64,000 nt of DNA from Auricularia sp. M13. Its lineage: Eukaryota > Basidiomycota > Agaricomycetes > Auriculariales > Auriculariaceae. How positions within the stretch are numbered: position 1 is the first letter of the stretch; each line of letters begins with the position of its first letter. The stretch is taken from positions 1,612,001 to 1,676,000 of the forward strand of contig CM073198.1 of assembly GCA_037042915.1 (NCBI GenBank). Direction: 5' to 3'. The notes beneath the pieces are model-generated. The model did not search any database. It had not been told where the DNA came from and was given only the letters and a program-made list of their open reading frames with translations. This document shows, piece by piece, positions 1 through 64,000 of this stretch. A program made the position numbers and the translations under genes.

Positions 1-2489
1 CGCGCTGGTCGCTCGCGCCGCTGCTCAGCGCGCGTTGCGCCCAATACAGGCGCGAGCGCGCGTAGAAGGCCGCGAGTGTTTCTCCCGCTTGCGGTGTGCT
101 CAGCGCGTCTTCTGCAGTCTGCGATGGGTCGGGCGCGCGGGAGACGCCGAGGAAGGCGGTTGCGCGCGCGCGGAGGTCGTCTGCTGGCGGCTGCTGATGA
201 TTAGAACGACAAAAACCATGCAGATGAAAGCGTACCTCCGGCTCTGGCGGCTTCTCGTCCTTCGCCTCAGGCTCTTCCACAGCTGTTGCAGTGGTCGCAG
301 GACTACCAGCCCGGATAGGATACCCCTCGCCATCATCCTCCCCGTCCTCGTCATCCTCCGAGTCGCTGCCAGAGTCGCTGCCCGAGGACCCGTCGTCCTC
401 GTCGCTCTCCTCGCCGACGCCGAAGACAACGTCGCACGGCTTCAGACACTGGAAGCGGTCGAGCTTGTCGAGCGCGAGCGCGTAGAAGTCGTCCAGCGTG
501 TACTCGCGCGCGCCGCGCTCCAGGATGCCGCCGTATCTGCCATCGCATAACATGTCAAAAACAGAGCCTACGGCAAGGCAAGGATGACACGTACATATAC
601 AGCGTGTTGCGTAGAACGGCAAGCATGGCGTTGTACCTTGCAATGGGTAGCGTGAGGTTCGGGTCGTCCGGGTCGACTTCCTCCTTGTCCTCTTCTGGCG
701 CTGGGGTAGGTGCGGTTTCCCGCTTCTTTGGTTTGGAGGGCCGCTCGTCCGCATCCTCATCACCTTCCTCGCCTTCGTCGTCGTCTTCCGCGTTAGCTTC
801 GTCTTCGACTTGTCTAGTGGGAGCGGCCTTCTTCTTGCGCCCCTGGCCCGCTTTGCGTTTTGGCCGGCGCAGAGTGAGCGAGATCCAGCGCCCGTTGCCC
901 GCCGTGACGTATCCGTACCTTCAACCGCGTCAGCACACCGACCCGCCCAGAATTGAAGCCAAAAGAAAGACACGCACATGTCGTTATAAAAAACACTTTC
1001 AATCGTCTCCTCGTCCTCCTTCACATCCGTCACGCCGCCAAACAGCACGCCGGTGCCCTTGTTCGCCCACAGCGCCATGGTGCAGCCGCTGCGCGCGGGT
1101 GTGGGCGCGTACCCGATTTTCTTGCGTTTGGACCATTTGATGAGTTTGGGCTCCGTGTCCATCCTGCATCGCGTGAAAATGAGCAGCAGGAATTGGACCG
1201 GATGCAGGAGAGCGTACTTGAGAAACCACGTATCGTCTAGCGCGACACCCTGCACGCGCTTGCCCTTGACGTATTCCTTGCAATATCCGCCTGCACAATG
1301 CCGGGCGCAACATGCTATGAGTATTCTTACACGCAAAGCCTATGCTGGGCAAAACAGACGCACCGTGCAGTATGATGCCTTCCGGCGTTGCAAAGAACGA
1401 GAAGCCGCTTCTTGGTCTACAGCGGGTAAGTACAGCGGGGCGTGGTGTGCAAACGCAACTCACGATGGAGCGCGGTCGTTCGGGCCCAGCTCGAGGAGCT
1501 GCCACTTGTACTCTTGGGTATCAAAGAGCCAGGTATCGTTCAGATAGTGCGCTGTGTGCGGATCGCAGTTGTCAGTTCCCGAGCGAAGGGAATTCGGCAA
1601 GCTGTAACACTCACTCCGAATGCCAGGATCGTAGAATCCACCAAAGAGCACAATAAAGTGCTTCCACATGGCCATTCTTCGAAAGAATAATGCCCATAAG
1701 CATCACATACCAAAGCCTGAAGCCTCGCCAGGCTTACCGATGGCCACTGCGAGCGCTGGGCCTGACCTTCGTCTCTATGCGCTCCCACATGTGCGATGCG
1801 ACGTCAAACTGCCAAAAGTCGCGGTAATGGTGGAAGTTGTTCTGGAAGAGCGAGCTGAACTCTCCGCCGAAGAGGAACAGCTGCCCGCGCGGCGAGGCCA
1901 CGACAGCATGTGCGCTGCGTGGTCCGGGGCAGGTGGGCGAGGTAAACAGCCGCCATTCGTCCTATGAGGCAGGTCAATACGACGGATTGTGAAAGAAAGT
2001 TTAAGAAAACGGACTTTCTCGGGCGTGTAGCGGTAAACATCGCTGTAGAAATGCTATAATAAAATAATAAGAACGACGATCCAATCAACATCATGTACTG
2101 TAATCCACTCACGGCTTTGCCATCTTCAGAGAAGTACTCCCCTCCAATCATCCAGAGATAATTTCCCGACGGACAGGGCGTGAGCGTAGCATTGGCTCTG
2201 CGCGACGGCGGGCCAGCGGCGACTTCCTCAGAAACCTTGTGCGCTTCCTCCCATTCGCGTTTGATCTACTACACCAGTCGCGTTAGCTTAGTATTACCCA
2301 AAAGTTCAGAGTGTAACGGACCTTGTCAAGAATGGCCTCGAGGTCCTGGTCGTCCGCGCGCGGCTCGTCCTTGGATTTCTTCTGGCTCTTGCCCTCCTTG
2401 CGCTCGATTTTCTGCGCAGCCTTGGCCTTCTTCGCAGCCTTCGCGGCGGCTTTGCCAGCCGCAGCCGAGGTTTTTTGCTTCTTGCCCAT
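1..2489 (-). CDS. KEL3: Kelch-repeat protein, KEL3/KLHDC4 type (3' end cut by window edge)
   Basis: The start is the ATG at 2489, opening a Lys/Ala-rich basic head (MGKKQKTSAAAGKAAAKAAK). Spliced exons then give kelch blades: PPSRRANATLTPCPSGNY near 2190, GPRSAHAVVASPRGQLFLFG near 1900, RPSARSGHRM plus IVLFGGFYDPG near 1670-1760, YLNDTWLFDTQEYKWQLLE near 1530, and RSGCTMALWANKGTGVLFGG near 1060. After an acidic, low-complexity linker the last exon carries GETLAAFYARARLYWAQ, which matches the DUF4110 C-terminal domain of KLHDC4/yeast Kel3 proteins. At least six short introns interrupt it. The family is thought to be a cytoplasmic beta-propeller scaffold; its biochemical role is not established. 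The stop codon lies beyond base 1, so the gene is partial here. Family call strong, exon edges approximate. Confidence 0.85.
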
Positions 2490-5113
2490 TGTAGCAGTGC
2501 GCTTGCTCCTTTGGCCGACGCAGCAAGAAGGCAAGCGACGATCGTCCTCGCGTCGGACTTCCACGACGGGAATCCCGCGCCGCTTCTTGGCCCTGCCGCC
2601 TCCAGTTGGTTTTCAAGATCATAAGCACTCGCACTGTCGTCTGCTTTCATAGAGGCCGCGTCAGCGGTCCTTCACAGATTCACGGATTCACACCACGCAC
2701 TCTCGGCCAACTGGTCCCCGCAATGAACTCGAAGTACTGTGGCGGCGTTCATGGAGCCTTGCACTCTTTGTCCCGAATATACCGGATTCCTGTACTCTGT
2801 ACTGCCCTGCTTGGCTGTTTGTGCTCATTTCGCGCGTATGCTCTCGCTGTGCAGCATGCCACCGGTCCTGGATAGCGTCCGCTATGCCACACTTACATCT
2901 ATTCACTCTTCATTCATTCATTACCGGCAGGGATTGGTCTTAACTTGCTGCGTGGCTACTGGTCGACTAGTTCTCGACCCAACATCGTACCACAAAACCC
3001 CCAGAATAGGAACGGTGTGCAGGCAGCAGGCTTTCTCTCGCGAGAATACGACGTTCCGCAAAACGCCTTGCATGCCGAAAATTCTGCGGCTGGCCACTTC
3101 TCACTTGCATCTGCAACTTTCCCAGGCCTCTCAGAAGCCGTCTCCGGGCGTCCGTTATCACCCATGTTGTTGTCCCACGAGTGTGCCGCACCCTGCTTCT
3201 TCTTCCTGTCAGCGTCGTACGTGTACTTAGGGGCAGGGAAGGGAACGAGCAAGATACGCTCCTGACACACTCCCGCCTTCTGGGCGAGGCCATGGAAGAC
3301 GGTGATGAATGCCATCCTGGGGCGTCCACGACTTCGTCTTCGTGCTGCGGTGCCCGTTGGAGCAGTTCTGTGGCGTCTACAATGCCCATCGGCAACTGCG
3401 CTCTCGGCATCGCTGTGTGTATGCAGCGTGGGATCGATGAAGGCAATCTCGAGATCATCTCCTGTTGAACCCGATGCCTGATACCCAGATCTAGATAGAC
3501 TACATGCATGGGGAATGCCTTCTGTTTCTGGCCAAGGCACGCGCTATTGAACTGCGATTCCGCGCAACCCTGGGCATGGGACCCATGGACGGCAAGATGG
3601 TGGATAACCTAGTCACCGCACTCAGGTTATTCCATGTTCTGGCTTTGCTTTCGCGTTCCCTGACGTTGTGCCGGTCGCTCTTATGCCTATCTCGGCCGGA
3701 AACTGCACGCGGCATGCCACTGTAATTGGCATCATGTGTGCAGGACCTGCTCGTATCCGTATCCATGACGCGATGGGACATGGCAGGTGCATCCTCGGAT
3801 CTCAGATCAAGCTGCGATCGCTGCTGCACGGGCGTGCGAGCCTCTCGCAAACGCCCGTCTTCGGAGGCTATGGAGCTCTAGGCCCTGCTTCTTGTCCACT
3901 TTCCGTAACACGGCTGTCCTGCCCGTGGCCCCGTGAGTACGCCTATTCCGCTCTCTGCTGCTCAATTGCGCATGCATCGCCCCAATTGGCAGGCGCACAC
4001 GTAACAACACAAACAATTCCGCCGCAACGATTTAGCGTCCGGATAGTAGTACGAGCCCCCGCTTGCATGGCCGCGTCAACAGCGATGAAGAAAGCGTGGC
4101 CAGCGAGGAGGCGGCCCTGACGGTCGTGACTCGCCGTGGGGACAGCTGCTGCGGCTGGACGAGGTCCTCGTATCAGTCAGTGCCCCTCCCCGTTCGCTGA
4201 AGGCGCGCCCACTGCTCTGCACCTTCCATCGCTTCTCATTGATTAAGGAGAAGACCAGCTGGACGAGACGAGACCCACTCCCGGACCGCAGACGTGTTCG
4301 CGTCGAGGGTTCTGGGGGAAATGAGTGTTTGTGGCGCGACCTCTTACAGAAAGTAGCGCCCTGTGCATGCATCGTCATTGCATACCTTAATACCTTTGAA
4401 TGATTCCGCCCGTGCCGGGAGTTTTCGCGGTCACGGCAGACACATTCCGCTTCTTTTTTATCTTTTGGCTGGGACAGATAGCCGGTAGCCGAAGGACACT
4501 GGACAGGCGTATTTTACAGCGCAAAGTGTCGCGCAGGGCTTGAGCTCAGCAGCAAACCACGTTCAACTGTATTGGAACAGGGGTACTAAACATTCCCAGG
4601 GCCCTCCATTGAAGGAAAGCGGTGTCGAGTGTCCTACAATGAATGTGAGAAGATATGTCGTTGTCACGAGGCTCGTTCTCCGTCTGTGATCAGGAAAGGA
4701 AGAGAAGCCGTCTGTAAGACCAAGCACTGTGCCAAATGCGTCACTTGCGAGAGCTGTCTTGACCTGTCCCCGGTAACGATATTCTCAGATCAGTATGACT
4801 GGCTTACGACTAGCGACGAGAAGATAGAACGCCGAACAATAGGCCAGCCAGCCTCCTGGAAAATGCAGATTCCTGATGCCGAAATTCTTGATGCGGCTGC
4901 GGTGAATTGGCGGCCGGGACAGCGTGTACTTCCGACCGCCGCACGCGGAGTTCTGCTTGGCCTCCTACCACTACCTCATATGTTCTTAAACATGCTTTCG
5001 CCAGACTGCGCCTTTCGCGTCTCTCCGCGGCAACACATGAGATCTCTGCTCTCACTATAATATACGCGCCATCCTCCTCCTCTAGGCTCCCAACGCACGA
5101 CCGTACCGCACCA
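2490..5113. other. Intergenic stretch, no supported gene
   Basis: About 2.6 kb without a gene I can support. Open frames exist on the minus strand (2956-3540) and the plus strand (a Cys-rich frame at 4629-5060 beginning with GTG), but neither shows a recognised domain or a convincing chain of splice sites. No inverted or tandem repeat stands out. Confidence 0.4.
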
Positions 5114-6241
5114 ATGGACTATCCGACCAACGTCTCGTTCAGTGTGTCCCATCTGTTTCTTCACTCTCCTATCGCTGATCTCATCATTCCAGTCGTTCAA
5201 CTCGATCTGTCAGTTGATGTATGCACTCATTGCCGGACGATTTCTTTGACTAACGAAGCCGCAGGCTCGTTGGCTCGCGTCCTCCGAATCGACGAGCGAA
5301 ATACTGGGATACACCTTCTCTGAGCTCCGGACGCTGAGCTTCTTCCAGCTCGTCCATCCAGAGGAAGCCCACGCGGCCCGAACAAATCATATGTATGTGT
5401 GTCTAGCCTCAGCGCGATAGCCTGATCTCACCGTCAGTCAGTCGAACTGTGCAGGGCGACAAGTCGGCGGTGGTGGTGATACTGCGATTACGACACAAGA
5501 GGAATGGCTGGGTTCTCTGCGCATTTGTAGGTCGTCTCCACAAACCTACGATCGATAGTCTAGCCGGCTGACCCTTCAAAGTCGCGGACAGTTGTATCGG
5601 ATCGTATCGTCGGAAGCATCGCACTCGCAGGCCCTGCGCGACGCGCCATGTTTCGGGGAGCGACCGCGTCTGAGGTCGTGTACCTTACCAATACGCCTGA
5701 GGCCACGCGGCTCGACTTTGGGGCAAGTCGCATGCGCTGCGCGGCGTGCACGGATTATTAATGCCGATCGCGTTCTTCAGCGCTGGATCGACTTTGGCGC
5801 CGCCCCGGCGCCGCATGTAGCCCCGCAGACTCTCAGCTTTCGGACCTTCCTGCTCCTGGACCGCTTCACCGAGCTGTCGACGATACAAGAGTGCTCCAAC
5901 GAGTACTTTGTCACACGACACTGCGTGCAACAAAGCTTCTTCAACTTCGTCCACCCGCACGATTCCGACGCGCTGAACGACTGCATCATTGCGCTGAAGC
6001 ACTGGGGCGCGCTCCAGGGAGGCATGCTCTCAGACGGCGGGTTCGCCTACGTCAAGTTCCGTCTGCTGTTCTCTGGCCGTGGAGCAAATACCCCGCCACA
6101 GTGCGTTGTCTGTGAATCCTCTCGATAAGGTTATTCACACTTTCTTCCAACCTTTGTAGTTCAATGGGCGAAACGCACGTGCATGCGTTGATGTGGGCCA
6201 CGTCCGACGGCATCATCATGATCCTGAAAAAGTCTACTTGA
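5114..6241 (+). CDS. Two-PAS-domain protein (non-LOV), possible sensor or regulator
   Basis: Six exons fit in phase: 5114-5218, 5265-5392, 5442-5526, 5564-5722, 5781-6100, 6160-6241, giving about 292 residues. PAS 1 reads DLSVDARWLASSESTSEILG, then FFQLVHPEEAHAARTNH, then a strand pair AVVVILRLRHKRNGWVLCAF. PAS 2 reads LLLDRFTELSTIQECSNEYF, then FFNFVHPHDSDALNDCIIAL, and ends HVHALMWATSDGIIMILKKS. This layout resembles White-collar-like PAS proteins common in Agaricomycetes, but the flavin-binding NCRFLQ motif of LOV domains is absent and no GATA zinc finger follows. Exon 4 ends at a GC donor (GCAAGT, 5723). The short 37-nt intron at 5527-5563 is the least certain join. Ligand and partners are unknown; signalling by protein-protein contact is inference. 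Confidence 0.75.
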
Positions 6242-6813
6242 GTCCTGTCATGGATCACGCTCGACGACTCTCCCTGACTCTCCGTTGACTTTGTCTGTCT
6301 ATGCAGAACCGTACACTGACGAATTTCCGAATCCAATAGCATTACCCCTTTTCCCACGTTTCCGCTTCTTTGTCGTGGTTTGCAGGCCACTGTAGCTGCG
6401 ATGCCGGCTGCGTCGGCTCGTTCGGTGTTGCTGCGAAAGCTTGCTATCCCGGATATCGTGCCGGACACGGGCACGCGGCCTACATGAGGTTCTGCCATGC
6501 CCCAGCCCACAGTAGCCAGGCACGCGAACACTGGCCGTCGCATGGCCGCTCGGCGCAGCAGAAGTGTGGGGGCCGCGAAGCAAGTTCAAGCGGGTGAATG
6601 TGATACAAACAATTCATAATTTGATGCCGCGAAGCATGCCCGTGCCCCTGAAAAGGCTTCAAGCTTGTTACAAGATTAAGCTGCGTAGTTCGACATATGC
6701 AGACGCGCAGTGCGTGCGTGTAACATCCACGATTGTCCTGATTACGGGACAACAGTCCCAGGTAACACCAAATCCCGAGCGTCCATGACCAAACAAGTCC
6801 GTCTATCCGCCAA
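6242..6813. other. Convergent intergenic stretch
   Basis: Between the stop of the PAS gene and the stop of the DyP gene on the opposite strand. Short frames only; nothing recognised. Confidence 0.4.
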
Positions 6814-8905
6814 TTACATCGTACGTAGCGCTGAGATCGAGGGTACGAAGAAATATTCGCCTCCTATCGCGCGGTGTCAATATACAAGAGCAGTTGAGGT
6901 GGGCTGAAACGTACCTTTTGATATTACAAAATCGGTTTGAAGGGAGAGTTCCTGTGCCGTGTTGCTTACGTTGTATCCCGACATTAACCTGGCCCGGCCT
7001 CGATTTGCGCCCACGACAGGGTCAAATCCGGGCTGCTCGGATTTCCCAAATGGGAAGTTCTATGCGAATTCTATTAGCATCGCCAGTGCTACCAGCATGA
7101 AGTGACCTACCTGGCCATTAGCCCATGCAGTCTGGATAAATCTGAAGCCCTTCGCAATCTGGGACTGGTAGGAGACGAAAGCTAAGCCGCGATCGAGTGT
7201 CGACGTTGCGGCAGTAAGTTCGTCGTCCGTTACTGGTCCCATCAGCAACAGTTGACGGCGCATGCGGTGGAATCTCATACCTTCTGGACCATATGGAATG
7301 CCTGCTCGCATAATACTATTGTCTGGTGCACTAGAATCATAATTCAAAGCCAGGTTTGTAATGCGGGCTATTGTACCCACCTCAAGTCGGCGCGAGGACG
7401 TGTTTTCCTGGTGCCAATGTCGTTAGCAACATCATCCAAGACCGATCGCGAGATTAGACTCACCGGACATGTGCACCGAAGGGACAACGCGTCTGGTCCG
7501 AGTCAATGTTGGAGCCTGCGTGGGTGTAGTCGAAGTTGTTGTTGAGCTTAGGATCCGCGCCGAGCGTCGCGTTATCGAACAACGGGCTGAGATCGACAGG
7601 GGCGCCCTTGAAGTGCCCGTTAGCGCCAGCCACCTTCCCGCGATAGTGGCAAGTGGTACACACGCTCTTCCATCGACCCATCAGGCGCGCGCCCATGAGA
7701 GTAACACTTTGCGCCCTCGTCAAGCCGGAGACATTGGGCGCGTTTGAGGCGATGAAGCGGTTCCACTCGGGGACCTTCTGCTGGCTGTGGATGGGGGGTT
7801 CAGAACGGAAATTGCGCAGGGTCACGCATTGAACGTACAGTTGGCGGAAGGCCATGAAGGATCCATCCTTCATCCACGCAGGCCGTCTGGACGCTAAGGA
7901 ATCGCCGGTCTCGCCGCAGAGAATAACCCCAGGATTGACCGTCAGTTGCCCCGGAAAGGCTTGGCCAAAGCCGTCAATATGTGGCTGCGCAATGCCGTCC
8001 AGATAGCCAAAGGCTGCACGGTAGATCATGAGAAGCAGCCCTGCAGCGTCACAGGGATAAACGAGCACTCGCCTTCATGGCCAGCCTGGGGGCCAGGCCG
8101 GATGCTTCCCAGCAGAGAATACAGCTTATTCAAGCGTCAGGGACAGTTTTTCGCCGCTGGAACAGAGGATTCCTTGCATACCTTTGTCATATCCGTGCCC
8201 ATGCGCGTCTCGAGTACGGCGACCTGCGCGTCAAGCAGTGTCTGGTTGTCGCTGGCCATGAGGAACACGCCGTGAATGGCGGTGCCCTGGAATGGCTGCA
8301 GCCAACCCGCGCCCAGGTCAGGGTCGCCGAGCGAATTTGCCTCCGCAAATTGGCCGCGTCCGAAAGAGGGATCGGCGACGTTATCGGTAACACCGAGCGT
8401 CCTCAGGCCGGTCTGTGAGAACGCGATGTTGAGCGCGACGACGGGCTGTGTCGACGTGGACAGCAGCTGCTGTGCGCTCGTAATCTGCGGCGCGACGTTT
8501 GCATGCAGCTTCTGCCTGAAGGAGCTGGCGTTGTTGATGCTGAAGAAGTAAAAGAGCTCTTGTTTCTTCTTCATTCCGACCCTAGTGGAGCAAAATGAGT
8601 TTGTCAAATTGTGACGGGCATTCTTCGACGCACAAGATGTCGCCTTGGATATTGGTGATATTGAGCGACACGACGGCCGACGCCAACGGGAGTGGCACCT
8701 GACCGGGAATATCTCGAAGACGGTCAACGTCACGCCCGCGCAACAACCGTGGGCACCGGCATGCAATGCACTCACTTTGCAGCATGTTGACGCGCCGCTT
8801 CGTGCTGAGAAGCATGGAGACGGCGGGTTCTACGGTGGCCGCAGCATGTACGAGTGTGAAAAGAAATGAAAAGAGTGTAAGGAGTCCGAGTCCGAGGATC
8901 GTCAT
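6814..8905 (-). CDS. Secreted DyP-type heme peroxidase
   Basis: Dye-decolorizing peroxidases oxidise anthraquinone dyes, phenols and lignin-related compounds with hydrogen peroxide. Start ATG at 8905 opens a signal peptide (MTILGLGLLTLFSFLFTLVH, then AAATVEP). Conserved parts in order: LNITNIQGDIL; GYLDGIAQP, holding the GxxDG motif with the distal catalytic Asp; RCPFGAHVRK with the proximal heme His; IMRAGIPYG; RGLAFVSYQSQIAKGFRFIQ with the distal-side Arg; and the C-terminal GGEYFFVPSISALRTM. The last coding pieces need three small introns, one with donor GTAGGT after WANGQ, and end at TAA 6814-6816. Roughly 500 residues are expected, normal for the family. All key residues are present, so it looks functional. 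It lies head to tail with an alcohol dehydrogenase gene, without evidence of co-regulation. Confidence 0.92.
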
Positions 8906-9265
8906 GGTTGGCGTGGGTGTTGGCGCAGCAACCGAGGGGTGAATGTGAAGGTGGGATGCGGTGGCGGACAAGAACGCGTCCCCCGCCGCGTTTTATGGGA
9001 CGATTCGCTAGCAGCAGCAGTCAGACGGACGTGCGGACGCAGAGCGGTTCCTGAGCTGCCTCCCGCGTAGCCCATGTGCGCTGGCGATCCACGATGCTTC
9101 ATGCTGACGGGCCATGGGACGATCGCCGCTCGGGGCCAAACGGCCGCGTCTCCTCGCCCAATGCAGTCCGTTCAAGCATTCTGGCGGTCATAAGCGCGGG
9201 TCGATCCACACGCCAGAAGCCCGCGTTCCATGGGCAACACATCTGATTGACAAAACTGACAATCG

Positions 9266-10558
9266 CTAGTCTGCAAAAGTGATGACATTCCGGTGGCCTG
9301 GACGCTCCTGCAGCAGACAGTCGACGGCCGCGCTAATGCCCTCTAGCGCATAGCTTTCCACTCGCGGCTTGATGCCTGCGCGTGAATCGGGAACGTCAGT
9401 TATTTCACGCAGCCTAGCCATGAACGGAGACGGACCAGCATGCATCGCAAAGCGTACGCAGGCTTCGTAGTCCGGAGGGCAGGCGGGAACCCATCCCCGG
9501 ATGTTCAAGCGCTTGACAACTAGCAGAGCTCCCGGCACTGAAATCGCGTCTGCTGCTTCTTCTGCTTGTTCTCCGTACGGGAGTCCCACGAACATCAAAG
9601 TCCCTGCACGCTTTAGAGCGCGCGCCAAAAGATTCGAAGCCGACCCGGCGTTGGGTACAGTAGAGAGGATGACCTGCGCGCCGCCGAGCTTCTCGAAATA
9701 GCGAGCAACGTCGTCCCTCGAGGCGTCAACAAACCCTACAGCCCCCATGGCTGTGGACAGCGCCTGCTTATCAGGCCCAGACGAGATGGCATGCACCTAT
9801 CGCTTGTGTGTGCTGCAGTCCGCGCATCCGGTGTCGATCTGGAGGCGTACCTGCAAGCCCATCTTGGCGGCAAACTGCGCGAGGGCCGTCAGTTTTCAGT
9901 CGAGTCGAAGACAACTGAAAGTGAAACGACGCGGAATATCTGACCTGAATTGCAAGGTGGCCGAGGCCGCCGATGCCGTGTACGCCCATGATGTCGCCCG
10001 GGCGCCAGTCGCACGCTAGGATGGCATCGTACGCGCTGACTCCCGCACAGAGCAATGGCGCCAGCTCAGCGTAGGACAGCTTCTCGAGCGCGGCCTCCGC
10101 AAGACGAACAAGGCCTGCGAGCACCCAAAGGAGAGCGCATTCAAGTACTCAGGGCCTGTGTCACGGCGCTACCCACCTTGCGGCAGGGTGTATAAAAATT
10201 CCGCATGGCCGCCGTCAACGTCGGAACCATGCGCCTGCACCTGGGCGCACGCAAACACCTCATTCGCCCGACAAGGCTCGCACGCGCCGCAGCCGCCTGC
10301 GAGCCATCCAGCGCCGACGAGCGCGCCAAGTGGCAGTCGTGCACGCTCAGCGAGTGGGACAGCTGGCCCGTGCGCTGCAACGCGTCCGACAACTTCGTGC
10401 CCGGGCACGCGTGGGTACGCCGTTGAAAGTGAATGCACGGCCCGGTCGCTGTAGCATACGCCCGATGCGTACACCCTGACGAGTATCTCGGCCCCAGAGA
10501 CGGCGCGCAGCGGCCGCGAGACGATTTCAAGGCTCGCTCCAGGCGCTGCAATGCGCAT
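9266..10558 (-). CDS. Zinc-dependent alcohol dehydrogenase (MDR family)
   Basis: Medium-chain dehydrogenase that should interconvert alcohols and aldehydes/ketones with NAD(P). Start ATG at 10558 (MRIAAPGASLEIV). The catalytic-zinc motif GVCYSD and PGHEVVGRV are near residues 35-60; the structural-zinc Cys set is CGACEPCRANEVFAC with the normal C-x2-C-x2-C-x7-C spacing; HGSDVDGGHAEF follows. After an intron come LLCAGVSAYDAI and the Rossmann motif HGIGGLGHLAIQ; a small exon encodes FAAKMGLQ; the last exon covers HAISSGPDKQALSTAMGA through VITFAD and the stop at 9266-9268. The layout matches fungal AdhP/Adh1-like enzymes of about 350 residues. The N terminus is somewhat short, so an upstream mini-exon cannot be excluded. 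Substrate not predictable. Confidence 0.87.
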
Positions 10559-11958
10559 TGCGCTTTGAGTCCGGCAATAATGCAGTCTGGATCATTTCTA
10601 ACCAGAGACTATAGCTGTCCTAACGTGTGAGTATTGATTCTAAGCAGGGAGGAACGGACTTGCCAGCTCTATAGCTGGTTGGAAGGGATGTCATTGGGTG
10701 AACGAAGGCAAGGCGCGACCGGGTCTTATTTTGGCTCCGGACAGGTCAGCCTGACTTGGCACCTCCTCACTGGCACTCAGGATAGCTGTAACTCATCCTT
10801 ATGTCTGGAACGCGCGCTCCGGACTGTGTATATCAATCACAGCCTCTCAATTTTGACAGTCACTCAGTCATAGTAATCATTTCAATCAAAATACTCCTTC
10901 AAGTTCTCAGTCCGGCGATGCGCTGTCTCGATCGGCCACATAGGACTTGCAGTGGCACATCGCATTCAGTGGCATCGCTTTTGGAATGTTCTTGAAAGCT
11001 GAAAGAACGCTTTTTGCAAGCAGGATGGCCGTGAGAATTGGTGGGACTATGGTTAGAACTAGCTCGCCGTGGACCACGCGAGAGCACCGGCCCCCTCACC
11101 TGCCAGCACTGCAAGCCTGACTTGGAAGCCCCTCGGAATATCTATCGACTGATCCTGACCTTTCGACAGGAAGGGCACGAATATATGACCTCACATTTCC
11201 GATCTGGCGATTCCTCAGCTCCAACGTCTATGTACAGTAGTTTAGACAGGTTTAACGCATCGTGCCCTACTAGCACTCAATCGCCTGAGATCAGAGACTT
11301 ACAGTGCCACATACCTGAGTCAACGAGGGCTCGAGGTGGAGTCTCGAGACAGGCTAGATTCGCAAGGACGCGGTCGTCATTTCGTGCATGTCCAGGCTCT
11401 TCGCTGTCCGAAAATATTGTTAGAGCGACCTAGACCACTGCATGGTAAGGCTGTATTCTATTGACCAGGGGGACGTTTGTTGCGTTGAGGGTGTGCCTCG
11501 ACGAACGATGAGAACAGCCATGCATTGTCCTGACAGAACTGGCCGGTTCCCCTGCCTGTCCCTGCAGATGTGCATGGCAGGGCCGGTAACGGGGTTCATG
11601 AAGAGCTATATGGGCGTCATTGCACTGAACAAAGCGCCGACTGAGGCCGACTGTCGGTTAGATAGTGATGTCAGGCTCACAGCTTCGTACCCTGGCTTCC
11701 ACCCTGAGCATCTGTTCGTCATGCAAGAAAAGGGACTCCCCCTGTTGCCTGAGAGCCCAGTGTTTTTCTCAGGAGGGACTCGGCATGTCGACGCAGGCCG
11801 GCGCTAGTTTCGGGTTGGGAGTCGGACTTTGCAGTTCTTCATCCGTGCCAACTTCTTTTCCCGTCGTCGCCGTCGTGCAAGCTCGGTCGCCGTCGACGCC
11901 CGTAATAGCGCCCGTGCCGCGTTGATTCCAGGCCTGGGTGCCTTTTCACTGTACAATC
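10559..11958. other. Intergenic stretch upstream of the NDK-like gene
   Basis: 1.4 kb without a supported gene. It should hold the divergent promoters of the dehydrogenase and NDK-like genes. A CG-rich, pyrimidine-rich leader lies just before the NDK-like ATG (about 11850-11958). Short frames at 11038-11433 and 11442-11807 show no domain. Confidence 0.4.
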
Positions 11959-13376
11959 ATGTCGTCCGCGCCGTCGTCGCCCTCGCCGGTCACGCGCACG
12001 CTTGCCATCATCAAGCCGCACGCCGTCAAGCACCGGCTCACCATCGAGCGCCGCATCGTCGAGGCCGGCTTCGAGATCATCAAGGAGCGCCAGATGCAGT
12101 TTGATCCCGACGGCGACCGCGACACGCTGCTTGAGCTCTTTGGCCGCGACGCGGACTCGCTGGGCCTGTGCGTTGCTGCGCCCGTTTATCTCGTCCCCCG
12201 GACCCCGCTGAATCCCCTGCCCACAGCGAGCCCGTGTGGGTGTATGTGCTCGAGCGCCGGCGCGCAGTCGAGGTCTGGCTGACGCTCATGGGCGACGAGG
12301 ACCCCGAGGTCGCGCGCCAAGAGTCGCCCAACTCGCTGCGCGCCGTCTACGGCCTCGACGCGCGCGACAACGCCTTCATCGGGTCCCCGGACACCGCGAC
12401 GGCCGAGACCCAGATCTCCGTGCTCTTCGCGTCGTCGCCGCCGTTCCCGACGGCCGAGGGCGACTACGACGTCGACCCGATGTCGCTCTCGCCGCCGCGC
12501 CACGCGCGCAGCGTGACGTCGGAAGGAAAGTCGTCCCACACGGCTGCGTCCAGCAAGCCGCGCTACACCAATGGTAACGGCGTTTCCCCTCCAGGCAGCG
12601 CCTTCAAGGCCCGCCCAGTGCCGAGCACCAACGCCGTACCCGAGTCCCAGCCGCGCCTCACGCGCGCAGCGTCGCTCCGTCTCGGCCTCCCCGTCGAGGG
12701 CGGGCGCGACCGGCCGCCCGTGCGCGCACCGCGCACCAAGGAGGAGCTCAAGGCCGCCTTCCTCGACGTCCCGGGCCACAAGCGCAGCCAGACCATCACC
12801 GTGGCCTCGACGGCCGCGCCGACGGTCGCCCCGCGTCCCACGCGCGCCTCCGTGCTGCGCGAGAACAAGGACCAGCTGCAGCGCACGCCCACGTGGGGCA
12901 CCGCGCGCAAGGACACCGTCCCGACGATGGACAAGCCGAAGCCCGGCCAGGCGACGTTCGACGGCGTCCCAGGCCACAAGCGCCGCGAGACCATTCAGGT
13001 CGCTAGCACGGCGACGCCCACTGTCGCCCCGCGCGCGAACCGCGCTGCCGAGCTGCGCGCGCTGAAGCGCCAGAGCATGGGCATGGCGCCGCCGTCGTCC
13101 TTCAAGTCGGCCACGCCGGCGGTGACAACGCCGGCTGGGCCGACTCGGCGCTCGTCAACGACTAGTCTGAGCGGCAAAAGCAGCACCAGCTCGACGACGA
13201 GCAGCGCGACGCTCGTGCCGCCGCCCGGCACGATCCGCCGCTCGGCGAGCGCGATGAGCGCGCGCTCGGCCTCCGTCAGCGTGCCCAAGCCCGAGATCGA
13301 GCCACGCACGAACCGCAGCGCGCTCCTCCGCGCCAAGGCCGGCACGCCGACGGCCGGCCGCAACGGCTTCAAATAG
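11959..13376 (+). CDS. NDK-like pseudoenzyme with C-terminal VPGHKR repeats
   Basis: Two exons, 11959-12167 and 12227-13376, joined in phase through a 59-nt intron; about 450 residues. Residues 12-140 are a nucleoside diphosphate kinase fold: TLAIIKPHAVKHR keeps the phosphate-site Lys, followed by IVEAGFEIIKERQM and EPVWVYVLER. The active-site segment reads RDNAFIGSP where true NDKs have N-A-x-H-G-S-D, so the phospho-accepting His is Ile and the enzyme is predicted inactive as a kinase. The tail is basic, Ser/Pro/Ala-rich and repeats a block: AFLDVPGHKRSQTITVASTA..TVAPRPTRASVLRENK, then TFDGVPGHKRRETIQVASTA..TVAPRANRAAELRALK, then a partial EPRTNRSALLRAK near the end. A binding or scaffold role, perhaps on the cytoskeleton, is inference only. 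Confidence 0.85.
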
Positions 13377-14594
13377 TCCTCCTGCTCGCCCCCGCTGCCG
13401 CCGCCGCGCATGCGCATACCCGAACGTGCGTTTACCACTTCCGCTCTCCCTATATCCCGTCGTCCCGCCTGCCGCTGCCGTTGCGCATCCCAATCTGGGC
13501 GCGCGCGCTGTTTATGCCTATGTCTGTTTCGACTCCCGGTTTGACACCCTTGCCTTGCCTTGTCCCCATGCGGTATGACGCCCGCACCCCCTCCGACCGT
13601 CCGTGCGTCCCCAGCTAACACCCAACACCCAACATCTAACACCTAACAAACTGACCCGCGCTCGCTCGTCCCCCCACCCTCCCTTCCTTTGAAATCTTGA
13701 TATACGCTGTGGTGCTTTCCATTTATATTGGTCTCTCTCTGGTCAGGTTAAGTAGTTTGGCCCCGAGTCGCTTTCCCTCCTGTCCCCTCCCCCCTCGTGT
13801 GCCGGGCACGGTCCCATGTTGGTTTTATGGCACGCGAGGAGGAAACTTGGGATCTGGATGCGGATGTGACTGCGACTGCGACATGTAACGAATGTGTTCC
13901 TCGATGTAGGCTTACGCTGGAATAAGATGTCTGGATTTTTCGTCCGCTTGAGTTTTTGGAGTTTGCTTGCGCTCGGGGCTCTTGTGCAAGGGCACTGACT
14001 TGCACTTCAGTTAAGGCGGTCCCGGAATAAACAACACTGAATTCGCCGGAACACCGCGGTGGCGAGATGCCGTTGTGACTTTTTAACCCCGCTGACTCCG
14101 GCATTTCGTCTCTTGACCTCTTCCTCTTCCTATCTCGCGCGAACCTTGCGCCCAGACTTACTACGAAACGCTATCTGCCATTGTCAGTTGCCTCGCCTCG
14201 TCGAATACCGCGCCCAACAACGCCAGGCGCGGCTCGCAATCGATTTTGACGTCAGACCGAACTTTGGACGCGTCATCCGTCCAACTCGCCACAAGTGAGT
14301 ACACCATCTGGGACCCTTTGATACAGAGTACGTTGGCTATTGCAAGCGAGTGCTCCGCTTCTCGAGTGTAGGTACTGGAGGTACGTGGCAATATCCTTGT
14401 CGGCCGTACCCTGGCGCTTCCAGTCTGGCTGCAGGGCGCACTTATGCGTTCTCCTAGAACATTCTGATACTCATATTAGGATCAGATCATAAATCTTCCA
14501 CTTGAATCCCTTTTGCATTGTCTGCGCTCGCTCACGGCAAGGTCGCCATCCATTTGATCCCGCGGTAGCCACAACACTCCATCCCCACTCCGAA
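13377..14594. other. Intergenic stretch
   Basis: 1.2 kb holding the NDK-like 3' UTR and the promoter of the next gene. C-rich at 13650-13800. No gene supported. Confidence 0.4.
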
Positions 14595-16113
14595 ATGGCA
14601 TTTCTCGACGACACAACGCCGACCACATCGACCAGCGCTCCCTCCGCGGAATCCGAAGCCGCTTCGCAGCATCGGGCGCACTTGTCAGCCTCAGCGAAGG
14701 CAGAGGCTATGCCGGACGGCATTTCCGCCAGGCTCGGTCTTTTTCCCGTGTTTCCTCGCACCTCCCATCTCCCCCCATCGCGCCTCTCACCCAGCATCCG
14801 TATGCCAGCCGTAACTGCCGGACTGCAGTTCACGATCGGGTCGTTCGGCGACTTCGCGTCGCTGCTGCAGCTGGCGTTCACCCTGCGGCGCGCGTTCGTC
14901 GAGGCGCAGGACGCATCAGACGACATCAGGGACATCATCACGCGCATCGACGCCTTTACGCTCGCCGTGCAGGGCGTGAGGGGCAGGCTGGAGCAGGCAC
15001 AGGACGTCCCGATGTGTGTGCAGAACGGGATCAGCCACTCGCTGGCCGCGTGCACCAGTGCGCTGCTGAGGGTCGAAAGACGCATCGAGCCGCATAAGAA
15101 GCGTATTGAGAAGGCGCTAGGGAAGAAGGCCTGGCGGGGATACTGGGCTGCGGCTGCGTGGAGCATCCTGGGCGGGAAAGTCGAGGTCGAGAGTATCATG
15201 GGCCAGCTGACCGATCAGGTCGTCGCACTGCAGACTTTCCTTGGTCTCTTGCAGAGGTATGCCTCCTTAATTATAGGTAATCTACTACTGACATCGTGCA
15301 GTACGGCCTTGGATAATATCGTAAGCCGTCAGGACATCAATGGGGCCCGTATGTCGAAGGTGGTCGCCTGCATTGAGTCTCTAGCAGCTCGCGTGCAAAG
15401 TCCTCCCCCGTTCCAATTTTTTGATCATAATCACCTTGCCGTCGAGCCGCTTTTGAAGCTCTCCTGGGGTGTGAGTATTCCGCATTCCGCCACGTGTGAC
15501 TTCCAATATTCATGCGCTGAACTTCCGTGGGCAGAACTTTGTCGATTTTTGGAGAGAACACGACTTTTTAGTCGATATCTCAGACCTCAATCATGGTGAA
15601 CTATATAAAGCGTCAGTATATGAAGTCAATTTGCCGTTATTGGGCTTCTGACATGCTCGTAGAGGGCTCGCTATTCCGGAGCCAGGCGGCCTTGTATGGT
15701 TTTACCTTTACATCTACGACGATCCGCAGGCGTTCAACACACCGACTGCCCTCATTTCCCCGGTATACTATCAGATCGATCCGGATGAAACTCCCAAGAA
15801 ATCGTATTGTGTCTCCAGGCTCTATCTGGCGAGCGCCACCTGGCTTGCGAAGACTCTAGAGAATCCCATCTCTGAACGTGCCCCTCTGATAGGGCCCCGC
15901 AGCCGCAGGCAGATACTGTTTTTCGAATGTGGGCTTGGGAACGATATTCACGGCCACCTACACACGCCTCAGTACTTGCTAGACTCGGCTCCCGGCCCAC
16001 CTCAGCCTGAAGGACGCTATTTAGGCATTGGCCAGGCTCTTGAGGAAGAGAGGTTGAGGAAGGAAGAGAGGCTGAAGAAGGAGAGAGATGCTGGCGTTGT
16101 CCACGGGTCTTAG
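14595..16113 (+). CDS. Unrecognised helical-domain protein, paralogue A
   Basis: Start ATG at 14595 (MAFLDDTTPTTSTSAPSAES). Exons: 14595-15256, 15302-15470, 15535-about 15610, then about 15663-16113. After a Ser/Thr/Ala-rich head comes a helical region, FASLLQLAFTLRRAFVEAQD through ILGGKVEVESIMGQLTDQVV, which weakly recalls the helical N-terminal domains of fungal NLR/Helo-type proteins. Next are STALDNIVSRQDINGARMSK, FQFFDHNHLAVEPLLKLSWG, NFVDFWREHDFLVDISDLNH, and a strand-rich C-terminal half with GGLVWFYLYIYDDPQAF, SATWLAKTLENPISERAPLI and NDIHGHLHTPQYLLDSAPGP. A charged coil ends it. It shares almost every block and all intron positions with the gene at 19095. No known domain is certain and no function is proposed. 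Confidence 0.75.
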
Positions 16114-16297
16114 GACGACCCTGTGCTCCAAAGGTATCCACGCCGCGATCCAGACTTGAATCCTTGAAATATTTGTATGTTTCGAACGAATACAAAGCCC
16201 TGATTGTACTGTAGCACACGTCTTAGGACGGTCTAGATTGAATGTGGTTCAACACTTTGTTCAAGATCGGTGTCAGGAGTTTGCATCCAACGCGCAG

Positions 16298-16429
16298 CAC
16301 TGGGAGCAGGGTCGAGAATCCCTTGAGTGATTATCAAGTATCTCACCTTGAAGTTCAGATCAATTTATCTGAATATCAGGGTCAGATACTCAATGACTAC
16401 TCAAGGGATCCTCGGCCCTGCTTCCAGTG
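16298..16429. mobile_element. CACTA-type MITE, copy 1 (132 bp)
   Basis: The element starts CACTGGGAGCAGGG and ends CCCTGCTTCCAGTG, so the ends are inverted repeats. It is flanked on both sides by the 3-bp duplication CAG (16295-16297 and 16430-16432). Internally CCCTTGAGT pairs with ACTCAAGGG. CACT-starting ends with 3-bp target duplications are typical of the CACTA/EnSpm superfamily. No coding capacity. Confidence 0.85.
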
Positions 16430-16532
16430 CAGTATGTAAACTTCAAGACATTGCTCGTATGCTTCTTCTAGCTATTTTCTGACTTCTGACCCATGCGGCA
16501 CAGGACACGAACACCAGTCATTGGTCAACGTC

Positions 16533-17124
16533 ATGGTCGACGCGAGTGAATCAACGTGGTCACGCTTTGAATTATCCAATTATCCCGACGGAAGAGCAAC
16601 GTTCTACGCCAACGTTTCCAAATGCATGCCGAACGAAGAGTCAATTTGCGCCAATGGACCTAAACACCGAGCGGCCTCCACAAACACCGTGCAGCCGGCG
16701 GTACGCGATTCCTCAACGCAAGTAACCCCAACCGTTCCTAAGAGGCCAATGTCTAGCGTACAGATCAGCCACGTGCAAAGCCCCGCCCACCCCTTGGCAG
16801 TACGTACTTGTCTACCGTAGACCCTGCAGTGCAATGTTAACGACGTTGCAGGTCGGCGATCACGTTATGTTCTGGTTGAAGACCAGCGCAGGGCCGCCGC
16901 CGCCAGGGCATGCCCTTCCTGAAGGAGAAGTGCGCAGTACGCGATGCATGGAAGGTCCGTGGGGAGGGAAGGTATGCCTCTGCGCCAAGCCTAACGAGGC
17001 ATGCTCATCGCGCGGGCGGCGACAGGACTGGGAGTACGAGATAGAAATATGGCGGCGGGCGGGCGAGTCCAGTCGAAGGGTCAAGCTCTCCAGCAGGCAC
17101 TATGACTTGAGGAAAATGTCATGA
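16533..17124 (+). CDS. Small hypothetical protein, three exons
   Basis: Not recognised. Three exons join in phase: 16533-16799, 16852-16971 and 17026-17124, with introns of 52 nt (GTACGT...GCAG) and 54 nt (GTATGC, branch CTAAC, ACAG). The product of about 160 residues begins MVDASESTWSRFELSNYPDG, has a Ser/Thr/Pro-rich middle, then VGDHVMFWLKTSAG and a charged end DWEYEIEIWRRAGESSRRVK..YDLRKMS. The consistent splice signals argue that it is real rather than chance. The start could lie further upstream, as an open frame continues 12 nt before this ATG and an acceptor-like CAG sits at 16501. It lies between the two helical paralogues, just downstream of a MITE. Confidence 0.45.
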
Positions 17125-19094
17125 GCCACAGGGTATACATATGAGCGCGACGGTACGCACAAGGCACGATGCTTGACCGCCCACTGAACTCGTCACGTAG
17201 AGCGCCTGCACCCTTGAGCCTGTACCATTGAGCCTGTACGAGTATAACCCGATTGATGTATAACACGAGATATTCTGCTGTGAGTTGAAGGGAGCTGCGA
17301 GTGGCTCAACGACGGGCGCACCTCGGATACGACAGCGACCACAGCGCACCAACCGCGATCCCTCGCCGCCGCCAAGGACGACCGCCGACAGGCAGCGGTG
17401 CAAGACCACTGATGGCGAAGATGGCGGGCAGCGTCGTCGCCGTGCGAGCTATTGTGTTGTAAGCGCCGGTCCCGGCAATATCGGAGGTTACGCCGCTCGG
17501 AGTTTGACGCGGAGGTAAGGATGTCAAGCACGTAACCCCGAGGCAACGCGGTGTAACTGGACCGACGATGAAGGCGGTTCCGCGCCGACATGCCGGGCTG
17601 GGAAGGTAAGGCTACGAGCTACAATAGTGCTTGAGCAACGGCAGGACGAAACAAACCATGAAGCTGCTCACCATCAGCGAGAACGACGAGTGAGCGTAAG
17701 GCTCCTCAATGCATCGCCTAGTCGCGGGATGAAAGCCTTTGACTGTAGCCCAATAGTTGAGGAGATAACTGCATGTAGGTATGCATAGCTGGCGGTCCTT
17801 GAGGTTGAGCCAGCAGTGGATGCACAGCTGGGTGGGACGGACCGTTCATCGGTTAAGAGAATGGTGTGTGATCTTTAGACACGATGAATCGTCTGGGCGG
17901 TGGACCGTCTGGGTGTGGGAGGATGGGCGGGGTGTTGCTTTGGGGGATGGTTGTGAGTGAGGAGAGGATGGACGGAGAGGTGCGGCAGAAGCCGCCACGA
18001 CTTGATGCTGTTGAACAATGTTTGGCTTTCCAAATTCCATACTGCAGCCGCCGTTGATCCGACCGGCAAGCACACACGCACGCATCCAAGCTCAAATGCG
18101 ACTGTAGCTCCTCTCGGTTCTCCTTCCTGCTGAGACGTCATGAAAATAAGGAAGTCATACCAACAAGTGACCTCAATGTGCGTCTGAATTGTCCCTGGAA
18201 TCGACCAAGGCGTTGAGGTCTGATTGAATGGAATCCCGTTCTAAAGCAACCGTAGACCAATCTGGTTACGGGCGCTGTTAGAAGTCGCAGGAAGCACAGC
18301 CCAGTCGCTTCTCGATTGAGTTTCAAGTTCGGCTCAGTCGGCTAGCGGCCACATTCCCACGACTGAATTCCATCCAGTGCGACCCAGAACTGAGCATATA
18401 AGAGCTCTAGTGCTCTCAGTCGAATGCACTGGGTCGAGAGCTCTACTAAGCCTGAATGTCTTGCACGCACTCGTATTTAATGAGTCTCAGTCAATAGTGA
18501 GTAATGCCTGCCCAGCCGGGTTCTTTCATCGATAGAGTCATGCGCGCGTGCATTGTTCGCTATGCGGGACCGCTCAGTCAACGCCTGATAGCTTCGATCT
18601 CACTACTTGACTCAGTTGTATCCATCGTAGATCGCAGCTCTGCCAGTGAGGGCAAGAGCTCCGTTTCTACCAGAGAAGAATATCAGCGTGTGATTTATTA
18701 CGCAAATTTTTTACAAGGGAAAAGTGCAGCCAGACCCCCGCAAACATCGGATTTCATGCGGAGACGTGGCTTTCAGCGATTGAGGCCGACACACCTCACG
18801 GGGGCACAGGCAATGCGGCAGGAATATCTCCCATGGCATTAATGTTCAACATCATTGACCTGTAGAGGCGCTACCTGTCGTTGGTGACGAAATCACGATC
18901 TAGCAAGCAACCGCTCGCAATCGCGAGAGTTTGGGCCCGTCAACTCCGCGCTTCACGCTCTCTCTCTTCCAAGCTGACGCGTACTCACTGCCTGATTTTC
19001 CAAAAACCGCGATATTAACCCTGTCCACTGCACTGCTTTCTAAACATCGGCTGCTCGACAAAGACCTCACACTGATCACTTGTCTTCGAAACGA
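17125..19094. other. Intergenic stretch between the small gene and paralogue B
   Basis: Nearly 2 kb. Contains a doubled TTGAGCCTGTAC at about 17214-17240 and G-rich sequence at 17900-17990. Open frames on both strands (17193-17591, 17846-18141) show no domain or splicing pattern. 18360-18430 has small imperfect palindromes around GAGCTCTAGTGCTCTC. No gene supported. Confidence 0.35.
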
Positions 19095-20609
19095 AATGCC
19101 ACTTCTACGAAGCGACATTTTGACATCGACCACCCCGTTGTGTGAAGGGGTTTCTTTGACCCCTGTGCATGCTCTACCACACGCGGATGCTGATTCATCC
19201 GCCGATGCTTTCTATGCCCCTACCCGCAATCGTCTCCAGTCATCTGCGGTCTCATCCAGGGAGTCCGCTTCTTCAGCGATAAGCGGCGAATCGCATTCCA
19301 ATGATTCACTATTCGCCGACTTCACCACTCTGCTTCAGCTGTCTTCGTCCGTGTATAACGCGTTCAGCGAAGCCGCCGTTGCCTCGGCCGAGCTTGGGGA
19401 CGCTGCCACATGCACGGGCTCGTTTCGTCGCGCTATCGAGGACATCAGGGATAGACTCCACGAGACAGAGCATATCCCGGACTGCGTAGAGAACCCGATT
19501 GCGTCTACACTGGCTTCGTGCATAACGGCGTTGAAACGTGTCGAAGGCCGCGTAGAACTCCAGAGGCGACGTATCGAGAACTTCCACGGTATCAGAGCCT
19601 GGAAGGGCAACTGGGCCACGTGTGCGTTGGAAATTCTCGGTGGCAAGGTCAAACTTGTTAGCCTGCAGCAGCAGCTCGACGATCAAGTCATCGCGCTGCG
19701 AACTGTCCTTGGACTCTTACACAGGTATCTAATTGCGACCCAATTCCTGTTAACGTCATCTCATTCCTGTTTAGCACGGCGTTGCACAACGTCGCACGCC
19801 GCCCAGACATCGTCAGGGCCAACATGTCGCGCGTTGTCGCTTGCATTGGATCACTGAAAGCTCGAGTGCAAAGCCCTGCCCCCATCCAGTTCTTCGATCA
19901 TATGGAACGTGAAGTGGATCCCTTACTAAAAATGTCCTGGGGTGTGAGTCCAGCTGCACTTTCCTCTGTATGTCCGTGCTGATTCCTCTCCTCCGCGCGC
20001 AGAATTTCGTAGACTTCTGGACGGAACACGATTTCCCCATCAATGCGGCAGATCTAACCCACGGAGAACTATTCAAAGCGTGCGTGTATCTATTATTCTC
20101 GCGTTTCTCAGTTTCTGAACAAAATCAACAGACAATATGCCGAACCATCGCCTGGCGGCCTCGTTTATTTCAACCTCTTCATCTACGCCGACCCACAATC
20201 GTTCGGCACCCCAACAGTTCTCCTATCCCCATTGTACTTTTACCTGGCACCCGGTGACGCACCGCAGAAATCATACGCCCTCTCTCGACTCTTCCTATCG
20301 AGCGCGACGTGGCTCGCCAAAACGCTGGATAACCCGATCTCCAAGCGCGCTCCCCTCATCGGGCCTCGCAGCCGTCAACAGTTAGTGTACCTGGAGACCG
20401 GGTTCCCGGACGACATCCACGGCAGCCTGCACACGCGTCAGTATTTCCTCGACACAGCGCCAGGCCCGTCGCAGCCGGAGGGCCGCCCGTCCGAGGTGTT
20501 TGCATGCCTTAGCAGAGCACAAGAGCTGGCCCGTGCAGCGGAGATGCATGGCTTTACGGGTAGCGAATGGGATCCATTGGACGACGAAGATTTGCTGCAA
20601 CTCATGTAA
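19095..20609 (+). CDS. Unrecognised helical-domain protein, paralogue B
   Basis: Paralogue of the gene at 14595, with the same order of blocks and intron positions. Start ATG at 19095 (MPLLRSDILTSTTPLCEG). The Ser-rich head leads into FADFTTLLQLSSSVYNAFSE, AIEDIRDRLHETEHIPDCVE, ITALKRVEGRVELQRRRIE and LEILGGKVKLVSLQQQLDD. After an intron: STALHNVARRPDIVRANMSR and IQFFDHMEREVDPLLKMSWG; then NFVDFWTEHDFPINAADLTH; then QYAEPSPGGLVYFNLFIYAD, SATWLAKTLDNPISKRAPLI, GPRSRQQLVYLETGFPDDIH and GSLHTRQYFLDTAPGPSQPE. It ends in an acidic helix (WDPLDDEDLLQLM). The divergence from paralogue A, mainly in the head and tail, suggests an older duplication. Function unknown. Confidence 0.75.
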
Positions 20610-22849
20610 CCGCAGAGTCGGAGTACTAGTCACGAGGCAGTCACGTGCCTTGAACCCGTCGATGCACAAGCTACAAACATTGGTGTACTCTGGTATTTGA
20701 CGGACCTAGGGCCATTGCCTAGTTTTCAACTATGAGCTGGCGCGCAATAATGTTGTCAATACCGGAACAATTCTCAATGTAGTCAAAACCCTTTTCGCAG
20801 GCTCTCATCTCTGAGCCTTTTTTTGGCAATTAAGTAGAAGTTTCAGGCATCCTTCCGCATTTCACAGGCGATGTATGGCCACATAATATTGTGAACTCCC
20901 TAACTATTAGCGTAATAATGGAGTGCATGAGGGCACACGGCATGCCAAAAGCAAACGCGCAACGCAACACTCGCACTCCACGATCGTTGATATATACCGT
21001 ACAAGCCCACAGAATGATCTTGACGAATAGCGTCCTCCAGATAGCATGCGCACCTGTTATCTGCACAGGTCCAAACCCCGACACTAGGCGCCTAAGACGT
21101 CCCGAAGCCACTCGCAGTCTTGCTCCGTTGCAGACTCACCACGCAAATGACGAGCCTTCAGCTTATTCGGGACAAAGACACTACTACGGCCCATCCGCTG
21201 AAGGCACGTATTAGTTTGGCAAACATCATGATAGTGAAGTTGATGCTCAGCCCACCTAGGCGGGCGACGTCGTGGTTTTGTCCAAGAAGAGCGGCACGGG
21301 CCATGCACTACCGCCAATCGGGGTTGTCAAGGGAGTTCGAGGCGTAGGAGGGGTGCATGGGGTAATGCCACAAGTCGAGCTCATCCCGCTCACTCAGTAT
21401 GCTCAACCCGTCCGCTTTCCACAGGTAGAATGGGTGTACGAAGTTAAACTGCCAGGGCCATCTGGGCCTTTCACACAGAGCGTGTCAAGCGAGGCCTATA
21501 ATTTTATTAGACTGCGCTGAGCCAAAGGATCGACGGACAGGGTGCGTACATCGGAAGAGTTGCACCTGAATGACCATTGATTGAATGGCGTTACAGGTTG
21601 GAGCATTTAATCCTGTACCTGTAAGGCACAAGAGGTTTAACAACACGAATGAAATTTTGAAGCTTAAATGCCAACCCACCGTCGCGAACTGTGCAGGGCT
21701 TCCGGACGTCGGCCCGAATTTTGAGACGGACATAACGGCGAGACGTCCGGATGATTGAGCAAGCCGCGCAGACCAGCATCGGGATGAAAAGCCCTCGACG
21801 CCTGAGTTGAGGGGTTGGAACGACAGTGGAGGCGCCAGCCAGCTTGGAGAGCTCTGTTGTCAGAGAAAAAATCAGCTTGGTCACTGACTGGACGAGTTAA
21901 CGGACTAGGACACCCAATGCACACGTCACACCACGAGCAAGCCCCGCGCCCATAGACACACCGCATTGCAACGCACAAGAGGATGCAATGATGCTACGCC
22001 TAGCAGGTCTCGAGGTCTTGAACAATAAGGACGCCTGAGCGTACCGTTATGCCATTTTGCGATAAGCTCTCAGCGAGCTCGGGTCGACGTGAGTAGGCCG
22101 AAAGGCGGACTACCGAGGGATGCGCCCAGATGGTATGTATGTCTACTCGTATGCAACGGCTGCGACGGTGGCCCTGAATTGGTGCTGCATTCCGGTGGGT
22201 GCATTGGTTAGAGCTCGAGGAGGAGACATTGCGGCGATTGCCGTGCTGTGGACGCGTCCGGAAACTGTACCAATCAGACCCAACTTATTCGCAAGAAAGG
22301 AAATATCCGCCGGAGATACACCGCCACACGACTCTGACCGGTCTCCGAAAGTCCTCACCAACATGAACTTCATGGATTTGATGCACATAATTTGATAGTA
22401 GTGCAAGTATTATTAATGCAGTAGGAATAGATATGCCTGCAGAATGATTCGGACGCCATTCAGTCACCTGCTGCTGCTCGCGTTCCCGTGCTGTTGCGCT
22501 CGCCATAAGTCAGAACGGGAGATGCGGCCTCCCATAGGGATATTAGAAAGGTCTCGTCTGTATACTTGTGCGCCCTCGAATGTACACAGGCCGTATCACT
22601 CTATGATCTGCCAAAGAGTATCACAAGCTCTGAATCAAAAATATGCACTCGTGCTTCGGCTCTTCGGACACCTCAAGCACATGCAGGAAAATCGGGAGCC
22701 CGCGGCTCCTCCAGCGTCAGACCAGACAAAAGTCGAGATTGCACATTACACAATTATATGGAATGGACATGCAGCGAGTGGTGTAGAGTCTTTAATGCGT
22801 CGTGCGTCTAGATGGGGATGGGGGACAGCGGGGCGAGCAACACGATGTG
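20610..22849. other. Gene-poor stretch, possible relic of a membrane-protein gene
   Basis: 2.2 kb. On the minus strand, fragments such as ISIPTALIILALLSNYV (near 22430), FVLLNLLCLTGTG (near 21640) and LFVKIILWACTVYIN (near 21030) look like membrane segments, but they are separated by stops and I could not chain them with good splice sites. Treat as a possible decayed gene; nothing else recognised. Confidence 0.3.
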
Positions 22850-24182
22850 CTATGAGGAGCCCGCGCCGGGTTTGGACGAGCCGCGCCACCATTTCCCGAT
22901 CTTGCTCGCGACGTAGCGCGCGCTTTTGACGGGGCCGGAGGAGACGATGCCCTTGATGGTCTGCATCGTCGCGGGCGCGCGGACGATCCCGGCGACCTCC
23001 TCCGAGATGACGGAGGCCAGGCGGGCGTCGGAGCCGATGCGCGCGTAGAACGCGGCCTCGTCGGACTCCTTGCTCGGCGTGTCGCCGTACCTGGAATAAT
23101 GCGCCTCGACGCGCGCGCGCAGCGTCGAGGGCAGCTTGCGGATGAGCGCCGCGCGGGCGACGGGCGAGGTGTCTTGCTACATAGAGCGCATCAAAGGATT
23201 CAGTTTTAGTTGTTCGCGTTGGTCAGCAGGGGGGCCGAGAATGACGCACCTGGATGCGCGTCGAGGCCAGCGGCCAGTGCACGCCCGGCAGGCCGACGGC
23301 GAGGCGGTGGTAGAGCTCCTTGAACTGCGCGGCCTGGGCGTCGACGATGTTGGCGACCTTCGCGCGGTTCTCCGCGGGCAGGCGCATGCGCGGGTCGCCG
23401 GCGTACGACAGGCCGGCGATGCGCGCGAACAGCTCGCGCTCGCCGAACTCCGCGGGCAGCGAGGCGAGCGCGGTGCGGACGGCCGAGGTCAGGTTGACCT
23501 GCTGGGTGAGGCGCACGCGCGCGTCGTCGCGGATGATGCGCAGCGGCTTGTGCATGCGGCCGGCCATGTAGAGCGAGCGCCAGTACAGCAGATCCGCGCA
23601 CAGGTTGTCGACGGTCGTCACGCCGTACTTGATCGTCACGTCCTTGTACGGCACGTACGCGTTGTACCACAGCCCGGGCGCGACGACCTGCACGGACGAG
23701 ACAAAGTCCGAGCCGAGCCAGCGCGCGTGCAGCGGATAGTGCGTCGGATTCTGCGCCAGGTTTATCGAGTGCCAGTGCGCAGCGTGCGTGACGGCGAACA
23801 GAAAGTCAATCATAGGCCGTCCGTCGCCCGTCTCGCCGCGCGGGTAGCCGTGCTGGTCGAAGACGCCGGAGCCATAGGCAAATGCATATCGTATGGGCGC
23901 GTCGAACGAGTTCACGATCTCCTCGAGCAGAGCGCGCGTCTCGTCGGGCACGGACAGCAGCTGGTTGCGCCCGAACGTCGGCGGCAGCACCGGGAACCCC
24001 GGCGGCAGCGCGCGCGGCCACGGCGTCAGCGGCCGCGGGCGCGTCACCTTCGGCTTCGACGGCTGCGGCGGCGGGGGCACATCGGAAGAGGGCGCAGGCG
24101 AGCTCGCCGTCGTCGTCGCTATGCCCCGCGCAACGGCCAGACGCGGCAGACGTTGCGGGCAGCGGCGAGTTAATGAGAGCAT
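22850..24182 (-). CDS. TAM41: Mitochondrial phosphatidate cytidylyltransferase Tam41
   Basis: Makes CDP-diacylglycerol from phosphatidic acid and CTP on the matrix side of the inner mitochondrial membrane, the first step towards cardiolipin. Two exons, 23250-24182 and 22850-23176, joined through a 73-nt intron; about 419 residues. The N terminus MLSLTRRCPQRLPRLAVARG is basic and hydroxylated, as expected for a presequence. The nucleotidyltransferase core is clear: YAFAYGSGVFDQHG, then MIDFLFAVTHAAHWHSINLA, NPTHYPLHARWLG, VAPGLWYNAYV and IKYGVTTVDNLCADLLYW. The C-terminal exon covers ARAALIRKLPSTLRARVEAH and ends GAGSS. It is divergent from derlin with only 62 bp between start codons. Length is usual for the family. 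Confidence 0.95.
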
Positions 24183-24244
24183 CGAACAGAGATTATTAGG
24201 CGCCCGCGGCCCCTGCCGATCCCTTTTACACGTAGACCGCGACC
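24183..24244. promoter_or_regulatory. Shared 62-bp divergent promoter of TAM41 and derlin
   Basis: The two start codons face away from each other with 62 bp between. The spacer includes AGATTATTAGGCGCC. Any promoter elements must overlap both 5' UTRs. No TATA box is obvious. Confidence 0.5.
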
Positions 24245-25106
24245 ATGCCCGTAGGCATCGAGGCCTGGCTGGCTCAAATCCCACCCGTAACGCGCGCCTG
24301 GATCATCCTGGCGATTGGCACGAGCATTGCGGTTGTATGTCGCTGTCTGAATTTCCGATCCTGAGCTCACGCATGCGCGCTGTCAGCAATGTCAGCTCGT
24401 CACGCCGCTGCAGCTGTACTTTAGTGTTCAGTTGGCAGTACAGAAAGGGGAGGTACGGTGCCATCAGTCCGAATATGCAGCTCGTATGTCTGACAGTGCT
24501 TTAGATATGGCGAGCAGTTACAACATTCCTGTTCTTCGGCCAACTGGGCATAGACCTCGTGTTTCACATGTTCTTCTTGTGCGTCTCTCACAACCGAAAT
24601 CGAACCCGACACCAACAACTGCATGCAGCATGCGCTATAGCCGAATGCTCGAAGAGTCCTCATTCGCCAACAAGAAAGCGGACTACCTCTGGCTCCTCAT
24701 CCTCTCCTCCGTGATCCTGCTCGCGCTCTCGCCCATGTTCAACCTCCCCTTCCTCTCCTCGCCGCTCGCCTTCGTCCCGATATACTTCTGGTCCCGTCGC
24801 CATCCGTCGACGCAAATCTCGCTCTTCGGGCTGATCACCATCACCGCGCCGTACCTCCCCATCGCGCTCGTCGCGTTCTCCTGGATCCTCAACGGCTCGT
24901 GGCGCGCGGCCGCCAGCGATCTCGTCGGGTGCGCCGTGGGCCATCTGTGGTGGTTCCTCTGGGACGTGTGGGGCCGCGAGATGGTCGGCGGACCGGGGTT
25001 CTGGTCGCAGGCGCCCGAGCCACTGTGCGTCTTTCCTACCTCACCTTCTCCAAGCGCGCGATGCTGACGGGATCGGAACAGACGACGGCTGGTCGGGGAA
25101 GACTAG
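24245..25106 (+). CDS. Derlin, ER-associated degradation membrane protein
   Basis: Derlins are rhomboid-like proteins of the ER membrane that help extract misfolded proteins for degradation. Five exons: 24245-24334, 24387-24452, 24505-24578, 24629-25024 and 25082-25106, all phases consistent; about 216 residues. The start MPVGIEAWLAQIPPVTRAW leads into a first hydrophobic segment. The derlin signature VTPLQLYFSV then IWRAVTTFLFFGQLGIDLVF is followed by MRYSRMLEESSFANKKADYL, three more hydrophobic stretches, and GHLWWFLWDVWGRE near the C terminus, ending PEPLRRLVGED. The length and the WR motif after the first helix fit Der1/derlin-1/2. Divergent from TAM41. Confidence 0.93.
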
Positions 25107-25467
25107 GCGCATATGGCACGTATCTCAATGTAACACCTACATACTTAAGTAATGCATTCCATCTCCACTGGCAAGTCGGACCAGCCCTGCCCTCGATGCA
25201 AGCCGCCAACACCATCATCCTCATCATCGCGGCCAAGGGGCGTCGGAGAGCCGTGTCAGTCCGAACGTCGAGGAAAAGCATGCGATATGCACTGTAGACG
25301 ACAGAAAGCGGGAATCCAAAGCGTGCACCAATACACGATTACATACGGTCCGTCCGAAAGCCAAAGCCAAGATACAGATCCGTGGACACGAGGTAGGTAA
25401 GGTAAGGTAAGTTACGTGAGTGAGCCGCGGGACTCTGGGAGGATGCGCAGCGTATCGACGCTATCAC

Positions 25468-26558
25468 TTAGTGCGCGCGCTCGCTCAGCCACTGCAGGAT
25501 GATGTCGAGGTTGTCCTGCTCCTTGACCGAACACTGCGCGTGATGGCGCTGTCAGATGCTGGCAGGCGGCTGAGAGCGCGCGCGGGACGCACGGAGTAAC
25601 ACTTTTTACGGTACAGTTAATGAGTGTCAGTGCAGGTGCACGGCGGGGGCTTACGCACGGAGACTGGGCGGTCCTGGATTTTATCCAGTTGTCTGCGTCA
25701 GGCGGGGTGGTGAGTGTGATTGTTGATGCAGAAGGAGGAGGAGGAGGAGGAGGAGGGTGCGAACGGACAATGCGCGGATGAGCTCGTCGACGCTCGCGTG
25801 GCCGTCCAGGTCGTTCTTGTTCCCCAACTGCGCGTCGAGATTCACAACTCAGCCGGGCACGATTTCAGATACGAGGGATGCGGGCGCACGACGAGTAAGG
25901 GGACGCCGGCGAGCGGCGGCTGGCTGAGCAGCTGCTGCAGCGCGAAGTGCGCGGCTTCGAACGTGTCGCGCTGGGCGGTCCGGTCAGTCTAAAGAGGTTG
26001 GTGCTATTGTCGCGTAAGAGCGCACGGCGGACGAGTCCACGACGAAGCTGCAAGAAAGGAGCCAGTCAGTGTCGGTGGGAGCGGATGGGGGGAGAGCGGA
26101 CTAACACGATGGCGTTGACGCCCTGGCAGTAGCGTTCCCACAGCGTGCGGTACTTGGCCTGTCCTATCGTATCGTGAAGATTCGGTGTGTGGAACAGTAA
26201 TGAGCGCGCTGGCGCACCGGCGACATCCCATATCTTGAACTTGACGTTCCCACGCCGTACTTGAGAGTGGAATCGCAATCGGCGTGTCAGCGTTCGTTAC
26301 AGTTACAACCGCGAGCAGTACCCACTTTGCCTGTATGAAAACGCAACGGTGGGCACGACGTCCTCGCTCCACTGGCCCGCGCCGATCACATTGCAAAATG
26401 AGGTCTTGCCGGACGCCTACAGTAACGAGCGTCAGCGAGAGTGTCGTCGTGAAAGCCAGATTCAGATTGGGCACCTGGAGGCCGACGATGGATATTTCGG
26501 CGGTGCGGGAGAAGAAGAGCGAGCCCAGCCAGCCGAAGAACGACGAGAAGAATGCCAT
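25468..26558 (-). CDS. ARL8: Arl8-like small GTPase
   Basis: Arf-like GTPases of the Arl8 group act on lysosome/vacuole positioning and vesicle traffic. Start ATG at 26558: [20 protein letters not shown], a Phe-rich amphipathic N terminus typical of Arl8, then EISIVGLQ joined to [16 protein letters not shown] (G1 GLQASGKT) and [10 protein letters not shown] (switch I). Next [16 protein letters not shown] spliced to [19 protein letters not shown] (G3 DVAGQ), [26 protein letters not shown], and [14 protein letters not shown] (G4 NKND). The final exons give [11 protein letters not shown] and [20 protein letters not shown], ending with TAA at 25468-25470. About seven exons. One intron carries a GGA triplet repeat (25734-25757). 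Divergent from PET127, 294 bp between starts. Confidence 0.88.
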
Positions 26559-26852
26559 ATGAGCCAGCAAGGAACGAGAGAAGGAGTGAGAGAGCACAGA
26601 GGGATAAGCGCCGACCGGCGGCTGCGCCCGCCACTTTGACCAGGTCGAGCGCAAATTTGGGTTTTAATTGATTATTTAAGGGCCGATATAACGTGTTTTG
26701 GCCGTAGGTTGAGTTACAGGACCTTCGGACGAGGTTATAACTTTTCAACGAATTTCTGTGCTTTGCATGAGCGACGGAGGCCGGGCCGCAAAGTCCGCGC
26801 CTGCTTTCTGTTCTTCGCCGTCGCCGTCACCGTCCTTGGTCGCGTTCCGTTC

Positions 26853-29800
26853 ATGCCGACGCGCCAGAATGCGCTCTTCGCCAGGGCCTTCTTCAGCGCG
26901 CTCAAGTCGGCGCCCACGGCCACCCAGCGCCGTCTACTAAGCGCGTCCGCGCGCACCGCGTCGAAAAACGAGAGCCACGACGGCAACGCGTCTTCCAGCA
27001 CCAGCTCCAAGCGCCCGAAACCGCACAACCCGCTCAAGCTCTCGGACGTCACGGACAACTTCCTCTCCGACTTCCCCGCGCCGCTGGAGAGCGAGCCGTT
27101 GGAAGCGGGGCGCAAGGCGCGCGAGCCCAAGGGTTTCTTCAAGATCGCGCTGCTCAAGAAGCGCGACCGCGCGAACATCGAGGCGCCCGAGGAGGTCTCG
27201 GCCGGCCAGGCGCTGCTGGCGAAGCTGCGCCAGAGGGCGCGCGACCGCGGGCAGCGCGAGGAGTTTTATAAGGAGAATGGGCTGCAGGGGAAGGGCGCGC
27301 CGCATGTGAGTGGTTTTCAAATTTATTTTTTATTTTATTCCCGACGCGTTATATGGCCTGCGCGCTGGGCGGGCAGAAGTACAACATGCGCTTCCAAGAA
27401 ATGGCAAAGGCGTGTTGTGGTTCTGTCCAGTCCTCGTACACGGTGCAGCGCGTATATGCCCTCGTCGCTTCGAGATGCACGAGACCTTTTTCTCCCCTCG
27501 TAGCACGAGAGCGGACGCACCGGCGGATGGACAGCGGCGTACGCTATCTGTACCGTCCGCGGTGATTGTGCAGGTATCTGCGGATACCGCACTGGGAGCA
27601 AGGACGAAGATCCCTTGAGTATCTCCAGAGTATCCTGCCATGACATTCAGATGAATGACACGAGTTTCCCAAGAGTATGATATTCTGAACCACTCTGGTG
27701 ATACACTATGCACAAGGTAATATATTGGATGAGTATCCCTTGAGGCACAAATGTTCTCATGAGCTACTCATTCAATATATTACCGTGTGCATAGAGTATC
27801 TCCAGAGTAGTTCAGGATATGATACTCTTGGGAAACTTGTGCAATTCATCTGAATGTCCAGTTGGGATAGCCGATAGATACTCTATGGATTCTCTACTCT
27901 GCTCCCAGTGCCGTGTACAGTGCCCACATATTCATGAGGTCGGCGCTTTTCATCCCTGGCCAGGATGGCGCATTGCCCTGCTGGTGACGTCTGCGTGCTC
28001 TTGTTGCGCTGCGAATGGTCCATCTTCGAGCGGGGTTGTCACAGTGCTCGCGACGACTCGCGACGAACATCACTTTGCACACTCAGCAAAGGATGATATT
28101 CCTATCATTCTACGCAGCAGACTGTGCATTCCGGCAATGCTTTTCAGTCCGCGAAGTGCGCGGCGTTGCGAGGGCTATCGCTCGCAACATTGTCGTTGCG
28201 AATTGGCGTTGCGAGCTCACTGTGACTGTCCGCGGAATCGGCGGCACCACGCGTCTCGTCGAGACGCAAGAGACCTTCTTCTTCTCGCGCGGATGGACAG
28301 CACAGAGACGTACGCGGTTACTGCGCAGATACCGTGTGCGATGCCCAACCCCTTGATGAGGTCGGCGCATTCCATCCCTGGCCGGAATGACGCATTGCCC
28401 TGCTGGTGACGTCTGCGTGCTCTTGTTGCGCTGCTAATGGTCCATCTTCGAGCGGGGTCATCATAGTGCTCGCAACGACTCGCGACGCCCACTCGCGACG
28501 AATATCACTTTGCACACTCAGCAAAGGATGATATTCCTATCATTCTACGCATCAGACTGTGCATTCCGGCAATGCTTTTTAGTCCGCGACGTGCGCGGCG
28601 CTGCGAGGGCTATCTCACTGCATCGCTCGCAGCATTGTCGTTGCGAGCGCACTGTGATAACTCCTTCCTCTCGACACATGGTCGCCTGTCCGCGGAATCG
28701 GCGGCACCACGCGTCTCGTCGATGCAAGAGACCTTCTTCTCCTCGCGCGGATGGACAGCGCAGAGGCGTACGCGGTCACTGCGCAGACACCGTGTACGGT
28801 GCCCGACCCCTTGACGAGGTCGGCGCATTTCATCCCTGGCCGGAATGGCGCATTGCCCTGCTGGGGACGTTTGCGTGCGCTTGTTGCGCTGCGAATGGTC
28901 CATCTTCGAACGGGCATTAGGGGTTATCACAGTGCGAGCAACGACTCGCGACGAATATCACTTTGCACACTCAGCAAAGGATGATATTCGTATCATTCTA
29001 CGCAGCAGACTGTGCATTCCGGCAATGCTTTTCAGTCCGCGAAGTGCGCGGCGTTGCGAGGGCTATCGCTCGCAGCATTGTCGTTGCGAGCTCACTGTGA
29101 TATACCCCTTCCTCTCGACACATGGTCGCCTGTCCGCGGAATCGACGGCGCCACGCGTCGCGTCGAGACGCAAGAGACCTTCTCCTCGCGCGGATGGACA
29201 GCGCAGAGACGTACGCGGTCACTGCGCAGATACCGTGCACGATGCCCGACCCCTTGATGAGGTCGGCGCATTCCATCCCTGGCCAGGATGGCGCATTGCC
29301 CTGCTGGGGACGTTTGCGTGCGCTTGTTGCGCTGCGAATGGTCCATCTTCGAACGGGCATTAGGGGTTATCACAGTGCGAGCAACGACTCGCGACGAATA
29401 TCACTTTGCACACTCAGCAAAGGATGATATTCGTATCATTCTACGCAGCAGACTGTGCATTCCGGCAATGCTTTTCAGTCCGCGAAGCGCGCGGCGCTGC
29501 GAGAGCGATCTCACTGCATCGCGCAACATTGTCGTTGCGAGCTCACTGTGATATACCCCTTCCTCTCGACACCTGGCAGCCTGTCCGCGGAATCGACGGC
29601 ACGACGCGTTTCTTCCCTCGTGTCGTCGAGGTGCAAGAGACCTTTTTCTCCCTGCCGAGAAAGGATTATCGCGGATGGACAGCGCAGAGGTGCACGCTAT
29701 CCGTCCGCACGTATCTGCGGATACCGTGTGCGATGCCCCGCCCTTGATGAGGTCGGCGCATACGTCCATCCCTGCCCATATGTGCTAGGGATTTCTTCCT

Positions 29801-32498
29801 GCTCTTGTTGCATTGCGAATGATCCAGCTTCATGCGGGCATTGACAACTGGCAGCCTATCCGCGGATACATGCTAGCCAAGGCGTTTGTTTGAGCGTTGT
29901 CTGCGCGTGCAACAGTGTTTCGAATTACCTGCATGACATTCTCCTGCTCGTATTCACGCTGACATTTCTTCCTCGCAGGACCCGCTCGAAACGATGAAAG
30001 ACATAACGGCCATCATGGAGGAAGAGCTGGGCATCGAGCCCGCGGAGGAGGGCAGCAGCCGCCTGCGTGGCCAGCGCAACGTGTCCAACGCGCTCGATGA
30101 GGATGCCAACGCGTCGGACACGCGCGACGACAGCGCACTCGAGGACGGCGACGCGTCCAGCGCGCTCGACGATAGCCACGCGCCCAACTTACTCGGCGAC
30201 CTTACTCCTCCACCCGTCACATCAGCAACTACACCGACGCGGAAAAGCGCGTGGGGCGCGGAAAGGTTCTATGAGTCCGGTTGGGGAAAGGACTCGTTGC
30301 GCATCCAGCCCAACGATTGTGCGTCCGCGTCCCGTCCGCTCGTTTGTCCTTGATTTCATTTGGGTGTAGATTTCGACGACGGCGAAGAAGTGAGCGCCTC
30401 CGACTCGGACGCGTCCGGCAAACCCGCGTTCGTCAGGAACGGCCTCATTGAGTGTCTCACCGTCTCGAAAGTCCAGCGTGCGCCATTCCCATCGCCGTTC
30501 TCCTTTGCTTATAGCGTAACTGATTACACGTGCGAGCAGCGGTCGACCCCGGCTTCGAGCAGCCGCCCATCGCGCGTCTCGCGCACGGACTGGACAGGGT
30601 GTTGTTCAAGTACGCTGCATTCGCGATATCGTAAAATATTTGCTGTGTGCTGACAGTCTCCTCTTCCCAGCCCCGGCGTCCACTGGATGCGGGACCCGCA
30701 CAGCGGCGTGTACAACTTCCCGCCGTACCTGCAGCGCCTGCCCGACGTGCGCGAGTTCGACTTTGAGCGGCTGCACCCGTACATGCGCGCCTCGCGCGAC
30801 ACCGTGCGTCCCGCGGTCTTTCCTCCCCCCGCACTGCACCGCTGAATGTGATTGCAGACATTGCGCGCGCTGGCGCGCAAGCACGGCAAGACGTTCGCGG
30901 GCTCGTCGTCCAGCCTGACGGGCGCGCTCGCGCACATCTACCGCCTCATCTCCGGCGAGAAGCCCGTCGACACCAGCTCGCTGAGCGCGGCGTTCGACAC
31001 CGAGGTGCGCCCTGCCGTAGTTTGCTGATGCTGTGTTCTGACGCGTGCGTGCGTGCAGAGCGCGGCCCTCTCGACGAGCATCACGATGCCCGAGACCGTG
31101 CGGCTGACGCAGCGCGACGGCGTGTGGATGGTCGACCCCGAGGCGAGCAGCCCGGAGGTCGAGGAGCGGCACATTCTGCTCTGGATGGTCAGTCCAAGTC
31201 CTCATCCGTCCTCGTCCGAATCCGCATTTCTGACTCGGGCTGCGCAGGGCACGATGCTCGAAAAGTTCCTGACGCGGACGCCGGAGGAGTTCATGCAGCT
31301 GCTGCGCACGTCGCCGCCGCCGAGCGAGCCGCCGCCGCGCGAGGCGTACCACTTCTCGCAGTCGCACAAGCTGCTGATGCGCGGCCAGCTGGACTGCGTC
31401 GACCCGCGGCTGCCCGGCAGCGGCGTGTTCGACATCAAGACGCGCGCGTCGATGTTCGTGCGCCTCGACCGCTGGAACATGGAGGACTTTGCGGGCTACG
31501 AGATCACGCGGCTGCAGGGGCGCATGGAGAGCTTCGAGCGCGAGCAGTACGACCTCATGCGCTCGGCGTTCTTGAAGTACGCGTTCCAGGCGCGCATTGG
31601 CGATATGGACGGCTGCATTGTCGCGTACCATAATACCGTCAAGCATATGGGCTTCGAGTATTTCCATCTCGACGCTATGGAGAAGCTGCTGTATGGCAAG
31701 TCCGGTGTGGGCGTCCGTGTGTTCCAGCAGTGCGTGGATATGCTTGAGCGGATATTGGAGGCGGTTTTGGAGGTGTTCCCCGGCGAGGTGCGTGTTTGGT
31801 GTTTAGTGTGCGGGACTTGACTTGACGTTCTCCGCGCTGCAGGACGTCGAGCTGCTCTTCGACAAGAACGAGACCGTCGACCGGCTGAGCCTCTTCGTGT
31901 ATCCCATCAAGGACCCGGAAGATGTCCGGCTTCTGCAGGTCTACACGCAGTCGCTGCTCGGCGACGCGGTCGTTGACAAGCCCAAGGCCGTCCTCTCGCT
32001 GCGAGCAGACTGTACGCTGCTCCAGCCCAACCTCTTGCCTGGCAGGTTTGAACTGACGAATACTGCACAGGGAGCCTGAAGTACAGCATCGTGCGGATGG
32101 ACATGCCGCAGCACCAGATCAGCCGACTGCACGCTGCGTCCGTGCGCCGCCAGGCGTCCGTCTTCCCGCGCGCGCCGGGCATGACGGCGGACCAGATGCG
32201 GACGATGTGGCGCGACTTCAGCCCGATCGGCTCGCGCGGCGGCGCCGCCGTGGTCGACCCCGAGGAGCCCGTGCCCATGAAGTTCCTCAAGCCGAGCACG
32301 AAAATTCTGAGCCTCAGGCGGCTCGCGAAGGAGGGCCACCTGCGCATCGAGGAGCTCGAGAAGAAGGAGCGCGGCTTGGAGCGCGTCGTGCACCGTATCG
32401 ACCCCGCGTCGTTTAAGAGTCCTGCTGAGCGTGAAGCCGAGGCTGACACCAACTCGCTTGGGGACCGCGAAGAACCGGCTCTGGCGGAGAAGTCGTGA
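26853..32498 (+). CDS. PET127: Mitochondrial RNA-processing protein Pet127, split by a giant intron
   Basis: Pet127 is a mitochondrial membrane-associated protein that, in yeast, promotes 5' processing and turnover of mitochondrial RNAs. Exon 1 from ATG 26853 (MPTRQNALFARAFFSALKSA) has an Arg/Ala/Ser-rich mitochondrial presequence and a charged region ending GLQGKGAPH. A 2673-nt intron (27306-29978; GTGAGT donor, CTCGCAG acceptor, phase 0) follows. Exon 2 begins DPLETMKDITAIMEEELGIE. Later exons hold KPAFVRNGLIECL, PGVHWMRDPHSGVYNFPPYL, AGSSSSLTGALAHIYRLISG, SHKLLMRGQLDCVDPRLPGS, GVFDIKTRASMFVRLDRWNM, GYEITRLQGRMESFEREQYD and SIVRMDMPQHQISRLH, which together define the Pet127 domain. The stop is at 32496-32498. 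The reading frame is intact if the giant intron is spliced. Confidence 0.92.
27400..29790. repeat. Tandem array of ~420-490-bp units inside the PET127 intron
   Basis: The landmark GAGGTCGGCGC recurs at about 27936, 28358, 28816, 29259 and 29749, i.e. spacings of 422, 458, 443 and 490. Each unit also holds TTGCACACTCAGCAAAGGAT, GTGCATTCCGGCAATGC, a GCGGATGGACAGC segment and CATCTTCGA-CGGG. The partial first copy is interrupted by the MITE at 27590. Units differ by small indels and show no conserved reading frame. Confidence 0.85.
27590..27910. mobile_element. CACTA-type foldback MITE, copy 2 (321 bp)
   Basis: Begins CACTGGGAGCA and ends TGCTCCCAGTG. Nearly the whole element is an imperfect inverted repeat of about 150 bp per arm around a short loop near 27745; for example GACATTCAGATGAAT in the left arm matches ATTCATCTGAATGTC in the right arm. 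It is flanked by the 3-bp duplication CCG (27587-27589, 27911-27913). Removing it restores a continuous copy of the surrounding 0.4-0.5 kb tandem repeat, so it inserted into that array. Same family as 16298-16429. Confidence 0.88.
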
Positions 32499-32730
32499 AT
32501 ATCGCGACGGCGGGTGCAACGCGTATTTATGCCGGGCTCGGATAGAGGCGCGACAAAAGTATGAGGTTCTCGGTCGCCAGGACCACTCGCGCTATTTAGA
32601 CACGGTCCGTTTCGCTTTCTGCTTTGATTACTTACACTACATCGCTATCACAAATGCATTACACTAGGTCTCTCTGCAATCCACTCCCACCTCGACAATC
32701 ATTTCTGTACTGCCTTCGTCGGTGGTGATC

Positions 32731-34810
32731 TTACCAATGGCTCTCCGGCCGGCCGCTGTGTGACATTGAGCCGCGGATGCTGCTGGATGTCTGCCTGGAC
32801 GTTGCCGGAGCGGCGAGGTCCATGTCGATCTCGCTGAGCCCGTCGTGTTCCACGATGGTTGTGACGGTTATCTGCTGGGCGTGAGCAGGGGATCTCAATT
32901 GTTATCATGCTGCGATACGTACTTGGACCGACCTGCTGGCCTCCTCCATGTCCCGAGGACGACTGCGGTTCAAGCCCAAGACTGATCCCAGAATGCCAGT
33001 CGCGCGTCCTGGCCGGCGACCATCTCCCTGAGTGCCTTGGAAGTACACCTGCTTGGAAGTTGTGGTTTCGCATGGCAGTGGCTCTACATCTGGCGGCATG
33101 TACGCCAACGCCTCAGGCATCGATTCACTCGGGGATTGTGCGCTGGCAGCTCGTCCGCCGACGGGGCCCTTGCTTATGCTGGTCGGTGGCCTGTCGACTT
33201 GCGCAGCACTGGGCAATGAGGGCATGCGTGAAATTGCGACCGGCGGGGCGCCTTCGTTGGCTTGATCAGACGCTGTGACCCAGTAGAGCACCATGGCGTT
33301 CAGAATGACCTGACAGACGCGCTTCAATTTGAGGGACCCGTGGGTACAAGTGTTCTCAGCTTACGTCCGTTCCGCACGAGCCAAGGCAGACCCAGCCGAG
33401 CTGCTGGCCGTCCATGACGGTCAGCACGGCGATGTTGACTGTTGACGTCGCGAGACTGGCGACAGCAGCTCTATTGCCATTCAGCATCTTGAATTGACAT
33501 CTGAGAGAGGGACGGGGCTCACGCAAGTGTGCGACGCGTCACACGGCGAAGTCGAGCATTCTTGACGTGGGAGCGGAAGATGGGCCAGAGAAACAATGAG
33601 GTAAGGAAGGCATTGACAACGAGATCGTAGGATAGCAACGGGACTGAACTGCAGGGCCATGGAGTTTGAACGGAGCGCTTTGTGGTGGACGATGGTGCGA
33701 CTCACGCATAGACTCGCAGGCCGATTACGCAAGACCTGTCGGCTTTGAGGAAAGCCACCCTTCCGATGATGAGAAGGGCGATAATCCCGAAGTATACGCC
33801 TAGCACGACGACGCAGGCGCGGTATACGGGAGAGGCTAGCCGCGGCGCTGACGGGCCTTTGCCCCAGACGACATGGACTTTCTCAGTAAGGAATAGATAG
33901 ATGAGGAACTGCAGTGGCGCGTGAGTCATGGAGTTATCAACATTCTGGCCCTCTCGCACCTTGCTTGACGCGTAGGCAAAGATGCAGGAATATATTCCGA
34001 GGCCGCAGAATACCGGGCTGCGACTCATGCCGATTGCATTGATTAGGAGCCAACCTGCTCCATATTAGCGCTGTGTAAGAATTTGTAGAGTCCTGGTTAA
34101 CTAATAACGAGAAATATCCAGCTAGATCGTATGTCAGTGGCTGCTCCCTGGACATCCATTGTTGAATTACTTACGAGTCAATAAATAGAAGGTATATGCA
34201 GGCTCGTGCCCAGCTCATGTTTCTGTATGTGGCAAAGGAAAGTAGGTCAACAGGCGCAGAGCGCCGCGCAAAACAAAATGAGGTAACAGTCACTGCATCG
34301 TCGCACTGGTAGGTGAGCACGTCGCTCTGCAGGCAGCATTGCGTCTCACCTCCTACATTTACTGTGAGAGACACGCCTGAGCTAGGTATTCAAATATCGT
34401 ACCAAAAACATTGATCACGTTTGAAAGAGCCCGCATGCCCGGCGACGGGAAAATGGTCGACAATTGGTCGGCAGTCACCATCGAATTCTAGGGAAATGGG
34501 ATCAATGGAGGGTGAGGATTCTTGACGCCGTACTCACTATCATATAGGTGCCAGCCAACTGCTTGCGGCCCTCGGAAGGAGCGGACGACCGTGCACATGA
34601 TGTTTTCTCCCGGAAAAGCTGGGCGCCTGTTGCCAGGATGAAAATGAGCAGGCCGCATTACAGCGATTCACGGTTTTCGGGAGCAGTCGCCATGCGGATG
34701 TTGTGCTCCCCCTTCGTCTTCGCGGAGTCCCAGATTCCCTGGACTGCAGATGTGTGGTCGAGAACAATGTAGCAGGCGTCGTACAGTGTCATTACAGAAT
34801 CTCTCAGCAT
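32731..34810 (-). CDS. Seven-transmembrane protein of a basidiomycete-specific family
   Basis: Start ATG at 34810 (MLRDSVMTLYDACYIVLDHT). Short exons follow in order: SAVQGIWDSAKTKGEHNIR, QLFREKTSCARSSAPSEGRK with LAGTYMI, NSMVTADQLSTIFPSPGMRA, SWARACIYLLFIDS, SREQPLTYDLAGYF, MSRSPVFCGLGIYSCIFAYA, LQFLIYLFLTEKVHVVWGKG, SPVYRACVVVLGVYFGIIAL, IIGRVAFLKADRSCVIGLRV, then VASLATSTVNIAVLTVMDGQ, QLGWVCLGSCGTD and VILNAMVLYWVTASD. A Ser/Pro-rich cytoplasmic tail ends at TAA 32731-32733. This pattern (T-E-K-V-x-x-V-W, G-R-x-A-x-L, C-V-I-G-L, Q-Q-L-G-W-V-C-L) recurs in uncharacterised Agaricomycete membrane proteins I know only as predicted proteins. A receptor role is plausible but unproven. Exon edges are approximate. 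Confidence 0.72.
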
Positions 34811-36911
34811 ACAAGAGCCCCCCGCCCCTCTGCCGTGTTGCCTCGGTTCCGCCGCCGCCGCATGTTGCCACACAGTTCAGCTCGCGGATTGATTAGATAA
34901 ATCGAAAGTCGTCGACAGGCAAGCCGTGTCGCCAAGATTGTAACGTTTCGCCCCTTCACAGCACCAGCGGCGGGTACCATAGTTGTAAACGAGCGCCCAT
35001 CCGTGGTTTGCAGTTGTTTCTCCGCGGCCCCTGCTTCCTTCCGTGCTGCATTGCCGCCTGGAGACCAATTGCATTTTCAGTTTGCGTCACGAGTCCGGCG
35101 CAGACGTCGGCAAGAATATACTGGTGCAAGGGTATGAGTATGACCCTGTCGCAGATGACCCGTCTGGCGGTGCATACCAGGGCGCCTCGGTTCAGCGGCA
35201 TGAGAGGAGTGTGTCAAGCGCGTCATGCGAGACATGAGAACTATGAGAACATGGCACAGCCGTCCTTACGGCCGCGAACCTGAAGCCGTCATGAGACTGT
35301 ATGCAAGCACCGTCTCAGATGGTGATTGTCACGGTTCAACTCTCATCGGCACAATCTGCGGGGAAATTGAGGTGTCTAGACAAAGAAAATACCATGTCTT
35401 TCAGGCGTCGCGATCCTGTTGTGCGTCGTACCCCGGGCCGGCGCATCGATACCCATGTGCTAGAGTCCTTGGCAAGAACAGTAGACAACCAGGCAGAACT
35501 GTGTGGAACGGCAGACATAGCGACAAAAAATTGAGCGTCGGATCTCGTAGTACTAGTAGTTGAAGCTGGCAAAGGATGGGGACGAAGAACAGATCGCTGA
35601 CTATTAACACTCTCGCACATGAGTGACCGCAAAACTCAATCGTTGGAATCAGACGTAAAACTGCGAGCATCAAAGGTCGCTGTGGTAGCTACGTACAGTA
35701 ACTCAACTCAGTCTGTAAGGCTCAAAAAGAATCTAGATATTGCCCAAATGCGGGTGTGACATGAAACACGGGACATGAGACATGGTCGTCCTTTCTCGTA
35801 AAACCGCGGAGCCTCCTATCGGAATGAACCGGACAACAGTATGCTGGTTTTAAGACCTTCCACCTATCGGCTTCAGGAATCTGCAGCGCCCCAAAGGGCG
35901 CCTGTTTCCTGAACATGTCGTCAATGATTGGTGGCACCGGGCATGACGGGCAATCGACGTCGTACGCAGTGCCTGAGCCGACGGCACGCGGTGGCTACGT
36001 GTTGAAGCCACCGGCAGCGTACAGCCCTTGTCATATGATTCTGGACAGCCAGAAAAAAATACAAAGTCGGATTCGGCCGTGCCGACCGATGCCGACCGGT
36101 TCCGATGCGGCGCCGCCGCACACTCGACGCCGTCGCCACCCCTCCCACTCGACCAGGCCGCCAGTCATGACTTCAGGCGGCATTCTGTCTCTCCTTGACT
36201 TTGACAATAAATTCTACATTGTCAAAGCGCAATTCGGGGGTGCCCTGGCGCATCCGGAACTGGTCGGCATCGGTCGGCACGGCCGAATCCGACTTTGTAT
36301 TTTTTTCTGGCTGTCCAGAATCATATGACAAGGGCTGTAATGGCTTTTGTCTGCCAGGAAGGTTCGATTGCCAGCAAAGATAAGCAGAGTTGGCAAATCA
36401 AAGGCGTAGCAACACGGACTGGAACTGGGGGTTTGATAGGAGAGTCGACAGCAAGCGAGCACATAGAACCGCACATAGAGGGACAGACAAAGCCACAGGA
36501 CCGGTAGAGGCGCTGCCCTGACATAGGAAATTGAGCAATGGGCATTTCAGGGTCCACTAAGCCATGAACTCGTGGAATGACCGCCAGAATAGGATCGTCC
36601 ACGACGGAATGTGGCAGACGCGGCGCTGGCCGCCTGCCACGGCGTTCAAGATGATACTCGCGGCAACTTTTACTCGGAACGCCTAGGAGCTGCGTGTCGC
36701 CCTCGGACCAGGAAGTGGACGAAAACCGTGCTCATAAGACCAAGCTGGCGCATGCGCTCCATATTACAGGTCGAGCAATGAAACATGTCGGCAGCAGCGG
36801 TTCCAGAAGAAAGAGTTGAGCGCGGTTTGCAACTCAGCTCAACTCTGCTTTACTTGCCGTTCATCTCGCGTCAAATCGCGCGTAGCGCCTGAACGTGCGT
36901 TTCCTGTTACG
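34811..36911. other. Intergenic stretch with one MITE
   Basis: 2.1 kb between the 7TM gene and TRM61. Apart from the element at 36022-36337, only short unsupported frames (35225-35563, 35401-35673) are visible. Confidence 0.4.
36022..36337. mobile_element. Tc1/mariner-like MITE (316 bp) with TA duplication
   Basis: Starts CAGCCCTTGTCATATGATT and ends with its reverse complement, flanked by TA on both sides (36020-36021, 36338-36339). The terminal inverted repeats run for more than 80 bp with very few mismatches, through CAGCCAGAAAAAAATAC and GGCCGTGCCGACCGATGCC. TA duplications are typical of Tc1/mariner. No coding capacity. The near-identity of the arms suggests recent activity or strong hairpin conservation. 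Confidence 0.88.
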
Positions 36912-38192
36912 ATGTGGAGTACAGAAGATACTATCCAAGAGGGCGATGTGGTTATAGTCTGGCAGGTCCGTCTGATCGCTTTTCTCACCCAGCCGGTTGA
37001 CAGGTAGTATATCTAGACTCGCGAAGCAATTACGCCATTGTACATTGAATCCGGAAAAGAGCTGCATCTGCGCTATGGAATGTTCAGCCATTCAGATCTC
37101 ATCGGTATACCGTACGGTTCCAAGGTAGCCTCACGCACTGGCAAAGGCTTCGTTCACTTGTTGCGTCCAACGCCGGAACTCTGGACCCTGGCCCTGCCAC
37201 ACCGCACTCAGATCCTTTACCTCGCCGACATCGCTTTTATCACGTCGTATCTCAACATAAAACCTGGCAGCAAAGTCATTGAGGCTGGCACCGGCTCAGG
37301 CTCGTTCTCGCACTCGCTCGTCCGCACGATTGGATCGACTGGCCACCTGCATACGTTCGAATTTCACAAACAGCGCGAGGAAAAGGCGCGCGCAGAGTTT
37401 ACGCGGCACGGCATGATGGACTGTGTTACGCTCGAGCACCGAAATGTGTGCAAGGACGGCTTCGGGCTGACGGATGTCGCGGACGCCGTCTTCCTGGACC
37501 TCCCCGCGCCATGGGAGGCCGCTCTGCACGCGCGCGCGGCGATGCGCAAGGACAAGATGGCGCGCATATGCTGCTTCAGCCCGTGCATCGAGCAGGTGCT
37601 GCGCACCGTCACCGCGCTCAACGACGCCGGGTTCTCCGACATCACGCTGTACGAGGTCCTCCTCACGCCGCTCGAGGTCACCGCCGTCCCGCAGCCGCTG
37701 CCCATCTCGCAGGCCATCGCCCGCCTGCAGGAGGCCGAGGTGCGCAAGGAGGACCGCAGGCTGAAGCAGATCGCCAAGGCCGCGCTGGAGAGGCTTAAGC
37801 AGGACGGCGCCGTCGCTGGCGTCAAACGGCAGCACGATGAAACCGGCACATCCTCGTCGGATCCGGAGGAAGGCGTGGCCGCCAAGCGATTAAAACCCGA
37901 GGAGAGCAATGGCGACGCCGACGCCGACATGGCCGACGTCGAACCTCCCGCAATATCCACGCCCAGCGCACATAAACCGAACGGACGCGCAGCAGCAACT
38001 CCTGAAGTGCCTTTCATAAAGCCGTTTCACGAAGTCCGCGGCCATACATCCTACCTCACTTTCGCATGTCTCCGCCCTCAGCTCCCCGCGCATCTACTAC
38101 CTCAGACATCTCAAGCAACATCAGCAGCATTGTCTTCCGACGCAGCACCCTCCTCGTCAACAACAGAGGATCCATCACCACAAACATCCTGA
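36912..38192 (+). CDS. TRM61: tRNA (adenine-58-N1) methyltransferase catalytic subunit Trm61
   Basis: With Trm6 it makes m1A58 in the T-loop of tRNAs in the nucleus, using S-adenosylmethionine. Two exons: 36912-36965 and 37017-38192, phase 0; 409 residues. Exon 1 encodes MWSTEDTIQEGDVVIVWQ; exon 2 begins TREAITPLYIESGKELHLRY. The conserved FSHSDLIGIPYGSKV and VHLLRPTPELWTLALPHRTQ precede SAM motif I, VIEAGTGSGSFSHSL. Then HTFEFHKQREEKARAEF, and DAVFLDLPAPWEAAL with the D-L-P-A-P-W motif. An acidic insert (EGVAAKRLKPEESNGDAD) lies before the last conserved block HEVRGHTSYLTFACLRP. Length fits the family. All motifs intact. Confidence 0.95.
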
Positions 38193-38343
38193 TATTGAGC
38201 TGGCATGTCTCCATCGAGGTCTGGACCAAAAGTTGTCTTCATTAGACCATGTATTGACTGGCTTGTACGCTCAGGCGAATAACACTATTCATATCATTAT
38301 TGCCAGAGGTGCACCGTACTCCAACAACGCATAAATTTACCCG

Positions 38344-41300
38344 CTAGTCGGCGATGGCAGCGCGGAACGCCCGCTCGAGCTCCTTCTCCGCTTTCGCTTT
38401 CTCCGCCGACTTGGGTATTCGAGCGCGGAGTGTACGGCCGCCAACCGTCTTCACGGGCGTGGGCGGCACGAATTCAGCTTCGCTGCCGCCATCGTCTGGC
38501 TCGGATAGCGACGAGGATGCCCCGGAGTCGGACGATGCCTGTCGAGCCCGCTTCTTACCCCGTGTGGCAGGCGCCGCGCGTGCCTTCGCCGCTGCACGTC
38601 GCGGTCGGGCACTGGAGGATGAAGGTGCCGGCGACGACGCAGCAGACTGTCGAGCAGACGCACGTGCGGCTCCTGGTCGTATACGGACAGTAGGGAATTT
38701 CTTGTCGCCATCCGCGTGGGAAGGCACAGCTTCGTCCGCCCGGCCGTCCGCAAACTGCTGCATTGTCATTGGAACCAGCGGCCTCCGCCGTTCGGGCTGC
38801 TCATCCACCTCCACCGCCTCCACCATTTCCACGTCCTCCATCGGGGCAGCCTCAGCAGTAGCCAGAAGTTGCACCTCTTCCCGTTCGTCACGGGACTGTA
38901 CTCTCGATCCAGAAGCAACGGCGGTAGGACTCGGCCTCATCGTATTTTCTACGACGACATGCTGCGGCTTCGGCAGCGAGAAATGCTGTATGGTGTGGTC
39001 GAGCTCCGTCACGAATCCTCCGGCCTTGTGTTCGTCGAAGGTCTGCAACAACAAATCGCGCTTAGCACGAGCTTTTGACATGGACTGACTACCCACCTCG
39101 ACATTGCCTCCGTCGCCATTGGGCGCTGACGCATACTCTCGCTGGAGGCGGTCGCGAATACGCAGGCCGTGAACAAGACGCGTCCATTTCTTGAGCACGC
39201 GCTCTCGCCGCTTCGCCCGCTCCTTCTCCTCGGAGTCGGCCACCGACGCCCAATATGCCTGCAAGCAAGTTGGTCGAACTCAAACATGTGGCGTTCCCAG
39301 GATAACCAACCTCGAGTAATGCCTCTTCATTCTCTGCCGCAACGACTACGCCGTTGATTATCGGCAAAGCCCGCCGCTTCTTGAACTCGAAGCCGACCTG
39401 TAAATCGTTAGGCGTTGTCTGTCGATGCCGGGCCAGTGCAACGTACCACCGCCTCAGCATAGTCGAATCCAAGCTGACGCGCAATCTTGGCAGTGCCCTT
39501 GTCTGCACGCAAACTCATCAGCAGTCGCTCCAAACAACAGCCAGATCGCACTCACGCGCAACGTGTACCGCGCCCTTCGGCAACATGCTCGGAACATACA
39601 AGTCAATGTTGCCAAAGTCATTCTTCGGCACCTTGCCTTCCACGACCGGCGGGGGCGTGTACAGCTCCGTCTGGCGAAAGCTGTACAAGCCCTGGAGCGT
39701 CTCGGTACCCTCCGCGGCGGCCGCCTCGAGCTCGCGCCGGCGATTGATCGTCACGGCGCGCAGGGGCACGCGCTTGAGCGCCTGCTCGCCCGCGCGGATG
39801 GCGCGCCCCTGGCGCATCCAGTTCTCCGCCGTCTTGAGCGAGAGCACGTTCGCGCGCGAGAAGACCGGCTCGCCGCGAAACTTGCCGATCTCGATGCGTG
39901 GGTTGACCACCTCGTCGCGCCGCAGATGGCGCTCGAGCACGTAGCTGCGACACGAGGCTGTCTGTCAGCTATGTGCTGCTCACACGGTGCCTATGGATGA
40001 ACGCACATGGGATGGTCCTTGAAGCCGGCGACCGAGGTCGGCATGCCCTCGACGACCTGTAGCGCGTGCATCTCCTCGTCTTCGACGTCATCTCGGTTCT
40101 TGTGGCATCAGACAGGCGTTTGCCCAGCGTGTCGAGTGCACATACAAGACGGTACGGCCGCGTGAGCGGCGCCATCACGCTCTCCCACCATTGCTGCTGG
40201 CTGCGCCCGCCGCGCAGTTTGGGCTTGCGCGTGTAGCGAGCCGTGACGTCGCGCGCGTAGCCGTCCTCCTCCAGCGCGACGACATATGTCATTCGGTTGT
40301 TGGGATCGTTCCTCGGCGGCTCGAACATGCGCTTCTTGTTGACCAGCTTGCGCGTCGGGTCCACAGGAATCCACCGTCCGTCCGGTCTCGAGAAGACCTC
40401 GGTCCAGAAGACGGGCGGCCACCCAGCAGGTGGCGGCTGAACTGCACTTGCGTGTTAACGACGATAATTCAAAAGATTACGAACACAATTCACCTTCAAC
40501 AAGTTTCCTGCCTGCCGGTTTGCGTTTACGCAACGTGACTGGCGGTGGTGCCGGCGCTGGCTGTTTGCTGGAGCCCGCGATGGCGACTTCTTCCATATCA
40601 TCGTCGTCCTCCTCGTCATTTTCGCCGTCTCGCTCAGGTGCAACATCCTTCTTCTTTCTCCCCGCCGTCTTTGCTTTACCGACGGACGCCTGCCACGGCA
40701 CGCTCTGCAGGCTGACGACAACGCGCGCGGGGATCCCGAGCGCGCGACAAAGCGCTGTGAACAGCTGCGCCGAGACGTCGCGCGAGCCGCTCTGCTGCAG
40801 TGCATGCTTCATCATGCTCTTCGCGCTGCGCAGCACCTCGCCCTCCTCATCGGCGAGCGCGCCCGCCTCGACTTGGTCGTAGGTCCGGCTCTTGACACCA
40901 ATGTCTTCATATACGTCGAAGGATTCGTACCACCAGGCACAAAGACGTTCCATAGCTGCTTCAAAGAGCCGTCCGCGTTTTGCAGCGTCCGGCTGGCGTT
41001 TCTTGTGGATCATGGCAAAGCTCGTCTGGATGGACATTGGCGTGAGGGACATCAGGCGTGCCTATTCAAAAATTCAGAAGGGAATACCAGGCGGGCATAG
41101 ACGCGCGCACCTGAAGTAGTTGGTTGTTGGCCCAGTAATTCCGAACAGCGGCACTGGCTAGTAACGCGACGGTGTGAATCTTGTGTGAATTCAGACGCGC
41201 GAGTCGTTCAGCTTGCGACATGACCTTGGCTCTATAGTTCATATTAGCAAACGATATACCCTGATGCAGTACACGCACTTAGGGTCTGCCTTTCCCTTTC

Positions 41301-41484
41301 CTTTATCATTGCGAGGTCCCAGATTAATTTCAATAGTCCTGCCCGACAGCACAGGCGCCGGCGTGCTGGCCACTCGTTCAGGCTGAACATTCGTCGCAGG
41401 CGCAATTTCGACTTCATCCCATTCCATATCGCTGTCTTCAGCAGCGCTCGACGCGCCCGGTAGAGACATTTCTTGGTCTGACAT
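38344..41484 (-). CDS. RAD4: Nucleotide-excision-repair protein Rad4/XPC
   Basis: Recognises helix-distorting DNA damage and starts global-genome excision repair. Start ATG at 41484 (MSDQEMSLPGASSAAEDSDM). Exons then give a helical segment (MSQAERLARLNSHKIHTVAL), the transglutaminase-like domain with LFTALCRALGIPARVVVSLQ and GWPPVFWTEVFSRPDGRWIP, an acidic insert, and BHD1 (VVEGMPTSVAGFKDHPMCV, then SYVLERHLRRDEVVNPRIEI and FRGEPVFSRANVLSLKTAEN). BHD2 is RVPLRAVTINRRRELEAAAA to DFGNIDLYVPSMLPKGAVHV, BHD3 GTAKIARQLGFDYAEAVVGF to RRALPIINGVVVAAENEEAL. A long basic, Ser/Ala-rich tail ends at TAG 38344-38346. About ten exons; all three BHD domains are complete. The tail contains acidic MEDVEMVEAVEVDEQ and likely binds partners. 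Confidence 0.93.
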
Positions 41485-41933
41485 CGCGAGTCACTTGCAA
41501 CTTGATTGAACTTTGTGGATTTGAGTGACGGATATCAAGGACGAAGGCAATATCTAGTTATCATAAAACGCGCGAGGCTGCAGAGTTCGCCAATACGGTG
41601 GTTGGCAGAAGTCGCGCAGGGACGGGAGGGAGAGTTACGGAGCTTGCCGCCGACGCGTCGCGATCATCATGACCATGAAGTCATCGCGGGTCCGCCATGT
41701 CGATCCGACTTCCTCGGAACATGGAGAACGTCCAACTACTGACAGTACTGTTCGCGTTCATCAGTGCAGATATCCAGTTCGATTATTATCTGGCAAGAGA
41801 TGGATGGAGACAGACGAGGCAAAAGCGAGGGGAGCGAGCAAAACACGGCAAGACGGGTGAGTGACGGACTGGACGGAGACTGTTGGATGCAGATGCGGGA
41901 CGACGGGGGCGCGGGGGGACATGGTCTGTCTAA

Positions 41934-46200
<4,267 letters not shown>

Positions 46201-46276
46201 CGGAGCGGTCGGTGGAGGCGGAAGGGAAGGTGACTGAGGCTGAGCGTCGGAGTTGCGCGTCCTCGCCGTTTCCTAC
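46201..46276. promoter_or_regulatory. Shared 76-bp divergent promoter of CUL1 and SET-TAD3
   Basis: The start codons at 46200 (-) and 46277 (+) leave 76 bp. The region is GC-rich and lacks a TATA box. Confidence 0.5.
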
Positions 46277-48378
46277 ATGCTCGCCATTCGACACAACGAT
46301 ACGCGCGGCCGTGGCGTCTACGGTGCGCAATTGACTCGGATTTTATAATACTTACTGATTATATTGCAGCTACGAGCGCGATCGAGCCTCAGACAGTCGT
46401 CGAGCGGTCGCCCGTACTCTTATTTGACAAGGAAGAATATGAAACCCATGGCAAGTATACAATATTGGACCATTACACGTTCAACTGGAAGGTCGGCCGC
46501 ATGGCACTGGCACTGGGACTTGGTAAGGCATCCATGTTGTATACAGCAACTCTAACGCGGCATCCAGGCTCGCTCTTCAATCATTCCGCAAGTCCCAACA
46601 CTTCATTCACCCTCAAGCCACATCCGGACACACCTACTATTGAGTTCACCGTTCTCCGACGCGTAGAACCCGGAGAGGAGCTCTGCATATTCTATGGCCA
46701 CAAGTTGTGGTTCACACCAGACAACGAGGCCGATAACCCGCAAATCGCAGCCACCGACGATGACGAGGACCCTTTCGATTTACTCAAGATGCCCGAAGAC
46801 ATTGAACCCAAGGATACTGTCCAGACCAGTGCGTGAGGTGAGCCGTCCTCCAGAGCACAGTGTCCAAACGACCGTCTTACAGTTGAAGCATGGGTCCTCG
46901 ACGCGCCGCATACGCGCGACGTCAACGCTCTTCTTGGGTGAGTGAGTATAGAAAGATATTGGACATCACAGTGCCGACAACGACTCGGAACGTGTCCTTC
47001 CCTGTCCTGGCGACAATAATCCCGCAACGGATCCCCACCTGAACATCCTTTCTTTCCCATCCTCCTATTCCACCCATCATTTCCACGACACCCATTCGTT
47101 CTTTTCATGCATGCAATCATTCATGCAGTCATTTCTTTCTCCAGCAGTCGGATGCTGGTTGCAAGCCGCTCATCTGCCAGCCGCAGCGATACCCGCGGCG
47201 CTATCATCGCAGCACTTGGTCGTGACGTGCTGCGAGGCTTGCTGTGACACCCTCCCGCATTTCAGCGACTCGGAGTATGTTGTCGCCTGCCGTCCTTTTA
47301 GGCAGTCAGGGGCCAGGCGACTCCTAGTTTCAAGCATTGCTATTCTCTATGTCCGTCCTGCCGCAACCAACATCTAACTCTCCTCTCCTGCAGTTGGACG
47401 CGCCGTGCAGGCCTCGACCGCGAATTGCGACACCTGAAGCGAATCCGGCGCATACAAAACGATGGCGAAGAACCTCGTACGCACATCCCGTCGCCTTTGC
47501 TACGTGATCCTAATACACCGCGCAGGAATATCCCTCCTGCTCTGCGCCGCCAATACGCCCGTTCCTCCACTACCAGATGAATACGCCAGCGTCGTTCCGT
47601 ACACGCTGGCGGTTCCTGCGCGCCCGGCGCTCACAATGGCGCATCTCGCGCTGAAGAACGCCGTCTGGCCAACAGTCTACGCGCCCGTGCGCCCGGACCC
47701 GGACGAGGTGCGCGCGACAGCGTGGACATCTGCGCGCCGCGCCTGGGCCCGGGAGTGCGTCCGCGAGGTCGTGCGGATCGCCGAGGCAGCGAAGGAGGCC
47801 GGGGAGGTGCGTCTAGATTACACCCCATATAACGCGGGTAACGCGCTGGACTGACGCGCTATACCTTGAAGATTCCCAGCGCGGCGCTCCTCCCGCGCAA
47901 CGTGGGCGAGGACGAGACGTCCGGCGCCGTCACAGCGTCGACGCACGACACGCGGACGAGTGAGCAGCATCCTCTCCGCCACGCCGTGATGAACCTCGTC
48001 CGCCTGGTCGGCTCGTTGCACCAACACCAAAATCAAAGTCATGGTGACAACGAGAATAAAACAGCGTACGTCGCCGCACTCATCCTTCACGCGCATCTGA
48101 CTTCCAAACTCTGCAGCGCGGCGTCGGCGGAGTACTTCCTGACGGGCCGCGCGCTCTTCCTGACGCACGAGCCGTGTGTCATGTGCTCGATGGCGCTCGT
48201 GCACTCGCGTGTGCGCGATGTCTACATCCTGCGACCGATGCCGCAGACTGGCGGTGCGGGCGGTGAATTGGGCAGGATGGTCGTTGGCCTGCCGAACATC
48301 AACCACCGATACCGCATCTGGAGGTGGAACGGGGTGTCGCATCCTGAACTGGATATTTCGGACAGTTTAGATGCCTGA
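46277..48378 (+). CDS. TAD3: SET domain fused to tRNA adenosine deaminase subunit Tad3/ADAT3
   Basis: Exon 1 (ATG 46277) MLAIRHNDTRGRGVY joins in phase to ATSAIEPQTVVERSPVLLFD, KEEYETHGKYTILDHYTFNW and RMALALGLG, then SLFNHSASPN and VLRRVEPGEELCIFYGHKLW: the N-H-S and Y-G motifs of a SET methyltransferase domain. A 53-nt intron of correct phase leads from DIEPKDTVQT to IEAWVLDAPHTRDVNALLG, the usual start of ADAT3. A 456-nt intron follows, then WTRRAGLDRELRHLKRIRRI, ISLLLCAANTPVPPLPDEYA and the deaminase core: RHAVMNLVR, where ADAT3's Val replaces the catalytic Glu of H-A-E, and LTHEPCVMCSMALVHSR with the zinc cysteines. The end GLPNINHRYRIWRWNG is typical. With Tad2 it should make inosine-34 in tRNA anticodons. 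The target of the SET part is unknown. Confidence 0.9.
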
Positions 48379-49080
48379 TCTGCTGTCGAATCTTGTGTGA
48401 ATTGTTGTGCTGTCTATATAGTTTTGTTATTGACGGAGAAATGTACTTTACAGAGTCTATTCATGACCACCCATGGTGCTTTGTCTTTTCCAAAGCAATC
48501 TTTTCATATATGAAGATAGATCCAACCCAGGATCATGATTTGCTGTGTTCTCCAAAAAATGGCCTAGCAGCACCTCAGTCTCAGGGGTTTTGATTTAAAT
48601 TTTAGACAGCATAAGCAGGTGGTAGCAGGCTACCAAGCATCCTCCCAAGATCCTTTGGAGGTGTACAACACCTCCAAGGCTCAATGGAGGACGAGCAGGG
48701 GTGTAGAGGGATCTAGTGCACTGGTGTGAATGGTGGGAGGAAAGAGATGTAGGATTTCGGTCGACGGGTGCAGGGACAGAAGGTAATATTCCGTTTGTCT
48801 ACGCGTACGGACACGGTTGCGGACAAACGGATACCGGAATCAGGGGCAACTCCGATGCCCATATGAACGGAGCACGGACACAACCCGAAAGATAAGATAG
48901 AATTCTCGGGTCACGAGAAAACCGTGCGCGGGGTCTGTGCGCAGCAGTAATCCTGCCCTAGAAGACTGTTCAGACATCCTAGAATGATTGTTGAGGGTCA
49001 TTCCAGTAGCTTACACCTACCCGCACATGTCTGTGTGCACAAACCTATCAAACCTTAAAAACTGGCCAAGATATTGTCAA
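48379..49080. other. AT-richer intergenic start of the transposon island
   Basis: Base composition shifts to AT-rich after the TAD3 stop. No gene seen. Contains CCTCCAAAG/CCTCCAAGG near 48655-48680 and CCGTTTGTC...GACAAACGG near 48793-48842, a small inverted repeat. Confidence 0.4.
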
Positions 49081-49103
49081 ATTACTGGTTTCAAGTTCCG
49101 CGC

Positions 49104-49362
49104 GCATGTTGCGCACGTTGCGCACGGATGCGCACGGACTGCGCACGGATTTTTCACACTGCGCACGAAAGTTGAAATCATGCGCACGGATTGTAAATCT
49201 GTGCGCACGGATGAAGGACGACTGCGCACGGATTGTCATTTTGTGCGCACGACATTTTGGACCCTGCGCACGGATGTTAGAATCATGCGCACGGACATGG
49301 TAGACATGCGCACGGACATGCTGACACTGCGCACGGATGTTGTGTGTTGCGCACGGATTCTG
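49104..49362. repeat. Minisatellite array 1 of GCGCACGGA motifs
   Basis: About 14 copies of the core TGCGCACGGA, with variants ending GAAAG or GAC, mostly spaced about 20-24 bp. The TGCGCA core is palindromic. The array leaves a plus-strand frame open with a heptad L/M-R-T-D-x-x-x. Confidence 0.9.
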
Positions 49363-49554
49363 TATAAAGCACAACTGCATTATTTTTTTCACATTGGCAC
49401 ATCTAGGCGACTTGATTGAACTCATTGAAGTTCATTAACAAACACCAACAATTTCCATAAGTCTTGTTGCAATTGACTGCTCAAGTACAGTTTGTTAATA
49501 CACTACAGAATGTAGTAAACACAGGTAGAAGTGCCCACAAAATGGATGTCTATG

Positions 49555-49628
49555 ACTGGATTTGAACTGAGGGTGTTTTGAATCCGTTAAGAACATGTAC
49601 ATGTTAACCACTAGTCCAAACTACAGAA
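49555..49628 (-). mobile_element. tRNA-like head of a probable SINE
   Basis: On the minus strand, TGGACTAGTGGTTAA (49604-49618) resembles a Pol III A box and AGTTCAAATCC (49558-49568) a B box, with normal tRNA-like spacing. The T-stem does not pair well, so it is not a functional tRNA. The body would extend towards lower coordinates; its end is not resolved. Confidence 0.5.
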
Positions 49629-50299
49629 AATACATCCTGGTAACTTGAGTATAATATAGTGTGAGCGTGCAAGTCCCTCTGTGAGATGGCATGGTGAGGA
49701 TGAGGTTGGAACCCATCTAATCAACAAGAAGATCTGAAGGGATGGGATGGTGGTGTGATGCAGGAGAGTGAGCACCTCTGTGGTACAGAGGTGGTGGAGC
49801 AGACACAGCATGGCTTGTTCCAGGTCCACTCCACGGCCCAAAACACGTGTCTCGTCTCTCCTTGACCCAGACAATTCATTTGAGATTTTTTGACCAAACT
49901 GGGATCAGGGCTTAGAATCTATTAGTAGATGAGTGAATCATGGTTACTCAGGCTGCAAAGGATATTACTCCTAAATTCATGAACCAAAATAACATAAGTT
50001 CTAACCTTAGCAAGCTTAATCTAACCTAACATAACATAACTGTATGAGGGTAACATCTTTTGAGTTATGAGTACCTACTCAGAGCCTCTTCAGGAAATCA
50101 GCTTAGAACACAAACCGACATGCTGGCTGAATATTTCTGATCCTGTACTAACGTGGAAGTGAAATTTCGAACAAATCAAGTAGCACAGTAGTTTATCTAA
50201 AAAAGTTGATACTAGAGATGTGCACCTCTATCAATGCACACAGTGCCATAAATACATCTATGATATACATCTTCAAATGATTTTTGATGTTTTTCACAC

Positions 50300-50571
50300 T
50301 GCGCACGGATTTTGTAATTTGCGCATAGATTGTGAAAACTGCGCACGGATATCAGGAGCCTGCGCACGGATTGTGAAAATTGCGCACGAAAGCACATTTC
50401 ATGCGCACGGACGACCAGGACCCTGCGCACAGATTTCAAAAAGTGCGCACGGACATTTGGACCCTGCGCACGAAAGTTAAACTCATGCGCACGAAAGTTC
50501 TAACCCTGCGCACGGAAGTTCTGCGCACGGATATTCTTGCGCACGGATGCGCACGGACCCTGCGCACGGTT
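50300..50571. repeat. Minisatellite array 2 of GCGCACGGA motifs
   Basis: About 15 copies of the same TGCGCACGGA core as in array 1 (variants GCGCATAGA, GCGCACAGA, GCGCACGAAAG), spacing again near 21-22 bp. Preceded, like array 1, by TTTTTCACAC. Ends at TTTTCTAGGG. Confidence 0.9.
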
Positions 50572-50644
50572 TTCTAGGGGTCCAGAATTCTCACACTCCC
50601 CTTTGGACGTGCAGAGTGAATACTCCCCTTGGAACCAGCAGCGG

Positions 50645-51633
50645 TTAGAAAGAGAAAGCCACCACATTGTCGTCCTCGCCATCGTCGTCCTCATCGTCAT
50701 TGTTGCCCTTTGCAGCAGCAGTGGCTACCCCCCGAAATCCGAGTGATGCAACTTCGTCCTCAGTCATGTAGCGCTCACCGTCGAGGTGGATGTCGCAGTT
50801 GGCGGCGATGTGCCCGATGAGGCTGCAGCGGTGACAATCGGGGTTGCTGTTGATAGCTACTCTGCGAGGCGGGTCGGACGAAGGGCGAGCGGGTGGGCGG
50901 CGAGCAGTGGTAGGAGTAGGGGAAGCACGAGAGCAAGCAAGAGGAAGACGATGTCGGGCATGGTTGGCGGCCATGGCTCGTTCCTCGGTTCGCCCGATAT
51001 CCTCCGGGTCAGCGCGCGACTCACGCTTTGCCCACTCATTCATGATTCGGCGCTTGACGTACGCCGGCTTTGTTGCATTCTTGTCGGCAGCGTTGAGCGT
51101 GGTGATGAAGACCTCCCAGTCGGGACCCAGACCGGTCAAAAGCACGTACACGATGGTGAAGTCCGTGATGGTGATGCCGAGCGCCTTGAGCCGAACGACC
51201 TTGGAGTCGATCTCCGAGCACCAGGACTGGTTGGTGTGGTGACCATAGACGAAGCGCTTCGTGAGGAAGGCTGCGAAGTATGAGAGGTTGGCGCCGAAAC
51301 CCTTGGGCCGATAGTACTGCTCGAGACGGTCCCAGATGTCCTTAGCAGAGTCGGTTAGTACTGCTCGAGACAGTCCCAGATGTCCTTAGCAGAGTCGGTC
51401 TCGTAGACCTGCGCGAGCATAGTGAAGCCGATGCAGAGCACAAGGTTCGAGCGAGCGTCGTCGGCCTTAGCCTCGTAACCGGCCGCAGAGCCATAATCGG
51501 AAACGGTGGTGGTGCCGAGAAGGAACTTGCAGAGACCGGCAAGCTGGAAGTAAGCCAAAACGGTTTTGCGCCAGGGCTCGTAGTTGGTCGGCGACAGGAA
51601 TGTGATGGTAAAGCCTCCGAGCTTGACAGACAT
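50645..51633 (-). pseudogene. copia-type retrotransposon Gag, disrupted
   Basis: Starts at ATG 51633 (MSVKLGGFTITFLSPTNYEP), with NYEPWRKTVLAYFQLAGLCK, ARSNLVLCIGFTMLAQVYET and DSAKDIWDCLEQY. A 44-bp direct duplication (units starting 51313 and 51357) then shifts the frame and creates a stop. Beyond it the frame resumes with LSYFAAFLTKRFVYGHHTN, VVRLKALGITITDFTIVYVL, LTGLGPDWEVFITTLNAADK, and a zinc knuckle CHRCSLIGHIAANC (C-x2-C-x4-H-x4-C) before an acidic end. This is the Gag of a Ty1/copia-like element. No protease, integrase or reverse transcriptase follows, and no LTR was recognised, so it is a relic or a captured gag. Confidence 0.82.
51313..51400. repeat. 44-bp tandem duplication in the gag relic
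   Basis: Two copies of a unit starting AGTACTGCTCGAGAC, at 51313 and 51357, differing at two or so positions (GACGGTC against GACAGTC). The unit length is not a multiple of three. Confidence 0.9.
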
Positions 51634-51750
51634 GGATATAGCGAGGCTTGGCACATTCAAATTTATGTACCATGTTACAGCCCTTATTACAAAGTCAGGC
51701 TGTGGACTTATGCGGATAACAAAATTACGGTCAATATGTTACAGCTAATA

Positions 51751-52150
51751 CCGAGTTTGCGGAACGGAATAATTCCGTTCGGCGGTTTGCGGAAACGGAA
51801 TAATTCCGATTTTCACTCTCGTACCCTATGCGTCCCAGGACCGTACTAAACCTGTAATTCACAACAATATAGCGACTCTTATGCCCGCAACTCGCTCCAG
51901 GACCAAGCCTACAAGGAGAGGAGTGTGTTGCCACTTGGTTGCCACTCTGCATTGCCCTTGTAGAACTTGCATCAGGCAATAAGCAGGCTTCATTTTCTAC
52001 CATGTGTGCATCAGCCTTGTGTATAAACAAGAGGAGGACATGAGGAAGCGAGGTGGGGCCGAGAGGGCCATGGGGTGGTGCTATGATTTGAACGGAATTA
52101 TTCCGTTTCCGCAAACCGCCGAACGGAATTATTCCGTTCCGCAAACTCGG
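51751..52150. mobile_element. Long-TIR MITE (400 bp) with TAATA duplication
   Basis: Terminal inverted repeats of about 60 bp start CCGAGTTTGCGGAACGGAAT and contain two palindromic GGAATAATTCC blocks. Flanked by TAATA at 51746-51750 and 52151-52155. No coding capacity. Confidence 0.85.
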
Positions 52151-52239
52151 TAATAACATGACAGTAGTTGTTACTGCAATTACAGGATCCACCGGAACCT
52201 AATTGATTGCATCCGACAACCAAATCTCGGTGCTCTTGC

Positions 52240-52873
52240 TAAGATAGCGGCCACATAGAATCCGCACCCCCCGGTGATGGCCAATTCGGCTATCTTCGGC
52301 GCTGAAATTTTGGGTCGTCCGGACCTTGGGAGCACCAATCAACTCAAAAGTCATTTTAAACGCATGTTGGAAAAAGCCCTGATGAATATTATTTTCATAG
52401 GATAAAGTCTTACTCAAACAATACTTCTTCAACAGAGAGGGCAGTGGCTGGTGCTCTCCAAGCCATCCCGAAGCTGAGGAACCTTGGGGAAACCAGCGGG
52501 CGACGGGCGGCAGTGAACGGAAGCTGATCAATTCCGTCCCGGCTCCGAGCCAAATGCCGCCGGAAAGGGCCCGATCAGCTTATGTAATCATATAAGCGCC
52601 CGCTGAAATCTGAGGACCCAAAACTCATGTTGACTCGGAACTTGCTGAAAAGCTTCAAAAGACACTTAGCCACTTTTTTAATAAAACTTATATTCTCAAG
52701 GTTTGGATCAGTATTTCTCAAAATCCCTCTATCACTTTGCTCTACCCTTCCTTCTGAAAGTTTTGATCAAGCCACTAAGAGAGATACCCTGTGGTTGTCG
52801 AGGAATAGCGTGTCCAAGTCGGCGGTTATCGGAATTAGCCGGGGGGTGCGGATTCTATGTGGCCGCTATCTTA
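52240..52873. mobile_element. 634-bp inverted-repeat element
   Basis: The ends TAAGATAGCGGCCACATAG and its reverse complement extend perfectly for about 45 bp through AATCCGCACCCCCCGG. No clear target duplication and no ORF of note inside. Probably a non-autonomous DNA transposon. Confidence 0.75.
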
Positions 52874-53276
52874 CCTCTTTCTTGTCCCCTGAGACATCAG
52901 GCTTGTTTATTGATCTCAGCTGAGATTTATCAATCTTAGCTCGCTGTCTAAAATTCAAGAATTTATTCTCTTCCTGGACAGCCGGGAGTATACCCATTCA
53001 ACACGGCCCGAGGCCTGTCATGACATGAGGCATTCTTCTGACTGTTAACTCGGTCCCAAACCTTGACTCTTGCCATTTGGTTACTTTCAAGAATCTTTTT
53101 TCTGTGGTCTCTAGAGGACTCGGACCACCTGCTAGCCACCAGCAGCCACAAGGTAGCCAGCCACACAGCTCCAGACACGCCATCATTACCTCTTTGAGGT
53201 TCGGAATTCCGACAGCAAAAAATGGTATATTCTGTATTTTCTGAACCCTATAGCCTTTCTCATTCCCCACATTCAG

Positions 53277-53757
53277 GATTCCTTTGAGTGGGTTCACTAC
53301 CAGACACATACTAGCTTGTTCCCCTCGGAGGTGACGGCGTCAAATCCGGAGGTTCCGAGGCAGCCCACAGCGCCTACGCACGAACAGGCACTCTGTTGGA
53401 TCCATAGTAGCGCCATGCTCGTGCGGGCCATTGAGAACGATGAAACTGACGTACGTTTGTTCGATCTACGCCGAGATTCGAAGCCCTGACGCCCAATGCC
53501 CATTGGCGACACTGCAGGTCTCTGCCGTCCTCGAGATGCACCAACTTCTTCGTTTGATGGAATGGCACAGGCATTCGTGCAAGAAGATGACCTTGAGAGT
53601 GCGTGTGAGATTGAGCACGGCGAGCAGCGCTAATTCCGTGCCACTGCAGGCTGGATTGTTGGACGCTGTCGCGCAGCTGTCGAACGTGCAGCATAACGGA
53701 TGGCCGCTGACGGCGCTGCGGCGACGTGCAAAGCGCCTTGTAGAGTTCTGGAAGTAG
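53277..53757 (+). pseudogene. 3' fragment of a paralogue of the gene at 55524-56659
   Basis: Three exons chain in phase: from an acceptor at 53276, DSFEWVHYQTHTSLFPSEVT to AMLVRAIENDETD (donor 53451); VSAVLEMHQLLRLMEWHRHS to MTLR (from 53518); and AGLLDAVAQLSNVQHNGWPL, TALRRRAKRLVEFWK, stop at 53755-53757. The last two exons resemble the end of the minus-strand gene at 55524 (VSAALDALEDRKNEF, then GLLEMVNLLAEVQ, LRDRAQALVTAWRW), and the intron before [A/D]GLL is at the same place. Upstream sequence is transposon-derived and no start or 5' exons are found, so this looks like a truncated copy. It could be the end of a gene with far-upstream exons. Function unknown. Confidence 0.5.
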
Positions 53758-53891
53758 ATTGCGCCAATTGAATGTTTTCTTGTTCATGCATCGTTGTAGA
53801 ACGAAAGCAAGAGCGCAGTCGTCGGAGTCGGCCGTCACGTTCGCGTTCAGCTTTGGACTCTCACCACCTTCATCTCGAGCACATTCACACG

Positions 53892-55081
53892 ATGAACGCC
53901 GACGAAAGAATTGAAGCCGCGTCGTCTTTCCTCTTGCAGAGCCCTCCGGGGGAGATCAATGATGTGCTCAACGGTGCGCCTTACATCGATGGGCTCGCCG
54001 GCACAGCGCGCTGACCGCATCGTGTCCAGACATCCGCACGATAATCTCGGACGACGAATCGCTCCAGACGGGCATCCTGCCAGCCCTGCAGAAGTATAAT
54101 GTCGCGCAGTTCATCACTGTCGATGTGCCCGGCCATTCGCACCAGGTGCGTGCGCGCTGGCGATTACGGCTTTATTTAAGAGCTAACGAACGTGCAGGTT
54201 ATTATCAGCGAAGCTGGACGCGCCAAAGGCGACGCAGAACGCTTCATAGATCCTCGTTCGAAGCAGAGCTTCGTGTTCGATCACTTGCGCCTGGTACGCC
54301 TGTCCGTTCGCGCCGTTCTTGCTGCTCAACCAACCTTACCGCAGGAAGCGAACGATTGCCAGCCGATTGAGGCAGACGCTGCGACAGAACCGTTCCGGTA
54401 CGCAGTGCCCGTTCAGAGTGCTTCGCCGATGCTCACGCGCGTTCCAGCGAGGCATTGGAACGCGCGACGCTCGCGTACGTCGAAGACCACTTCCACGATG
54501 GCGTCGCCAGCGTGTTCGCCAACGCCGACGAGCCCAACACGTTCGCAGTCCAAATCGTCGCCAACAAGTACAACCCGCCCAACTTCTGGGCCGGCCGCTG
54601 GCGCTCCGAATACATCGTCGACCTTGACAAAGGCGAGGCGCGCGGCAACGTGCTCATCAACGTGCACTATTACGAGCAGGGCAACGTGCGCCAGCCATCC
54701 ATGGCGCGCATGAACTGACGCGCTCGCCAGGTCCAATTGTCTACAACGCATAAGCCTACGATCTCGCTGCCGTCGTCGCTCCACGCGCCCGAGCCGGCGA
54801 ACGCGACGAAGATCCTGGCGCTCATCGAGCGCGAGGAGAGCGCGCATCAGAGTGCGCTCAGCGCCGCATTCCAGGACATGTCCGAGAAATCGTTCAAGAG
54901 CCTGCGGCGCGCGCTGCCTCTGACGAAGCAGAAGATCGACTGGGACAAGGTGCGTCCATCAGCGCGCTATCCTGACGCCGTTATTGACGCTCTTGCCTTG
55001 AAGGTTGCGGGCTATAAGCTCGGGGCAGAGCTCACGGCGAGCCGAGGTATCTTCGGCACGTCGACAGAGGACGTGTCATAG
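53892..55081 (+). CDS. CAP1: F-actin-capping protein subunit alpha
   Basis: Pairs with the beta subunit to cap barbed ends of actin filaments in cortical patches. Start ATG 53892 (MNADERIEAASSFLLQSPPG). Exons give DIRTIISDDESLQTGILPAL with KYNVAQFITVDVPGHSHQ, VIISEAGRAKGDAERFIDPR, KQSFVFDHLRL, EPFRTALERATLAYVEDHFH, VFANADEPNTFAVQIVANKY, NPPNFWAGRWRSEYIVDLDK (the capping-protein signature around F-W-x-G-R-W-R-S), NVLINVHYYEQGNVQLSTTH, and the C-terminal tentacle SLRRALPLTKQKIDWDKVAG then YKLGAELTASRG. About seven exons; the small ones around 54310-54440 have approximate edges. Stop at 55079-55081. Length near 270 residues, as expected. Confidence 0.93.
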
Positions 55082-55523
55082 ACGTTCTTTCTTGGTGACG
55101 GTGTACATTACGACTCTTTGGCGCTCCTCAAGGCAAGAATCAAATTTGGACTTTTCGATTTCGTACGTTCATAACGCGCGCCCTGCCTTCCGTGCCACGT
55201 GAATCGAGCAATGATCTTAACTTCGTTTGGGGGCGGGGGGTCTTCATGTCCCTCGAAGCTGGGTGACAGAAGTGGACTGCGCTGCGCGACTCGATGTCTA
55301 CCTCTGGCGAACGTTGAGCTGGACACTGGCCATGCAATGCGTTTGGGCGCCGACTCCTTCGGTGACAGCTGTACAGCAAGAAACGGCACTTTGATTGCGG
55401 AGAGTGCACTGATAGCAGCATTATGCAGCGAGCAAGAAACGAAACCAGTTCTGAAAACACTTGCCAAGATACGACGCGCTCTTCCCCGCCTCCTCTTCCT
55501 CTTTCACTTCCTGTACCCACCGT

Positions 55524-56659
55524 CTACCTCGTCATAATCCACCGCCATGCCGTGACCAGGGCCTGCGCGCGGTCGCGCAGCCCATCGAGCGAGTACTCGC
55601 TCTCTTGCACCTCCGCAAGCAGATTCACCATCTCCAGCAGCCCGTCCTGTTCAAGTTCTCGAGCGTCAGCACTCGTCCTCCGTGTCAACGCTTCCGCTTA
55701 CCTCCAGCACCTCCCGCGAGAACTCATTCTTGCGATCCTCCAAGGCGTCGAGCGCCGCGCTGACCTCGCCCAGCAACTAAGTAGCATTCCGAATCCAAAT
55801 TAACTGGCTGGTCCGCAACGTTCACATCGGACGCAGGGCGTACCTCGGGCGTCAGACGCGCCTTCCCTTTGACGAGCCGGCCGATGATGCACGTCCACTC
55901 CCACGCCTCGTCCTTCGTCACCGGCCGCTCGACGCGCGCGCGTTTCTGCGGCGGCTCATGCGCATTCTGCAACCTTCCGACATCGATTCCGATCTCAGTT
56001 TCCGAACTTTCAGCGCTCGGCCGGTCGGTGCGCTTCACGTTCTTTCCCTGCACAATAACATGAATAACAATATTTGATAACAGCCAGTGATCCACCATGC
56101 ATACCTTTTTCGGTCTCGGTTTCGGCGTCTCAAGATGGAGCACCGGGGTAGCGGGGAAGAGCGAGTCCTTGTAATGCAGGTAACGGCTGATAGACTCGTA
56201 GTTCACGATCTCTGGCAGTCCGTCGGGCTTGGGCTTCGGTGTTTCGGATGAGGCAGGAGCAGCGGATTCCCTGATCTGTGCAAGAATGAAGCGGGCATTT
56301 TGGAGCACAAGTGCTGGATCGGCTTTTCCGGTTATGTCAGAAAAGAACACCTGCAAGAAAAAAATGTTTATGTAGGATTGCATACCAGAAAGCCGAGATT
56401 GGGTCTCGGAAGGCGGAGGCCACGGCCGGAGAGCTCTCGTCGGCCCTTTGGAGGGTACCGCTGATTTTGATGGAGATGTTGCCGTTTTGAGCGGAGACCG
56501 GGTTGGCTGAGGCAAAATCCCAGATAATGAAGTGGGTGGTTTGGCTGTGGATGTATCGGGGTTCAAGAAGTCACTCGCGAATGAGGTAGCAAGTGAGCTG
56601 GAGGACAAAGCACGACTTCTAGGGCTGGTCGCCACAGAGGTGGATGAGTCTATGAGCAT
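55524..56659 (-). CDS. Uncharacterised Ser/Pro-rich protein with helical C terminus
   Basis: Not recognised. Likely start ATG 56659 (MLIDSSTSVATSPRSRALSS), though the frame stays open far upstream. The N-terminal part is Ser/Thr/Pro-rich. Further exons hold VFFSDITGKADPALVLQNAR, LPEIVNYESISRYLHYKDSL, HLETPKPRPKK, a basic NLS-like PPQKRARVERPVTKDEAWEW and CIIGRLVKGKARLTPE. The C-terminal helices are LLGEVSAALDALEDRKNEF and, after an intron, GLLEMVNLLAEVQESEYSL then LRDRAQALVTAWRWIMTR, ending at TAG 55524-55526. The basic motifs and the final pattern L-R-x-R-A-x-x-L-V-x-x-W faintly recall helical domains of transcription-elongation factors, but I would not assign that. A shortened paralogue lies at 53277-53757. 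Confidence 0.6.
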
Positions 56660-58914
56660 AGGATCAATGGCTAGTGCATAGTAAGAATGCGCAACAGGGA
56701 GTGGGCAAGAGGGCCGAGGCAAACCTGGTGGTGCCTGGGGTTGGTGGTGATGAAGGGGCAACATGGGCGAGCAAGCTAGCAGCGCTGCCCAGAAGAATAC
56801 ACCACAGTTGGAGGGCCAAGAAAAATGAGGAGGAGCACTGTGGACACCATCAAAAAGGCAGGGCAAAGAAATGATGAGTAGCTGCACAAAAATTTTGACC
56901 AGCGCTGCAGCACAGACCTGTACAATGCAAGATTCTGGTCTCGCCAAGCTTGACCAGTGGGACAAACTACAGTCAGGACTGCTTTGGAGCGGCAGGCAGC
57001 ACAAATGCAGCTGATGAGCAAGTAGGACAAGACGGACAGGAAGAGATGGGTTGTGTTTTGACGTATTTGTAGCAGGCCTTTTGAAGCTCCTCCTGGATTC
57101 GTGCCGGCTGTGCAGGTTTGTGCACTTCCACCACATGATGTTGGAGGAGGCAGACAAGTGGTACAATTGACCAGACCAAAATTCAAGGTACACCAAAGGC
57201 ACTTGCTGATGTATACAGTCTGATTGGTGTTACGGTGTGCAGCGATCACGACCATATGCTGCTTCTGTTGGATCTCTTTTGTCGCTTCGCCCACTCCATC
57301 TGACCAATATACCCTTCCCGCATGCCTCTCCGGATCACTGGCACCTCGGCTACCTTCTCTTGGTGTCACTGGACCCTTGTCAACCTTGGTCTTTGGATGC
57401 AATGCGCCATTGCCGTTGTTGTCGATTACTGCCGTGTTGGTTTCCAACCAGCGTGTAGCTGTTCGTCAGTCAGTCTCCTTGGTGTCACATTACAGCCTAC
57501 ACCTTTGGAGATGCAGCACACCACACCTTAGGTATTGCCCTGCATGGCCGGTGCGTGCTGGGAGTACAGGTGAAGTTGCGACAGTCTTGCCGACATATAT
57601 CCTTCACCCTCTGTCCCATGGATGCTCGACCGCTCCGGTATCTCAGACCTCAGCCGCCACACTCTCCTTGGTCCGCGCTCAGCATTGTTCATGGTCCGGA
57701 GGATGTCTGGATACATTGGGAGTCTTGATTGTTGGGTGGTGCGCTCGCACCTTGCTTGCCAACGTGTTGCTCTCGCCACTGCGTCGGCCCCCTTTTGCCC
57801 CCGGTGTTGGTGCGCGCATACATACAAGGACACCTCGGTCTGTCTTGAATACCCACCCGATACCCTCCATAGGCACGGACATCCTTTATCACCTTCATCC
57901 GGAGTTGTTTTGCGCCTTCGGCGCAACACTCCACTCTTTCTTGACCCTCCCTTGACTCCTTTTACCCCCCATTACCTTCGCTTGCTTCTGATTACCCTCA
58001 GTGACCTCCCTAATGTCTTTCCCCATTGTTTCCAGACCTCCCTTTGGTGTTGGTTGGCTTCCTTTATCATCTGGAGCAGTCAGATCTGGTTTGCCGCTGA
58101 TAGAACTATATGTACTGGTGATTGCCCTCAGATGTACCCTAGGTTGGATCTGGTCTATTATGTGTTCAACCTTCCCCTCCTGAGTACCCTTCCTGGCTAT
58201 GCCTCCTGGTTGGTGGTGTATGCAGCACACCATGACAAAATTGCCCTGAACCGTAACATTATGGTTAAGTCTAATACTGGAAGCTTCAGCTCATTGGATA
58301 CTTCTACAGAAAGCATGATGTTTCAAGGCACCCAGTGCACCCTTTTTCCGAAGGTAGTTCCTTTGAGTATTCGGTTTTGTTACAGAGATTGCCATTTATG
58401 GTAATCACAACGTTGTGCAACGTTTCTTTTCCCTTTTCCGGATGTCTGCGGCATGGCTAATATCTTGCACGTGCTCCCGTAGGGTTTGGGCTACTATCAT
58501 TGGGTCATTGAGCCGTGAATTTTCCATGACTTCAATGCTCGGCAAAAACAAGTGCTGTGGATGTTGCGAGGGCTGATCGTCTCCGACAGACGAGGAAGTT
58601 ACTTCGGGCATCTGGTGAAGCAGTGTCGCGGTTACAGGGCGCGTTGCACGAGCAGTATGGGAGAATGGGGGAGATGTTCGCAGGCACGTGTGTAGTTTGC
58701 ATGTAATTATAGTCCAGGCACGGCACATCATTCATTTTAAGAAGTGTAGAGTGCGAGCGCTGCCACGGCGGGTGGGCGTCGCCGGGAGGGTATGCACAAG
58801 CGCGACGTCGCGACGTGGGAACGGGACGAAGAGCGGTCGGATGTCACCGGCGTGTCGATCGCGGGCCAACTTGAACCACTTGCCTAATCCAATTTCAACA
58901 TTGCACCGTCCGCG
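56660..58914. other. Pyrimidine-rich block of unclear origin
   Basis: 2.25 kb. From about 57200 to 58400 the plus strand is C/T-rich with long overlapping open frames in two phases (57224-57955 and 57622-58404), an effect expected from composition alone. Neither shows a domain. Near 58405-58735 both strands are open for 60-100 codons with helix-like composition. The last part holds the RTT109 promoter. Could be an old transposon insertion; no terminal repeats found. Confidence 0.35.
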
Positions 58915-60525
58915 ATGAAGCTGCGCGATGCGCTCCTGGACGCGCTGGCAGACATACCCGGCCCAAAGCGGACGTACGCCGTGCACGTGCTCACCGGGCT
59001 GCCCAAGACGACGCAGGACCTGTACCCTTACGTTTCGCCGCGCCCGAAATGCAGCCAGCAGGAAATATTCGTGCTGTGCTCTGAGCAGATAGGTATGTCT
59101 GCAGCCATTTATGCTGGAATGCGAGCTCTGACAAGTTCGAGATGCGTAGAAGAGAATAAACGCGTATTCGTGGCCGCGCTCGAAGCGGCGCTCTATACGC
59201 ATGCGCCGACGCGTACGGCATGGCTTTATGTTGCGAAGGTCGACTCTACGGGTCAGGCTTCAGCTGGCGCACCTGCTCCTACGCGTACGCTCGCCAGCGC
59301 TTTCGTCAAATACTTTGCGGACCCGCGGACACGCCCTGCCTGGTTCACGCCTTGTTCTAGCTCATCTCGAGCTGCAACACCTCAACCTGGTTCTTCTGTG
59401 GGAGCTGGCGGCACTACACCTGCGGGAGACTCTGCACAGGCTCTAACTCCGTCATTAGGAGCAGAATTATCCACTGCATACGATCCTGGGACTCTGTTCG
59501 TACATGTGTTCGCGCGCGCTCAGGGACAGTACCTCTTCCCCAACAGCGCCGAATACAGTGGCAAGCGCGTCCGCGGCGACGCAGCACTTTGCCGTTGGTG
59601 GCGCTCGGCGCTCTCGGAGGCTGCACGCGATACGCCCACGCTCGGAATGTACTATATCGTCCCAGGGCTCGATGGCGACGAAGCCGTGCGTGTCTTGGGC
59701 GGCCTCCCGCCCGCCGGCTCGAACTGGGTGTACGGGCACCCATACAACGACGCATCACTGCCCTTTCCCGCACGCGGGAAGGCACCGGGCGTCGCAGGCC
59801 TTATACCATGGTTCGAGGACGACGCAAAGTCCAGGTTTATCGACGACCTCGCCGCGACACACGACGAATTTGCCGGCGCGCCACCGCCGAGCCCACGCAA
59901 GAAGAAGCGGCGGCGGCTGGAAGACGACGGCGAGGCGAGGGAGAAGGTCGAAGACGATGCGGAGAAGCAGAAGGAAAGGGAGAAGAAGCGCCTGGGCGAC
60001 TTGGCCAAAATCGAGGCAGACGAGTTCTGGGAGCGGATTGGATTTCGGCAGGAGTGCAGCCAGGGTGCCATCACGGGCTTCTTTGTCTGCGCGTTCGGGG
60101 GCGAGCGCCAGCGAGAAGGGGACGCGGTGCTGGGCACTGGCGCCGGCGACGCGGTGCTGCGACGCGGGGCCGTCGCGGGCGGCACGATTGCGCGTGTGCG
60201 CGCGTCGCTGATGAAACAGCAGGAGTTTTCGAGCCGCGAGCGGGCTGTGCGGTCGACCGAGGTCGTGGAGGAGCTTGTGCGGACGTTGCTGTGCGACAGC
60301 GCATTGGCAGAGCCCGCATCAAGTTCGAGGAAGCGGCCGCACGGCGAGCTGGACCGGGGGGATAGTCCGGGAGCGGTAGAGGGTGGGCCTGGGCACGCCG
60401 AGGTGTACGCGGAGCATGTCTTTGGGGTCTGCACGACGCGGGCGGCGGCGATTCAGGTTGCTGTAGCGTCCCAGCAGCAGCCAGCAGTGACGATGCTTGC
60501 TGTGCGGAGGAAAAAGAAGGTGTAG
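58915..60525 (+). CDS. RTT109: Histone H3-K56 acetyltransferase Rtt109
   Basis: Fungal-specific acetyltransferase that, with Asf1 or Vps75, acetylates H3 Lys56 (and H3 N-terminal lysines) during nucleosome assembly and repair. Open from ATG 58915 (MKLRDALLDALADIPGPKRT) to the stop at 60523-60525, 536 codons, with no intron required. Conserved blocks: YAVHVLTGLPKTTQDLYPYV, VFVAALEAALYT, LYVAKVDSTGQ, RTLASAFVKYFADPRTR, QGQYLFPNSAEYSGKRVRGD, CRWWRSALSEA, MYYIVPGLDGDEAVRVLGGL and NWVYGHPYNDASLPFP. A Lys-rich insert (PPPSPRKKKRRRLED) interrupts before DEFWERIGFRQECSQGAITG. The segment MSAAIYAGMRALTSSRCVEE near residue 62 looks intron-like (GTATGT at 59093), but no in-frame acceptor fits. It is longer than the yeast protein because of the inserts and tail. 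Confidence 0.93.
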   Translation: MKLRDALLDALADIPGPKRTYAVHVLTGLPKTTQDLYPYVSPRPKCSQQEIFVLCSEQIGMSAAIYAGMRALTSSRCVEENKRVFVAALEAALYTHAPTRTAWLYVAKVDSTGQASAGAPAPTRTLASAFVKYFADPRTRPAWFTPCSSSSRAATPQPGSSVGAGGTTPAGDSAQALTPSLGAELSTAYDPGTLFVHVFARAQGQYLFPNSAEYSGKRVRGDAALCRWWRSALSEAARDTPTLGMYYIVPGLDGDEAVRVLGGLPPAGSNWVYGHPYNDASLPFPARGKAPGVAGLIPWFEDDAKSRFIDDLAATHDEFAGAPPPSPRKKKRRRLEDDGEAREKVEDDAEKQKEREKKRLGDLAKIEADEFWERIGFRQECSQGAITGFFVCAFGGERQREGDAVLGTGAGDAVLRRGAVAGGTIARVRASLMKQQEFSSRERAVRSTEVVEELVRTLLCDSALAEPASSSRKRPHGELDRGDSPGAVEGGPGHAEVYAEHVFGVCTTRAAAIQVAVASQQQPAVTMLAVRRKKKV

Positions 60526-60659
60526 ATTGAGATACATAGTTGATGAGACCAGGCTGCACTGCCGTGCTTCGCGGCTCTCAGCTTATTTTATGCGCGCGTG
60601 GCGGCGAGGCGACAGCTGCAATCAAGCTCCGCAAGCCGACGGTTTGCTCTCCCCCCTCC

Positions 60660-62259
60660 ATGGCGTCGACGTCGTCCCTGCCGTCCTTCAGCTCCACCTT
60701 TGCCGACGTCCCCCGCGACTACGACGGCAGCCACCAGCAGGGCGACAGCCGCAAGCGGCGCCATGCAGAGTGCGCGTTGCCTCTTTCTTCGTTGCTGCGC
60801 TCACCGTTGCCGTTGCCGTTTTGTTACCCGCAGACCCGAGGACGTCAAGCGCGAGGACGTCGAGCACGATGAGCTCGAGCCTAGCCCGCCGCCGCAGCCG
60901 GGCTCGTCGGCCGCGCAGCCGCAGTCAAAGTCCAAGCGCCGTCGGCTGAGCCCATCAGAACGCTCTGGCTCAGCCCCACGGCCCGTGTCTCCGCTGCCCG
61001 TTGCGCAGGAAGCGGCCAACACGCTCGAGTCCATGCGCACAAAGGGCCAGTCGCTGTTGCAATCGACGCCGACACAATCGGACAATGTATGGGCCCGCAA
61101 TCCTCCCAACAGCGCCAGACGGCTGCCCGCACCACGCCTCCCGTCGCCCATGCCGTCCGCGCCGTCGCCAGCGCCGAGCTCGAGCGGCGCGGACTCTGCG
61201 TTGCCGCCGTTGACATCGTTCTCGACGCGCCGGCGGCAGTCGCAGAACAGCGCGGGCATCGACAAGTCGTCGAAACTGACCATCCGCCCGCCGCCGTCGC
61301 CGTACCAGACGTCGATAGGTTCCGCAGAATACAACAAGTCGATGCTCCCTGCCATTCATTCCGCGCCTCCGCCCGGCTGGGCCACGCGGCAGGAACAACA
61401 GCAGCAACAGCAACAGCAGCGGCACGATAACTCCAACGCCACTACTACAGCCGGCGGCCTGCGGCTGCCCGTCGTGCCACCCGTGCTCGGCGCGCGCCCG
61501 GGGATGCCAGACAACATGCCCCGCACGGCCGTGCCTTCGCGCCGGCCGATGTTCCCCAACACGCCGCTTCTGCCAGGCCGTCTGACGGGAGGCCCGCGCA
61601 CGGCCGGCCTGCCCAGCATGGGCCCGCCGCCCGTGCGTCCCGGCGGCGGCGGCGTGGGCGGCGGCTACGTGCAGCCGATCGCGAGCGCACGGCCCTCGTT
61701 CGGCGGCGGAAGTAGTATGGGCCAAGATAGGGAGAAGCAGGCGTTCCTCGCTCCATTCGAGAGCTTCTACGACACCCTCGCCGACGCGCGCCGCCTGAAG
61801 CAGTGGCTCGCCGACCAGCTGCAGCGCACCGCGCAGCTCCCCAGCCCCGCGCAATACGAGGCGCGCATGGGCGCCATGGAGCGCGAGCTGGACACGCTCA
61901 GGCGCCGCGTCGCGGAGCTCGAGCAGCAGACACAGCCGCGCGATGAGCAGGACGACAACGATGCAACGACTCCTCCGGGACGCACGCATAGCACGTCCGC
62001 TGTGCGCTCGACCGCTCCTGAACCCTCTACTGTGGCGGTCCTCAGCAACGGCGGCGCGCTGCCGACGCCTGCGCCTCCTGGCTCGACCCTGTCCCCGCCG
62101 CTGCGCATGGTCGGCCCTCGCATTTCGAGCCCTCGTGCTCCCGCACACAATAACGCTAACAACAACAACAATGGCGGCAGCCCGCCGTCGGCCACGAACG
62201 GGCTTAAGAAGCCCGGCCACCAACAACAGCAAGGACCCGCGCGTGTCGCGTCCCGCTGA
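60660..62259 (+). CDS. Low-complexity, polyQ coiled-coil protein, unknown function
   Basis: Two exons, 60660-60769 and 60834-62259, joined in phase through a 64-nt intron; 511 residues. MASTSSLPSFSSTFADVPRD begins a Ser/Pro-rich protein with a basic SKSKRRRLSPSERSG (possible nuclear signal), a Gln run after WATRQE encoded by a CAA/CAG repeat near 61390-61420, Gly/Pro-rich segments (VRPGGGGVGGG), and one structured region: FLAPFESFYDTLADARRLKQ, LADQLQRTAQLPSPAQYEAR then MERELDTLRRRVAELEQQTQ, an amphipathic helix plus coiled coil. It ends in Asn-rich and Ser/Pro-rich sequence (NNANNNNN, ARVASR). No known domain recognised. The composition fits a regulatory, perhaps nuclear, protein; that is inference. 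Confidence 0.75.
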
Positions 62260-62742
62260 AAGAGATGTACGTAGTGTACACCAGCGCTCTATGCTTTCCC
62301 ACGTTCCGCTTTCGCCGTCTGTCCTCTTGGGCTGTAGTCGTTCCCTCCTTGTCTTGTGCTGCTCCCGCTCCTTGCCGTCTTTCCCGCGTCGCTCGCTGCT
62401 TTCCCCTGCCCATGTCTGCTGCCTGTCTGATCTTGTGCAATCGCCCACCAATCCTTTAGGCCTGTTGCCCCCCATCCTGATCCTGAGCCATCCTGATGCT
62501 TGCTGTAACTGTAACACAAATCACACGGACACAATTTCTCGCTCCCTCGAGTGTTTTGCTTATTTATTTTTGCGCCACTTTTTGCTCTCTCTCTCTTTGC
62601 CACGATATGTTTTGGAGAGATGGTAACTCCTAAAAGAACTGAAATTCTGCACCGATTGATGATACTCGTGGTTCACGCACCCGCGCGCCTGTCGGCGGTT
62701 CCCGTTCGCATCTTCTTTCGTTCCGCGACCGCGACTGCGACG

Positions 62743-63132
62743 ATGGTGCAGGGCCAGACGAAAAACCTCAAGCCCAGATCGCCCAAGACGTCCAAGGCGG
62801 CGGCGAAGAAGGATCTGAAGAAGGGACGGCGCGTCATCGCGCCCAAGAAGAGCGTCGCCGTCAAGCAGGCAAAGCTGCACCACGTTCGTGTTCACTATTC
62901 CAAGCGCCAAGCCGACTGACGATGCGCGCGCAGGAGCTGAGTGCGAAGATTAACCGCAGCGTCGAGGCGCAGATGGTCACTGCTGCGAGCAGCGGCAAGC
63001 TGACTATTATGAAGAATGTCGGGCAGCAGAATGCTGAGTGCGTTTGTTTCGTGTTTATTTTCGTTCACTTTTGGATTGGATTTTGTTGCTAATTATTGCC
63101 ATTGCAGAGCGTCCAGTAGTAAGAAAAAATGA
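62743..63132 (+). CDS. Small basic protein of the UPF0390/DUF2462 family
   Basis: Three exons: 62743-62883, 62934-63037 and 63108-63132, all phases consistent; about 89 residues. MVQGQTKNLKPRSPKTSKAA, KKDLKKGRRVIAPKKSVAVK, QAKLHH joined to ELSAKINRSVEAQMVTAASS and GKLTIMKNVGQQNAE, ending ASSSKKK. This is the pattern of the DUF2462/UPF0390 family (human C19orf53-like): a Lys-rich N terminus, R-x-I-A-P-K-K, and L-S-x-K-I-N-x-S-x-E. The family is nucleolar/ribosome-associated in high-throughput data; its function is unsettled. An in-frame upstream stretch exists but the ATG at 62743 gives the family N terminus. Confidence 0.9.
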
Positions 63133-64000
63133 AGCACGCACCTTGACTGCTCGCTCTCCCCTGCCGCTGCGCCACGAGCTCCCGGTCAGTAGAGAGGTCG
63201 CCTCTCGCCGCTCTACTGTACGCGTCACTCGTACTGGCTACTCGACAGCCCATCTGCTCTCGCGCTTTGCTGTTCACTCCGATGTTTAATTCAGCGTGTA
63301 TCATCATCATTCCTGGCACCGCTCCCGCCGTCTCGCAGCAAACGCAGCCTTATTCATCGCCGCCTTTGGAATATTCTCTTGTTGAAAAGGGGCCTGGTTA
63401 TTCTGTTACCGTGGACATGCTCAGCTTGGACGTGGCGGGTGCTGAAAGGGACTTTGTTGGGGATGGTTATCTGCAGTTGGTCATGATTCGCTCGCTCAGG
63501 GTCACGAACTTTCTGGCTGCGCTTTCTAAACACAGAGGATCGATGCTATCCTATACTTAACTTATCCTGAGTCCGCCGGCGACACTTTGCCTTCATCATA
63601 TCGCCAGCGACCAGATTGTCCACATTTCGCAGTGCCCGCCAAAGCTGTCGGTGATCTTTACTTTGTCCCTTTTTCGTTAGTCAAGGACAGCGGTGGGCTG
63701 GACGGACTGCGGTGTTCCCGAAGGGGTACCGATCTCGGAGTCCATGCTTGGGAGCTCCGTTCAGAAGTACTTGTTCAGGTGCCCCAACATCGACATCCGT
63801 GTCATTCATTTCCCATCACCCTGCGACCGCTGCGGTGTTCCCAGGCTTTCCCTGCCATCTTTATTTAAGGATAAGAGGACCATCGACTTTCCCCTTTCCT
63901 TTGATCCTGGGAGGGCAGTCAGTGGCGTTGTGCTGCCAGTGCCAGCGTCTGGCCGTTCCTGTGCTGGTTATCCCACGCGAATGCTCTGAAAGCCTATTTG
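63133..64000. other. Downstream stretch to the window edge
   Basis: No gene supported. An open frame at about 63290-63560 (MFNSACIIIIPGTAPAVSQQ) and repeated TGCGGTGTTCCC (63709, 63830) are visible; the region may hold part of a gene continuing past 64000. Confidence 0.3.

Follow-up and report, generated by a model that had tools for sequence, protein, structure and literature searches.

A single gene joining a SET domain to the tRNA deaminase subunit Tad3 is the best explanation for a region of the window, the whole stretch of 64,000 nucleotides of Auricularia sp. M13 DNA analyzed here. The gene probably encodes one two-domain SET-Tad3 protein, whose parts are connected through the splicing of intron 3. 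Both halves belong to known families; the new part is the joining of SET and Tad3, and the product is probably a two-domain fusion with a putative functional link. The placement of SET and Tad3 in one gene, proposed in a preliminary description of this DNA, is favored by exons in phase, the lack of an unspliced start codon for the deaminase part, a spacer of 46 nt, and one locus for each half. It is weakened by the branch point at the junction, the weakest of the gene, and by separate first exons that can be drawn for Tad3.

Gene anatomy and surroundings

The anatomy of the SET-Tad3 gene is established as an open model. The gene lies on the plus strand, with the ATG at 46277 and the last base of the stop codon at 48378; the start and stop codons fit the extent given in the preliminary description. 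The hand-built model contains eight exons (Table 1), which form a coding sequence of 1335 nt for 444 amino acids with zero internal stops. All seven introns follow the GT-AG rule and show lengths of 47, 45, 54, 456, 49, 65, and 51 nt. A broken gene is ruled out by the eight exons without a stop or frame shift.

Table 1. Features of the SET-Tad3 gene (positions in the window)
Feature	Positions	Strand	Remarks
Exon 1	46277..46322	+	Start codon; SET motif GRGVY at 46307-46321
Exon 2	46370..46522	+	SET domain
Exon 3	46568..46828	+	LFNHSASPN 46573-46599; EELCIFYG 46675-46698; acidic linker; DPFDLLKMPED
Intron 3 (SET/deaminase junction)	46829..46882	+	54 nt; GTGCGT...TTACAG; in-frame TGA 46834-46836; no perfect CTRAY
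Exon 4	46883..46937	+	IEAWVLDAPHTRDVNALLG when the junction codon is included; the ADAT3 N-terminal domain probably starts here
Intron 4	46938..47393	+	456 nt
Exon 5	47394..47476	+	RHLKRIRR (47428-47451), putative ADAT3 N-terminal domain
Exon 6	47526..47806	+	Remainder of the putative ADAT3 N-terminal domain, then start of the deaminase domain
Exon 7	47872..48065	+	Deaminase domain; pseudo-active HAV (HAVM codons 47980-47991)
Exon 8	48117..48378	+	Deaminase domain; PCVMC 48172-48186; C-terminus, stop
Internal in-frame ATG	46789..46791	+	Close to the end of exon 3; possible Tad3-only start given an internal transcript

Intron 4 is far longer than the other six introns of the gene (45 to 65 nt). 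Its single match in the genome is itself, which rules out a recent repeat copy. It could be a candidate site of an internal Tad3 promoter.

A cullin gene on the minus strand (45396-46200; Pfam Cullin, E 1.5e-20) is oriented divergently from the SET-Tad3 gene. A gap of 76 nt separates the divergent ATG at 46277 from the probable cullin start codon, whose first base is 46200, and suggests a two-way promoter shared by both genes. Just 3' of the SET-Tad3 gene lies a dispersed repeat of 1.68 kb (48908-50584) with 8-bp direct repeats, GAATTCTC, on both sides, starting at 48900 and 50585. The element has short inverted ends, located around AGAAAACCGTGCGC, and contains arrays of TGCGCACGGA. Among the 50 matches listed, at least 18 copies besides the element itself cover bases 1-1516 or more of the 1601-base query, 17 of them with 92-99% identity and one with 86%. 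The repeat looks like a non-autonomous DNA transposon, perhaps hAT-like.

Identity of the two halves

The identities of both domains are established. The Pfam SET domain is found at residues 11-110 (E 7.3e-15, 55.7 bits against a cut-off of 22.4) with the motifs GRG (11-13), NHSASPN (71-77), and ELCIFYG (104-110). With the whole protein as the query, the nearest PDB relative of this half is 5h6z (E 1.2e-33), which we take to be Set7 from S. pombe. In a search of PDB chains only with the SET part as the sole query, 5h6z is matched with an E of 8.5e-35 and 123.2 bits, followed by vSET with 36.1 bits. The half can therefore be named more closely than in the preliminary description, as a Set7-like domain by sequence. 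Without splicing, the SET frame encodes 155 amino acids, and the Set7 match spans 149 of these 155, which makes the unspliced frame a complete Set7-like protein by itself. The SET half contains the residues expected in an active enzyme, and it would thus be predicted to act as a methyltransferase. S. pombe Set7 is an H3K37 methyltransferase according to the title of the corresponding study (Structure 2019, cited in PMC9145779). Since this nearest solved relative is reported to methylate a histone, the predicted substrate of the SET half may be a histone rather than the editing complex. None of the 15 other SET matches of the genome is found among the best-candidate matches listed for the SET-Tad3 protein with an E of ≤1.

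The tRNA-editing enzyme to which Tad3 belongs is essential. In the second half, the Pfam deaminase domain PF00383 is found at residues 273-395 (E 1.3e-8, 35.1 bits against a cut-off of 25). The related Pfam family MafB19-deam is also above its cut-off (30.7 against 27 bits), and the sole NCBIfam match, TadA, lies under its cut-off (38.9 against 150 bits). Among PDB sequences, the ADAT3 chain of 9hmm matches residues 126-427 with an E of 1.8e-20, and the deaminase part also matches chain 3 of 8aw3 and the TAD3 chain of 7bv5. Chains 7nz7_B and 9hmm_B are taken here to be mouse ADAT3, and 7bv5_C is presumably TAD3 from yeast. The pseudo-active site HAV, in place of HxE, comprises residues 330-332, and the zinc-ligand motif PCVMC comprises residues 377-381; both the HAV site and the zinc-binding C-x2-C had been recognized before.

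The start of the ADAT3 N-terminal domain is less sharply defined. The N-terminal region alone matches 9hmm with an E of 0.003 from HLKR onward, the part before it being weak, and a phmmer match obtained without the SET part likewise starts only near HLKR. In a global alignment, the region upstream of HLKR is nearly gap-free in comparison with mouse ADAT3 (53 versus 54 residues), and its score is reached by 22 of 2000 shuffles, which indicates weak homology of the exon 3 tail and exon 4. The phmmer alignment of the whole protein sets DPFDLLKMPED, which precedes the junction within exon 3, close to the strand of residues 25-33 in mouse ADAT3, and this weak match may represent the N-terminal strand of the subunit. 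According to PMC8216470, residues 25-33 of mouse ADAT3 join the deaminase domain's central sheet, and both the binding of tRNA and its deamination depend on the ferredoxin-like domain that follows this strand.

A genome search with the SET-Tad3 protein, in which the best candidates were scored, establishes a single locus and the presence of Tad2. Four of the five rows correspond to this locus, and the fifth, with an E of 0.029, is Tad2. The catalytic Tad2 is located on another contig in the open frame C1:2508380-2508559, which shows HAE and PCIMC and matches ADAT2 with an E of 2e-19. These best-candidate matches include no second copy of either half; a second, normal Tad3 or Set7 elsewhere was likewise sought and rejected within them.

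The junction between SET and deaminase exons

The preliminary description had placed a junction intron of 53 nt near 46831-46884. In the gene model, this intron, with the donor GTGCGT and the acceptor TTACAG named there, occupies 54 nt at 46829-46882. Its length is divisible by three. The deaminase exon lies in the frame of the SET part, from which a single TGA (46834-46836) separates it; without splicing, this stop is reached two codons beyond the junction codon, in agreement with the early stop predicted before. The splice had also been called phase-perfect. All exons are in phase, but a compatible intron arises by chance as well: among 5000 dinucleotide shuffles of 46786-46905, 239 contain an in-frame GTRNGT...YAG intron, and 757 do so if a looser donor is allowed. 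Because shuffled sequences can also offer a compatible intron, the phase fit is modest evidence and not decisive. GTGCGT also serves as the donor of intron 6 of the same gene, and in the neighboring cullin gene, a GTGCGT...CAG stretch, read by eye, is spliceable likewise. With respect to the perfect CTRAY branch point, intron 3 is the only one of the seven introns without it, its best site being CAAAC.

The chief support for the fusion is that the N-terminal part of the deaminase has no start codon available unless splicing occurs. In the unspliced sequence, the TGA at 46834 closes the frame of exon 4 on its upstream side and a TAG at 47299 closes that of exon 5, and neither exon can be entered from an ATG. 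The distance from the stop of the SET frame to exon 4 amounts to 46 nt, which would leave little room for a terminator and a promoter. The start codon argument is weakened by alternative first exons, which can be drawn from 13 ATG-donor pairs without the true start that are joinable in phase to exon 4 or 5. Seven of these pairs lie in the SET frame (including ATG 46789), four in another frame of exon 3, and two inside intron 4.

The pair starting at ATG 46789 would allow two genes that overlap: a free Set7-like gene that stops at the TGA at 46836 and a Tad3 transcript starting inside the SET gene, with MPEDIEPKDTVQT joined to IEAW via the same intron. This arrangement appears unlikely. It agrees with the in-frame position of the ATG and with a SET frame that is complete without the fusion, and TAD3 of Fusarium graminearum is described with two transcripts from alternative promoters, although the same protein is encoded (PMC11087585). 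It would, however, require a promoter within coding sequence, and the start at ATG 46789 cuts into the possible, weak match to the ADAT3 N-terminal strand.

A Tad3 gene independent of the SET gene, beginning with a first exon of its own or at a later start codon, is judged quite improbable, even though three options are formally open. The first uses either of two ATGs in a different frame of exon 3 (46694 or 46760) and joins the donor at 46833 to exon 4; it needs a promoter in coding sequence together with a long out-of-frame overlap. The second starts at ATG 47111 or 47123 in intron 4 and joins the donor at 47275 to exon 5, whereby exon 4 is dropped. The third starts at ATG 47462 and reads through intron 5; it lacks HLKRIRR and the beginning of the N-terminal domain, a domain described as needed in mouse for binding and deaminating tRNA (PMC8216470).

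A fusion by another junction, in which the donor at 46833 is joined to exon 5 and exon 4 is skipped within a 561-nt intron, is very unlikely. This form keeps the frame (...DTVQTSAWTRRAG...) with the donor GTGAGG and makes use of the branch-point-like CTAAC of intron 4, but it loses IEAWVLDAPHTRDVNALLG, which preserves a nearly gap-free spacing relative to mouse ADAT3. The score of the alignment before HLKR is reached by 61 of 2000 shuffles for the skipped form, compared to the 22 with exon 4, which is a small difference. That the SET exon is linked to the deaminase by some form of splicing is more probable than the exact form of this link, since the two likeliest alternatives also splice from exon 3.

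Proposed role and relation to known systems

In the preferred one-gene reading, the C-terminal ∼300 residues would be the Tad3 of the cell, pairing with Tad2 as the carrier of the active site. Together, Tad2 and the catalytically dead Tad3 part (HAV) would convert A34 to inosine in tRNAs. The N-terminal ∼115 residues would form a compact Set7-like SET domain, followed by an acidic linker of ∼20 residues leading to Tad3. Splicing through intron 3 would yield the fusion mRNA, and retention of this weakly marked intron would end translation at the TGA at 46836 and yield a free SET protein of 155 amino acids. The likeliest role, and thereby the presumed benefit of the joining, would be to couple the level and location of a Set7-like methyltransferase to a tRNA enzyme that the cell needs constantly. 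By analogy, a module in front of the Tad3 N-terminal domain could tether the methyltransferase to the editing complex or merely share its expression, and a link between methylation and anticodon editing, as suggested in the preliminary description, would be hypothetical. A splice switch is a doubtful extension of this model. Here, the retained intron would give a free Set7-like chromatin methyltransferase, and its removal would place SET-Tad3 on the wobble-editing complex, where it would methylate the complex or a nearby translation protein and couple S-adenosylmethionine or developmental state to anticodon editing.

A SET-Tad3 fusion was not found in the titles and abstract beginnings among the literature matches listed, a scope that excludes most subscription journals. 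PMC2474616, a study of ascomycete SET proteins, does not use the word "deaminase" in its main text, and "SET domain" is absent from the main text of PMC11087585. Pattern searches of viral contigs gave 28 matches with the whole protein and 145 with the SET alignment, and one scan of prokaryotic genome contigs with the SET alignment gave 84, with none confirmed in any of the three. As these collections consist of viruses and prokaryotes, they are uninformative on the distribution in fungi; a wide occurrence of the fusion in fungi, or a mention in protein databases, is possible.

The SET half resembles Set7 (5h6z) over nearly the entire solved chain, with 45% identity and the motifs GRGV, NHxxxPN, and EELC..YG all kept. 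In contrast to the solved Set7 chain, which comprises 169 amino acids and contains no deaminase, the SET domain here is joined to Tad3. The vSET protein of PBCV-1 (PDB 1n3j) is also a minimal SET domain (E 5.4e-8 with the SET part alone) but is viral, free-standing, 119 amino acids long, and more distant than Set7. The ADAT3/Tad3 chains 7nz7_B, 9hmm_B, 7bv5_C, and 8aw3_3 share HxV, PCxxC, HLKR(I/V)R, and probably an N-terminal domain before the deaminase domain with the predicted protein; these solved chains of 317-369 amino acids match the deaminase half only.

A functional comparison is offered by the Tad2-Tad3-Ame1 mRNA-editing complex of Fusarium graminearum, as described in PMC11087585. 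FgTad3 is presented there with a tRNA-binding domain at its N-terminus in addition to a deaminase domain, and Ame1 binds the former, which converts the tRNA editor into an editor of mRNA. In Fusarium, this part of Tad3 is thus already reported as a site where a partner changes the target of the editor (PMC11087585). Both systems feature an extra module at this domain; Ame1, a DUF726 protein, binds as a separate molecule, whereas the SET domain is covalently attached in the predicted fusion. Given this precedent, an enzyme fused in front of the Tad3 N-terminal domain would be testable by simple domain removal. The covalent joining of SET and Tad3 would hint that, somewhere in fungi, wobble editing is connected with the methylation of chromatin or proteins.
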